A stretch of DNA of 49,536 nucleotides from Chitinophaga pinensis. Lineage in GTDB: Bacteria; Bacteroidota; Bacteroidia; Chitinophagales; Chitinophagaceae. Shown piece by piece: positions 1-49,536 of this stretch; the stretch's first letter is position 1, and every line of letters begins with the position of its first letter. The translations under genes and the position numbers were made by a program. Location: contig CAMDFC010000009.1 in the NCBI GenBank assembly GCA_945897185.1, forward strand, positions 1 through 49,536, given 5' to 3'. The notes beneath the pieces are model-generated. The model did not search any database, was not told the origin of the DNA, and was given only the letters and a program-made list of their open reading frames with translations.

Positions 1-2
1 TA

Positions 3-710
3 AGTTTAATCCTGTTGTTGACGTCTTGTCATTTATTTGCACAGGAAAAAGTAGTAATAAACGATGAGAATATTGTTTTGCGTGATGTGGGCTCTTTTTC
101 CTCTGTTGAAGTAAGAGGCCCCTTTAAGGTTTATTATTCTACAGATCAAGAATCCCAAGTTGCTGTAAGTGCAAATACGACAGCTGCCCGTGATCGTATT
201 ACAACAAAAGTTTCTGGTGGTACGCTTTATGTTACATTCGATGATAGAACTGTCTCGGCTTGGTGGAGTGGAAATAAGGAATTGAGAATTTACTTGACTG
301 CACCAAAATTAAATGGACTGACTGCATCTGGGGCGGTAAATTTTGTGGTGGTGGATGCTTTAAATGCGGGCTTATTAAATCTAAATTTTTCTGGTGCAAG
401 CGATTTTAATGGAAAGGTTATTTGTGAAGAATTGAAGGCAAATTTGTCAGGTGCTTCGGATACGAAAATCAGCGGATCGGCACAGAAAATTTCATTGGTA
501 TGTTCTGGCGCAAGTATTTTCAAAGGGCTTGAGCTCGTTGTAAATCATGCAAGTTTGGTAGCTTCAGGAGCTTCTAGTATTAAAATAAAAGTAAAAGAGT
601 CGTTAACTGCAAAAGCATCTGGTGCAAGTAGCATTCAACATCGCGGAAATCCAAAGATTTTCAACCAGTCAGCTTCAGGCGCAAGCAGCATTGAAAACAT
701 CGATAATTAG
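3..710 (+). CDS. DUF2807 / GIN-domain surface protein, 5' end cut by window
   Basis: The reading frame is open to the left edge, so the true start lies outside the window; the visible part begins inside a signal peptide (SLILLLTSCHLFAQ). LTSC fits a lipobox and LFAQ-E fits signal peptidase I cleavage, so anchoring is undecided. The body matches the putative auto-transporter adhesin head (GIN, DUF2807) family, common secreted proteins of Bacteroidota with no settled function. A short motif SGA(S) recurs about every 19-21 residues through the second half (near residues 106, 126, 145, 164, 184, 202 and 221 counted from base 15), as expected for rungs of a right-handed beta helix. The first in-frame TTG (base 15) should not be taken as the start because the hydrophobic segment continues upstream. 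Confidence 0.8.
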   Translation, partial: SLILLLTSCHLFAQEKVVINDENIVLRDVGSFSSVEVRGPFKVYYSTDQESQVAVSANTTAARDRITTKVSGGTLYVTFDDRTVSAWWSGNKELRIYLTAPKLNGLTASGAVNFVVVDALNAGLLNLNFSGASDFNGKVICEELKANLSGASDTKISGSAQKISLVCSGASIFKGLELVVNHASLVASGASSIKIKVKESLTAKASGASSIQHRGNPKIFNQSASGASSIENIDN

Positions 711-732
711 TCTGAAACTATAGCTGAAAATG

Positions 733-760
733 AAAAAAGCAACCACATGGTTGCTTTTTT
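733..760. terminator. Bidirectional intrinsic terminator
   Basis: Inverted repeat GCAACC-ACAT-GGTTGC flanked by an A-run on the left and a T-run on the right. It can end the DUF2807 gene on the plus strand and the tRNA transcript on the minus strand. Confidence 0.75.
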
Positions 761-762
761 AG

Positions 763-834
<72 letters not shown>

Positions 835-837
835 CCT

Positions 838-869
838 CGAAGATAGGTTTTAACCCCTTATGTTCAAAA
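838..869 (-). promoter_or_regulatory. Possible promoter of the tRNA gene
   Basis: Minus-strand TTTTG, 19 bases, then TATCTTCG, one base off the Bacteroidota -7 consensus TAnnTTTG. The box ends only three bases before the mature tRNA 5' end, so the 5' leader would be almost absent. That is unusual and keeps confidence low. Confidence 0.35.
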
Positions 870-900
870 CAAATTTTACTAGTGTACCTTCGTAAATAAG

Positions 901-1773
901 ATGAAATCAGGATTTGTAAATATTTTGGGTAAGCCCAATGCAGGCAAGAGTACCTTGTTAAATGCCTTGATAGGAGAGAAATTGGCAATTGTTTCCTCTA
1001 AAGTGCAAACAACAAGGCATCGAATTCGTGCTTTCTTAAATGGACCCGATTATCAAATTGTATTTTCCGACACACCCGGAGTAATAGAACCGAAATACAA
1101 ATTGCATGAGAAAATGATGCATGCTGTAAAAACAAGCATGGAAGATGCCGATGTTTGTCTGCTTGTTGCAGATTTACGTGATGATTTTATCGAGTTGGAT
1201 AATCTTTTCTCCTCTTTAAAGTTGAAAGTGAAGAGTATTTTAATCTTGAATAAATCAGATATGGTTCGCGCAGATAGAATAAAGTCTGCAAAGGAGTTCT
1301 TTCAAGATAAACCCTACTGTAAAAAAGTAATTGTAATGTCAGCAGCCTCAAAAATGCATGTTCAAGAATTAATTGCAGATGTGGTTGAACTGTTGCCAGA
1401 AGGTGAGCCGTTCTATGGTGAAGATGAATTGACAGACTTGCCTACTAAATTTTTTACGGGAGAACTGATTAGAGAGAAAATATTTGAATTGTTTGATGAA
1501 GAGATTCCATATCAATCGACAGTAATGGTTTCAAAATTTGAGGAACAGCAGTCCTTGATAAAAATTTCAGCAGAAATCATTGTTCAGCGAGAATCTCAAA
1601 AGGCAATCATATTGGGTACAAAAGGTGTAATGATAAAGAAATTAGGAATGCTTTCGAGGATATCTATAGAACAGTTTTTAGACAGCAAGGTCTATTTGGA
1701 GCTGTTTGTTAAAGTGAGATCCAATTGGCGTAATAACGACATTTACTTAAAGGAATACGGCTATGTTCAATAA
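901..1773 (+). CDS. era: GTPase Era, 16S rRNA processing and 30S assembly
   Basis: Full-length Era (290 aa, family about 300). It binds the 3' end of 16S rRNA and acts as a 30S assembly checkpoint at the inner face of the membrane. Visible motifs: P-loop GKPNAGKST (residues 10-18), DTPG (G3), NKSD (G4), SAA (G5), and a C-terminal KH domain with GTKGVMIKKLG. It is the first gene of an apparent plus-strand run era, secreted protein, der. The next gene starts inside its last codons (11-base overlap). The ATG at 901 fits family N-termini. A possible -7 box (TACCTTCG, 885-892) sits just upstream without a clear -33 element. Confidence 0.97.
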   Translation: MKSGFVNILGKPNAGKSTLLNALIGEKLAIVSSKVQTTRHRIRAFLNGPDYQIVFSDTPGVIEPKYKLHEKMMHAVKTSMEDADVCLLVADLRDDFIELDNLFSSLKLKVKSILILNKSDMVRADRIKSAKEFFQDKPYCKKVIVMSAASKMHVQELIADVVELLPEGEPFYGEDELTDLPTKFFTGELIREKIFELFDEEIPYQSTVMVSKFEEQQSLIKISAEIIVQRESQKAIILGTKGVMIKKLGMLSRISIEQFLDSKVYLELFVKVRSNWRNNDIYLKEYGYVQ

Positions 1774-2533
1774 AATATTTTCACAGATACGTGGTGCTTT
1801 TTTTGTTATACTATTTATGATAACAAGTCCAGCGCTGTTTGGCCAAAATGGATATTTGCCAAGAGAGAGTTTTGAAGGAGCTTCTTATACACTGGCTGTT
1901 TATGAAGTAAATTTTGAAGGTGTACAAAATTCAAATAAGTTCAGGTTGCCCTATTCTTCAGTTAAAGGGAGTCCTTTTTTTAAGGATGAATTCTTATGGG
2001 CCAGTTTTTACGACGCAAAAGGAAACCTTTCTGGAAGGCAAAAAGCAAAAATGAACCTTGCAAGTCATGAGATCCATTTTATCGGTGAAAAAGAGATGGA
2101 ATACATCGCACCAATTGCACTTGCCCACAAAGTTGTATTGTCTCATGAAGATAAAAATGATACAGTTGCCCTATTTATTAGACAGGTTCCAGGTTTACAA
2201 TACAATTTGAAACCCTTAACCGACTATGTACAGCAGTTAACTTTTGGGGAAGCCGTATTGTATAAGCATACTAAAAGATATGTTGCCTCCGCAGATTCCA
2301 TGTTTGGAACCCTAAAACGCTATTATTTTGCATCAATTACTAATTATTTTTTGAAGTTGGATGCGGATGCAGACTATATTAATAAATTATCTGTAAATGC
2401 ATTACTCAGTTTGTTGCCTGATTCAACTGGTTTGGCTGATTGGATAAAGAAGAATAAAATCAACATTCGAAGGGAAGAAGACCTGATTGCTCTTATTGAG
2501 CATTGGAATCAAGCAAATGCAATTAAGCGATAA
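1763..2533 (+). CDS. Secreted protein of unknown function (paralogue of 25316-26032)
   Basis: A 256-residue protein with a clear signal peptide (hydrophobic run FFVILFMIT, cleavage near LFGQ-NG). No known domain is recognised. The middle (V-K-G-S-P-F-F...; then N-L-A-S-H-E-I-H-F) aligns by eye with the secreted protein at 25316-26032: both have GSP followed about 12 residues later by a F/Y-rich strand, an N-L-x-x-x-E-[IL]-x-F core and then a short hydrophobic strand. The start overlaps the end of era by 11 bases, implying translational coupling. It sits between two ribosome-assembly GTPases, but as a periplasmic or outer-membrane protein it is probably only a passenger of the operon. Confidence 0.75.
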   Translation: MFNKIFSQIRGAFFVILFMITSPALFGQNGYLPRESFEGASYTLAVYEVNFEGVQNSNKFRLPYSSVKGSPFFKDEFLWASFYDAKGNLSGRQKAKMNLASHEIHFIGEKEMEYIAPIALAHKVVLSHEDKNDTVALFIRQVPGLQYNLKPLTDYVQQLTFGEAVLYKHTKRYVASADSMFGTLKRYYFASITNYFLKLDADADYINKLSVNALLSLLPDSTGLADWIKKNKINIRREEDLIALIEHWNQANAIKR

Positions 2534-2561
2534 CTAATTTTTCATTTTTTTAATTTAATAT

Positions 2562-3869
2562 ATGCCAGGATTTACATTAGCTATTGTGGGAAGGCCAAAT
2601 GTGGGTAAAAGTACTTTGTTCAACAGACTTTTAGAACAAAGAAAAGCCATTGTTGAAGATACGCCAGGCGTTACAAGAGACAGGCAATATGGTATTTCAG
2701 AATGGAATGGAAAGTCTTTTAATGTAATTGACACAGGTGGATTTGTAGCAGGTGGCGACGATGTTTTTGAAAAAGAAATTAGAGCACAGGTGTTGATAGC
2801 AGTAGAAGAGGCCGATGCAATACTTTTTATGGTGGATGCCAGTACAGGGATTACTACACTTGATGAATCTATGGCCGATATACTCCGTCCTGCAAAGAAA
2901 CCTGTGTTTCTAGTAGTGAACAAAGTAGACAACAATGCTCGCTTAATGGAAGCCAGTGAATTTTATTCATTGGGATTTGAACATATATTTTTTATTTCTT
3001 CCATGTCTGGAAGCGGAACCGGAGAAGTATTAGATGATGTTGCAAAGTTGATCACCGTTGAGGCAGAAGAGTTTAATGCAGAACTTCCCAGAATTGCAAT
3101 TATTGGTCAGCCAAATGTTGGTAAATCTTCATTACTTAATGCGATGGTGGGTGAGGAAAGGACTATCGTTAGTGAAATTGCTGGAACAACAAGAGACACC
3201 ATCCATACACACTACAATCTTTTTCAAAAAGATTTCATTTTGATTGATACTGCTGGAATAAGACGCAAAAACAAGGTGCATGAAGACATAGAGTTTTATT
3301 CTGTAATTCGCGCAATCAAAGCGGTAGATGAAGCGGATGTTTGTTTGATGATGATTGATGCAGAAAATGGAATTGCACAACAAGATTTAAATATTTTTTC
3401 GTTGGCCGTAAAGAAAGGCAAAGGAATTGTGTTTATCGTAAACAAATGGGATCTCGTAGAAAAAGTAACCAACACTGCAAAAGATTATGAAAAACAATTA
3501 AAAGAACGCCTAGCTCCATTTACAGATATTCCTATCATTTTTATTTCGGCAAAAGAAAAAACAAGAGTATTTAAAGTAATTGAGACTGCTTTGGATGTTT
3601 GTGAGAGCAGAAAAAGAAGAATCCCTACGTCAAAGCTAAATGATGAAATGTTGCCTGTAATTGAGGCGTACACGCCACCTCTAGTTAGAGGAAATTCTGT
3701 CAAGATTAAATTTATAACTCAGTTACCTACTGCAGTACCTAGCTTTGCTTTTTTTGCCAATTACCCAGATGATATCAAAACACCATACAGGAACTATTTG
3801 GAAAACAAGTTGCGAGAGAAATTTAATTTTAAAGGCGTTCCCGTTAGGATATTTTTCAGAAAGAAGTAA
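2562..3869 (+). CDS. der: GTPase Der (EngA), 50S ribosome assembly
   Basis: 435 aa, normal length. Two tandem G domains are visible: GRPNVGKS (residues 8-15) with DTGG and NKVD, and GQPNVGKSS with DTAG and NKWD, followed by a C-terminal KH-like domain. Der is essential for maturation of the large ribosomal subunit and is unique in carrying two GTPase domains. It lies 28 bases after the secreted-protein gene and is followed by a strong terminator. Confidence 0.97.
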   Translation: MPGFTLAIVGRPNVGKSTLFNRLLEQRKAIVEDTPGVTRDRQYGISEWNGKSFNVIDTGGFVAGGDDVFEKEIRAQVLIAVEEADAILFMVDASTGITTLDESMADILRPAKKPVFLVVNKVDNNARLMEASEFYSLGFEHIFFISSMSGSGTGEVLDDVAKLITVEAEEFNAELPRIAIIGQPNVGKSSLLNAMVGEERTIVSEIAGTTRDTIHTHYNLFQKDFILIDTAGIRRKNKVHEDIEFYSVIRAIKAVDEADVCLMMIDAENGIAQQDLNIFSLAVKKGKGIVFIVNKWDLVEKVTNTAKDYEKQLKERLAPFTDIPIIFISAKEKTRVFKVIETALDVCESRKRRIPTSKLNDEMLPVIEAYTPPLVRGNSVKIKFITQLPTAVPSFAFFANYPDDIKTPYRNYLENKLREKFNFKGVPVRIFFRKK

Positions 3870-3874
3870 AAAAA

Positions 3875-3906
3875 GAGGCGACCAAAAAGTCGCCTCGGTT
3901 TTATTT
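3875..3906. terminator. Bidirectional intrinsic terminator between der and the porin gene
   Basis: Perfect 8-bp stem GAGGCGAC/GTCGCCTC with a CAAAAA loop. It is followed on the plus strand by GGTTTTATTT and preceded by an A-run that gives a T-run on the minus strand. It separates two convergent genes. Confidence 0.85.
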
Positions 3907-3915
3907 GACCCAAAA

Positions 3916-4989
3916 CTATTTGCTGAATTTATAAAATGCGCCTATCAGAAAGCTACCGGAAGATCCTTTTGGCGTTTCATCTTTTGCATAAAAAACGTTG
4001 TTTGTTGCTGATTCCCACCTCAATTCAGGAATAATAGATAAGTTGCCAAAAGAGAAGTTTGCTGTTAGCGTATTTGCAAGAATGGTACCACCTTTTGCTG
4101 CAGTACTTAGTGCAGATAACTGGTACTTGTCGTTGAAGACCTCAGTTCTTAAAGTCAAGTCAAATTTAGTGCTTGGCGTATAATTAAGGTAAGTAGCTAT
4201 ACCTGACCATGCCCTTGCTTTACCGTATCCAGACTCGGTTTTTAATTTTGTAGTGTTGACTGTAGCATTTAAATCTGCACTAAATTTGTCACTAATGTTA
4301 TAGATAAATAACACCTCAAATTGTCTGATTTTGGCTAAATCAGTTGGTCTTTGGTTGCCAATATAGTTTAGCAAAATACTAACGTCATCCGTGATGTATT
4401 GGGAATACTGCATCAAGAATGATTTTTTATTTGGATTTGGTGGATCTCTATAATCGGTTGCATTGGAAACACCAATCATAAAATCCGATGATTTACCAAA
4501 TGAGAAGTCTGCCTTTACACCTGTTTGAAGAAATGGACCATATGAAAACATGTAAGACATGCTGTAGTTTTTGTTTACATAAGGTTCCATTAATTCGTAT
4601 CCAACATGTGTGCCCCATGTTCCTGCTGTCAACTTTAGCCAATCTGTTGGTGAATAGTACGCATAAAGTTGTTTAATATAGGATAGCACACCCTTGTCGT
4701 TATATGCAAATTCTCTTTGTCTTTTCCCTGCAGCAAAGTCGGCCGTGAAGCCGAATTTCTCATCTTCATAATCAAGTTTGGCTTCAACCATTCCTAAAGC
4801 CAGTTTTCCTGTAGTATTGGTAAAGCTTGTCCTGTTATTTGAAACATTGCTCTTAAAATCAGATCTGAAATAACCGTCGATGGCACCTGTAAATTTAAAT
4901 TTTGACTTTTTTCGGGTAGAATCTTCTTGTGCATTTACAGCAGTTGTAAGACAGAACAGAAGTACAATTACGGAGATTTTTCGTAACAT
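3916..4989 (-). CDS. Outer-membrane beta-barrel porin (OmpL-like, bbp2 family)
   Basis: 357 aa with a signal peptide (LLFCLTTAVNAQ-E). The mature protein is rich in alternating aromatic and polar beta strands, and ends in F-Y-K-F-S-K, consistent with a barrel ending on an aromatic strand. The stretch around ELMEPYVNKNYSMSYMF is typical of the putative beta-barrel porin-2 family. It lies downstream of amt on the same strand with a 97-base gap holding a GC-rich foldable element. The pairing suggests a pore feeding the ammonium transporter; this is inference from context, since the family's substrates are poorly known. Confidence 0.8.
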   Translation of the reverse strand: MLRKISVIVLLFCLTTAVNAQEDSTRKKSKFKFTGAIDGYFRSDFKSNVSNNRTSFTNTTGKLALGMVEAKLDYEDEKFGFTADFAAGKRQREFAYNDKGVLSYIKQLYAYYSPTDWLKLTAGTWGTHVGYELMEPYVNKNYSMSYMFSYGPFLQTGVKADFSFGKSSDFMIGVSNATDYRDPPNPNKKSFLMQYSQYITDDVSILLNYIGNQRPTDLAKIRQFEVLFIYNISDKFSADLNATVNTTKLKTESGYGKARAWSGIATYLNYTPSTKFDLTLRTEVFNDKYQLSALSTAAKGGTILANTLTANFSFGNLSIIPELRWESATNNVFYAKDETPKGSSGSFLIGAFYKFSK

Positions 4990-5014
4990 TGTTTTGATTT
5001 TTTAGTTTTTAAAG

Positions 5015-5067
5015 AGGGTATGGCAAAGGCGAATGTTCTAGTCCAACACCGCCCCGCGCTGTACCCT
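5015..5067 (-). promoter_or_regulatory. GC-rich foldable element in the porin leader
   Basis: In an AT-rich genome this 53-base stretch is strikingly GC-rich. On the minus strand it can form nested helices: AGGGTA (5067-5062) with TACCCT (5020-5015), GGCG (5053-5050) with CGCC (5031-5028), and TGTT (5048-5045) with AACA (5037-5034) around a GGACTAG loop. It ends 25 bases before the porin start codon. It could be an attenuator, a protein or metabolite sensor, or a processing site; no known riboswitch class is recognised. Confidence 0.4.
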
Positions 5068-5086
5068 TGTTTGTTTCTTTATTTTT

Positions 5087-6436
5087 CTAAGCTTTCTGAG
5101 GGTTCCTTCCATATTTTTCATCATGTTGTGTACTATCTAATCCCAACTCTTCCTCTTCCTCACTAACGCGAAGTGGCTGAATCAAATTGATGAATTTGAA
5201 AATGAGGAAAGACACGACAAACGAATAAACTACTGTAATTCCCATCGCCTTTAACTGAGTAAAGAAGAATTCAGGATTACCATAAAATAGTCCATCGTTA
5301 CCTGCACTATTTACTGCTTTGGTAGCAAATACACCTGTAAGAATCATGCCTACAATACCGCCTAAACCGTGACAAGGAAATACATCCAGGGTGTCATCCA
5401 AGGTTGATTTTTGCTTGTAATGAACAGCAATGTTCGAAATGATTGCAGCAAAAACACCAATGAAGATGCTTTGTGGAATACCAACAAAACCTGCTCCAGG
5501 GGTAATGGCTACAAGTCCAACCACTGCACCTATACAAAATCCAAGTACTGAGGGCTTTTTCCCTTTCATCACGTCAAAAAACATCCAGGAAAGTCCAGCT
5601 GCACCAGCTGCTGTATTTGTTGTAGCAAAAGCGGAAACTGCCAAGCCATTTGCCCCTAAGGCTGATCCAGCATTAAAACCAAACCAACCAAACCATAAAA
5701 GGCCAGTCCCAATTAAAACATAGGGTACATTGGCCGGAGGAATTTCTGCACCATCAATATGTGCTTTTCTGCGCTTGAGTACAAGCACACCTGCCAAGGC
5801 AGCACAACCTGCAGAAATATGAACCACTGTTCCACCTGCAAAGTCTAAGGCACCCATCTTGAACAAAAATCCATCAGGATGCCAGCTCCAATGTGCCAAT
5901 GGGGCATAAACTAAAATACTGAAGAGAATGATGAAAAGTATGTAGGAGGTAAACTTTACCCGCTCTGCTAATGCGCCTACTACCAAACCAGGAGTAATAA
6001 TTGCAAACATCAATTGAAACAAGGAGAAGAGTGTTTTAGGGATGGTAGGAGCCAAACCCCATGGTTCAGCATTATTCACATCTTTAAAGAAAAGATGCGT
6101 CATTGGATTACCAACAAATCCACCAACCGATTCGCCAAAGCATAAGCTATATCCAAATGTGATCCAAATTACACTAACCACACCTGCTGCAACTGTACTT
6201 TTTATCATAGTAGAAATCACATTCTTTCTGTGAACCATTCCGCCATAAAAAAAAGCCAAACCGGGAGTCATTAGAAATACAAGGGCAGTAGAAATGAGTA
6301 CCCATGTAATATCGGCCCCATTGTAAACACCAGCTTTATCCTCAAAATTGGGTAGAACTGGAGTAAAAATCGCAACAATAGATAATAGCGCTAAAATGAT
6401 AAAAGGCAGTTTGTCTCTTAGGAATTTCGACTTCAT
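5087..6436 (-). CDS. amt: Ammonium transporter Amt
   Basis: 449 aa, eleven to twelve hydrophobic helices. Signature elements are visible: LAFFYGGMVHRKN early, the GGTVVHISAG helix with the first pore histidine, and CHGLGGIVG with the second pore histidine. It conducts ammonium across the inner membrane. A cytoplasmic tail of about 25 charged residues (EEEEE...) follows the last helix. It is in line behind gltB and gltD, so ammonium uptake is linked to glutamate synthesis. No PII (glnB/glnK) gene lies beside it in this window, although amt and glnK are often paired. Confidence 0.96.
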   Translation of the reverse strand: MKSKFLRDKLPFIILALLSIVAIFTPVLPNFEDKAGVYNGADITWVLISTALVFLMTPGLAFFYGGMVHRKNVISTMIKSTVAAGVVSVIWITFGYSLCFGESVGGFVGNPMTHLFFKDVNNAEPWGLAPTIPKTLFSLFQLMFAIITPGLVVGALAERVKFTSYILFIILFSILVYAPLAHWSWHPDGFLFKMGALDFAGGTVVHISAGCAALAGVLVLKRRKAHIDGAEIPPANVPYVLIGTGLLWFGWFGFNAGSALGANGLAVSAFATTNTAAGAAGLSWMFFDVMKGKKPSVLGFCIGAVVGLVAITPGAGFVGIPQSIFIGVFAAIISNIAVHYKQKSTLDDTLDVFPCHGLGGIVGMILTGVFATKAVNSAGNDGLFYGNPEFFFTQLKAMGITVVYSFVVSFLIFKFINLIQPLRVSEEEEELGLDSTQHDEKYGRNPQKA

Positions 6437-6474
6437 TTCAGTTGGTTTGGTTAAATATTCAATTATTTATTTGT

Positions 6475-6482
6475 CAAAACTA
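6475..6482 (-). promoter_or_regulatory. -7 box of the amt promoter
   Basis: Minus-strand TAGTTTTG matches TAnnTTTG exactly, 38 bases before the amt start codon. No clear TTTG lies at the -33 spacing. The palindrome AAGCGCTT next to a T-run occupies the spacer and may be a regulator site. The rest of the gap to gltD (6483-6660) is very AT-rich (ATATATA tracts) and holds nothing else recognisable. Confidence 0.4.
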
Positions 6483-6660
6483 TAAAAAAAGCGCTTAAAA
6501 CGTCACAATATAAAATATATAAATAAATGTAATATGACAAATAAAATGAATAAATTTATGATAATCAATTATATATATTAGTTATTCATAATTAGATGTG
6601 GAAAAGAATACATATAATAAATATATATAGAATATAATATAATATGTAAATCATCGTAAA

Positions 6661-6690
6661 AAAATAGGACCAGCATGCTGGTCCTATTTT
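6661..6690 (-). terminator. Terminator after gltD
   Basis: A 30-base perfect palindrome with centre CAGCATGCTG and arms AATAGGACCAG. On the minus strand it runs straight into an eight-T tract. It sits 20 bases after the gltD stop and separates gltBD from amt transcription. Confidence 0.85.
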
Positions 6691-6710
6691 CATTTAATTT
6701 GAGTGGGTAT

Positions 6711-8207
6711 CTATGACATAAACTGACTTCTGTCTTTTGATTCCAAAAAGGATTCACCCATAAGAAATTCATCCACTTTTCTGGCGCATTCCCTTCCTTC
6801 ACTTATTGCCCAAACTACAAGCGATTGGCCCCTTCTCATATCACCGCAGGTAAAAATTTTAGAAATATTCGTTTTGTAATCTTTTTCAGAAGCTTTTACA
6901 TTTCCTCTTTCATCCAATTCAACATCCAGTTGGTCAAGCATTCCTTCTTTTTGGGGAGATATAAAACCCATGGCCAACAAAACGAGATCACAGGCTATTG
7001 TTTTTTCTGATCCTCCTTTTTCAATAAATTTGCTGGGTTTACCATCATCTGATTTCCACTCTAGTTCTACTGTTTTTAATGCAACTAAATTCCCTTCTTC
7101 GTCACCAATGAATTCTTTTGTGGCAATGGCCCAAGATCGATCACAACCCTCTTCATGTGAGGTAGTTGTTTTAAGCACCATAGGGTAGGTGGGCCAGGGC
7201 ATAAATTGGTTTCTGTTATCTGGTGGTTTAGGCATGAGTTCAAATTGAGTTACCTGTTTTGCACCTTGTCTATTTGAAGTGCCAACGCAATCGCTGCCTG
7301 TATCACCGCCTCCCATTACAATTACATTTTTTCCTTCTGCAGAGATTAAGTGGGCTGAAATATTACTTTCAATTTCTTTTTTATCTAGTGGGTTAGCACC
7401 GGAAACCAGTTTATTTTGTTGTTTTAAAAAGGGCATGGCATAATGAATGCCTTTTAGATCTCTGCCTGGAATGGTAAGGTCTTTTGGTACTGTTGATCCC
7501 CCAGCCAATACAATTGCATTGTATTCTCTCAGTAGGTCATTCAGGTTCACATTTACTCCCACATTTGCGTTGCATACAAAAGCAATGCCTTCTTTTTCCA
7601 TTACCTCAATGCGTCGTTCAATTACTTTTTTTTCCAATTTGAAGTCAGGTATTCCATACCGCAACAATCCTCCAGGATGTTCATCACGCTCAAATACAGT
7701 TATGGTATGTCCAGCTTGATTAAGTTGAGCGGCTGCAGCCAGGCCAGCCGGACCGCTTCCTACTACTGCAATTTTTTTGCCAGTCCTAATAACAGGAATT
7801 TTAGGTTGTACATACCCTTTTTCGAAAGCAATTTCAATAATGTGTTTTTCAATTTCCTCGATGTTTACTGGCGGTTGATTGATGCCCAATACACATGCGC
7901 TTTCACAGGGTGCTGGACAAATTCTTCCAGTGAATTCGGGGAAGTTATTTGTTGAAGTTAAAATTTCATAAGCTTCTTTCCACTCTTGTTTATATACAGC
8001 GTCGTTAAATTCGGGAATGATATTGCCAAGTGGACAACCATGGTGGCAGAAAGGAACACCACAATTCATACATCGAGCTGCTTGTTTGTTCAACACATCT
8101 TCCGCAAATGGTTGAATAAATTCATTGAAATTTTTTATTCTTTCTTTTGTATCAGTTTTAGTGGGACTGACTCTGTCATATTCTATAAATCCTGTGGGTT
8201 TACCCAT
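6711..8207 (-). CDS. gltD: Glutamate synthase (NADPH) small subunit
   Basis: 498 aa. The N-terminal cysteine motif CMNCGVPFCHHGCPLGN and a second set (CPAPCESAC) ligate the 4Fe-4S clusters. GSGPAGLAAA is the FAD-binding loop and GGGDTGSDC the NADPH-binding loop. It passes electrons from NADPH to GltB for conversion of glutamine and 2-oxoglutarate to two glutamates. It starts 8 bases after the gltB stop, so the two are one operon. A strong terminator follows. Confidence 0.97.
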   Translation of the reverse strand: MGKPTGFIEYDRVSPTKTDTKERIKNFNEFIQPFAEDVLNKQAARCMNCGVPFCHHGCPLGNIIPEFNDAVYKQEWKEAYEILTSTNNFPEFTGRICPAPCESACVLGINQPPVNIEEIEKHIIEIAFEKGYVQPKIPVIRTGKKIAVVGSGPAGLAAAAQLNQAGHTITVFERDEHPGGLLRYGIPDFKLEKKVIERRIEVMEKEGIAFVCNANVGVNVNLNDLLREYNAIVLAGGSTVPKDLTIPGRDLKGIHYAMPFLKQQNKLVSGANPLDKKEIESNISAHLISAEGKNVIVMGGGDTGSDCVGTSNRQGAKQVTQFELMPKPPDNRNQFMPWPTYPMVLKTTTSHEEGCDRSWAIATKEFIGDEEGNLVALKTVELEWKSDDGKPSKFIEKGGSEKTIACDLVLLAMGFISPQKEGMLDQLDVELDERGNVKASEKDYKTNISKIFTCGDMRRGQSLVVWAISEGRECARKVDEFLMGESFLESKDRSQFMS

Positions 8208-8215
8208 TGTTCATT

Positions 8216-11200
8216 TTATTTAATGTTCAGTTCAATGCCTACTTTTTGTTTTGACAATGCTAGTTTATAATCTCGTGGAAATACTTTTATGAAACGATCT
8301 ATTTGAATTTCAAGATCACTCAATAAATACTTTGCAACTGCACTTTTTGTTGATTGTAGGTGTTCTTCTAACAATGCTTGTAACAAGTAATGGTCTTGTT
8401 GATCTAGTGAATCTAAATCTACCATCTCGTGGTTGCATTTTTCATGAAAGTTATCACGACTATCGTACACATACGCAATACCACCACTCATGCCTGCTGC
8501 AAAATTTCTTCCCGTTTCTCCTAAAATAACAACTGTTCCTCCTGTCATGTATTCACAACCATGATCACCCACGCCTTCTACAACTGCTGTTGCACCGGAA
8601 TTCCTGACTGCAAATCTTTCGCCCGCTTTTCCCCTGATGAAAGCTTTTCCTGAGGTTGCACCATAGAATGCAACATTGCCAATAACAATATTTTCTTCCG
8701 GAATAAAGCTGGAATCTTTATGCGGATAAACAACCAAGGTTGCTCCACTTAATCCTTTTCCAAAATAATCATTTGCATCACCTTCAAGTTCAAGCTTAAT
8801 ACCTCTAGTATTAAACGCGCCAAAACTTTGACCTGCTGTACCTGTAAATTTCAGATGAATCGTATCAAGCGGTAATCCCTCTGCACCATAAATTTTTGTG
8901 ATCTCATTGCTGAGCATAGTACCAGTAGTTCTATCTGTATTTTTTATGGGATAATCAAGCAACACCTTTTCCTTTTTTGTTAAGGCATTAGCTGCATCTT
9001 CCATCAGTTTCCAATCCAACACATCAGCTATTCCGTGGTCTTGTTCCTCTTGTTTATAGATGCCGGTATACTTATCTGTAGGTTCTTTGTACAGAACAGG
9101 GGAGAGGTCTAATTTACTGTATTTCCAATGTTGTATGTCCTCTCTCATTTTTAAAGCATCAGCTTGACCGACCATCTCTTCAATGCTTTTGTAGCCTAGC
9201 TCAGCCATTATTTCACGTAATTCAGTAGTTAAGAACTTGATGAAGTTTACAACATACTCTGCAGCTCCATTGAATCTTTTTCTAAGTTCAGGATCTTGTG
9301 TAGCAACACCAACTGGACAAGTATTAAGATGACATTTTCTCATCATGATACACCCTTCAACAACCAATGCTGCAGTGGCAACACCCCATTCTTCTGCACC
9401 TAACAAAGTGGCTATGGCTACATCCTTACCCGTTTTTAGTTGTCCGTCTGCCTGAAGTACAACGCGACTTCTTAATTTGTTTTTTACCAAGGTTTGTTGC
9501 GCTTCTGCCAAGCCCAATTCCCATGGCAATCCTGCATGTCTAATTGAGCTCATCGGTGATGCTCCTGTACCACCGTCATGGCCGGAAATTAAAACAACAT
9601 CAGCCTTGGCCTTTGCAACTCCTGCAGCAATTGTACCCACCCCTGCTTTTGAAACAAGTTTAACACTGATCCTTGCTTTTCTATTTGCATTTTTTAAATC
9701 AAATATCAACTGTGCAAGATCCTCAATTGAATAAATATCGTGATGGGGTGGAGGAGAAATTAAACCTACACCAGGTGTTGAGTGCCGAACTTTTCCAATC
9801 CATTCATCCACTTTGTGCCCCGGTAATTGGCCTCCTTCACCAGGCTTTGCACCTTGGGCCATTTTTATTTGTAACTCATCGGCTTCAGTGAGGTATTGAG
9901 CAGTAACGCCAAATCTTGCTGAAGCTACTTGTTTAATAGAGGACCTCATTGAGTCTCCATTAGCCATGGGTTGGTAACGAATGGCATCTTCACCTCCCTC
10001 ACCTGTGTTGCTTTTAGCGCCAAGCCTGTTCATGGCTATGGCAAGGGTTGTATGTGCTTCCCAAGAAATAGATCCAAACGACATTGCCCCTGTGGCAAAT
10101 CTTTTGTATATATTTTCTGCCGGTTCAACTTCATCTAAAGATATGGATGGTCTTAATGGATTGAAGGCAAACATACTTCTAAGTGTACATGCCTTTTCGC
10201 CTTGGTCGTTTACTAATTTTGAATATTTTTTGAAAGCAGTGTAGTCGCCAACCCTGGTTGAATGTTGCAGCAGATGTATGGTTTGTGGGTTGAATAAATG
10301 AAATTCACCTTTTCTTTTCCATTGGTAAATACCACCTACAGGTAGTCTATCTACTGGAATGGTTTTTTTGCTGAATGCCAGGTTGTGTTTTGCCAAAGCC
10401 TCTCTTGCAATTTCATCTAAACCCATTCCTTCGATTCGAGAAACAGCACCAGTAAAATATTTGCTTACAACATCTTGATTAAGCCCGATGATTTCAAAAA
10501 TCTGCGCACCTTGGTAAGATTGAAGCGTAGAGATTCCCATTTTTGAGAAAACTTTCAATAAGCCATCGTTTACAGCTTTGATGTAATTTTTCTTTAAAGT
10601 TTCTGGGTCTTGTTCAGTTCTTATTTTTCCGCTGATACGCATATCTCTGATACTTGACAATGCCAAATACGGATTGATGGCTGTAGCACCAAAGCCAATA
10701 AGACATGCGAAATGATGGACCTCCCAAACATCACCTGCTTCAACAATAATTCCAACTTTACCTCTATGTCCCTTTCTAATTAAATGGTGGTGAATTGCTG
10801 CAGTAGATAGCAAAGATGGAATAGGGGCATGATCTGAATCGACGGCCCTGTCTTGTAAAACCAATACTTCAAATCCATCTTCCACAGCATCAACCGCATA
10901 CCTACAAATTCTATCCAATGCTTTTTTTAATGCCCCCTCAGAACCATCAGCTCTAAAATAGCACTGTAATGTTTTGGCTTGAAAAATGCCAGTATCAATA
11001 CTTCTTATTTTTTCAAGATCATGGTTTGTTAATACCGGATGTTTTAAAGCAACAGTATGACAACTCAACGGGTCCTCAATTAACATATTGCCATTGTTTC
11101 CAACAAACGTTGCCAAAGACATAACAAGCCGCTCTCTAATTGGATCAATTGGAGGATTGGTAACCTGCGCAAATAATTGTTTAAAATAACTACTGAGGTG

Positions 11201-12736
11201 TTGCGGTTGATCACTTAATATGGCTAATGGTATATCTGTGCCCATAGAGCCTATTGGCTCTTTACCATCAAGTGCCATAGGGGCAATAATATTTTCTAAG
11301 TCTTCTGAACTGTAACCAAAAGCTTTTTGGTACTTGAAAACTTGATCTGCTTGTAAATGCGTGAACGTAACTCTTGGTTCAGGTAATTCATTCAGCCTAA
11401 TCTTATATTTATTCAAATAATCAGCATAGGGTTTTTTTCCGCAAATACTTTTTTTCACCTCATCATCACTAATAATTCTTCCCTCTTCTATGTCCACAAC
11501 GAACATCTTTCCCGGTTGTAGTCTTCCTTTTTCAATGATTAATTTAGGATCTACAGGAAGTGCACCTGTTTCTGAAGCCATAATTACTCGATCGTCTGAA
11601 GTTACACAGTACCTAGATGGCCTTAGTCCGTTTCTATCCAATGTTGCACCAATCATTCTCCCATCTGTAAAAGAAATTGATGCTGGTCCATCCCATGGTT
11701 CCATTATGGATGCATGGAATTCATAAAAAGCTTTTTTAACAGGATCCATTTGCTCATCACCATCCCATGCCTCTGGTATCAACATCATCATTACATGTGG
11801 AAGTGAACGCCCCGTTAATGTGAGTAACTCAATCATGTTGTCTAAACTTGCAGAATCACTCTGACTACCTGAAACCAGCGGTAGAATCATCTCCATTTCT
11901 TGTTTTGAGAAATAAGGGGAAGTAAATCCTTTTTCATTGGTTTTAATCCAATTCAAATTTCCCTGCAACGTATTGATCTCTCCGTTGTGTGCAATAAAAC
12001 GGAAAGGCTGTGCCAATTTCCAGGAAGGGAAAGTATTGGTAGCAAATCTGGAATGGACAAGGCCTAATGCACTTACAACTTTTTTGTTGTTTAAATCAGG
12101 AAAGTAAGACCTTACCTGCATGCTGGTAAGCTGTCCTTTATAAACTACTACTTTGTAAGACAATGAAGCAAGGTAAAAGCCAATGGGATCTTTCTTTACT
12201 GAATTGTGAATAAGGTGACTGGCATAGTTTCTCAGCACAAATAATTTTCTTTCAAACGCCATGGGGTCTGTAATATGGTCTGGACAAGCAATAAATACTT
12301 GCTCCATATCTGGCTCAACAGAGCGTGCAGTGAAACCAATGTCTTGGGGATTGACAGGCACTTTTCTCCACGCCAAAACTTCCATGCCCAACTCTTCTGT
12401 GGCCCTCGTAAAAATATCCCTACATTCCTCTCTTAACCTCAATTCTTGAGGAAAAAATACCATGCCAACGCCATATCTACCAAAGGCTGGTAAATGGACA
12501 CCCATTTTTAAACATTCATCAAAGAAAAAAGCGTGGGGTGTTTGAATCAAAATTCCGGCACCATCTCCCGTATTGCTTTCACAACCACAGGCACCACGGT
12601 GCTCCATATTTTCTAAAATGGTTAGTGCATCTGAGATTACTTGGTGACTTTTATTTCCTTTAATGTTCGCAACAAAGCCAATTCCACATGAATCTCTTTC
12701 AAACTCTGGACGATACAATCCCTGATTTCTTGACAT
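8216..12736 (-). CDS. gltB: Glutamate synthase large subunit
   Basis: 1506 aa, full length. The class II glutaminase nucleophile is Cys17 in RDSCGIGF, exposed after removal of a 16-residue propeptide. The central and FMN-binding domains follow (GAKSNTGEGGED, HDGGTGASP), with the 3Fe-4S cysteines in CIMMRKCHLNTCPVG and a C-terminal beta-helix domain rich in glycine (GGTVVILGETGRN). It releases ammonia from glutamine and transfers it through an internal tunnel to 2-oxoglutarate. The upstream 153-base gap contains two dyads that may bind a nitrogen-responsive regulator. Confidence 0.97.
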   Translation of the reverse strand: MSRNQGLYRPEFERDSCGIGFVANIKGNKSHQVISDALTILENMEHRGACGCESNTGDGAGILIQTPHAFFFDECLKMGVHLPAFGRYGVGMVFFPQELRLREECRDIFTRATEELGMEVLAWRKVPVNPQDIGFTARSVEPDMEQVFIACPDHITDPMAFERKLFVLRNYASHLIHNSVKKDPIGFYLASLSYKVVVYKGQLTSMQVRSYFPDLNNKKVVSALGLVHSRFATNTFPSWKLAQPFRFIAHNGEINTLQGNLNWIKTNEKGFTSPYFSKQEMEMILPLVSGSQSDSASLDNMIELLTLTGRSLPHVMMMLIPEAWDGDEQMDPVKKAFYEFHASIMEPWDGPASISFTDGRMIGATLDRNGLRPSRYCVTSDDRVIMASETGALPVDPKLIIEKGRLQPGKMFVVDIEEGRIISDDEVKKSICGKKPYADYLNKYKIRLNELPEPRVTFTHLQADQVFKYQKAFGYSSEDLENIIAPMALDGKEPIGSMGTDIPLAILSDQPQHLSSYFKQLFAQVTNPPIDPIRERLVMSLATFVGNNGNMLIEDPLSCHTVALKHPVLTNHDLEKIRSIDTGIFQAKTLQCYFRADGSEGALKKALDRICRYAVDAVEDGFEVLVLQDRAVDSDHAPIPSLLSTAAIHHHLIRKGHRGKVGIIVEAGDVWEVHHFACLIGFGATAINPYLALSSIRDMRISGKIRTEQDPETLKKNYIKAVNDGLLKVFSKMGISTLQSYQGAQIFEIIGLNQDVVSKYFTGAVSRIEGMGLDEIAREALAKHNLAFSKKTIPVDRLPVGGIYQWKRKGEFHLFNPQTIHLLQHSTRVGDYTAFKKYSKLVNDQGEKACTLRSMFAFNPLRPSISLDEVEPAENIYKRFATGAMSFGSISWEAHTTLAIAMNRLGAKSNTGEGGEDAIRYQPMANGDSMRSSIKQVASARFGVTAQYLTEADELQIKMAQGAKPGEGGQLPGHKVDEWIGKVRHSTPGVGLISPPPHHDIYSIEDLAQLIFDLKNANRKARISVKLVSKAGVGTIAAGVAKAKADVVLISGHDGGTGASPMSSIRHAGLPWELGLAEAQQTLVKNKLRSRVVLQADGQLKTGKDVAIATLLGAEEWGVATAALVVEGCIMMRKCHLNTCPVGVATQDPELRKRFNGAAEYVVNFIKFLTTELREIMAELGYKSIEEMVGQADALKMREDIQHWKYSKLDLSPVLYKEPTDKYTGIYKQEEQDHGIADVLDWKLMEDAANALTKKEKVLLDYPIKNTDRTTGTMLSNEITKIYGAEGLPLDTIHLKFTGTAGQSFGAFNTRGIKLELEGDANDYFGKGLSGATLVVYPHKDSSFIPEENIVIGNVAFYGATSGKAFIRGKAGERFAVRNSGATAVVEGVGDHGCEYMTGGTVVILGETGRNFAAGMSGGIAYVYDSRDNFHEKCNHEMVDLDSLDQQDHYLLQALLEEHLQSTKSAVAKYLLSDLEIQIDRFIKVFPRDYKLALSKQKVGIELNIK

Positions 12737-12775
12737 ATGAAAACCGATTTAAAAAAAATTCTAATAAAAAGGGTC

Positions 12776-12796
12776 GTTAGGTAAAAAATATCTAAC
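12776..12796. promoter_or_regulatory. Dyad upstream of gltB (GTTAG...CTAAC)
   Basis: GTTAGGTA, five A residues, then TATCTAAC: arms match at 7 of 8 positions. It is centred about 50 bases before the gltB ATG, suitable for an operator. No regulator is assigned. Confidence 0.35.
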
Positions 12797-12807
12797 ATAA
12801 TGGCAGG

Positions 12808-12836
12808 CACTCCTTTGAAAATACGAAATAGGAGTG
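12808..12836. promoter_or_regulatory. Dyad between gcvP and gltB (CACTCCT...AGGAGTG)
   Basis: Perfect 7-bp arms separated by 15 bases. No T-tract follows on the minus strand, so it is a poor terminator for gcvP and more likely an operator or an mRNA hairpin. Confidence 0.3.
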
Positions 12837-12889
12837 ATTCCTTAAATAAAAATTCAAGAATTTAATTAATAAGTTTTCAACGCAAATAT

Positions 12890-15769
12890 TTATTCAGCGT
12901 AGCTACTTACCGGCTCACAAGTACAAACCAAATTGCGATCGCCATAAGTGTTGTTTACCCTGGCAATGGTTGGCCAAAATTTGTTTGTTTTTAGACGTTC
13001 AATTGGAAATGCAGCCTTCTCTCTACTGTAAGGCCTATTCCATAATGTTGAACAGATATTCATTTGTGTATGAGGGGCTCTTTTTAAAACATTTTCTTTT
13101 TTGTCTGCAGACCCATTTTCAATTTCTCTGATTTCATTGCGAATTGAAATCATTGCATCACAAAAACGATCCAACTCGCCCTTATCTTCACTTTCTGTAG
13201 GTTCAATCATGATGGTTCCAGGTACAGGGAAACTCATAGTAGGTGCATGGAAGCCATAGTCTATTAATCGTTTAGCAATATCTTCCGCTTCTATATCTGC
13301 TGTTTTTTTGAAGGGCCTAAGGTCTACAATAAATTCGTGTGCGCAGGTATTGTTGCTTCCCAAATAAAGCACATCATAGTGACCATTTAGCCTGGTCCTC
13401 ATATAGTTGGCATTCAAAATTGCGAATTCAGTGGAAGCCTTTAATCCTTTACTGCCCAACATTCTGATGTAACCATAACTGATTAAAAGTATGCTGGCAC
13501 TTCCATAAGGAGTTGCACTCACCGCTGTATTACCCTTAGCAGTATCTACTGGATTACCAGCAATAAAACTATGTCCAGGTAAAAATGGAGACAAATGTGA
13601 TTTCACACAAATGGGTCCCATACCTGGACCACCACCACCATGTGGTATTGCAAATGTTTTATGCAAGTTGAGGTGGCAAACATCAGCACCAATTAATCCC
13701 GGTGCTGTTAGTCCAACTTGTGCATTCATATTCGCTCCATCCATATACACTTGACCACCATGCTGGTGTATAATATCGGTCATGTCTATCACTGTTTCTT
13801 CATACACCCCATAAGTACTTGGATAGGTAATCATGATACCTGCAAGTGTTTCACTGTATTGTGTTGCTTTTTCAGTGAGGTCATGCATGTCTATGTACCC
13901 ATTATCTAATGCCTTTACCACTACCACTTTCATGCCAGCCATAACTGCAGAAGCAGGATTTGTGCCGTGCGCAGATATCGGTATCAACATCACGTTTCTG
14001 TGGTGGTCTCCTCTAGACAAATGATATCCTCTTATGGCAAGTAAACCAGCGTATTCTCCCTGCGCTCCGCTGTTGGGTTGCAGGCTGCATGCATCAAATC
14101 CAGTAATTTCATTGAGGTATTTTGAAAGAGCTTCAAGAATAAATTGATAGCCTTTGGTTTGTTCTTTTGGTGCAAATGGGTGAATGCTGCTCCAGCAGGG
14201 GAGACTCAACGGCATCATTTCTGTAGCTGCATTTAATTTCATGGTGCAACTTCCAAGTGATATCATCGAGGTATTTAAGGATAGATCTTTGTTCTCTAAA
14301 AATTTGATATACCGCATCATCTTACTCTCACTGTGGTAACTGTTAAAAACAGTTTGATCCAAGTAGGTAGAAGTTCTTGTTAGTGCAGTTGGAATGTTTG
14401 AAAGGTACTCATTTTCTGAAATGGTAAGCGTTGCGTTTCCAGCTTCACCAAAACAATGGATTACATCCAGCACTGCAGCCGGAGTAGTGGTTTCATCGAA
14501 ACTGATTCCTACTTGATTTTGGTTGATCAGCCTAAGGTTGATGTGTTTATCAGCAGCCGCTGTTACTATTTTACTTGCATCTTTTGTATTGACAACCAAG
14601 GTGTCAAAGTAGTGTGGTGAAGCGAGTTGCTGACCCATTTCTGTTAGCGACTTTGCTGCAGCTTGGGTAAATACAGCTACTCTTGTTGCTATTTGTTTAA
14701 GTCCAATCGGACCATGGTAAACCGCATACATTGCAGCCATGTTAGCGAGTAAGGCTTGGGCAGTACAAATGTTTGAGGTGGCTTTTTCTCTTTTGATGTG
14801 TTGCTCACGGGTTTGTAATGCCATACGTAAGGCCCTGTTTCCATCTGCATCTATACTCACACCAATTATTCTTCCAGGAAGACTGCGCTTGAAATCATCT
14901 TTTGTTGCAAAGAAGGCGGCATGCGGACCACCAAAGCCCAATGGAACACCAAATCTTTGTGATGATCCACAAGCAGCATCGGCACCAAGCTCACCTGGAG
15001 GTGTTAATAAAGTCAATGCCAAAAGATCAGTAGTCATCACCACATAACCACCAATGGCATGTACTTTTTCTATGAATATTCTTGGGTCAATCAGCGCACC
15101 AATGTTGTTTGGGTATTGTACCAATGCACCAAAATAGCTTGCATCTAATTCAGCAGCGTGCAGACTGCCTTTTACAATTTCAATGCCTATTGGAAGTGCT
15201 CGGGTTATTAGAAGATCAAGTGTCTGGGGAAAACATTGTTCATCAACAAAAAAACGAGGTCTTTCAATATTGTCTTGTTTGTTAAGTGCATTAAAAAACA
15301 TCGTCATGGCCTCGGCTGCAGCAGTTGCCTCATCCAATAGCGATGCATTGGCAATGGGAAGTCCCGTTAGGTCTGTAACCATTGTTTGAAAGTTCAATAA
15401 ACTTTCCAACCTGCCCTGTGCTATCTCAGCTTGATAGGGCGTATACTGGGTGTACCATCCTGGATTCTCAAAAATATTTCTGAGTATTACACTGGGGGTA
15501 TACGTATCATAATAACCTTGACCAATAAAATTCTTGGCAACTATGTTTTGTGCTCCAATTTCTTTGATGTGTTCAAGGTAGGCCGCCTCACTCATTGCAG
15601 CTGGCGTGTTTAATTCCTTCTGCATACGTATATTGGGAGGCACAGTTTTGTCAATCAAAGCATTCAATGAAGGTTCTCCAATTTCCTTTAGCATATACTT
15701 TTCCTCTATTGCTGTAGGTCCGATATGCCTACTCCTGAATTCATTGTTCTGCTGCTCTAAAAGATTCAT
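12890..15769 (-). CDS. gcvP: Glycine dehydrogenase (decarboxylating), P-protein
   Basis: 959 aa, the fused single-chain form (the other form is split gcvPA/gcvPB). It is the PLP-dependent decarboxylase of the glycine cleavage system. The PLP lysine is in LHKTFAIPHGGGGPG (about residue 704), and the N-terminal half carries the related but catalytically silent domain. The N-terminus FRSRHIGP is typical. No gcvT or gcvH is adjacent, so the system is dispersed. A -7 box lies 48 bases upstream. The leader is too short for a glycine riboswitch. Confidence 0.96.
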   Translation of the reverse strand: MNLLEQQNNEFRSRHIGPTAIEEKYMLKEIGEPSLNALIDKTVPPNIRMQKELNTPAAMSEAAYLEHIKEIGAQNIVAKNFIGQGYYDTYTPSVILRNIFENPGWYTQYTPYQAEIAQGRLESLLNFQTMVTDLTGLPIANASLLDEATAAAEAMTMFFNALNKQDNIERPRFFVDEQCFPQTLDLLITRALPIGIEIVKGSLHAAELDASYFGALVQYPNNIGALIDPRIFIEKVHAIGGYVVMTTDLLALTLLTPPGELGADAACGSSQRFGVPLGFGGPHAAFFATKDDFKRSLPGRIIGVSIDADGNRALRMALQTREQHIKREKATSNICTAQALLANMAAMYAVYHGPIGLKQIATRVAVFTQAAAKSLTEMGQQLASPHYFDTLVVNTKDASKIVTAAADKHINLRLINQNQVGISFDETTTPAAVLDVIHCFGEAGNATLTISENEYLSNIPTALTRTSTYLDQTVFNSYHSESKMMRYIKFLENKDLSLNTSMISLGSCTMKLNAATEMMPLSLPCWSSIHPFAPKEQTKGYQFILEALSKYLNEITGFDACSLQPNSGAQGEYAGLLAIRGYHLSRGDHHRNVMLIPISAHGTNPASAVMAGMKVVVVKALDNGYIDMHDLTEKATQYSETLAGIMITYPSTYGVYEETVIDMTDIIHQHGGQVYMDGANMNAQVGLTAPGLIGADVCHLNLHKTFAIPHGGGGPGMGPICVKSHLSPFLPGHSFIAGNPVDTAKGNTAVSATPYGSASILLISYGYIRMLGSKGLKASTEFAILNANYMRTRLNGHYDVLYLGSNNTCAHEFIVDLRPFKKTADIEAEDIAKRLIDYGFHAPTMSFPVPGTIMIEPTESEDKGELDRFCDAMISIRNEIREIENGSADKKENVLKRAPHTQMNICSTLWNRPYSREKAAFPIERLKTNKFWPTIARVNNTYGDRNLVCTCEPVSSYAE

Positions 15770-15816
15770 GTATTTAAAAATTAAGTGTGAGCTACTTTTT
15801 TGATGCTATAGATTTG

Positions 15817-15824
15817 CAAATTTA
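15817..15824 (-). promoter_or_regulatory. -7 box of the gcvP promoter
   Basis: Minus-strand TAAATTTG, an exact TAnnTTTG match, giving a leader of roughly 40 bases. The -33 region has no clear TTTG. Confidence 0.4.
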
Positions 15825-15929
15825 ATTAGATAGCAGCAGTATTTGCACACTTTGTATATCAGAAAAGCTGAATGTGGATTAAATGGTGAAACAGGAGGTA
15901 TATACCTTTTTTGGCTTTATTTTTGATGT

Positions 15930-16415
15930 ATGGAAAATGACCTCTTAATCAACTGGGAAAAAAAGGCTTTGGAACATGAAAAGTTGTACAAAAACTTTCT
16001 AAAAAAGGTGGATAAAAACAAGGCCCTCAAACAATTGCCTGAATTTCATGATGAAGCTTTCGAGAAGGTGGATTGCTTAAAATGCGCCAATTGCTGCAAA
16101 AACTATTCTCCAAGGTTTAAAACCCCTGATATCAAAAGAATCAGTAAGGTTGTAGGAATGAAGGAAGGTGTTTTTATAGATACCTACCTGAATATTGATG
16201 ATGAAGGTGATTATGTGCTAAAAACAAAGCCTTGTTCGTTTTTGCAAGCCGATAATACTTGTTCAATTTACGAAGATCGCCCATCTGATTGTAGGAGATA
16301 TCCTTACACCGATGAGGATGTTTTCCTTAAACGTCCTTCCATCACACTTAAAAACACCTCTTTTTGTCCTGCAGCCTATTATGTGATTGAAAAGTTGATG
16401 GAAGTGGAAAAATAA
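15930..16415 (+). CDS. YkgJ-type CxxCxxCC cysteine-cluster protein
   Basis: 161 aa, cytoplasmic. Cysteines 49, 52, 55 and 56 form the CxxCxxCC motif (CLKCANCC). They are followed by PCSFL, NTCSIYEDRPSDCRRYP, so about eight cysteines could ligate zinc or an Fe-S cluster, as in the YkgJ/UPF0153 family of unknown function. An exact -7 box TATTTTTG (15918-15925) ends four bases before the ATG, predicting a leaderless message. It is convergent with the MFS gene; the stop codons are one base apart with no terminator hairpin between. Confidence 0.85.
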   Translation: MENDLLINWEKKALEHEKLYKNFLKKVDKNKALKQLPEFHDEAFEKVDCLKCANCCKNYSPRFKTPDIKRISKVVGMKEGVFIDTYLNIDDEGDYVLKTKPCSFLQADNTCSIYEDRPSDCRRYPYTDEDVFLKRPSITLKNTSFCPAAYYVIEKLMEVEK

Positions 16416-16416
16416 A

Positions 16417-17661
16417 CTAATAATTCAATTTTTTGATTGTCGGGTTCTTAATCCAATTTAAAGCTACAATTCCGATGGTCATCATACCTCCAAACACCAC
16501 AGCGGGTATAACGCCCATCAGTCTGGATGCAAAGCCACTTTCAAATGCACCCAATTCATTTGATGAGATGATGAAAATACTATTTAAAGAAGAAACACGA
16601 CCTTTCATGGCCTCTGGTGTTTTTAGTTGAAGTACCGTAGATCGTACAATAACACTTATTCCATCCAGCACGCCCGATAAAAGTAGTGCTGAAAAGGACA
16701 ACCAAAAGAGCGTGGATAACCCAAAAACAATCATAGAAAGTCCAAATCCTGCTACACAATACAACATAATTTTTCCTTGATTTTTTCTCATGGGTAAGAA
16801 ATTAATAACCAGCATAACCATGATTGCACCAATGCCCGGAGCAGATCTTAATATACCCAATCCCTCTGCTCCGGTATTTAAAATTTGATCAGAGAAGTAG
16901 GGTAGAAGCGCAGTAGCTCCTCCAAAGAAAACCGCAAAAAGGTCTAGGCTCAAAACACCCAGTATGTCTTTGGATTGCCAAACAAATTTGATCCCTTCTT
17001 GTATGCTTTTCAACATTGGTTCTCTATTTAATACAACCACAGGTGGTTTGGGTTTGATGAAAAAGAGCACCAATACTGAAGTGGACAGCATCACAATCAT
17101 GGTTACAAATGCAAAGGTGATTCCTTTTTCTCCATACAACAATCCCCCTATAGCGGGTCCTGTTACAGCGGCTATTTGCCAAGAACTGCTGTGCCAACTT
17201 GTTGCGTTGGGTAGTTCCTCTTTTGGAACCAACATACTCACCAATGCAAATGAAGTAGGACCACTAAATGCCCTGGCAATGCCGGTTAAGAATGCAATAA
17301 TATAAATGGAAACTAGTATTGAAGGTTTGCTAAAACTCATCAATGCATGTTCGCTGGTGATATACGTAAAAAGTATGGTCAAGACCAAATTACCTGCAAT
17401 ACTGTAGTGAAGTAATTTTTTTTTATCACTTTTGTCAATAATATATCCTGAGTAGATCGCCATTACCACGGCGGGCATAAACTCAACCAATCCTATTAAA
17501 CCAATGCTGAATGGATCTTTGGTGATGGCAAAGACTTCCCAACTGATGAGTGTTGCTTGCATGGTCAGTACCATGATGAACAAAAATCTTGCCAAAACAT
17601 AAATTCGGAATTCCGGATGTTGCAAAGCAGCAAAGCTTTTATGGTTGAACATCCTAGACAT
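16417..17661 (-). CDS. MFS transporter, EntS/MFS_3-like exporter
   Basis: 414 aa with about twelve hydrophobic helices. The loop after helix 2 contains YSGYIIDKSDKKKLL, the counterpart of the MFS motif GxxxDrxgrkr. The pattern resembles the enterobactin-exporter-like MFS_3 family. Substrate cannot be told from sequence. It is followed convergently by the YkgJ-like gene and preceded, on the same strand, by the deoxynucleoside kinase gene 38 bases upstream. Confidence 0.85.
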   Translation of the reverse strand: MSRMFNHKSFAALQHPEFRIYVLARFLFIMVLTMQATLISWEVFAITKDPFSIGLIGLVEFMPAVVMAIYSGYIIDKSDKKKLLHYSIAGNLVLTILFTYITSEHALMSFSKPSILVSIYIIAFLTGIARAFSGPTSFALVSMLVPKEELPNATSWHSSSWQIAAVTGPAIGGLLYGEKGITFAFVTMIVMLSTSVLVLFFIKPKPPVVVLNREPMLKSIQEGIKFVWQSKDILGVLSLDLFAVFFGGATALLPYFSDQILNTGAEGLGILRSAPGIGAIMVMLVINFLPMRKNQGKIMLYCVAGFGLSMIVFGLSTLFWLSFSALLLSGVLDGISVIVRSTVLQLKTPEAMKGRVSSLNSIFIISSNELGAFESGFASRLMGVIPAVVFGGMMTIGIVALNWIKNPTIKKLNY

Positions 17662-17699
17662 TTGAATGTATTTTGTAATTGATCTTCATTAATTGGTTA

Positions 17700-18329
17700 C
17701 TAAAAAGTAATTACATGCTGACCCCCTGTATAGTCCCTATCCAATGCATTTAGTATGGTGTTCAAATGTTCTTCGTTGTTAAGGAAATCCGCATTGCTCG
17801 CATCCACAAACAATGTTTTCATTTGGTGTTGCTTTATATAGCCAGTATAAGTCTCTTGTATTTTAAAGAGGTAGTCGTCTTTTATATTTAATTCATAGGT
17901 GCGGTTTCTTTTCTTGATGTTTTCTTGGAGTTTATTTACTGGAGCATGTAGGTAAATAAGAATATCCGGTTGAATCAGTTGGGGTTGCATCATATCAAAC
18001 AAACGTTGAAACAGTCGAAATTCGTCGTCTGGCAAATTAACTTTTGCAAAAAGAAGGCATTTTGTAAAAAGATAATCAGAAACTGTTGTGGTTTGAAATA
18101 AGTCTTGCTGGCCCAACAGGTCTTTCATTTGCTTAAAACGTTCTGCCATAAAAAACAGCTCTACTGAAAATGCGTATTGTACTGGATTTTCGTAGAACTT
18201 GGCTAAAAAAGGGTTATCCGCAAATTCTTCAAGCACCAATCTGGCATTAAGCTTAGTTGATAACAAATTGGCCAAAGTGGTTTTACCAGCGCCAATATTT
18301 CCTTCTATTGTTATGAATTTGTACTTCAT
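17700..18329 (-). CDS. Deoxynucleoside kinase
   Basis: 209 aa. The P-loop is GNIGAGKTT at the N-terminus. EEFADNPFLAKFY and the RNRTYE lid region are typical of the deoxyadenosine/deoxyguanosine kinase family, which phosphorylates salvaged deoxynucleosides using ATP. The usual DRS-like motif reads VSDYLF here, as in other Bacteroidota members. It follows folK on the same strand by 32 bases, a pairing common in this phylum. Exact nucleoside preference is not readable. Confidence 0.88.
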   Translation of the reverse strand: MKYKFITIEGNIGAGKTTLANLLSTKLNARLVLEEFADNPFLAKFYENPVQYAFSVELFFMAERFKQMKDLLGQQDLFQTTTVSDYLFTKCLLFAKVNLPDDEFRLFQRLFDMMQPQLIQPDILIYLHAPVNKLQENIKKRNRTYELNIKDDYLFKIQETYTGYIKQHQMKTLFVDASNADFLNNEEHLNTILNALDRDYTGGQHVITF

Positions 18330-18361
18330 TTTGTCAAACTTACTGCACGTATTATAAAAGC

Positions 18362-18865
18362 TTATTTTTTTCTTTGGGTGTTTTGATTGTACACAGAAAC
18401 ATCCAAGTTGTCTTCACAATCCATAAGCAATTGATTGATCGTTTTTCCTCTAGCTGGGTCAAGCAAGTCGGGTTGGAGTTCATTCATCGGGATCAAAACA
18501 AATTTTCTAAAGGCAATTCGTTCATGGGGTATTTTTAATCCGGGTACATTAACAACCTCCCCTTTGAAATACAAGATATCAATATCAATGGTCCTAGCCC
18601 CATTCTTTTCCAACCTTTTTCTTCCCATATCCTGTTCAATGGATAGTATTTCATTTAAGAGCTCAGAAGCCGTTTTTTGAGTGGATATCTCCAGCACCTG
18701 GTTTAAAAATGCCGACTGCGCTTTATTGCCCCAGGCTGCGGTTTCATAAATGGACGATTTTCTAAAGATTTTGATGTTGTGTTGTTCAATATTTGTACAA
18801 GCCTTGTCTAGGTAGTACAAACGATCACCAATATTGCCACCTATCAATAAATATGCAGGATTCAT
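18362..18865 (-). CDS. folK: HPPK, 6-hydroxymethyl-7,8-dihydropterin pyrophosphokinase
   Basis: 167 aa. Visible signature: LIGGNIGDR at the N-terminus, SSIYETAAWG, FLNQVLEI, and the metal-binding stretch GARTIDIDILYF followed by IPHERIAFRKFVL. It transfers pyrophosphate from ATP in folate biosynthesis. It is divergent from sppA across 60 bases and heads a two-gene run with the deoxynucleoside kinase. Confidence 0.96.
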   Translation of the reverse strand: MNPAYLLIGGNIGDRLYYLDKACTNIEQHNIKIFRKSSIYETAAWGNKAQSAFLNQVLEISTQKTASELLNEILSIEQDMGRKRLEKNGARTIDIDILYFKGEVVNVPGLKIPHERIAFRKFVLIPMNELQPDLLDPARGKTINQLLMDCEDNLDVSVYNQNTQRKK

Positions 18866-18925
18866 AAATTTGGTTCTTTGAGGGCGGGTAAAGTTCTTTA
18901 TTTTAGTGTTCTAAATGATTAATGA

Positions 18926-20680
18926 GTGAAAAGTTTTTTTAAGAGTTTTTTTGCCAGTCTACTTGCGATAGTCATATTCTTTGGCTTACTATTCGTTTTA
19001 TTCTTTGGAATAGCCGGAGCACTTCTTGCAGATGAGCAAGTTAGTATTGAGGCCAATGCTGTGCTACTCATTGACCTATCAAAGCAGATGAGTGATAGAA
19101 AGTCGGATGATCCTTTTGCAGAATTTACAGGTGAAGAGGTCTACCCAGCACTTTCTGAGTCAGTCAAACTGATTAAACATGCTGCCAAAGACAGCCTCAT
19201 TAAAGGGATTTTCTTGATTTCAAATGACAATTCAAATGGATTTGCAAGCTCATCAGAACTAAGAAATGCGCTTGAGTTTTTTAAGAAATCCAATAAGTTC
19301 ATCATTGCCTATGGAGATTATATTTCACAGTCGGCTTACGGTATTTCTTCTATAGCAGACAAAATCTATTGTAACCCCAAAGGTATTTTTGAATGGCAGG
19401 GGATGTCTGTTGAATATGTTTTCTTCAAAAGTTTATTGGATAGGTTAGAGGTGAAACCACAGATATTTTATGCAGGTAAATTTAAAAGTGCAACAGAGCC
19501 TTTTAGAGAAACTGCAATGACTCCGGCAAACAAAGAACAGACAAAGGTTTGGCTAAATGATATTTACGGTGAACTGCTATCCCATGTTGCAAAATCCCGC
19601 AAAATAAATCCAGATACCTTAAGGGCCTATGCAAATCGCTATGAACTCAATTCCCCTGAAAAGGCAGTATCTGCGAAGCTATTAGATGGTGTAAAATACG
19701 ACGATGAAGTAAAACAAGAAGTAAAATCACTTTTAAGGCTTTCAAAATCAGATAAGATCAATTTTATTGGTTTATCTGCTTATGCTAAAGGAGCAGGAAT
19801 TGAAGAAGGATTTTCAAAAAATAAAATTGCCTTGGTAATTGCTGAAGGCGATATCATATATGGTAAATCAACGCTAGGGTCAGTTTCTTCTGATGAGTAT
19901 CTATCCATTTTAAGGAAGTTAAAAAATGACCAATCCATAAAGGCTATTGTTTTACGCGTAAATTCTCCAGGTGGAAGTAGTTTGGCCAGTGAAATCATTT
20001 GGCGTGAAATTGAAATGATCAAGAAGGAAGGAAAGAAAGTGGTTGTTTCCATGGGTAATGTGGCTGCAAGTGGCGGATATTATATTGCTTGTAATGCGGA
20101 TAAAATATTTGTACAGTCCAATACCATAACCGGGTCAATTGGTGTATTTTCTGTAGTTCCTGATTTCTCCTCTTTTATGAAAAATAAATTGGGAATTACT
20201 TTTGATCGGGTATCTACATCTGCTTATGCAGGTGTTCCAAGTCTTACAAGAGCCATGTCTGAAGAAGAAAAAAAGATAATTCAGTCGGAAGTTGATAAGA
20301 TTTATTTCAGTTTTACATCCAGGGTTGCCGAAGGGCGTAAACGAAACATAGACTATATTGATAGTATTGCACAGGGAAGGGTATGGACTGGGAAAAGAGC
20401 CATTGAGCTTGGTTTGGCTGATGAGTTGGGTGGATTAGAAGATGCGCTTGCGTCTGCAGCTAAACTTGCTGGAATCAAAGATTTCCGCGTAAAGACTTAT
20501 CCAGAGCCTAAGTCTTTTTTAGAATACATTATGGAAGGCTATCCATCAGATTTCACCTCTTCTTCTATCAAGAAAGAGTTGGGGACCGAGGAGTATGAAA
20601 TCTACCGTAGAATGAAAGAATTAAAAAATGAAAAAGGAGAGATTAAGACTAGATTGCCTTTCGAACTATCAATTCATTAA
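18926..20680 (+). CDS. sppA: Signal peptide peptidase SppA, long (67K) form
   Basis: 584 aa, double-domain S49 protease with one N-terminal membrane helix (LLAIVIFFGLLFVLFFGIAG). The catalytic lysine is in GKFKSATEPF of the first half and the nucleophile serine in GNVAASGGYY of the second half, as in the E. coli enzyme. It degrades leftover signal peptides in the inner membrane. The start must be GTG: the codon just before is an in-frame TGA and no later ATG precedes the membrane helix. The ABC-2 permease follows 9 bases after its stop. Confidence 0.94.
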   Translation: MKSFFKSFFASLLAIVIFFGLLFVLFFGIAGALLADEQVSIEANAVLLIDLSKQMSDRKSDDPFAEFTGEEVYPALSESVKLIKHAAKDSLIKGIFLISNDNSNGFASSSELRNALEFFKKSNKFIIAYGDYISQSAYGISSIADKIYCNPKGIFEWQGMSVEYVFFKSLLDRLEVKPQIFYAGKFKSATEPFRETAMTPANKEQTKVWLNDIYGELLSHVAKSRKINPDTLRAYANRYELNSPEKAVSAKLLDGVKYDDEVKQEVKSLLRLSKSDKINFIGLSAYAKGAGIEEGFSKNKIALVIAEGDIIYGKSTLGSVSSDEYLSILRKLKNDQSIKAIVLRVNSPGGSSLASEIIWREIEMIKKEGKKVVVSMGNVAASGGYYIACNADKIFVQSNTITGSIGVFSVVPDFSSFMKNKLGITFDRVSTSAYAGVPSLTRAMSEEEKKIIQSEVDKIYFSFTSRVAEGRKRNIDYIDSIAQGRVWTGKRAIELGLADELGGLEDALASAAKLAGIKDFRVKTYPEPKSFLEYIMEGYPSDFTSSSIKKELGTEEYEIYRRMKELKNEKGEIKTRLPFELSIH

Positions 20681-20689
20681 TTTTACCGG

Positions 20690-21796
20690 ATGAACGATTC
20701 TCCCAAGCAGTACCGTCAGGTTGTTGCGATGCTCGCAATTGCAAAAGCCAGCCTAAAATCTATTTTTCGAAGTCCTTCTGCAGTCATTTTTAGTTTTCTT
20801 TTCCCAATTATCTTTATTCTTGTATTTGGTTTTTTAACTTCCACAACACCAGTAATACGTGTTACTTTTTCTGAGAAGTCATCTACCCAAAACGAGCTGT
20901 ACAAAAAATTGATTGAAAAGTCCAATCTCAAGATTGTTACACAACCTGAAAAAATATCGCTCCAGGAATTAGAAAAAGGACATATCACAGCAATACTCAA
21001 TATCAAAGAGATTGCACCCAATGCTTTTCCAAAATATGTAGTTGAGATCAAAACATCTACAGCTGCAGTTGATCGAATTGGTATTTTGCAATCCATTATT
21101 CAGCAAGCAATAACAGAATTGGATCTTTTAAATTTTCCCAAAAGGCCTACATACGCCTTTATGGAAAAAGAAACCTTGCCTGGAAGAGAATACAGAACAA
21201 TTGATTTTATTCTGCCCGGTCAGTTGGGATTTTCTTTATTAAGTGCTGGTGTGTTTGGTGTTGCTTTCATATTTTTTAATTTGCGACAAACACTGGTACT
21301 AAAGCGTTTTTTTGCCACCCCAATAAAGCGCAGTTATATTGTTTTTGGGGAAGGCCTTGGTCGCATTGCATTTCAAATGATCACAGCAGTAGTGATTCTC
21401 TCAATTGGACATTTCGCTTTTAAATTTACATTGGTGAACCAATGGGTGACTTTCCTTGAATTGATGGTATTGAGTTTAGTTGGACTCATTGTGTTTATGG
21501 GATTCGGTTTTATTGTAAGCGGATTGGCGTCCAGTGAAAGTACGATACCCCCATTTGCCAATTTGGTTACCTTACCTCAGTTTCTATTGGCTGGAACCTT
21601 TTTTCCAGTTGAGAATTTTCCAACCTGGCTGCAACCACTTTGTAAAATTTTACCACTTACTCATTTGAACCAAGCGATGCGAAATGTTGCATTTGAAGGT
21701 GCACATCTCACTGATTGTGGTCCACAATTACAGTACTTACTTATTTGGGGAATTATACTCTATGCAGTTGCAATTAAAGTTTTTCGCTGGGAGTAA
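20690..21796 (+). CDS. ABC-2 type permease without an adjacent ATPase
   Basis: 368 aa. One N-terminal helix (AVIFSFLFPIIFILVFGF), a soluble domain of about 140 residues, then five hydrophobic helices, as in the DrrB/YhhJ-like ABC2_membrane class. FILPGQLGFSL and the LTHLNQAMR stretch near the C-terminus are typical. The partner ATP-binding protein is not in the neighbourhood, so it is encoded elsewhere or is missing. It appears co-transcribed with sppA. The 3' end overlaps queG by 23 bases on opposite strands. Confidence 0.85.
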   Translation: MNDSPKQYRQVVAMLAIAKASLKSIFRSPSAVIFSFLFPIIFILVFGFLTSTTPVIRVTFSEKSSTQNELYKKLIEKSNLKIVTQPEKISLQELEKGHITAILNIKEIAPNAFPKYVVEIKTSTAAVDRIGILQSIIQQAITELDLLNFPKRPTYAFMEKETLPGREYRTIDFILPGQLGFSLLSAGVFGVAFIFFNLRQTLVLKRFFATPIKRSYIVFGEGLGRIAFQMITAVVILSIGHFAFKFTLVNQWVTFLELMVLSLVGLIVFMGFGFIVSGLASSESTIPPFANLVTLPQFLLAGTFFPVENFPTWLQPLCKILPLTHLNQAMRNVAFEGAHLTDCGPQLQYLLIWGIILYAVAIKVFRWE

Positions 21797-22736
21797 TACT
21801 GATTTTATAGTTGCTCAAATTACGTTGTATACCTTCCCATTTTGCTCTCTTGAGCGGAGATGCTTTGAACTTGGTATTAAATGTTGATTTGTCCATTGAC
21901 AGCCAATCGTTGATTGAAAAATGAAGGATGGCTTCTGAAGGAGTTAGCGCTTTATCTTGATGTGGTTTACTGAATTTGTTCCAGGGACAAACATCCTGAC
22001 AAATATCACAACCAAAAATCCAATTCTCTGCTTGGTCTTTCAGCTGTTCGGGTAACAAGGCAGATTTAAGTTCAATTGTAAAATACGAAATACATTGAGC
22101 GGCATTTATTTCTTTGTTGGGAAGTATAGCGTTTGTTGGACAAGCCTCAATGCATTTGGTACAGGTGCCACAATAGTCTTGTATTAAGGGTTGATCTGCA
22201 AGTAGCTCCAAGTCTGTGATGAGCGTAGCAATGAAAAAAAAAGATCCCTTTTTTTTATTGATTAAATTTCCGTTTTTCCCAACCCAACCCAATCCGCTTT
22301 TTACAGCCCATGTTCTCTCTAAAACAGGTGCAGAATCAACAAAGCCTCTGCCTTCAATTGCTCCAACTGATTCTCGTATTCTATATAAGAATTCCCAAAG
22401 TTTTTCTCTAATTACCAAATGATAATCTTTTCCAAAAGCATATTTGGCAATTTTTGGAGCATTGAAGTCTTGGGTAGTTTCCGGAAAATAATTGTACAAA
22501 ACGGTGATAACCGACTTAGCACCTGGTACCAAAAGGGTAGGATCAACCCTAAGATCAAAATGGTTTTCCATGTATTTCATTTCACCATGTCTTCCATTTT
22601 TTAACCAAGCTTCAAGTCTTGCTGCATCTTCATCTAGTTTTCTAGCTTGGGCAATACCACATTCTTCAAATCCAATTTCGGATGCGATTTGTTTTATTTT
22701 TTTTGTATTCTGCTCAAGTTGGCTAAGTAAGCTCAT
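21774..22736 (-). CDS. queG: Epoxyqueuosine reductase
   Basis: 320 aa. The two 4Fe-4S motifs are CGTCTKCIEACP and CDICQDVCP, and the cobalamin-binding N-terminal part is present (GRHGEMKYM, ERTWAVKSGLGWVGKNG). It performs the last step of queuosine synthesis in tRNA. Only three bases separate it from the hydrolase-like gene upstream, so the two are probably one transcript. The convergent permease gene overlaps its 3' end. Confidence 0.95.
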   Translation of the reverse strand: MSLLSQLEQNTKKIKQIASEIGFEECGIAQARKLDEDAARLEAWLKNGRHGEMKYMENHFDLRVDPTLLVPGAKSVITVLYNYFPETTQDFNAPKIAKYAFGKDYHLVIREKLWEFLYRIRESVGAIEGRGFVDSAPVLERTWAVKSGLGWVGKNGNLINKKKGSFFFIATLITDLELLADQPLIQDYCGTCTKCIEACPTNAILPNKEINAAQCISYFTIELKSALLPEQLKDQAENWIFGCDICQDVCPWNKFSKPHQDKALTPSEAILHFSINDWLSMDKSTFNTKFKASPLKRAKWEGIQRNLSNYKISITPSEKL

Positions 22737-22739
22737 TAA

Positions 22740-23786
22740 CTATTGTTCCAATGCTGATTCTACAGCAGATTTAATTTGAGTAAATAAATCCCTTTTCTGA
22801 AAGCTCATCGGCGAAGCAGGTAAAACAATGCCAATGTATTTTCTTTTTAAATCAATCCAAGGCCAAACGCCTTGTGCTGATGCACCCGAATAAACAATGC
22901 CTTTTCCATTCCCATTTTCTTCTTCCATCCAGCATCCACTTGCATAATTCCATCCTTTTGTTAGATCTGGATTATAACGGACCCTTGCCTCAGGGTATTG
23001 ATTACTTAACAAGACTTCAATAGCAGACTCACTCAACACTTTTTTGCCATTGAACATTCCCTTGTTCATAATCATTTGCATGAAATTCAAATAATCAAAT
23101 GCGGAACAACTGGCTCCAGACGAAGGGTTAGGGGCTTTTCCACCCTCATCATAAAAAGAGGCAGTCTTCATACCAAGTGGTCTGAATAATTTTTCTTGTG
23201 CAACTCTGTCAAATGTTTTTTTGGTAATCACTTCCAATACTCTCCCTGCCATATTCAAGCCAACACTGCCATCTGAGAAAGCCTCACCAGGATTATCAAC
23301 GATTAGTTTTTTAGAAGCAAAAAATTCCATCTCTTCTTCTAATGTATTGAATTTGCTTTTTTGGGTGAACTTAACAATACCGGTAGCATCTGTATCTAAT
23401 CCCGTTGTTTGTGCAATGCAATGCCTGATCGTAATATAGCCCTTCATGTATTTTCCAAAAACAGGCACGTATTTGCTTACAGGATCATCAAGTTTAATTT
23501 TCCCTTCATCCACAAAAATCATTACCAGCGCAGCGGTAAGCCATTTACTGCTGTTACCCAGCGGAGCTGGTGTTTTTAATTTAAAATCTTCAGTATCCTT
23601 AAAAAAAATATTTTTTCCGTCTTTTTGAATAACAACCACATGGTCTTTACCCAGGTTTTTTTCATTTTGCTTGATTATTTTTTCAAGCTGACCAAAATCA
23701 GTCTGTGCGGATATCGACTGCAAGAATAGCATGAAAATCAATCCCAGACTATATTTTAGACATATTTTAAAGAATGATGCTGACAT
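22740..23786 (-). CDS. Secreted serine-hydrolase-like protein with lost catalytic residues
   Basis: 348 aa with signal peptide (FLQSISAQ-TD). The fold signature of the class C beta-lactamase/esterase family (Pfam Beta-lactamase) is clear: KWLTAALVMIFVDEGKIKLDDPVSKYVP and GLNMAGRVLEVIT. Yet the SxxK nucleophile motif reads NSSK (Asn78 where Ser is expected), the tyrosine of the second motif is Asp172 in EAFSDGSVG, and the third motif is SGA. It may be a non-catalytic binding protein or a decaying gene. It sits three bases upstream of queG. Confidence 0.8.
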   Translation of the reverse strand: MSASFFKICLKYSLGLIFMLFLQSISAQTDFGQLEKIIKQNEKNLGKDHVVVIQKDGKNIFFKDTEDFKLKTPAPLGNSSKWLTAALVMIFVDEGKIKLDDPVSKYVPVFGKYMKGYITIRHCIAQTTGLDTDATGIVKFTQKSKFNTLEEEMEFFASKKLIVDNPGEAFSDGSVGLNMAGRVLEVITKKTFDRVAQEKLFRPLGMKTASFYDEGGKAPNPSSGASCSAFDYLNFMQMIMNKGMFNGKKVLSESAIEVLLSNQYPEARVRYNPDLTKGWNYASGCWMEEENGNGKGIVYSGASAQGVWPWIDLKRKYIGIVLPASPMSFQKRDLFTQIKSAVESALEQ

Positions 23787-23842
23787 ATTTACCTGTTTGG
23801 TATGTGGTTAATAATTTGATGTAATAGTGTAAATCTAGTCAT

Positions 23843-23998
23843 ATGAATTTAAACAACTTTACTATACAAGCAACTGAAGTGGTTCAATCAGCCCAACAAG
23901 CTGCGTTTAATGGGAAGAATCCCAATATCGAATCGGAACTAGTTCTTCAAAGTCTAGTTGATGTTTTTGATGGAGTAGTGGTGTTTAGGAACGATTAG
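23843..23998 (+). pseudogene. Orphan 5' fragment of clpB
   Basis: An ATG-initiated frame of 51 codons. MNLNNFTIQATEVVQ-SAQQAAF matches the conserved N-terminus of Bacteroidota ClpB (MNxNNFTIKAQEAxQ-KAQQxA), and IESELVLQSL corresponds to IETEHLLKAL with changed residues. Similarity stops after about 39 codons and the frame ends at 23998, inside the 3' end of the convergent helicase gene. The remaining roughly 800 codons are absent here. It looks like the remnant of a deleted or duplicated clpB. Confidence 0.65.
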
Positions 23999-25211
23999 TT
24001 TTAATTAACTCTTTTTTTATTCCGCTCCCTTTACTTCCAAATTTTTTATTTGATGAGGGCTTATTGAAAGTAGGTGTTTCTCCAAGAACAGAAGGTATTC
24101 CTACTTTTTCAATTTCCTTTCCTATTAATTTTTCTATACGTTTCAGTTTGTAAAAGTCGTCTTGGTTTATCAAAGTGATTGCAGTTCCTTTGGTTGCAGC
24201 TCTTGCTGTTCTTCCAATCCGGTGCACATAATCTTCGCCATCTGGGGGAACATCGTAATTGATTACCAACTCAATTTGGTCTATATCAATTCCTCTACTT
24301 AGTATGTCTGTAGCCACAATGATTGGCAAACGTTTTGATGCAAATTCGAGCAATACATTTTCCCTCTGTGATTGGTCGAGGTCTGAATGGATCTCATTTG
24401 CATTGTATTTTCTTTTTTGGAGTTGAGCCGTTAGTTGCTTTACGGTTTGTTTTCTCGAACAAAAGATCAAAACAGATTTGTAGGGCTGTTCTCCTAAAAT
24501 ATGTTGAATTAATGGAATTTTCTGTGTGTCATAAACCAAATAAACTAGTTGCTTGATGCTCTCCGGGGGTTTAGACAAAGCGATGCTTACCTCTGCAGGA
24601 TTAATGAGTATTGTTTTTGCCAATTGCATCATTTTCGGAGGCATGGTGGCAGAGAAAAGGATGGTTTGTCTTTTTGCAGGCAAATGAGAAATGATTTTCA
24701 TAATGTCGTCATGGAAACCCATGTCTAACATACGATCGGCTTCATCTAAAACCAAGTATTTCAATTCCTTCATTTTTACATAACCCATATTGAGATGGGA
24801 TATCAATTTTCCGGGAGTAGCAACTACAATATCAACACCTTTTGAAAGCGCCTGTTTCTCTTGTACAAAACTTCCCCCATCACCCCCACCATAGACCGCG
24901 ATTGAGCTTAAAGAGGTGAAATAGGTAAGGCCATCAAGGTGACTGCTTATCTGGATGGCAAGTTCTCGGGTGGGTACAAGAATAAGGCCATGAACGTTTG
25001 TGTCATTTTTTTCTTCAGACAACAATTTGTGTAAAATAGGCAGCAAAAAGGCTGCTGTTTTCCCTGTGCCTGTTTGGGCCGATGCGATAATGTCCTTTCC
25101 CTCTAGAATTATTGGTATTGCCTTTTCCTGTATAGGGGTTGGTTTCTGGTAGCCGCTTGCCTCTAAACTTTCAGCTAGGGCTTCATGGAAGTGAAATGAT
25201 GAAAAATCCAA
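23985..25211 (-). CDS. DEAD-box RNA helicase, RhlE-like
   Basis: 408 aa. Motifs in order: Q motif (GYQKPTPIQ), AQTGTGKTA, PTRELA, ATPGKL, DEAD, SAT, ATDILSRGIDID, HRIGRTAR, and a short basic, Ser/Gly/Lys-rich tail. It unwinds RNA in ribosome biogenesis or mRNA decay. The start is TTG at 25211: no ATG, GTG or other TTG lies between the upstream in-frame stop and the first conserved residues, and an exact -7 box sits 22 bases upstream. Its 3' end overlaps the clpB fragment by 14 bases. Confidence 0.95.
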   Translation of the reverse strand: MDFSSFHFHEALAESLEASGYQKPTPIQEKAIPIILEGKDIIASAQTGTGKTAAFLLPILHKLLSEEKNDTNVHGLILVPTRELAIQISSHLDGLTYFTSLSSIAVYGGGDGGSFVQEKQALSKGVDIVVATPGKLISHLNMGYVKMKELKYLVLDEADRMLDMGFHDDIMKIISHLPAKRQTILFSATMPPKMMQLAKTILINPAEVSIALSKPPESIKQLVYLVYDTQKIPLIQHILGEQPYKSVLIFCSRKQTVKQLTAQLQKRKYNANEIHSDLDQSQRENVLLEFASKRLPIIVATDILSRGIDIDQIELVINYDVPPDGEDYVHRIGRTARAATKGTAITLINQDDFYKLKRIEKLIGKEIEKVGIPSVLGETPTFNKPSSNKKFGSKGSGIKKELIKTNRS

Positions 25212-25233
25212 ACTCGTGTAGTTATTATTTATA

Positions 25234-25241
25234 CAAAGGTA
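25234..25241 (-). promoter_or_regulatory. -7 box of the helicase promoter
   Basis: Minus-strand TACCTTTG, exact TAnnTTTG, with a predicted leader under 25 bases. It supports the TTG start at 25211. Confidence 0.45.
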
Positions 25242-25291
25242 GTTTAATTATCTCCACGATTGATTTTCGTCTTCACATCCAATTTCTTTGG

Positions 25292-25299
25292 TAAATTTG
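25292..25299 (+). promoter_or_regulatory. -7 box of the 25316 gene promoter
   Basis: TAAATTTG, exact TAnnTTTG, ending 16 bases before the ATG at 25316. It is back to back with the helicase promoter. Confidence 0.4.
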
Positions 25300-25315
25300 C
25301 AACTCAAGCTATTTT

Positions 25316-26032
25316 ATGAAACCTACAATTTTTTTTCGGCTAATTGCATCTTCAATTTTACTTTTTTTAGTTTCTGGAGGTATCGCACAGTCCATTGTTT
25401 CTGGGGGTATTTCTACAAATGTATATGTAGAAGCATATAATATTAGGGGTAAGCCATTTAATAATTCAGAAGCCACAAATATCGAAGGATCACCCCTGCT
25501 TAACCCAAGTTGGGGTTTAGGTACGGTTTATTTTAAAGATGGTTCTGTTGCACAAAATGTTGAACTTAGGTTCAATCTTGAGAAAAACGAACTCTATTTT
25601 AACAGAGAGGGTGAAATGTATGTTTTCAACGATCCGGTCAGCAGCTTTCGTATGAATTATTCTATTTCTGCTGCAAAAAACGAAGTTTATTTCCGTTCAG
25701 GATATCCTGTTAATGGTCGCTTGTCTAAAGAAACATTTTACGAAGTGGAAGAAGATGGGGCCAAATTTCAACTCATTAATTATCGGTTTATTTACCTGGC
25801 CGATTCTTACCAGTATGGAGGAACTGCAAAAAAAGTTTTTACAGAGAAGGAAGAACTTTATGTTTTTGATGTTGCTTTTGGAAAAACAAGTAAAATCAAA
25901 CGAACGGAAGCAGATGTACTGAATGCGTTACCTGATTTAAAGGAGAAAATAGCATCTATTGTTAGTAAAAACAAACTGAAGTTAAAGGTGAACGAAGACA
26001 TGAAAAAGCTTTTTACTGAATTAAATAAATAA
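25316..26032 (+). CDS. Secreted protein of unknown function (paralogue of 1763-2533)
   Basis: 238 aa with signal peptide (LLFLVSGGIAQ-S). No named domain is recognised. The central GSPLLNPSWGLGTVYFKDG, then F-N-L-E-K-N-E-L-Y-F and the following strand align by eye with the secreted protein next to era, suggesting a two-member family. The C-terminal 60 residues are lysine-rich and helical-looking. It is followed six bases later by a lipoprotein gene, so the two form one transcript and probably act together at the envelope. Confidence 0.75.
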   Translation: MKPTIFFRLIASSILLFLVSGGIAQSIVSGGISTNVYVEAYNIRGKPFNNSEATNIEGSPLLNPSWGLGTVYFKDGSVAQNVELRFNLEKNELYFNREGEMYVFNDPVSSFRMNYSISAAKNEVYFRSGYPVNGRLSKETFYEVEEDGAKFQLINYRFIYLADSYQYGGTAKKVFTEKEELYVFDVAFGKTSKIKRTEADVLNALPDLKEKIASIVSKNKLKLKVNEDMKKLFTELNK

Positions 26033-26038
26033 TCTCCA

Positions 26039-27067
26039 ATGTTTAATATGATTTTTGATAGGTCCCAATTTAAGCAAGTAGTTTTCATAGTATTATTCTT
26101 TTTGATGCTCTCTGGCTGTGGAGTTGCTCAAAGCGATCCTGAGCGCACGCAAAAGGAAAACGAGGTGGTAGTAGACAATAAACCTGTTTTAGATTCGGTC
26201 AACTTTAAAGTACGTATGATTTCCATCGCCAATGGAGATAGTACAGGCAAATGGAAATTTGCAGAGCAATATTCAAAAGTGGGTGCTATTCTACCTTTTT
26301 ATCGTGTTATTGCCTATTATGGCAATCTTTACTCAACCAGGATGGGTATTCTTGGCGAGCTGCCAAAGAAAGAAATGTTTGCCAGATTAAGGGAGGAGGT
26401 AATGGCCTGGGAAAAAGCAGATCCAACAACGCCAGTAATGCCAGCCTTACACTATATCGTTACAACCGCTCAAGAATCCCCAGGATCTACGGGTAAGTAT
26501 AGACTTCGTATGCCCAATGCTGAAATTGATAAAGTAATGGCCATGGCAGAAGAAATTAATGCGATTGTATTTCTAGATATACAGGTTGGATTAAGCAGCC
26601 TCAAGGAAGAAATTCCAGTTATTGAAAAATACCTAAAACATCCTCGTGTTCATTTGGGTATTGATCCGGAGTTTTCAATGAAAGGGGGGCAAAAACCAGG
26701 TACCGTTATTGGTAGTTTTGATGCATCGGATATCAACTATGCAGCATCTTATTTGGCGGATCTTGTAAAGAAAAACGACCTGCCTCCTAAAATTCTTGTG
26801 ATCCATAGATTTACGCAAGGCATGCTAAAAGAGTACAATCAAATTAAAAATATCCCGGAAGTACAATTTGTTTTAGATATGGATGGTTGGGGTTCTCCTG
26901 CTAGAAAAATTAATACGTATAAGCTGTTTGCAAACCGCGAGCCCATTCAGTTTACCGGCTTTAAATTGTTTTATAAAAATGATTTGAAGGAAGCGCCACA
27001 TCGGTTACTCACCATTAAGGAATTACTTGCGCTAAAGCCGATTCCATTATATATTCAATATCAATGA
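26039..27067 (+). CDS. Lipoprotein with a probable TIM-barrel-like domain
   Basis: 342 aa. The hydrophobic N-terminus ends in LSGC (Cys27), a good lipobox. The rest has alternating helices and short hydrophobic strands (AILPFYRVIAYYG, MPALHYIVT, AIVFLDIQVG, VHLGIDPEFSM, PKILVIHRFTQ, VQFVLDMDGWG), the rhythm of a (beta/alpha)8 barrel. Acidic residues at strand ends (D in LDIQ, D and E in IDPEF, D in LDMDG) could form a polar pocket. No catalytic family is assigned. The start could also be the ATG three codons later. It follows the secreted-protein gene by six bases. Confidence 0.7.
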   Translation: MFNMIFDRSQFKQVVFIVLFFLMLSGCGVAQSDPERTQKENEVVVDNKPVLDSVNFKVRMISIANGDSTGKWKFAEQYSKVGAILPFYRVIAYYGNLYSTRMGILGELPKKEMFARLREEVMAWEKADPTTPVMPALHYIVTTAQESPGSTGKYRLRMPNAEIDKVMAMAEEINAIVFLDIQVGLSSLKEEIPVIEKYLKHPRVHLGIDPEFSMKGGQKPGTVIGSFDASDINYAASYLADLVKKNDLPPKILVIHRFTQGMLKEYNQIKNIPEVQFVLDMDGWGSPARKINTYKLFANREPIQFTGFKLFYKNDLKEAPHRLLTIKELLALKPIPLYIQYQ

Positions 27068-27105
27068 CGCTTAACTGAATTTGTTATTTTAATTTAAGGC
27101 CTGGA

Positions 27106-27495
27106 TTATTTCTTATCAAAAACAAGAATCTTGATTGCTAGAACAATCATGATTATTGCGAAAATTCTTTTTACAGTCAATTGTGGTAAGCTAAGCGAAT
27201 ATTTGCTGCCGATATAACTTCCTAAAAAAAAACCAACCGCAAGTAATCCTGCATATTTAAAATCCACATAACCTTGTTTATAATAATTAAGCACGCCCAG
27301 TATGCCTACTGGAAATAGAATCATGGCAAGTGAGGTTCCTTGTGCCTGATGTTGTGTCATGCCTAGCAACATTACGAGTGCAGGCACTATAATTATGCCA
27401 CCTCCAATTCCTACCAATCCTCCCATGAACCCAGCTGCTAGTCCAATCAGTAACAAATAAATGAGCGTTTCCATTTTGATTTTTTTTGATTCCAT
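27106..27495 (-). CDS. Half-size TSUP (TauE/SafE) family membrane protein
   Basis: 129 aa, four hydrophobic helices. The N-terminal GFMGGLVGIGGGIIIVPAL is the family signature, once instead of twice as in the usual 240-260 aa transporters. Single-repeat versions exist in Bacteroidota and presumably dimerise, so this is not necessarily a truncation. Substrates in the family are sulfite, sulfoacetate or similar anions; none can be chosen here. The start may be the ATG seven codons in. It follows a 35-codon crcB-like frame by one base. Confidence 0.8.
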   Translation of the reverse strand: MESKKIKMETLIYLLLIGLAAGFMGGLVGIGGGIIIVPALVMLLGMTQHQAQGTSLAMILFPVGILGVLNYYKQGYVDFKYAGLLAVGFFLGSYIGSKYSLSLPQLTVKRIFAIIMIVLAIKILVFDKK

Positions 27496-27496
27496 G

Positions 27497-27604
27497 TTAT
27501 TTATTTAAACAGGAACATTCCCCAAGAAAATGGGTAAAATACCTCATTGCACCGCCTACGGCACTGCCGATGGCTACAAATGCTATTTGCCTTGGGTATA
27601 TCAT
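27497..27604 (-). pseudogene. 35-codon frame resembling the N-terminus of CrcB (fluoride channel)
   Basis: The ATG overlaps the stop of the lipoprotein gene upstream (ATGA), so translation would be coupled. The peptide contains IAFVAIGSAVGGAMRYF, matching the CrcB/Fluc N-terminal helix pattern G-x-x-x-G-x-x-x-R-Y, then ends after GECSCLNK. The rest of CrcB (about 90 residues) is missing and the TSUP gene starts one base further on. It is either a remnant of crcB or a genuine small membrane protein; the match is short, so the call is tentative. Confidence 0.4.
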
Positions 27605-28032
27605 TCAATGGGCATATTGCCTGAAAAAGTATAACTGAAATCAACTTTCCATGTTTTACCAGCTCTAACTACCTTGAGATCCGTTGGCTTCATACTGTGG
27701 GAGTTGGAATAGTTGATGATGGTTACACTATCGCTTAATGGTTCGACTTTGTTGATAAGGATTGATGCTGATTTCAAATTGAGCATTTCTTTTCTAGGCC
27801 TTTTCTTCATGTAAGATTGATAACGATTGAAAAGCTCTTGGTCTTCGGCATCTGGACTAAGATACAATGCTGCTTTCTCATAATCTCCATCCAGTACGGA
27901 ACGAAGAAATTCCCTTCCAGCATCTAAGGGATCTTCGGGTTCATTAAATCCTTCAGGGGTATTGCATGAAAACAAAAAACCCATTAGCATAACAACCGGT
28001 AAAAAGATTAAAAATTTTATACGCTTATCCAT
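27601..28032 (-). CDS. Small lipoprotein, DUF4878/NTF2-like
   Basis: 143 aa. Lipobox LFSC near residue 23. The mature part (DAGREFLRSVLDGDYEKAALYLSPDA, then VVRAGKTWKVDFS at the end) has the helix-then-sheet pattern of DUF4878-type lipoproteins with an NTF2-like fold. The function is unknown. It overlaps the phoH stop by 8 bases and its own stop overlaps the next ATG, so phoH, this gene, the crcB-like frame and the TSUP gene form one compact transcript. Confidence 0.75.
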   Translation of the reverse strand: MDKRIKFLIFLPVVMLMGFLFSCNTPEGFNEPEDPLDAGREFLRSVLDGDYEKAALYLSPDAEDQELFNRYQSYMKKRPRKEMLNLKSASILINKVEPLSDSVTIINYSNSHSMKPTDLKVVRAGKTWKVDFSYTFSGNMPIE

Positions 28033-28990
28033 TGTGTTGATCTTTTTCTTTATCGTATGCTCTTATTATCGCCTTTACCAATCTGTGTCTTACCACATCC
28101 TCTTCGTCCAATTCAATGTGTGCAATGCCGTCAATATTTTTGAGAATTCTAGTCGCTTTTTCTAATCCGCTTTTTTGGTTCTTGGGAAGATCAATCTGCG
28201 TCAAATCACCAGTGATAATAGCTTTTGCATTTGGACCAATTCTGGTCAAAAACATTTTGATTTGCAGGTCAGTAGTATTTTGTGCCTCATCTAAAATAAT
28301 GAAGGCATGATCCAATGTTCTTCCCCTCATGTAAGCCAGAGGTGCAATTTCAATAACCCTGGTGGTCATGTAATAACCCAGTTTGTCTGCTGGAATCATA
28401 TCGTCTAGTGCATCATACAACGGGCGTAAATACGGATCAATTTTTTCTTTCAGGTCTCCAGGAAGAAAACCTAGATTTTCTCCTGCCTCAACAGCTGGTC
28501 GGGTTAAAATGATTTTCTTTACAGATTTGTTTTTTAATGCTCTTACGGCTAAAGCTACTGCAGTGTAAGTTTTACCAGTACCAGCTGGACCAATTGCAAA
28601 AATGATGTCATTTTTATCGGCTGCACTTACCATCTTTTTTTGGTTCTGTGTTCTGGCTCTAACTGATTTCCCGTTAGGGCCAAATACCAAAACGTCTTGG
28701 GGGTTTTTCTCAACAAAATGATCGACGGTTTCAACGTCGTCGCCACCCAATATTTGTTCAAAATAATTTTGACTAACGTTGCCGTTTTTTTGCAAGTACT
28801 GAACAAGGGTCTCAATTTTTTCTCTTGCAGAATCAATCTGTTCTGCGGAGCCGCTGAGTTTGATTTGTGTACCCCTGCTGAGGATTTTTAATAAAGGGAA
28901 TCTTTTTTTGAGTAAGTCAAGTTTTCCATTATTCACTCCAAAGAATTCTATTGGATTGATGGATTCAAGGTTAATGATGGCTTCAGTCAA
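28025..28990 (-). CDS. PhoH-family ATPase (PhoL type)
   Basis: 321 aa, standard for the short PhoH form. KH-like N-terminal part, then the P-loop GPAGTGKTYTA, the Walker B region AFIILDEAQNTT, and GDLTQIDLP. PhoH-like proteins are NTPases linked to RNA metabolism and are often next to ybeY, which is not here. The start is TTG: the frame upstream to the TAA contains no ATG or GTG. An exact -7 box lies 45 bases upstream within a 7-bp inverted repeat. Confidence 0.93.
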   Translation of the reverse strand: MTEAIINLESINPIEFFGVNNGKLDLLKKRFPLLKILSRGTQIKLSGSAEQIDSAREKIETLVQYLQKNGNVSQNYFEQILGGDDVETVDHFVEKNPQDVLVFGPNGKSVRARTQNQKKMVSAADKNDIIFAIGPAGTGKTYTAVALAVRALKNKSVKKIILTRPAVEAGENLGFLPGDLKEKIDPYLRPLYDALDDMIPADKLGYYMTTRVIEIAPLAYMRGRTLDHAFIILDEAQNTTDLQIKMFLTRIGPNAKAIITGDLTQIDLPKNQKSGLEKATRILKNIDGIAHIELDEEDVVRHRLVKAIIRAYDKEKDQHNG

Positions 28991-29022
28991 AGCAACGGAT
29001 TTTAGGTGTTAATTTGTCAATG

Positions 29023-29061
29023 GTTTCGTTCTACTCAAATTTAATCTTTTGGTCACGAAAC
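29023..29061. promoter_or_regulatory. phoH promoter box inside an inverted repeat
   Basis: Minus-strand TAAATTTG (29043-29036) is an exact -7 box. It is bracketed by GTTTCGT (29023-29029) and ACGAAAC (29055-29061), a perfect 7-bp inverted repeat that could hold a repressor. Confidence 0.35.
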
Positions 29062-29126
29062 AGCATGCACTTAATTATTAACATCCTGTGGGTAAACTTC
29101 TGTTTAATCTTTCGGGTAAGGATTTA

Positions 29127-29777
29127 TTAACGAATACTTCTCAATTGTTTAATAGCATCTATTGGATCTGCAGCACCAAATACTGTGTTGCCGGCAACAA
29201 GTACATCAGCGCCTGCATGAATAATGCTTGCTGCATTTTCTAAGGTAACACCGCCATCAATTTCAATTATGGCGCTGGAGCCTTTTTCTGTGATTATTTT
29301 TTTTAATTGTTTAATTTTTGGCAAAGTGGCTTTAATAAATTTCTGACCACCAAATCCAGGGTTGACAGACATTAAACAAACCAAATCTACATCAGCAATA
29401 ATTTCTTCTATAGCAGAAATAGGTGTGTGTGGATTAATGGCAACTCCTGCTTTCATGCCCAAGGACTTTATTTGTTGGATATTTCTATGCAAGTGTCTGC
29501 AAGCTTCAACATGCACTGTTAAAACGTCTGCACCTGCATCTTTAAAGGCTTGTGCATATTTTTCTGGTTCTTCAATCATTAAATGTACATCACAAACTTT
29601 TTTTGTTGCTTTTCGAATAGCAGCAATCACAGGTATTCCAAAGCTGATGTTGGGCACAAATCGTCCATCCATCACATCCAAATGAAACCATTCCGCTTCG
29701 GATTGGTTCAACATGTTGCATGCTTCTTGAAGGTGTAAAAAGTTAGCTGATAGTAGTGAGGGGGCGATGATGGCCAT
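29127..29777 (-). CDS. rpe: Ribulose-phosphate 3-epimerase
   Basis: 216 aa TIM barrel. Family signatures: IAPSLLSANF at the N-terminus, HLDVMDGRFVPN, CDVHLMI, MSVNPGFGGQKFI and EIDGGV, which contain the metal-binding His and Asp residues. It interconverts ribulose 5-phosphate and xylulose 5-phosphate in the pentose phosphate pathway. It starts four bases after the TPR lipoprotein gene, so both are probably co-transcribed. Confidence 0.97.
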   Translation of the reverse strand: MAIIAPSLLSANFLHLQEACNMLNQSEAEWFHLDVMDGRFVPNISFGIPVIAAIRKATKKVCDVHLMIEEPEKYAQAFKDAGADVLTVHVEACRHLHRNIQQIKSLGMKAGVAINPHTPISAIEEIIADVDLVCLMSVNPGFGGQKFIKATLPKIKQLKKIITEKGSSAIIEIDGGVTLENAASIIHAGADVLVAGNTVFGAADPIDAIKQLRSIR

Positions 29778-29781
29778 AATT

Positions 29782-30594
29782 CTAATTTTTATTTAATGCT
29801 TGAATTGCTGTTTTTGCTGCTTCATAATTTGGATCCAGTTTCAATGTTTCACCAAAGTATAGTAATGCTTGGTCTTCTTCCTTCCTTTGTTTGTATCCTT
29901 TCCCCAACCAGAAAAAAATGTCAGGGTTATTTTTATCTATTTCAGCGGCTTTAGAAAGTACATCTATGCTTTTCCCTGTTTCACCCAATTCATAATGTAA
30001 GATACCTTTTTCAACATACGCATCAATAGATGTAAAATTATTAATAATTGCGGCATCAAATTCCTTGATGGCTTCCCTTAACATGGTTTTATTTGCATAG
30101 TAGATACCCTTGGTAAAATGCGCCTTTGCCTGGATTTCTTTATCTGGATATTGTGCCATGATTTTATCTGCAATAGCCAATGCTGTTGAATTGCCTCTGG
30201 CCGCTTCTATAAATGCCAATTCAAATTCAATTTCAGGTTGTAATTGATTAATTGCAAGTGAGTTTACCAAAGAACCTACTGCATTGCTTGTATCACCCAT
30301 TTGAAGTTGAATAACAGCAAGGGCATTGTGCAAGTCGGTTCTCTTCTCGTATTTTTTTAACAGGGCTTCTAGATTTTTTAACGCAATGGCGGTGTCTCCT
30401 TTTGAATAATTTTTTTCTTGAAGCAGAATTTGTAGTTCTAAGGAGTCGGGGTATTTTGAAATAAGCTGCTGCAAGGAATCTGCAGGACTGAATCCTTTTT
30501 TCAAATTTTCTTGATCGCCCTTACTGTTGCAAGAGAAAAGGAGTACAAACGACAGCAATAACAAGGTTGAAAACAGGTTTCCCATAAAATTCAT
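29782..30594 (-). CDS. TPR-repeat lipoprotein
   Basis: 270 aa. Lipobox LFSC (Cys22) after a strongly hydrophobic run. The rest is made of tetratricopeptide-type helix pairs; the clearest are AYVEKGILHYELGETGKS and DIFFWLGKGYKQRKEEDQA. These are scaffolding repeats, so it probably binds a partner in the periplasm or outer membrane; the partner is unknown. It lies directly upstream of rpe and is divergent from the propeller gene. Confidence 0.85.
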   Translation of the reverse strand: MNFMGNLFSTLLLLSFVLLFSCNSKGDQENLKKGFSPADSLQQLISKYPDSLELQILLQEKNYSKGDTAIALKNLEALLKKYEKRTDLHNALAVIQLQMGDTSNAVGSLVNSLAINQLQPEIEFELAFIEAARGNSTALAIADKIMAQYPDKEIQAKAHFTKGIYYANKTMLREAIKEFDAAIINNFTSIDAYVEKGILHYELGETGKSIDVLSKAAEIDKNNPDIFFWLGKGYKQRKEEDQALLYFGETLKLDPNYEAAKTAIQALNKN

Positions 30595-30686
30595 CCTTGA
30601 AATTACGAATTCGGTCGCTTTTATTACATTTCGGTGATAAATCTAGTTCAGTCAACCACTAGTTTTACCACACTCAATAATAATCA

Positions 30687-31778
30687 ATGAAAGATTCAAT
30701 TCGCCTATCCCTTAAGAAATCCCTTGTTGGATTTATTTTCTTGTTGACAGTCCACAGTAGTTTGTTTGCGCAGGACAGCCTTCAATATGCCAACGAGTCT
30801 CATTTCAAAAACATTACACAGCTTACTTTTGGTGGTGATAATGCCGAAGCCTATTTCAGTTTTGATGGTAAATGGCTGGTCTTCCAAAAGACCAATCCCA
30901 AGGAAAACATCCCTTGTGATCAAATTTATGTGGGAAGAGTTCCAACTAAGCCAGGTGAAAAGTTTGTTCCCCAATTGATAAGTAGCGGAAAGGGCCGAAC
31001 TACTTGTGGCGCCTTTTTGAAAGACAACAAGCATGTGGTATATGCCTCAACCCATTTGTCAGATGAAGCTTGTCCGCCTGTTCCTGATAGGTCTAAATAC
31101 GGAAATAAATACATTTGGCCTTTATACTCATCCTACGATATTTTCGTTGCGGACCTCAATGGAAAAATCACTAAACGTTTAACCGACCATCCAGGTTACG
31201 ATGCGGAGGCAACTATTTCTCCAGATGGCAAAACCATGTTGTTTACCTCTACACGTGATGGCGATATCGATTTATATACGATGGATCTTAAATCTGGCCT
31301 TACCAAACGTTTAACCACCCAACTTGGCTATGACGGTGGGGCATGGTATAGTCCGGATGGAACAAAAATAATATGGAGAGCTTCTAGGCCTACAACAGCT
31401 GAAGAAGTAAAAGAATACAAGGATTTACTAAGTGAAAACCTAGTTGCACCAACCAATATGGAAGTTTGGATTGCAAATGCGGATGGAACTAACCCCAAGC
31501 AGGTGAGTAAGTTTGGTCAAGCCAATTGGGCTCCTGCTTATATGCCCGACAGCAAAACCATCATTTTTGCTTCCAATCATGAGTACAAGCGTGGATTTCC
31601 TTTCAACCTATATACAATGAATGAAAACGGCACCGATTTGAAAAAGATTAGTCGCGATAAAGGGTTTGATGCTTTTCCAATGTTCAGCGTAGATGGTAAA
31701 AAAGTTGTTTTTTGCTCCAATAGAAACAACGGTGGAACCAGAGACACAAACATCTTTGTTGCTGATTGGGTAGATTAG
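30687..31778 (+). CDS. Secreted TolB-like beta-propeller (PD40 repeats)
   Basis: 363 aa with signal peptide (HSSLFAQ-D). At least four PD40 blades of the form ATISPDGKTMLFTSTRDGDID, each with a P/S-D-G-K and a hydrophobic strand ending S-x-R/N. Such propellers bind proteins or peptides in the periplasm; without the Pal-binding N-terminal domain of TolB this is not TolB itself. No peptidase domain follows. The stop is two bases from the convergent binding-protein gene. Confidence 0.85.
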   Translation: MKDSIRLSLKKSLVGFIFLLTVHSSLFAQDSLQYANESHFKNITQLTFGGDNAEAYFSFDGKWLVFQKTNPKENIPCDQIYVGRVPTKPGEKFVPQLISSGKGRTTCGAFLKDNKHVVYASTHLSDEACPPVPDRSKYGNKYIWPLYSSYDIFVADLNGKITKRLTDHPGYDAEATISPDGKTMLFTSTRDGDIDLYTMDLKSGLTKRLTTQLGYDGGAWYSPDGTKIIWRASRPTTAEEVKEYKDLLSENLVAPTNMEVWIANADGTNPKQVSKFGQANWAPAYMPDSKTIIFASNHEYKRGFPFNLYTMNENGTDLKKISRDKGFDAFPMFSVDGKKVVFCSNRNNGGTRDTNIFVADWVD

Positions 31779-31780
31779 TT

Positions 31781-32947
31781 TTATTGGTTCAGCGTTAAAC
31801 CATTTAGTCTCCTCAAGAAATACAATTTCTTATTCTCAAAATAATCAATAGTGCCCTCTGGGCCCTTTATTTTTATAGGTTTAAAGTCCAGGTCGTTTAA
31901 AGGGGTAAATAAAACATCTGTAGAATCACCTACTATAATTCTTCCATGTTTTGAGAAAATAGACGTAAAGTAGAAGGTAAGTTCAAATCCTTTATATACT
32001 GATAATGAAGGTTTTATGTAGATATTTTTCTTAAATACAGCTTCCATTTCTTTTGCCCATGCGTTTCCTGGGGTTATGAAAAACGCAGATGAATAATAAA
32101 TGGGTAGTGCTGCGTACTTTGACAATTGAATTTCTCTGAGTGTTTCCCAATTGGGCATGCCTACTACAACCAAGAGGCCTTTTTTTGAAAACTCCCTCAC
32201 TGTGTTTAGAAATTCTGTAGCGAATTTATCGTCTAAACTGCCTGCAATAACAATATTGGTTTTCGTGGTATCAAAGTGAGCAAACAGATCTGCTTGTGTA
32301 AACTTTTCGGGTAAAGCAAAGGTTTTATATTTCAGCTTTTTAGCACTATTTCTTTCGTTGGCTGATTGGAAAACTTCCTGAATTCTGTTGTCTAATGGAT
32401 CAGCTCTTCTAAACCACATTATATTGGCATTGGGCCATTTAATTGAAATTTGTTGCTGCAGGAATTCAATGTGGGAATTGATCGTTGGGTTGGCTATATA
32501 TACTTGCGGACTTTCTCTAATACCCCTGTCGTTTGGGTGTGTAGCATTGATGAAGGGAATTTTAAATTCTCTAGAAATTAGTGCCAATTGGTTAATCTCA
32601 TTCCCACTTGTCTGGGCAATCATCATGTCTAATTTTTCAATCTCTCCATTTTGTAACAGCAAATTGATATTGCCACTTGCACTTTGAATGTCAAAAACAG
32701 ACATTTTAACTGAAATACCGTTGTTGTTTAAAGAGTCTATGGCCATTGACGCTCCTTCGTAAAACTCCAAGCCTGCGGATGCTTGTCTTGGAAAATCTTT
32801 TGGCGACTTTAATTTTCCTGAATCTGTAAAGGATTGGTCTAAATACAATGAGGTAAACAGCCCAACCCTGATTGTTCTTTTAGAAAACTGGGCACCAGCT
32901 TTTGTAAAGGCCAATAAAAAAATAAGTGGGAGGAGGGTATTTTTCAT
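31781..32947 (-). CDS. Periplasmic-binding-protein-like (type 1 fold) secreted protein
   Basis: 388 aa with signal peptide (FTKAGAQ-F). The start of the mature protein (IRVGLFTSLYLD) and the block GASMAIDSLNNNGISVKMSVFD, later MMIAQTSGNEINQLALIS, resemble branched-chain amino-acid receptor/ABC ligand-binding proteins (Leu/Ile/Val type). No transporter genes are adjacent. In Bacteroidota, related proteins occur alone, sometimes with a LysM domain, which is absent here. The ligand is unknown. It follows guaA on the same strand by 17 bases. Confidence 0.75.
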   Translation of the reverse strand: MKNTLLPLIFLLAFTKAGAQFSKRTIRVGLFTSLYLDQSFTDSGKLKSPKDFPRQASAGLEFYEGASMAIDSLNNNGISVKMSVFDIQSASGNINLLLQNGEIEKLDMMIAQTSGNEINQLALISREFKIPFINATHPNDRGIRESPQVYIANPTINSHIEFLQQQISIKWPNANIMWFRRADPLDNRIQEVFQSANERNSAKKLKYKTFALPEKFTQADLFAHFDTTKTNIVIAGSLDDKFATEFLNTVREFSKKGLLVVVGMPNWETLREIQLSKYAALPIYYSSAFFITPGNAWAKEMEAVFKKNIYIKPSLSVYKGFELTFYFTSIFSKHGRIIVGDSTDVLFTPLNDLDFKPIKIKGPEGTIDYFENKKLYFLRRLNGLTLNQ

Positions 32948-32964
32948 GGATTAAATTTAGTCCA

Positions 32965-34500
32965 TTATTCCCATTCAATGGTAGCTGGGGGTTTACTGGA
33001 TATATCGTACACCACTCGGTTGATGCCTCTTACTTGGTTGATAATTTCATTCGAAATTTCTCCTAAAAACTCATAGGGGAGATGGGCCCAGTCAGCTGTC
33101 ATTCCATCTACTGAAGTAACAGCCCTTAGCGCAACTGTAAATTCATAAGTCCTTTCATCACCCATAACTCCAACAGACTTAACAGGCAAAAGAATGGTTC
33201 CAGCCTGCCAGACTTTATCGTACAAGCCATGTTTTTTTAACCCTTCCATATAAATTTGGTCTGCATCTTGTAGGAGTTTTACTTTGTCCGCGGTGATTTC
33301 TCCGAGAATTCGTATTGCCAGTCCAGGTCCTGGAAATGGATGCCTATACAACAACTCATGCGGGATACCCAATTCCAAACCCACTTTCCTTACTTCATCT
33401 TTGAATAAATAACGAAGAGGTTCAACTAAGCTGAGCTTCATGGTTTCAGGTAGTCCGCCTACGTTGTGGTGCGACTTAATCGTAACTGAAGGTCCGTGTA
33501 CCGATACGCTTTCAATCACATCTGGATAAATGGTACCCTGACCTAAAAATGAAATATCAGTAAGTGCATTTGCTTCTTGATCAAAAATCTCAATAAAGGT
33601 TCTGCCTATGGCTTTTCTTTTTTCTTCTGGATTGGTTAAACCTGCCAACGCAGTATAAAATGTTTCTTTTGCATCAACCCCCTTTACATTTAAATCGAGT
33701 TGGTCGTATGTTTTAATTACAGATTCAAATTCATCTTTCCTAAGTACACCATTGTCTACAAAAACACCAAATAAATTCTTCCCAATTGCTCTTTGAATAA
33801 GGGTTGCAGCAACTGTTGAGTCAACACCTCCACTCAATGCCATCACCACTTTTTTATCACCGATTTGTTTTTTCAACGCTTCAACAGTGTCTGTGATAAA
33901 ATGTGCGGGGGTCCAGTCTCCACTGCATCTACAAACTTTGTAGAGAAAATTCTGGATGATTTTTTTCCCATATTCTGAGTGGTATACCTCAGGGTGGAAC
34001 TGTAGGCCAAATATTTCATTGCAGCCAGGGTTGTCAACCTTGAAAGCAGCAATGGGTATCGAATTTGTTGTTGCCAGTAAGGTTGCGTTCTGAGGAAGCT
34101 CCAAAATGGAATCGCCATGACTCATCCAAACCTGCGAGGTTTCAGGAACCGAAGCGAGCAATACATTTTCAATATTTGTTTGCAGGATGGCCCTGCCATA
34201 TTCTCTTTTTTCAGAGCGCTCAACACGTCCTCCAAAAGATTTTGCCGTGAGCTGTGCCCCATAGCAGATACCCAGTACATTGCGCTGTACAGCAATGGCC
34301 CTGATGTCCACTTCAGGTGCATTGGGGTCATTTACAGAAAAAGGAGATCCAGAAAGGATGACACCCTTCAGGTCTGGGCCGTATTCGATATTTTTATGAT
34401 AGGGTACAATTTCACAATATACATTGGCTTCCCTTACTGCTCTCGCAATCAATTGGGTGTATTGAGAGCCAAAATCAAGAATTAAAATCTTTTCAGTCAT
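32965..34500 (-). CDS. guaA: GMP synthase (glutamine-hydrolysing)
   Basis: 511 aa single-chain enzyme. Class I glutamine amidotransferase domain with nucleophile Cys79 in GICYGAQL and His-x-Glu in FHPEVYH; PP-loop ATPase domain with [11 protein letters not shown]-terminal dimerisation domain ending in PPATIEWE. It converts XMP to GMP. An exact -7 box ends seven bases before the ATG. The gene is preceded on the same strand by rpsT with its own terminator. Confidence 0.98.
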
Positions 34501-34507
34501 AGATACA

Positions 34508-34515
34508 CAAAGTTA
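34508..34515 (-). promoter_or_regulatory. -7 box of the guaA promoter
   Basis: Minus-strand TAACTTTG, exact TAnnTTTG, ending seven bases before the ATG. Initiation would fall at or very near the start codon, predicting a leaderless or near-leaderless guaA message. Confidence 0.4.
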
Positions 34516-34552
34516 AAGATTTAGGACATCTGGGATAGATTAAATGAAAAAA

Positions 34553-34570
34553 GAACATCGTGGGATGTTC
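34553..34570 (-). terminator. rpsT terminator
   Basis: Stem GAACATC/GATGTTC with a 4-base loop, followed on the minus strand by a T-run. It lies 27 bases after the rpsT stop. Confidence 0.8.
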
Positions 34571-34596
34571 TTTCAATATGATTTATTTTAAAAGCT

Positions 34597-34851
34597 TTAG
34601 GCGATTTTGCTAATTGCTCTTGCCAACTTGCTCTTAAGATTTGCAGCCTTGTTCTTGTGGATTACACCTTTTTTTGCCAACTTATCAATCTTGCTCAACA
34701 CGGCAGGAAGTGCTTCTTGAGCTGCTGTAGCATCTGTTGTTGCTCTAAGATCACGCATTGCGTTCCTGGTAGTTTTACCCTGATAACGGTTCTTTTCTCT
34801 GCGTTTTGCGACTTGACGCGTATCTTTTTTGGTTGCCTTGTGATTTGCCAT
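34597..34851 (-). CDS. rpsT: Ribosomal protein S20
   Basis: 84 aa, basic and helical, binds 16S rRNA in the 30S subunit. The start is the ATG giving MANHKATKKDTRQ, as in other S20 proteins. A longer frame from 34911 would read through the promoter and is rejected. A very good promoter and a terminator frame the gene, which is therefore monocistronic. Confidence 0.97.
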   Translation of the reverse strand: MANHKATKKDTRQVAKRREKNRYQGKTTRNAMRDLRATTDATAAQEALPAVLSKIDKLAKKGVIHKNKAANLKSKLARAISKIA

Positions 34852-34880
34852 CCTTAGTTTTTTTCTTTTATAACGGGTTG

Positions 34881-34912
34881 CAAAGGTAATGCACTTAGTT
34901 AATTCAACCAAA
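34881..34912 (-). promoter_or_regulatory. rpsT promoter, full Bacteroidota consensus
   Basis: Minus-strand TTTG (34912-34909), 20 bases, TACCTTTG (34888-34881). Both elements match the sigma-ABfr consensus. The expected leader is about 25 bases. It is the clearest promoter in the window and helps fix the phylum. Confidence 0.75.
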
Positions 34913-34938
34913 AATATGAGTTGATAATCGTAAAATCA

Positions 34939-34954
34939 TTGCATAAACATGCAA
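34939..34954. promoter_or_regulatory. Dyad TTGCAT-AAAC-ATGCAA
   Basis: Perfect 6-bp arms with a 4-base spacer, located between the divergent rpsT and sucA genes, 27 bases upstream of the rpsT -33 element. Confidence 0.35.
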
Positions 34955-34970
34955 GATTACTCTTATTTTT

Positions 34971-34987
34971 TCGGTCAAAATGACCGA
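34971..34987. promoter_or_regulatory. Dyad TCGGTCA-AAA-TGACCGA upstream of sucA
   Basis: Perfect 7-bp arms around AAA, GC-richer than its surroundings. It precedes a near -7 box CAGTTTTG (34997-35004) by 9 bases, so it would overlap the -33 region of the sucA promoter. The geometry suits a repressor or activator site for the 2-oxoglutarate dehydrogenase genes. Confidence 0.45.
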
Positions 34988-35029
34988 TATTGCCCTCAGT
35001 TTTGTATTCAAACAATTTAGACAGTTCCA

Positions 35030-37765
35030 ATGAAGGATTTCTCTTACATCACCTCCTCCCATCCAGGCTATATTGAAAAGCTTTATCAGGATTTTTCACG
35101 CTCACCAGAGAGTATTGACCCAGACCTTAGAAAATTCTTTGAAGGTTTTGACTTTGCTGTCAATCAACTTGAAGGAAAACCTGCATCAGAAGGCATTTCT
35201 TCGGATGGCGACATGGATTGGCGTAAAGAATTGGGTGTTTACCGAATGATTCTAGGGTACAGAAACAAAGGGCATCTGACTTCAAAAACCAATCCAATTC
35301 GCGAACGAAAAGACCGTGGTGCTAATTTGGACTTGGCTTTTTTCGGTTTGTCTGACACTGATTTGGATACTGTTTTTCATGCTGGTAATCTTATTGGATT
35401 GGGTACAGTCAGCCTAAAGGCAATCAAGGAACATTTGGAAAAATGCTATTCCAGCCATGTTGGTATTGAATTTAAGTACATCAGCAACCAAGAAAAAATA
35501 GATTTTCTTACAAATGAAATGGAAGTAAAGTTTACACAACCTATTCCATTTAAAAAGAAAAAGAGGATACTCGAGAAGCTCAACCAAGGTGTAATTTTTG
35601 AAAAATTCTTACATACAAAATATATCGGTCAAAAAAGATTCTCACTCGAAGGTGGAGAAACTACTATTGTCGCGTTGGATGCAATGATCAATAGTGCAGC
35701 AGAACTTGGGGTAAAGGAAGTAGTTATTGGTATGGCGCACCGTGGACGATTAAACGTGTTGGCCAACATCATGGGTAAAACCTATGAACATATTTTTAGT
35801 GAATTTGAAGGAAAATCTGCACCTGATGACACCATGGGTAGTGGGGATGTAAAGTACCACCTGGGCTATGGAAGTGAAGTAAATACGCCAGAAGGTAAAA
35901 GGATTGCATTGAAATTGATGCCAAACCCTTCTCATCTTGAGGCTGTTGATCCTGTAGTACTTGGCTTTTCTCGTGCAAAAGCGGATGTGCTCTATATGAG
36001 CAAGTACGATGATATTTTGCCTGTGTTGATCCATGGCGATGCCTCCATTGCTGGTCAGGGTATCGTTTACGAAATCCTGCAGATGTCGGGTTTAGACGGA
36101 TACCTCACGGGAGGAACAATTCATTTTGTTATCAATAACCAAATAGGGTTTACAACCAATTTTGAGGATGCAAGAACGGCCGACTATTGCACTTCACTCG
36201 CATCAATGGTACAAGCACCGGTGATGCATGTTAACGGTGACGATCCTGAAGCTGTTGTGAAATGCATGGAAATTGCAATTCGTTACAGACAGGAGTTTAA
36301 TAGCGATGTATTCATTGATATGGTTTGTTACAGGAGACATGGACATAATGAAGGAGATGATCCAAAGTTCACACAACCCATGTTGTACTCCATTATTGAA
36401 AAGCATCCCAATCCAAGAGAAAACTATGTTGCACAATTACAAAGCAACTCAAATCCGGAAATTCAAGAGATGTCTAAAGACATGGAAAAGAAATTTTGGA
36501 GTGATTTGCAAGAGCGCTTAGATGAAGTAAAGCAACATCCGTTGCCATACCAATACCAAGCTCCAGAACTGGTGTGGAAGAGCATGGTGAATGCAACACA
36601 AGAGGATTTTGAAAGATCTCCATCTACAAGCGTTGATGAAGACGCGTTCAAATCATTGTTTAACGCCATCATGAATATGCCTGATGGATTCAAACCAATG
36701 AAGAAAATCGAAAAGCTGATCCAAGATAAAATAAACTTACTTGAAAAAGAAAGTAAAGTAGATTGGGCAACCGGTGAATTACTTGCTTATGCAAGTTTGG
36801 TTTCAGAGGGAAAAAATGTGAGGATGAGTGGACAAGATGTAAGGAGAGGAACATTTAGTCATAGACATGCAGTTTTGTTGGATGAGTTAGAGCAAATTGA
36901 GCACAATCGAATAGACAACGTACCTGGTGCAAAAGGTAAATTCAGAATTTTTAATTCATTGTTAAGTGAATATGGAGTTTTGGGTTTTGAATATGGATAT
37001 GCACTTGCAGATCCAAACACCCTCGTTTTATGGGAAGCACAGTTTGGAGATTTTTCCAACGGCGCGCAAACCGTGATCGATCAATTCATATCAAGCGCGG
37101 AGCAAAAATGGAACAGAATGAATGGCGTTGTGATGTTGTTACCACATGGTTATGAAGGACAGGGGCCAGAGCACAGCAGCGCTAGACTTGAACGTTATCT
37201 TCAAATGTGTGCTGAATTGAATATGGTGATTACAAATATCACGACTGCCGCAAACCTTTTCCATGTATTAAGACGTCAACTGATATGGAATTTCAGAAAA
37301 CCTTTAATAAATTTCTCACCCAAGGCGAATCTTCGACATCCAGGATCTTATTCATCAGTGAGTGAATTCACCCAAGGCGGTTTCAAAGAATTAATTGATG
37401 ATCAGGATGCGGATGCTATAAAAATTAAAAGGGTATTGCTTTGTACTGGAAAGATTTTCTTTGACCTTAACGAATTTAAATCCAAAAACAAGGTTGATGA
37501 CATTGCAATTGTAAGGTTAGAACAAATCTATCCGCTAGCAATTACTCAACTTGAAGCATTAAAAGCAAAATACAAAAATGCAGAATGGGTATGGGTTCAA
37601 GAAGAGCCATTAAACATGGGTGCTGCATCTTTCCTCAAAATGAACATGGATGTTTTCGCGTTTAGGTTGATCGGTAGATCAGCAAGTGCTGCAACAGCAA
37701 CTGGATTCAGTAAAGTACATGCAAAAGAACAGGAAGAAATTATAAATAAAGCTTTTGCCTCTTAA
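35030..37765 (+). CDS. sucA: 2-oxoglutarate dehydrogenase E1
   Basis: 911 aa, thiamine-diphosphate enzyme of the TCA cycle. The N-terminal E2-binding helix ([19 protein letters not shown]) is present. Core motifs include [27 protein letters not shown] (Mg/ThDP region), [12 protein letters not shown], and in the pyrimidine half [13 protein letters not shown] and [16 protein letters not shown]. It heads the operon with sucB 23 bases downstream. A strong dyad lies in the upstream control region. Confidence 0.97.
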
Positions 37766-37788
37766 TTCAAAATATACAACTAATCCAT

Positions 37789-38988
37789 ATGATAGAAATT
37801 AAGGTTCCAACAGTAGGTGAATCCATCAGCGAAGTGAGTCTTGCAAAGTGGTTGAAAAAAGATGGACAGTGGGTAGAACGTGATGAAGTATTGGCTGAAA
37901 TTGAAAGCGAAAAAGCAACATTTGAAATCAATGCGGAGCAGGCGGGACTCCTTAAAATTGTTGCCAACGAAGGCGATACACTCGGAATTGGAGATGTTGT
38001 TTGTAGTATTGATGATAAAGCGGAACGTCTAGTTGATCTTCCACAAGAAGTAAAAGAAGAGAAGCCCAATAAAGCTGAAAAAGCTTCTGAGACAGCTAAA
38101 GCGGATGTTAAAGCCAGTCCCGTTGCTGCTGCAATTATCGCAGATAAAAAAGTGGATGCAAAAGGAATTGCAGCCAGTGGTTCTGGAGGAAAAATACTCA
38201 AGCAGGATGTATTAGATGCTTTGTCAAATCCAGGCAGAAAACCAGGAGCTGAATTGTTTACGCGAAACGAGCGAAAAGAAAAAATGACACAGTTGCGTAA
38301 AACTGTATCTCGCAGATTGGTTGAAGCAAAAAATACAACGGCCATGCTTACTACGTTTAACGAAGTAGACATGAGTGCTATCATGGAAATCAGGACAAAA
38401 CACAAAGATAAGTTTAAGGAATTCCATGGGGTTGGATTGGGATTCATGAGCTTCTTTACAAAAGCTTGTGCATATGCTTTACAAGAATGGCCAGCAGTCA
38501 ATGCCTACATCAGTAATGATGAAATTATTTACCACGACTATTGCGATATCTCAATAGCGGTTTCTGCACCAAAAGGCCTTGTGGTTCCTGTGATTAGAAA
38601 TGCTGAAAGTCTTTCTATGGCGCAAGTAGAGAAAAAAGTAGTGGAGCTTGCAACAAAGGCACGCGATAATAAACTCACTTTAGAAGAAATGCAAGGTGGA
38701 ACATTTACCATTACCAATGGAGGTGTTTTTGGATCACTCATGAGCACACCCATCATCAATATTCCACAATCTGCCATTTTAGGAATGCATAAAATTGAAG
38801 AAAGAGCAATGGTTGTAAATGGTCAAATTGTAGCAAAACCAATGATGTACCTGGCACTAAGCTACGATCACCGTATCATCGATGGAAGAGAAAGCGTTGG
38901 TTTCCTTGTTCGCGTTAAAGAATTACTTGAAAATCCAGCCCTACTCTTGTTTGGAAAAGATCCGGTTAAGGCATTGTTGGAACTCTAA
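37789..38988 (+). CDS. sucB: Dihydrolipoamide succinyltransferase, E2 of 2-oxoglutarate dehydrogenase
   Basis: 399 aa. The N-terminal lipoyl domain has the modified Lys42 in ESEKAT. A linker rich in Lys/Ala/Glu follows, then a peripheral-subunit-binding domain ([14 protein letters not shown]...[10 protein letters not shown]) and the catalytic domain ending with [16 protein letters not shown], whose His is the active-site base. It transfers succinyl to CoA. E3 (lpd) is not in this window. Confidence 0.97.
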
Positions 38989-39014
38989 TTTTAAATTATA
39001 ATCTGGTTTCCATC

Positions 39015-40208
39015 ATGGGGGCTTATTTTCATTCGTATTTAAATTCAGCCCAAACCATATTGGCTTCTTATAAATTTGAGCAGCCTTTCCACGTCTTTAT
39101 AAAAGCATTTTTTAAAAGGAATAAAAAGTATGGCTCGCGTGATCGAAAAATCATTTCAAGTCTTAGTTATGCTTTCTTTCGTATTGGAGATGCCGCTGTT
39201 GATTTGCCATTCAATGATCAAGTTGCAATAGGCTATTTTCTTACCCATGATCATGATAATGGTTTGTTAGCTTTACTTCAGCCTGAATGGGTATCAGATT
39301 TACATACCAGTTCTCAAGCTAAATGCGTATCCTTAAAAAAAGTTTTTCCTTCGTTTAATGAGCAGTATCTATTTCCTGGACTGCAGCATTTATCAGCTTC
39401 CATAAATATAGAAGCTATTAAATATCACCATTTTCATCAACCTGATTTTTTTCTGAAAATTAGGCCGGGTAAAAAATCAAAAATCATTAATGCGCTTACC
39501 AAGAATCAACTTTCTTTTAAAGAAAGAACTTCAAATGCGCTTCTAATACATGCAGGTACAGACTTACAAGATTTTATTGAGTTGGATAAGGATGCAGTAC
39601 TACAAGACATTAGCTCACAAGCAACTTGTAATTTTTTTCCATCAATTAAGGAGGGTAGAATTTCTGTTTGGGATGCCTGTGCTGGAAGTGGGGGTAAATC
39701 TATTATGGCTGTAGACCATTTTTCAAACATTGATTTATATGTATCTGATATTCGCGAAGAAATATTAACGGAGTTGAATAGGAGATTCAAGGAAAGCGCA
39801 ATTGTACCCAAGGCACTATTTTGTACCAATTTGCAAAATAGCCTTTCTAAACAAGTAGTGGATTCTAATTTGCCAAAAGCTGGTGTAGATTTGATTATTG
39901 CTGATGTGCCTTGTACTGGATCAGGAACTTGGGCGAGAAGTCCTGAATGGCTCAGAGCGTTTGATTTAGAAATGATTGCCGAATACCAGAATACCCAAAA
40001 AAGTATCGTTACTAATCTGCCGCTGCATTTAAAGGCTAACGGCTATTTACTTTATATCACTTGTTCCGTATTTAAGCAAGAAAATGAAGAGGTAGTTGAA
40101 TTTCTTGAAAAAAATTGCCAAATGGAATTGGTTAAACAGGCAGTTGTTCATGAACAAGGCGGAGACTATCTCTTTGCTGCTTTGTTAACAAAAAAAGTAG
40201 AGGGTTAA
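39015..40208 (+). CDS. RsmB/NSUN-type RNA m5C methyltransferase
   Basis: 397 aa. SAM-binding WDACAGSGGKS (about residue 220), the motif IV cysteine in ADVPCTGSGTW (about 299) and the catalytic cysteine in YITCSVFKQENEEVV (about 350) show both cysteines needed for 5-methylcytosine formation. The N-terminal 200 residues are diverged and may be an RNA-binding domain. The target (16S rRNA C967-like or other) cannot be told. It lies 26 bases after sucB, possibly co-transcribed, and its end overlaps a convergent lipoprotein gene by 4 bases. Confidence 0.9.
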   Translation: MGAYFHSYLNSAQTILASYKFEQPFHVFIKAFFKRNKKYGSRDRKIISSLSYAFFRIGDAAVDLPFNDQVAIGYFLTHDHDNGLLALLQPEWVSDLHTSSQAKCVSLKKVFPSFNEQYLFPGLQHLSASINIEAIKYHHFHQPDFFLKIRPGKKSKIINALTKNQLSFKERTSNALLIHAGTDLQDFIELDKDAVLQDISSQATCNFFPSIKEGRISVWDACAGSGGKSIMAVDHFSNIDLYVSDIREEILTELNRRFKESAIVPKALFCTNLQNSLSKQVVDSNLPKAGVDLIIADVPCTGSGTWARSPEWLRAFDLEMIAEYQNTQKSIVTNLPLHLKANGYLLYITCSVFKQENEEVVEFLEKNCQMELVKQAVVHEQGGDYLFAALLTKKVEG

Positions 40209-40954
40209 AAATTGTGTTTGATTAAGCTCAGTTTGATGCCATAACTTCCTTCTTCATAATAACCATTTACAAGATTTGCATTTGGAGGTTGCCAAGTTTC
40301 ATGTGTAAACTCTTTGTATACCAGTCCAATGTTTTTTGCATAGACTTCTTTTGAGTAAAGAATTTCGGCATACATTTTTTTGTCATTTGGATTCCCTATG
40401 GTGTCGTTTTTTTGAAAAACAGATACAGTCTCTTTAAATGGATTTCCATTAATTAGTTGGCTTTCATTTGGCTTTCCATAAGTATATAGCCATCCATCTA
40501 AAAATGCCAAGTTGTTATTGTCATTAGTATTAACGAAACTGTTTCCTTTCCATGTTAATTCCTCTCTTAGAGGAGAAACAAGTTTCACAAAGCGCAGGTT
40601 GTTTTCTGTTACTGCTATTTTAGCGCTGTCAATACTCACTCGGTAGGTGGTTAGCAAATCCCACTTGGTGGTATCAATTGAATTTCGAATACTTCGTTTA
40701 AAAACGTAAGCGATTTTTCCAAGATTATCTGTAATGCTGGTATCAAGAACATCAATAACGATATAAGACCGTACCTCTTTTTTTGTGCCAAGTGTGGTAT
40801 ATACTGTTGAATCCAATCGATAGGTGATATATTTCCCTTTGCTAATGGGATAATAGTTTTGGATACGTTCAAAGCTCAATTCAGTATTTTCTTTTTTGCA
40901 AGAAAACACGAATATGGTGACTGCTAAAATAAAAGATAGGGTGCTTAGTTTCAT
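40205..40954 (-). CDS. Lipoprotein of unknown function
   Basis: 249 aa. N-terminal VFSCKKE is a lipobox (Cys19). The remainder is mostly predicted beta strand (ISKGKYITYRLDSTVYT, RSYIVIDVLD, ...) of the kind seen in small outer-membrane lipoproteins of Bacteroidota; no named family is recognised. Its ATG overlaps the mnmA stop by 4 bases (ATGA), so it is translationally coupled to mnmA without an obvious functional link. Confidence 0.75.
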   Translation of the reverse strand: MKLSTLSFILAVTIFVFSCKKENTELSFERIQNYYPISKGKYITYRLDSTVYTTLGTKKEVRSYIVIDVLDTSITDNLGKIAYVFKRSIRNSIDTTKWDLLTTYRVSIDSAKIAVTENNLRFVKLVSPLREELTWKGNSFVNTNDNNNLAFLDGWLYTYGKPNESQLINGNPFKETVSVFQKNDTIGNPNDKKMYAEILYSKEVYAKNIGLVYKEFTHETWQPPNANLVNGYYEEGSYGIKLSLIKHNF

Positions 40955-42054
40955 AGTCCAGTGTCGCTACTTTGAATAATACCACCACCAATTACATCAT
41001 CTCCATCATAAAAAACAGCGGATTGTCCGGGTGCAATGCCTTTTGCATTTTCATAAAAATCAACCTGCACATTTTGCTCTTTTTTGTAAAGTAAACCGCT
41101 GCTGCCTGCATCTTTATATCTGATCTTGATGGTCGCTTCTTGTCCATCTAAAATACCATCGTGTTTGATGTAGTTCAGCTTGCCGACCAACATTTTTTTC
41201 TTCATCAAATCTTCTTCATCTCCTAAAACAACTGCATTGGTATTAGGATCAATTGCCGTTACAAATACGGGTTTACCCAAAGCAATATCCAATCCTTTTC
41301 TTTGACCAATCGTATAGAAAGGGTAGCCTTTGTGTTTACCCAAAACATTTCCTTGTTTATCTAGAAAATCCCCGCCATTTACTTTCTCTTCTAGTCCCAC
41401 AACATTTCTCTTTAAAAATCCACGGTAATCGTTGTCTGGCACAAAACAAATTTCATAGCTTTCACTTTTTTTAGCCAATTCAGGGTACCCGAAGTCATGT
41501 GCCATTTGTCTTATTGCAGTCTTTCTGTATCCCCCAAGTGGTAAAATTGTTCTTGATAGTAAATCTTGTTGCAACCCCCATAGCACATAACTTTGGTCTT
41601 TGGTTTCGTCTATACCTTTACTAATTACATATCTTTCGTTTTCTGGTCTAATTTTGGCATAGTGTCCTGTAGCAATGAATTCACAATCAAGCGCATTGGC
41701 TCGTTTTAAAAGAGCTCTCCATTTGATATGTGTATTGCACATTACACAGGGATTGGGTGTTCTGCCCGCCAAGTATTCGTCAACAAAATTATCGATTACA
41801 AAATCTCCGAACTCTTCTCTAATATCGAGTATGTAGTGAGGAAATCCATGGTGTACTGCTGCTGCTCTAGCATCATTGAAAGAGTCTATGTTACAACATC
41901 CGGTTTCCTTTTTACTTCCTCCTGCGCTGGCATAATCCCATGTTTTCATGGTTATACCAATTACCTCATAGCCTTGTTTGTGCAACATCAATGCAACTAC
42001 AGTGCTGTCGATTCCTCCACTCATGGCCACCAATACTTTACCGTGCCTGCTCAT
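40951..42054 (-). CDS. mnmA: tRNA-specific 2-thiouridylase MnmA
   Basis: 367 aa. PP-loop AMSGGIDSTV at the N-terminus, catalytic cysteines in NPCVMC (about residue 103) and SYEICFVPD (about 200), and C-terminal beta-barrel domains (FYTIGQRKGL). It thiolates U34 of tRNAs for Lys, Glu and Gln. It starts the two-gene unit mnmA-lipoprotein. Confidence 0.96.
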   Translation of the reverse strand: MSRHGKVLVAMSGGIDSTVVALMLHKQGYEVIGITMKTWDYASAGGSKKETGCCNIDSFNDARAAAVHHGFPHYILDIREEFGDFVIDNFVDEYLAGRTPNPCVMCNTHIKWRALLKRANALDCEFIATGHYAKIRPENERYVISKGIDETKDQSYVLWGLQQDLLSRTILPLGGYRKTAIRQMAHDFGYPELAKKSESYEICFVPDNDYRGFLKRNVVGLEEKVNGGDFLDKQGNVLGKHKGYPFYTIGQRKGLDIALGKPVFVTAIDPNTNAVVLGDEEDLMKKKMLVGKLNYIKHDGILDGQEATIKIRYKDAGSSGLLYKKEQNVQVDFYENAKGIAPGQSAVFYDGDDVIGGGIIQSSDTGL

Positions 42055-42135
42055 ACTTTTTTTGTGAAGTTAAATCAAATTAGGGGTGGGAGGGTAGTAG
42101 AAATGCTAAATTTAGTGGAGTATTAAAACTAGTGA

Positions 42136-42786
42136 TTAGTCGATCATGTTGTTTTTGACTGCAAAAAATACAAGTCCAGCTGTATTCTTTAGTCCAAATC
42201 TTTCCATCAAACGGTCCTTGATAGATTCCACAGTCCTTGGAGAGATTTCCATTTTTATTGCAATCTCAGAGGCGGTAAACTCCATGCAAAGCAAACGGAC
42301 TACCTCTTTTTCTTTGTCAGACATCACAATTTCGTTGTTCAGTGATGGAATGGTTTTGGCTCTGTTGGCTGATTTCTTTAGTAAAACCCGGTTTACGAAA
42401 TTGTTGAGGTAATAACCCCTTGCCATTACTTCCATAATGGCTTTCTTTATTTCTGAAGGCTCTGCATTTTTTAGCATGTAGCCGTTGGCCCCATTTTCCA
42501 TTAAGTGAGAAACAAAGCGCTCGTCTTCAAACATGGTAAGGATCAAGACTTTTACATCGGGGTATTTCTTACTGACTTCCTTTGTGGTTTCGATGCCATC
42601 TTTACCGGGCATTCTCAAATCCATCAATACTACATCGGGTTGAGTGGTTTCAAGTTCTTTCAATAACTCTTCACCATTTTCTGCTTCAAAAACAAAAGAA
42701 ATGTTGGTGTATTGTCTGAGGGATAGAATGACCCCTTTTCTAAAAATTTTGTGGTCGTCAGCAATTCCAACCGTGATGGTATTCAT
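42136..42786 (-). CDS. NarL/LuxR-type response regulator (RR-A), cognate to the kinase at 42834-43667
   Basis: 216 aa. Receiver domain with acidic pocket ADDH and phosphoacceptor Asp56 in LMDLRMPG, then a LuxR-type helix-turn-helix (LSDKEKEVVRLLC...SPRTVESIKDRL). A DNA-binding transcription factor, active as a phosphorylated dimer in this family. Third gene of the operon membrane protein, kinase, regulator; 47 bases separate it from the kinase gene. Targets unknown. Confidence 0.93.
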   Translation of the reverse strand: MNTITVGIADDHKIFRKGVILSLRQYTNISFVFEAENGEELLKELETTQPDVVLMDLRMPGKDGIETTKEVSKKYPDVKVLILTMFEDERFVSHLMENGANGYMLKNAEPSEIKKAIMEVMARGYYLNNFVNRVLLKKSANRAKTIPSLNNEIVMSDKEKEVVRLLCMEFTASEIAIKMEISPRTVESIKDRLMERFGLKNTAGLVFFAVKNNMID

Positions 42787-42833
42787 TTCAGGACAGTTTG
42801 TTTAAGTCATTAGACTTGCACAAAGATACTACA

Positions 42834-43667
42834 TCAAACATTAGGTTCGATGGACAAAGGCATTTCAAGCGTTACCTTGAAAAAGGTTTGTGAGGGATCA
42901 CGCTCAAAATTAACATTACCTTCCAAGACCTTCATTCTGCTCATGATGTTTTTGAGTCCTAATCCAACAGAACTTTTGTTCATTTTTTCAAAATCACTTT
43001 GGGTTATACCCTTGCCGTCGTGGTTAAGCCTAATGTAGAATTTATTGTCGGTAATATTTTGGGATAAATTGATGAAACTCGCACTGCTGTGTTTTAAAAT
43101 ATTGTTGACCAATTCCTGCGTTACACGGAAAATTAGTAATTCAACTTGGGGCAAAAGACGTTCTTTGTAGTTGTGAAACTTGCAACTGGCATTAATAGCA
43201 CCAGAACCATTTATTTTTTGAAACAAATCACTCACAGCAGATTCCAAACCAAAATTTTTGAGGGTAGGAGGCATGAGGCTATGGGAAATATTCCTGATCA
43301 ACTGAATTGTATCGTCTATGATGTGTTTGGCACTTGAAATACTCTGTAATTGACTAGCTATATCCAAGTTAACTAAGTTGTCGTTTAGATAAAGTCTGGC
43401 TGTAGCCAATAGCGGACCAGCATCGTCGTGAAGATCTGCTGCAATTCGCTGCCTTTCTTCTTCCTGCCACCTAATTGAAGCATTTAAAAGAATTTGCTGT
43501 TTTTCCTCCTCCATAAACTGCAATTGTTGCTGATACTTAATCACTTTACGCTGGTGAAAAACGATAAATGCAATTAAACCAATAGCCAAAACAAGCATAC
43601 CTAAAGTACCAAAAAATAGTACCATTGATACATTCGATTGAGATTCTATGGTTTGTAGAAAATACAT
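42834..43667 (-). CDS. HisKA_3-type sensor histidine kinase with one membrane helix (HK-1)
   Basis: 277 aa. A single N-terminal helix (about residues 15-37), a coiled-coil-like stretch (YQQQLQFMEEEKQQILL), the HisKA_3 dimerisation helix with His80 in ADLHDDAGPL, and a C-terminal ATPase domain with N box QELVNNILKH and G2 box GLGLKNIMSRM. There is no periplasmic, PAS, GAF or TPR sensor domain, so input must come from elsewhere. The ATG follows the stop of the seven-helix protein gene without a gap, which points to that protein as the sensor. Confidence 0.9.
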   Translation of the reverse strand: MYFLQTIESQSNVSMVLFFGTLGMLVLAIGLIAFIVFHQRKVIKYQQQLQFMEEEKQQILLNASIRWQEEERQRIAADLHDDAGPLLATARLYLNDNLVNLDIASQLQSISSAKHIIDDTIQLIRNISHSLMPPTLKNFGLESAVSDLFQKINGSGAINASCKFHNYKERLLPQVELLIFRVTQELVNNILKHSSASFINLSQNITDNKFYIRLNHDGKGITQSDFEKMNKSSVGLGLKNIMSRMKVLEGNVNFERDPSQTFFKVTLEMPLSIEPNV

Positions 43668-44288
43668 TTATGCTTTTTGGAGTTGTGTATATGGTTTAAA
43701 TGGAAGTTTATTTTCAAAAATCATTCCAACACTAAAAAGACAGTACGAAATTATTTTGAAAGAAGCTAGTATATAACTGTAGGTTTTGGAAAATCCGGAG
43801 TTGTTAAAATTCGATTCTGATAGAATAAATAAAAAGAAAGTTCCTGAAAAGAATAACACTAAACCTATTGATATCCATATAGAAGAAACATTGTAATCTT
43901 CATTTTTGATTATCCTTTCATATAACAAAAGGACAGAAGAGGATAAAATTAAAATTGATTCAACACCAGTTGGTATTGAATCAAACTCATTTAAGGTTCC
44001 TGTGGCGATATCAAAAATTACGAATAGAGAAAAAATTAAACTAGAAATTTTTATAAACGTGCGATAGTTAGAAGAAATAAGCTCTTTAAAGAGATAAATT
44101 GAAAGTAGGAAAAATTCAATTATTGTAAAAAGTCTATAACTGTAAATCTCTGATTGAAAATACTTTAGACTTAATTTATTTAGAACTAGATCAGTGAGTA
44201 TGCTATAAAACAAGTAAATGGCCAAAAGCCACAAGCTATGTGTCTTTTTCTTAATTGAAAAAAACAGTGCTAGTGGCAGTAGTACCAA
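43668..44288 (-). CDS. Seven-helix membrane protein, putative sensor of HK-1 (7TM-1); 5' end probably frameshifted
   Basis: The coordinates use the first in-frame start (TTG, 44288), but that cuts the first helix. The same frame continues upstream to base 44333 as hydrophobic sequence (LNSITSYLILFSILLV), with no ATG, GTG or TTG. An ATG at 44353 in the next frame reads MFIFVKQ and would join this frame after a -1 shift or one extra A at 44331-44334. With that extension seven helices are visible and the protein is about 228 aa. It resembles the protein at 47214-47882: TM2 LF(Y)SI-x-D, TM3 with E-F-x-[LI]-[LI]-S, TM5 starting TGVE. No named family is recognised. Confidence 0.75.
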   Translation of the reverse strand: MVLLPLALFFSIKKKTHSLWLLAIYLFYSILTDLVLNKLSLKYFQSEIYSYRLFTIIEFFLLSIYLFKELISSNYRTFIKISSLIFSLFVIFDIATGTLNEFDSIPTGVESILILSSSVLLLYERIIKNEDYNVSSIWISIGLVLFFSGTFFLFILSESNFNNSGFSKTYSYILASFKIISYCLFSVGMIFENKLPFKPYTQLQKA

Positions 44289-44323
44289 AAGAATTGAGAA
44301 TAAAATTAGATATGAGGTTATAC

Positions 44324-44342
44324 TGTTAAGTTTTGCTTAACA
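44324..44342. other. Hairpin spanning the putative frameshift of 7TM-1
   Basis: TGTTAAG-TTTTG-CTTAACA, perfect 7-bp arms. On the minus strand the loop is CAAAA, exactly where the two frames would need to be joined. No T-run follows, so it is not a standard terminator for the gene upstream. Confidence 0.45.
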
Positions 44343-44375
44343 AATATAAACATTAAAAAAATGAAATGGAAGTTT

Positions 44376-44741
44376 TTAGAAATCAAACCATCCTTGAACA
44401 ACCTTGCTTCTGTCTGCAACAATGCCATCAGTTTTGGTTAATTGACCAACTGAATTGATAAGTTGATTCTCAAGAATTGGTTGATTTTCTTTGTCCAAAC
44501 CAACCAAAACGTAGGTTTTTTCACCTTTCTCATTGATCGCTTTAAATATATTGATGCCAATACAATCTGGCTGGTTTAAAATTTGCTCCAGTATGTTTTT
44601 TCCGACAAATTGCGCATTTCCCTCTCCAAAAGCATCATAATGGTCTTTCACCATTTTTAGCCCCAAATCATAACCAATATGTTCACCGGCTTTCTCAGTG
44701 AGCAATTTCTCTTCAAGAATTTCAACATTACTTTTAAACAT
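44376..44741 (-). CDS. Conserved hypothetical protein of Bacteroidota type
   Basis: 121 aa, soluble, acidic, no signal peptide. The segment LNQPDCIGINIFKAINEKGEKTYVLVG has the pattern of small Bacteroidota proteins of unknown function (...QPxCxGIRIYxAxNExGExTLVLVG). It lies upstream of 7TM-1 on the same strand with an 87-base gap (22 bases to the possible upstream start of 7TM-1), so co-transcription with the signalling operon is possible. Upstream is the long regulatory region shared with RR-B. Confidence 0.65.
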   Translation of the reverse strand: MFKSNVEILEEKLLTEKAGEHIGYDLGLKMVKDHYDAFGEGNAQFVGKNILEQILNQPDCIGINIFKAINEKGEKTYVLVGLDKENQPILENQLINSVGQLTKTDGIVADRSKVVQGWFDF

Positions 44742-45116
44742 GATAGGATATTTTATGTGGATAATATTTTTTCTAACCTTTTGTAAATCTCACATTGTTC
44801 GTCTTCTAAAAAAAACGGGGCACGTAGATTTACGATTAAATCTGTTCATTAGGTTTTTGTAAAATGATAAAAATCAATTAATTACCAAAAATACAGTAAA
44901 TCATCTTGTAAAAATAAAGGGGATTTATACGTGTTGAATACAGTATTTTTACGGTCTAAGTTATGGGGTTTTTCCCATAAATCGGCTAGAAAAACTACGT
45001 GAGGAATTGTTTTTTTACTTTTTTGTTGGGTGGAGGTATTCATACAACTACCTATTTGTAAAAAATTGTTGCAATTTTGGGTCAATCAGTGCGAAAACTT
45101 AATACAACCTGTGAAT
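44742..45116. promoter_or_regulatory. 375-base intergenic region with dyads between divergent genes
   Basis: No credible gene. It holds two strong dyads: AGATTTA-CGAT-TAAATCT (44826-44843) and TTATGGG-GTTTTT-CCCATAA (44961-44980), plus three TACGTG boxes (reverse at 44821-44826, forward at 44928-44933 and 44996-45001). A near -7 box CAATTTTG lies at 45072-45079. It likely carries control sites for RR-B and the 44376-44741 gene. Confidence 0.4.
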
Positions 45117-45776
45117 ATGTCAGCAATAGAGACGATTAAAGTAGCGTTAGCAGATGATCACAAAATATTTAGAGAAGGTATCAAAATGGCTCTTTCCGGA
45201 AAGGAATACCTAAAAATTATTTGGGAGGCCGAGGATGGTAATGATTTGATTCACAAGATGAAGATAAAGCTACCGGATGTCCTTTTGATGGATATTCGGA
45301 TGCCTGAAATGGATGGTATCAATGCCATTTCTATCTTGAGAAAAGAATACGAAGAGGTTAGAATCATTGTTTTGACTATGTATGATGATCAGGAAATGAT
45401 CTCAAAAATGATGGAAATGGGAGCCAATGCTTATTTAACAAAAACCACAGATCCTGAAGAGATTTATAATGCCATTCTCACGTGCATGAATGATGATTTC
45501 TATTTTAACGACCTGTTGAATAAGGCTGTGTTAATGAAGTTGCAACAGAAAAAAACAACAAGGCAGTTTTATCCTAATCCAGTAAAATTTACGGAGAAAG
45601 AAATTAATATTTTAAAATTAATTGCTCAAGACAAGACAACTGAAGAAATTTCAAAAGAAGTATATCTTTCCCCAAGAACAATTGAGACCATCAGACAAAA
45701 TATGAAAACCAAAGTGGGGGTGAAGACCATTGCTGGCCTTATTATGTATGGCACGAGAAATAAATTGATTGATTAA
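45117..45776 (+). CDS. Orphan NarL/LuxR-type response regulator (RR-B)
   Basis: 219 aa from the ATG giving MSAIETIKVALADDH; an ATG 29 codons earlier would add a tail outside the receiver fold and is not used. Phosphoacceptor Asp59 in LMDIRMPEMDG; LuxR helix-turn-helix near the end (FTEKEINILKLIA...SPRTIETIRQNM). No kinase is beside it on the same strand. Its stop overlaps the convergent RR-C gene by four bases. It may be phosphorylated by HK-1 or HK-2. Confidence 0.9.
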   Translation: MSAIETIKVALADDHKIFREGIKMALSGKEYLKIIWEAEDGNDLIHKMKIKLPDVLLMDIRMPEMDGINAISILRKEYEEVRIIVLTMYDDQEMISKMMEMGANAYLTKTTDPEEIYNAILTCMNDDFYFNDLLNKAVLMKLQQKKTTRQFYPNPVKFTEKEINILKLIAQDKTTEEISKEVYLSPRTIETIRQNMKTKVGVKTIAGLIMYGTRNKLID

Positions 45777-46429
45777 ATCGATACAATACCGTGTTTGATG
45801 GCATACATGGCCAATCCAACCCTGCTTTTTACATCGAGTCTGGTAAATAAGTTGTCTCTCATGCCATCTATTGCCCGGGGGTTCATTTTTAGCTGCACTG
45901 CAACTTCTTTGTAAGTCAGTTCCGAGCAAACAAATTTCAAAAACTCTATTTCTTGGTCGGAAATTAAGATTTTGTCAATTGCATGAGCAGATTGTTCGTC
46001 TCTAAATAAGCCAGCCAGTTTACTGCTAGTTTGCGCTGAATAGTAATAGCCCTGCTCATGTACAGTTTGAATTGCGTGCATTAATTCTGTTGGATGGATG
46101 TCTTTTTTCATAAAACCTTTTACCCCTGCTTTTAAAAGTCTAATTAGTGCCAGCTCTGAATCATACATTGTAAGCATGATCACTTTTATCTCAGGATGGT
46201 TTTTTTGCAAGTACAAAGCAGTTTGATGACCGTCCATTTCTGGCATGTTTAAATCTAATATTACCAAATCAGGCGGGGTTGAAATTTTTATTTTACTAAT
46301 TAATTCTTTTCCATTGGAGCACTCTATAACAACCGAACAATTGTCAGAGTGATTTATTAAAGAAGCAAGCGCATTTCTCAATAAGATATGGTCGTCAACC
46401 ATGGCAACTTTAATTAATTCTTTTTTCAT
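45773..46429 (-). CDS. NarL/LuxR-type response regulator (RR-C), cognate to the kinase at 46426-47232
   Basis: 218 aa. Acidic pair VDDH, phosphoacceptor Asp59 in VILDLNMPEMDG, and LuxR helix-turn-helix ISDQEIEFLKFVC...NPRAIDGMRDNL. The turn SPRTxE of the other three regulators is NPRAID here, so its DNA contacts may differ. The ATG overlaps the kinase stop by 4 bases, implying coupled translation. Third gene of the second membrane-protein/kinase/regulator operon. Confidence 0.92.
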   Translation of the reverse strand: MKKELIKVAMVDDHILLRNALASLINHSDNCSVVIECSNGKELISKIKISTPPDLVILDLNMPEMDGHQTALYLQKNHPEIKVIMLTMYDSELALIRLLKAGVKGFMKKDIHPTELMHAIQTVHEQGYYYSAQTSSKLAGLFRDEQSAHAIDKILISDQEIEFLKFVCSELTYKEVAVQLKMNPRAIDGMRDNLFTRLDVKSRVGLAMYAIKHGIVSI

Positions 46430-47232
46430 TTGTTTTTTGTGTTTAGGGGTATAGAAATCAAAATGGTTGTTCCACTGTTTTCTTGAGAAATAATTTCAAA
46501 TTTTCCACCAACAATTTCTGATCGAGAGTAAACGTTTTTTAATCCCGACATCTTTCTAATTTGTTTTTTTTGATTTACTTTTATTTGATCAAATCCAATG
46601 CCATTGTCAATTACTTTCATTTTAAATAAGTCTGGCTCATAATATAGTTCAACTCTGATGTTGTTGGCTTGCGCATGTTTAAGAATATTGTTGCAAGCTT
46701 CTTGCATAATTCTTAATATAACCAAGTCCATCTTCTGGTCTAAGAAAAAGGGATCCCCAATTATTACTAAATCCACATCGTATATACCTGTTTTTCTGAG
46801 AACACTTATTTCGGACTCAATAGCGTTAATTAGACCATACTCAAGTAGTTGATTTCCGTCGAGTGATTTTGAAATATCGTTTAGGTCAATCAACGACTTA
46901 CTTATTAAATCGACTGCAAGTATTAATTTTTCTTGATTCTGTTCTTTTTTGTCTATGTAATTAGTGATCTGTAATTTGGCAAGCGTTAATCCTAGTGAGA
47001 TATTGTCATGAATTTCAGATGATATCTGGTTAAATGTGGTTTCTTGAATTTCTATTTTAGTTTCAAGTATTTTATTTTCAAAATCAAGTTTTAGTAATTC
47101 AATTCTTTGGGTTGACTCATATAATCCCTTTTTATATTTTTCAATTAGAAATAATATAGTAATTGCTAGTCCAAGAACAATCAATGAACTTAGTAATGTA
47201 ATGACAATAATTTTTAATTCCTCGTCTGCCAT
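46426..47232 (-). CDS. HisKA_3-type sensor histidine kinase with one membrane helix (HK-2)
   Basis: 268 aa. One N-terminal helix (residues 7-30), a coiled-coil-like linker (STQRIELLKLDFENKILETK), phosphoacceptor His75 in SSEIHDNISLGL, N box RIMQEACNNILKHA, G1 DNGIGFD and G2 MSGLKNVYSRS. No sensor domain is present. It starts 19 bases inside the end of the seven-helix gene and overlaps RR-C by 4 bases, the tightest operon of the window. Confidence 0.92.
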   Translation of the reverse strand: MADEELKIIVITLLSSLIVLGLAITILFLIEKYKKGLYESTQRIELLKLDFENKILETKIEIQETTFNQISSEIHDNISLGLTLAKLQITNYIDKKEQNQEKLILAVDLISKSLIDLNDISKSLDGNQLLEYGLINAIESEISVLRKTGIYDVDLVIIGDPFFLDQKMDLVILRIMQEACNNILKHAQANNIRVELYYEPDLFKMKVIDNGIGFDQIKVNQKKQIRKMSGLKNVYSRSEIVGGKFEIISQENSGTTILISIPLNTKNK

Positions 47233-47882
47233 TTTATTGATTTGATTATCGAGAAAAAAAGTGCTAAGTAAGCAATGTTACTTAGAAAGCTTAGCGAACC
47301 AATGATATTATTTGGTTTTGAAGATATTATTTGGAAGATTATATAATAGGGTGAAGCAATATTGATAAATAGGAATAAACCTATAGCAATGATTCTTTCA
47401 CTTTTTGCTCTTAATTCTGATTGGTCATGGGAAATTGAAAGCAAAAATCTAATGGTGAAAGTGTTTATAAAAATTAATTCAACACCAGTAAAAATTGTAT
47501 AGTAGGATTGTGTAAAATCCCAATCTTTTAAAAAAGTTAAGAATCCAAGTAAAAATAGAGAGATACAGATATATCTAGTTAATATTTTTTTATTTTTTAT
47601 ACCATTTATTTCAAAAAGAAAATTTGAGATAATAATAAATTCAACAAAGATGTAAATTAATTGCCACCATTTACTAATAGCAAAAAAGAATTCATTTCGT
47701 TTAAAAATAATGATCGTTACAATGTAAATAAGAGAATCAATAATAGAAAATAGTGACAAATACCAAAAGGTTTTTAATGAAAAGGGTTTTATATCATTTC
47801 GAAAACCTATGTAAAAAAGATAGATTGTAGTTAAAAACATAACTACTTTACTTATCCATGAAATTGCTTCTAAGTAAATCAT
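47214..47882 (-). CDS. Seven-helix membrane protein, putative sensor of HK-2 (7TM-2)
   Basis: 222 aa, ATG start, seven hydrophobic helices separated by short loops, no signal peptide and no soluble domain, ending in a short basic tail (KWQTRN). Homologous by eye to 7TM-1: LFSIIDSL in TM2, FVEFIIIS in TM3, TGVELIFIN in TM5. Acidic residues inside helices (D of TM2, E of TM3, E of TM5) are conserved between the two and are candidates for ligand or ion sensing. No known family is recognised. The gene overlaps HK-2, so the two products are probably made in equal amounts and interact. Confidence 0.8.
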   Translation of the reverse strand: MIYLEAISWISKVVMFLTTIYLFYIGFRNDIKPFSLKTFWYLSLFSIIDSLIYIVTIIIFKRNEFFFAISKWWQLIYIFVEFIIISNFLFEINGIKNKKILTRYICISLFLLGFLTFLKDWDFTQSYYTIFTGVELIFINTFTIRFLLSISHDQSELRAKSERIIAIGLFLFINIASPYYIIFQIISSKPNNIIGSLSFLSNIAYLALFFSIIKSIKWQTRN

Positions 47883-48150
47883 AATAATTACATCAAATCT
47901 ATACTGACTTAACTTTTTTCTATCTGTGAAAACACCTTAATTCAGGTGGAAAAAAACGAAATCAGGTTCAATTAATCTAAAATATGACATAACTATAAGA
48001 TAATCAATAGTTTATGTATTTTTACATAGGTTCCGTATTTTCCACATCTACATAATAGGGTGGATCTACTATACCTAAAGAGTATTAAATCAGCTAACAT
48101 TGCAAAAGATTCTGTAAAACCATTATCCCGTTTTTTTTAAATTCCGTTTT
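47883..48150. promoter_or_regulatory. Divergent control region between 7TM-2 and RR-D
   Basis: No gene seen. Contains CACCT-TAATTC-AGGTG (47933-47948) and a weaker repeat CATAACTAT...ATAGTTTATG around 47988-48016. Promoter boxes could not be assigned firmly on either strand. Confidence 0.3.
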
Positions 48151-48822
48151 ATGACCGAACAAATTAAGGTAGTTATAGCTGATGATCATGTGCTTTTTCG
48201 TGCAGGTGTCAAAGCCGCGCTTTCTGCGCATAAAGACATCAAAATGATTGCTGAGGCAGATAATGGCATGCAATTGCTGACTATCCTTAAGCACATTAAC
48301 CCGGATGTGATCTTATTGGATATTCAAATGCCAATCATGGATGGAATTGCTACACTTCCTGAAATTAAAAAGTTGTATCCTGATGTGAAGGTCATTATGC
48401 TTACCATGCACAACGACCATTCTATGATTTCCAAATTGATGGAGCTGGGAGCTAATTCTTATTTAACCAAGAATTCAGATTCTGAAATTATTTATCAGGC
48501 GGTAAAGACTGTCCATGAGCAGGAATACTTTTTCAATCAGCTTACCAATAAAGCGTTGATTGATGGCCTAAGAATAAAACGTCAGGTAGAGGCTACGCTG
48601 CCCACTGATGCAAAATTGACTGACAAAGAAATTTCTATACTTAGGATGATTTGTGAAGAAAAGAGTACAAAAGAAATTGCCGATTTGGTTGATTTGAGTC
48701 CGCGTACCGTGGAAGCAATTCGCGACAAGCTCAAGGTAAAGACAGGTGCAAAATCTCTGGCAGGTCTGGTGATGTATGCGGTAAAATCGGGCATCATCGA
48801 GAACCGACCCTTCGCCAATTAA
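48151..48822 (+). CDS. Orphan NarL/LuxR-type response regulator (RR-D)
   Basis: 223 aa. Acidic pair ADDH, phosphoacceptor Asp57 in LLDIQMPIMDG, LuxR helix-turn-helix LTDKEISILRMIC...SPRTVEAIRDKL. Closest in feel to RR-B, sharing LMELGANSYLTKNSD versus MMEMGANAYLTKTTD. Transcribed divergently from the second signalling operon and followed by the photolyase gene 46 bases downstream. No kinase is adjacent on its strand. Confidence 0.92.
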   Translation: MTEQIKVVIADDHVLFRAGVKAALSAHKDIKMIAEADNGMQLLTILKHINPDVILLDIQMPIMDGIATLPEIKKLYPDVKVIMLTMHNDHSMISKLMELGANSYLTKNSDSEIIYQAVKTVHEQEYFFNQLTNKALIDGLRIKRQVEATLPTDAKLTDKEISILRMICEEKSTKEIADLVDLSPRTVEAIRDKLKVKTGAKSLAGLVMYAVKSGIIENRPFAN

Positions 48823-48868
48823 TCTTATTTTTTCTCAACTTTACAACCTCAGCTTTGTTTAACTCTTT

Positions 48869-49536
48869 ATGATAAACAAGCCTGAGGTTGATATTTTTTG
48901 GTTCAGACGCGATTTGCGTCTGAATGATAATGTTGGTTTATTTCATGCACTCCAATCGGGCAGACCTATACTCCCCATTTTTATTTTTGACAGGCAAATT
49001 CTAGATAAGTTGGAAAAACCCAATGATTTGAGGGTTCAGTTTATACATGAAAGTCTTGATGAAATGAATAGTGTGCTGAAGACAGTAGGATCTGGCATGA
49101 CTGTTTTTTATGGAACACCTGATCAGGCGTTTTCTGAACTCCTTTCAACATATGCTGTTGGTTCTGTTTTTACGAACCACGACTATGAACCCTATGCCAT
49201 AAAAAGGGATCAGTCCATTGCTGATTTACTGTCTAGTCAGGGTATTGGTTTCTTTACGTATAAAGACCATGTGTTTTTTGAAAAAAAGGAAGTCACAAAA
49301 GAGGATGGCCTTCCTTATACTGTATTTACGCCTTATTCTAAGCGTTGGAAACTCAGGTTCTCTGAGCAAAAACCCCAACGTTTTCCCTCAGAAGAGTTAA
49401 CCAGTCAGTTTTTAAAGTACAGGTCTCCCGAGATTCCCTCTCTTTCTTCCATGGGTTTCAAACAAGCGGACTGCCTATATCCATCAAAGAAAGTGAATGA
49501 TGAAATTGTAAAGAATTATGCTGCAAACAGAGATTT
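48869..49536 (+). CDS. DNA photolyase (cryptochrome/photolyase family), 3' end outside window
   Basis: The frame is open from the ATG at 48869 to the window edge, 222 codons. The N-terminal antenna-domain signature DIFWFRRDLRLNDN is followed by LPIFIFD, VFTNHDYEPYA, and the PYTVFTPYSKRW segment typical of class I CPD photolyases. The FAD-binding domain lies beyond the edge. Repairs UV-induced pyrimidine dimers with blue light. It may share a transcript with RR-D. Confidence 0.93.
   Translation, partial: MINKPEVDIFWFRRDLRLNDNVGLFHALQSGRPILPIFIFDRQILDKLEKPNDLRVQFIHESLDEMNSVLKTVGSGMTVFYGTPDQAFSELLSTYAVGSVFTNHDYEPYAIKRDQSIADLLSSQGIGFFTYKDHVFFEKKEVTKEDGLPYTVFTPYSKRWKLRFSEQKPQRFPSEELTSQFLKYRSPEIPSLSSMGFKQADCLYPSKKVNDEIVKNYAANRD

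Follow-up and report, generated by a model that had tools for sequence, protein, structure and literature searches.

What tells a histidine kinase with a single membrane helix and no sensor domain when to act? This question is posed by two operons in a 49,536-nucleotide stretch of Chitinophaga pinensis DNA (hereafter the window), each of which encodes a seven-helix membrane protein, such a kinase and a NarL-type regulator, in that order. The original prediction was that the seven-helix protein is the sensor and docks on the kinase through its membrane helix. Comparison with related loci supports this interpretation overall, with docking as its putative part, and the main interest now lies in three features that it had missed: a small gene, a non-AUG start and a hypervariable stretch.

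Two diverged modules within a larger cluster

All six module genes are on the minus strand, at the places and in the order first described. Module 1 comprises receptor 1 (7TM-1, 217 amino acids; 43668–44321, with a predicted ATA start at 44321–44319, the open reading frame as listed being 43668–44288), HK1 (42834–43667; one membrane helix, a linker, HisKA_3 and HATPase_c) and the NarL/LuxR-type response regulator RR1 (42136–42786). Module 2 comprises receptor 2 (7TM-2, 222 amino acids from an ATG start; 47214–47882), whose relatives sit 5′ of HK2-like kinases, HK2 (46426–47232; one membrane helix and a kinase core) and the NarL-type regulator RR2 (45773–46429). The genes had been said to abut or overlap; 7TM-1 and HK1 do abut, and 7TM-2/HK2 and HK2/RR2 overlap by 19 and 4 nucleotides, but HK1 and RR1 are 47 nucleotides apart. 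Likewise, the modules described as duplicated are homologous, but only as remote, diverged paralogues: BLASTP aligns chance-level pieces of the two receptors (best E 0.28), whereas profile–profile comparison is significant (probability 99.1, E 1.1e-18). On sequence grounds, receptors 1 and 2 are remote homologues of old paralogy.

Three further genes, absent from the original prediction, also belong to the cluster. Two encode NarL-type regulators without a kinase of their own: RR3 (45030–45776, plus strand; real start likely the ATG at 45117), divergent from the small-protein and receptor 1 genes, and RR4 (48151–48822, plus strand), divergent from receptor 2. A divergent regulator lies no more than 3.3 kb 5′ of HK1 in 58 of the 61 loci that reach that far. 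The third gene (44376–44741, minus strand) encodes a 121-amino-acid protein, a candidate ligand precursor with a conserved domain of ~100 amino acids and a variable tail.

The signalling proteins are those of a two-component system with a HisKA_3 kinase and a NarL-type regulator; the phosphoacceptor histidine, ATPase boxes, receiver and GerE domain are all present. In Pfam scans, HK1 exceeds the cut-offs for both HisKA_3 and HATPase_c, HK2 exceeds that for HATPase_c with HisKA_3 below cut-off (E 0.022), and RR1–RR4 all exceed those for Response_reg and GerE. HK1 is 57–75% identical to 18 relatives, and H80, N189, D217/G218/G220 and G235/G237 are invariant across the 19 sequences.

The seven-helix protein travels with the kinase

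Rare adjacency to kinases would have spoken against the original prediction, and the opposite was found. In three partly overlapping sets of loci, the window among them, the 7TM gene is the immediate 5′ neighbour of the kinase in 30/30, 33/34 and 26/30 of the loci judged (the second set has 38 loci, four of which had no 7TM-profile match and were left unjudged), and the regulator follows the kinase in 29, 32 and 22 of them. When loci are anchored on the kinase, the 7TM gene is directly 5′ in 79 of 80, and the remaining locus has only 151 nucleotides of 5′ sequence. Comparison shows the 7TM protein, the sensorless HisKA_3-type kinase and the NarL-type regulator to be one conserved unit.

AlphaFold2 models show the seven helices expected in both membrane proteins (7TM-1: pLDDT 93.1, pTM 0.88, helices beginning at residue 2; 7TM-2: pLDDT 87.4), and when the sequences are read against the model helices both contain the shared motifs, D in TM2, E in TM3 and TGVE in TM5. 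The family could not be recognised at first reading, and database searches bear this out: neither protein has a Pfam or NCBIfam match up to E 1, and structure and Rfam searches returned no significant family. The top Foldseek ranks for both models are GPCRs and microbial rhodopsins, all non-significant (7TM-1: best E 0.092, TM-score up to 0.59; 7TM-2: best E 0.0055). The rhodopsin ranks, together with a TM7 lysine in 92 and a TM3 glutamate in 103 of up to 106 sequences, raise the idea that receptor 1 is a rhodopsin-like light sensor. We reject this as scarcely credible: the TM7 lysine is not invariant, being replaced by arginine in 8 sequences and by serine in the window, only 1 of 53 relatives matches Bac_rhodopsin (E 0.025), and the Schiff-base lysine plus model match that define PF01036 are not found together here.

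A small gene precedes receptor 1

At the place of the small gene, 53 of 102 receptor 1 loci encode a homologue of the ~120-amino-acid protein, and another 33 have instead a tiny gene for a 15–26-amino-acid peptide with a tryptophan. Neither form is found in the other 16, 10 of which carry a hydrophobic micropeptide. In the window, the ~100-amino-acid domain ends in GIVADR and is followed by a variable, tryptophan-bearing tail, here GWFDF. The small protein occurs in 22 of 98 family genomes, in 17 of these beside a receptor 1 match by coordinates, and has no convincing relative in Pfam, NCBIfam or the PDB. The tiny peptides end in tryptophan plus an acidic residue in 30 of 33 cases, versus 53 of 8517 control short ORFs, a feature that is partly selected because the 33 were chosen for a tryptophan within the last nine residues. 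In addition, a TTAC closely precedes the ATG in 28/33 genes for tiny peptides and in 26/53 for the small protein, versus 31/414 kinase and regulator genes. Comparison shows that in Chitinophagaceae a small gene precedes receptor 1 in most loci, its predicted product being either a tryptophan-tailed protein or a 15–26-amino-acid peptide.

This arrangement is specific to receptor 1. A peptide gene was not consistently found 5′ of receptor 2 (window and 18 loci) or of orphan and other-family 7TM genes; therefore the general architecture needs no peptide. Among other genomes of the window's genus, 7 of the 10 whose small protein is listed retain GWFD in the tail, although their receptors are only 36–45% identical to that of the window; specificity may therefore not rest on the tail by itself.

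A promoter-like element and a predicted non-AUG start

Receptor 1 has a predicted Bacteroidota −7 promoter element, TATATTTG (44341–44348, minus strand), recognised from a conserved box and positioned according to PMC6847099. The box TANNTTTG is present in 102 of 105 loci versus 10% of shuffled windows, and its flanks are conserved, with a T 23 nucleotides 5′ in 84/102 and a C just before the box in 56/102. The element bears on whether the tiny ORF is merely a cis-acting leader, an attenuator or uORF for receptor translation whose peptide has no function of its own. The ORF is indeed very short and ends 29–88 nucleotides 5′ of the −7 box (33 loci), but the promoter-like element separates it from the receptor, a conserved ~120-amino-acid protein takes its place in the 53 loci mentioned above, and the body of the peptide is hypervariable; we consider a leader very improbable.

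An inverted repeat, TGTTAAG-CAAAA-CTTAACA (44324–44342, minus strand), runs across the −7 box and the site where transcription is predicted to begin; its core occurs in one place in the genome. An RNA hairpin is unlikely here, because the predicted transcription start sits within the repeat. That RR1 or RR3 reads the repeat is unsupported as its sole cause, because their recognition helices hardly change while the repeat arms do (19 loci, some without a readable helix).

The TTG at 44288, where the listed reading frame of receptor 1 begins, is probably the wrong start because this codon falls inside TM1; the likely start in the window is the ATA at 44321. Across loci an in-frame ATG is rare (7/102) and ATA is the commonest start (56/102 under the most generous assignment). 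The partner genes behave differently, with ATG in 110/113 judged HK1 and 111/113 judged RR1 partners (one count per locus). If the ATA were an artefact, translation would begin at a later TTG, GTG or CTG or at an unrecognised place; the window's TTG is in frame, and under generous assignment 16/102 loci have a suitable TTG and 5/102 a GTG. We find this improbable, since 69 of 102 loci lack any in-frame ATG, GTG or TTG in the interval from the predicted transcription start to the ninth codon ahead of a conserved proline, ATA makes up 50 of the 69 isoleucine codons at the start column versus 29% within genes, residues 1–10 are packed in the model (mean pLDDT 96), and 50 of 59 paralogous 7TM genes do have an in-frame ATG around this place. 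AUA starts also have a precedent that counts against an artefact: PMC13009471 describes them in Staphylococcus, conserved in ccpN and used by infC. Feedback through IF3 found no support; infC lacks an in-frame ATG in some relatives of the same order (L191, L195), and in the window's genus the infC ATG is present. Comparison shows, then, a promoter-like element belonging to the receptor gene itself and a predicted start that is mostly non-AUG, with ATA the commonest codon.

A hypervariable stretch next to a kinase that hardly varies

In some pairs of close species the kinase and regulator are 97–100% identical while receptor 1 is only 43–62% identical, and the variable stretch includes the small gene. 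Specifically, kinase, regulator and receptor identities are 100, 100 and 43% in L022/L116, 100, 97 and 50% in L141/L145, 100, 100 and 62% in L127/L128, and 100, 99 and 58% in L013/L098. In L141/L145, DNA identity is 0.88–0.98 up to 100 nucleotides 5′ of the −7 box, 0.44–0.73 across the next 700 nucleotides (peptide and receptor) and 0.85–0.99 beyond, through kinase and regulator. This is the pattern of agr-type pherotypes, a ligand–receptor block far more variable than its kinase and regulator flanks, and it is clear in three of the seven pairs profiled (L022/L116, L141/L145 and L013/L098) and weaker in L127/L128; in L138/L146 the 5′ flanks are low too, and the remaining two pairs are ordinary, with receptors 98% and 91% identical. 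Comparison shows that, in some lineages, the small gene and the receptor together make up a hypervariable block, next to which kinase and regulator hardly vary.

Peptide and receptor also vary together. With kinase distance allowed for, receptor distances correlate with those of the tiny peptide (partial r 0.44, n=32, 0/2000 permutations) and of the small-protein domain (partial r 0.37, n=52, 0/2000 permutations), and more weakly with those of the tail (0.23, 1/2000 permutations). A recombining block produces such correlations between adjacent genes without any binding between their products. Receptor 2 diverges fast as well, despite the absence of a recognisable peptide gene.

Two other explanations bear on this stretch. 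First, the 7TM protein could regulate the kinase as an accessory, in the way LiaF acts on LiaS, with the small product an intracellular or membrane modulator and no secretion or cell–cell signalling. This is consistent with the Pfam scan of the nine cluster proteins, which found no exporter, with one group of loci whose hydrophobic 12–21-mers could sit in the membrane, and with a tail largely kept within the genus. The same scan found no protease or maturation enzyme either, and in the tiny peptides we saw by eye no Sec-type hydrophobic core; these results count against a secreted peptide ligand. Hypervariability next to 100% identical kinases is hard to explain for an internal modulator, and we judge this account unlikely. 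Second, bacteriocins and their immunity proteins also pair a hypervariable small peptide with a hypervariable membrane protein. On this view the product of the small gene would be antimicrobial, with the cognate 7TM protein serving for immunity or self-sensing, and the diversification would reflect warfare, not communication. Such an origin is quite doubtful, as members of the 7TM family are linked to kinases across Bacteroidota even where the peptide gene was not found.

Likeness to known systems

The locus resembles ComQXPA of Bacillus, in which ComX carries a tryptophan near its C-terminus and the peptide–receptor block of ComX/ComP is polymorphic. Both combine a small peptide gene, a membrane receptor function, a HisKA_3 kinase and a NarL-type regulator in one locus, with a tryptophan near the peptide C-terminus and a polymorphic block beside a conserved kinase core. 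This is a likeness only; here the receptor is a separate protein, the phylum is another, and the Pfam scan of the nine cluster proteins found no ComQ prenyltransferase. The agr groups of Staphylococcus (AgrBDCA) share the hypervariable ligand–receptor block between conserved signalling parts, but AgrC is one polypeptide and its regulator AgrA is of the LytTR type, whereas here receptor and kinase are split and the regulator is NarL-type; no AgrB-like protein was seen among the cluster proteins scanned with Pfam.

Seven-helix sensory parts also feed kinases in 7TMR-DISM and HisKA_7TM receptors, but there they are fused to the kinase and here the genes are separate. The window proteins do not match 7TMR-DISM_7TM (PF07695), which is matched weakly by 2 of 53 receptor 1 relatives (best E 1.8e-4), and HisKA_7TM (PF16927) is matched by 1 of 53 (E 0.027), with separate genes. 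LiaFSR and VraTSR have the gene order membrane protein, kinase, regulator and, as here, bring a membrane protein together with a sensor-poor HisKA_3 kinase and a NarL-type regulator. Here, however, there are seven helices without a soluble domain, a small gene and a hypervariable stretch; Pfam and NCBIfam matches of the 7TM proteins include no LiaF-type family, and HK1 scores 76.6 bits against the NCBIfam LiaS model, where 450 are needed. LiaF itself is a separate protein that regulates LiaRS, according to PMC3543457 and PMC7191749.

Discussion

The module has the look of a bacterial peptide-signalling system not described before, and we consider it moderately probable that it is a split system of peptide ligand, 7TM receptor, kinase and regulator with pherotype-like diversification. 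In such a system, the tiny peptide or the tail of the ~120-amino-acid protein would be the ligand of the 7TM receptor, which by the positive-inside rule would have its N-terminus outside and its C-terminus inside. The receptor would dock on the single membrane helix of the kinase and alter its activity, and RR1, perhaps with RR3, would then alter transcription. Diversification of the stretch may tune each lineage to a peptide of its own, as happens with agr and ComX/ComP, and the ATA start may hold the receptor at low levels compared with the kinase. Module 2 would be a paralogue without a recognisable peptide gene. The fuller picture, a polymorphic pheromone system in which a free-standing GPCR-like receptor made from a poor AUA start signals to an interchangeable, invariant kinase, with pherotypes, is one we put forward tentatively, as a possibility somewhat short of probable. 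In the literature searched, where subscription journals are thinly covered, we recognised no description of such a split peptide–receptor module and no Bacteroidota peptide quorum sensing of this kind.

If the split peptide–receptor reading is true, it has several implications. As a conserved weak start codon in a bacterial signalling gene, a non-AUG start shared across the family would be unusually widespread, and gene callers that expect ATG, GTG or TTG would miss it. The natural sets of divergent receptors that share an identical kinase would make a good system for studying how a 7TM protein switches a kinase. The module would also show a seven-helix peptide receptor acting on a histidine kinase from a subunit of its own, and would give the Bacteroidota their own peptide-based communication system.

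Cluster organization and conservation

The window's ORFs confirm the two predicted operons, one encoding receptor 1, kinase HK1 and the NarL-type regulator RR1 (44321-42136, -) and one encoding receptor 2, HK2 and RR2 (47882-45773, -). Part of the same cluster are two NarL-type regulators without kinases, RR3 (45030-45776, +) and RR4 (48151-48822, +), and a gene for a 121-aa protein (44376-44741, -); the four regulators may be served by the two kinases. In both kinases a linker joins a single helix at the N-terminus to the kinase core, in line with the one-helix part of the original prediction; HK2 misses the HisKA_3 cut-off. The seven-helix (7TM) proteins, whose family the original prediction did not recognise, match neither Pfam nor NCBIfam up to E 1, and sequence searches of the PDB gave no convincing relative (one match at E 1 for one protein, none for the other). 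Of 20 other window proteins scanned (901-40208), 19 have Pfam matches, mostly housekeeping (for example GTPases, ammonium transporter, glutamate synthase, glycine dehydrogenase, GMP synthase, 2-oxoglutarate dehydrogenase); 26039-27067 has none at E 0.001, and a tRNA-Met lies at 762-834.

Receptor 1 relatives occur in 63/147 genomes of its family (E 0.01), and a profile search matched 52/395 genomes of the phylum (E 0.001); receptor 2, as a single-sequence query of the 147, found its own genome and only one other plausible one. Named HK1 relatives (the best 80 of 389 confirmed) belong to genera of the Chitinophagaceae or to MAGs that carry the label Chitinophagaceae, Chitinophagales, Sphingobacteriales or Bacteroidetes, and the window's host is accordingly placed in Chitinophagaceae as a presumed member. 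As predicted, homologues adjoin kinases in other genomes: a kinase lies directly 3′ of the receptor in 30/30, 33/34 and 26/30 judged loci of three receptor-search sets, which include the window and have some genomes in common. In the second set, four of 38 loci (L061, L070, L073, L077) were unmatched by the profile and hence unjudged, and L067 lacks the kinase; the third set's misses comprise two loci whose kinase ORF overlaps more than the counting rule allowed (L182, L184) and two with no kinase within the 1.5-kb flank (L176, L187). With HK1 as query, a 7TM gene lies just 5′ in 79/80 loci; L080 has only 151 nt of 5′ sequence. The proposed duplication is one of diverged paralogues, receptors 1 and 2 being homologous by profile comparison but not by BLASTP. 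Of 61 loci with enough flank, 58 have a divergent regulator 5′ of the receptor-1 unit, and in many HK1-anchored loci genes like those for receptor 2, HK2 and RR2 follow farther 5′. By this comparison, receptor, kinase and regulator form a split unit with an associated small gene. In 18/80 loci, RR1 is directly followed on its 3′ side by a third 7TM gene, which belongs to the same superfamily and has no kinase (L085, with two copies, L086-L088, L090-L096, L100, L105, L113, L118, L122, L124, L154); those listed with start codons begin with ATG.

Receptor fold

AlphaFold2 predicted seven helices with high confidence for both receptors (53 and 22 aligned sequences as input). Foldseek returned nothing at E 0.001 for either model; the best-ranked, non-significant structures were microbial rhodopsins and GPCRs (for receptor 1, 8rsr at E 0.092, the highest TM-score being 0.59 with 8rss; for receptor 2, MRGPRX2 at E 0.0055). 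The modelled seven-helix arrangement therefore resembles these proteins, a likeness that does not indicate descent. Most Lys/Arg residues of a receptor-1 sequence fall in loop 1 (3.3), loop 2 (1.75) and the C-terminus (3.5), which suggests an outside N-terminus and an inside C-terminus. Inner helix halves are more conserved than outer ones (2.09 vs 1.74 bits). Residues that stand out in the family are TM3 Glu69 (103 sequences), Phe148, Trp149, Phe163 and TM7 Asn193; the window's receptor 1 deviates from the family's TM7 Lys-Asn pair.

Start codon and promoter of receptor 1

In many receptor-1 frames, TM1 is not preceded by any ATG, GTG or TTG. We surveyed 115 unique genes adjoining HK1, 105 of them readable in the 5′ part, and, at the column marked by ATG in a few members, found ATA in 50, ATT in 13, ATC in 6, ATG in 3, other codons in 23 and a gap in 10. 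A TANNTTTG box, mostly 14-22 nt 5′ of this column, is present in 102/105 loci (10% of shuffled windows); the promoter logo is anchored on the box, and its independent evidence is the flanking bases. Placing the box's G at -5, as PMC6847099 does for Bacteroidota, predicts a leader of ~10-18 nt. From the predicted transcription start to nine codons before a conserved Pro, 69/102 genes have no in-frame ATG/GTG/TTG; an in-frame ATG occurs in 7/102. The most generous assignment for the 102 gives ATA 56, TTG 16, ATT 11, ATG 5, GTG 5, ATC 4, CTG 3 and none 2. Counted once per locus, ATG starts HK1 in 110/113 and RR1 in 111/113 judged cases (2/115 unjudged for each), and paralogous 7TM genes have an in-frame ATG around the same place in 50/59 (some genes under two loci). 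Within receptor genes, 29% of the codons for Ile are ATA, vs 50/69 at the start column, an enrichment whose p value is too small owing to relatedness of the sequences. Judged from these alignments, non-AUG starts appear to prevail in the receptor-1 family while neighbouring genes use ATG, and the window's receptor 1 is predicted to start at ATA, 44319-44321. In some same-order relatives (L191, L195), no ATG lies near the place where infC is expected to start.

Conserved AUA/AUU starts are known (PMC13009471), where expression in poor medium is roughly one tenth of that from AUG. These precedents come with strong Shine-Dalgarno pairing, which is absent from Bacteroidota mRNAs (PMC6847099). We infer that scarcity of receptor 1 is the intended effect.

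An inverted repeat (44324-44342) overlaps the -7 box and the predicted transcription start. Among 100 distinct sites, 39% reach a repeat score of at least 7; for the 730 remaining TAHHTTTG sites of these loci the share is 6.3%. The arms match better within a locus (4.83) than when swapped between loci (3.92, sd 0.20). The arms vary between species yet remain complementary; the RR1/RR3 recognition helices are nearly unchanged.

The small gene

Just 5′ of the receptor promoter, 53/102 loci encode a protein of ~118-137 aa (in three loci, upstream starts lengthen it), in which a conserved domain ending GIVADR precedes a tail of highly variable length, nearly always with Trp near its end. No protein family and no PDB entry matched it convincingly. 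It occurs in 22/98 genomes of the bacterial family, 17 of which have it next to a receptor-1 match. In its stead, 33 of the remaining 49 loci have a 15-26-aa ORF, typically MKK/MKR...Trp-Glu/Asp (25/33 start MKK or MKR). The ending of Trp plus acid is found in 30/33 vs 53/8517 control ORFs; the 33 were chosen for Trp in the last nine residues, which partly selects the Trp and leaves the acid and Lys-rich start unselected. TTAC just 5′ of the ATG, common to tiny-peptide (28/33) and small-protein genes (26/53; control 31/414), suggests that both derive from one ancestral gene. Among the last 16 loci, ten similar ones have hydrophobic 12-21-mers (L125, L135, L139-L141, L145, L149, L150, L152, L158), several with a common leader containing GTTTA...TAAAC; in the other six there is a hydrophobic ORF, a Trp-less peptide or no convincing candidate. 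Some 20-40 nt 5′ of the ATG of tiny-peptide genes (e.g. L014, L127, L151), palindromes such as GAATCGATTC, AAATCGATTT and CAAATTAATTTG may be a regulator site. The sequence upstream of the 120-aa gene, for example in L007, L096 and L118, runs from a T tract into a GGAGGT-like stretch and has ACCTC near the ATG, possibly a hairpin or a variable homopolymer.

A variable stretch beside a conserved kinase

Among 337 pairs of loci with kinases at least 86% identical, we computed the closest 22. Kinase and regulator proteins are identical in L022/L116, and the receptors are 43% identical; kinase/regulator/receptor identities are 100/100/62 in L127/L128, 100/97/50 in L141/L145 and 100/99/58 in L013/L098 (small protein 69%), and ordinary pairs keep receptors at 98% (L095/L096) or 91% (L012/L143). 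In L141/L145, receptor dS (1.10; dN 0.47) exceeds kinase dS (0.43; dN 0.00), which suggests that receptors are replaced by recombination as well as changed by selection. Of seven DNA identity profiles, L022/L116, L141/L145 and L013/L098 are high 5′ and in the kinase and dip to 0.44-0.73 over peptide gene and receptor (in L013/L098, over the small protein's end and most of the receptor). The dip is weaker in L127/L128, the 5′ flank is low too in L138/L146, and two control pairs are flat. Peptide distance tracks receptor distance beyond kinase distance, though adjoining genes within a single recombining block would correlate in any case. Within the genus of the window, HK1 is present in 21/41 genomes; at least eleven receptors of useful length share 34-52% identity with that of the window, and the kinases 75-84%. 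GWFD in the tail is kept in 7/10 other same-genus genomes among the small proteins listed, which counts against a simple model of the tail as signal.

The literature searched yielded no description of such a split peptide-receptor/kinase system. Comparison across loci indicates that small gene and receptor diversify together, pherotype-like, in some lineages. The peptide would then be the ligand of receptor 1 and, one step further, might be a secreted pheromone.
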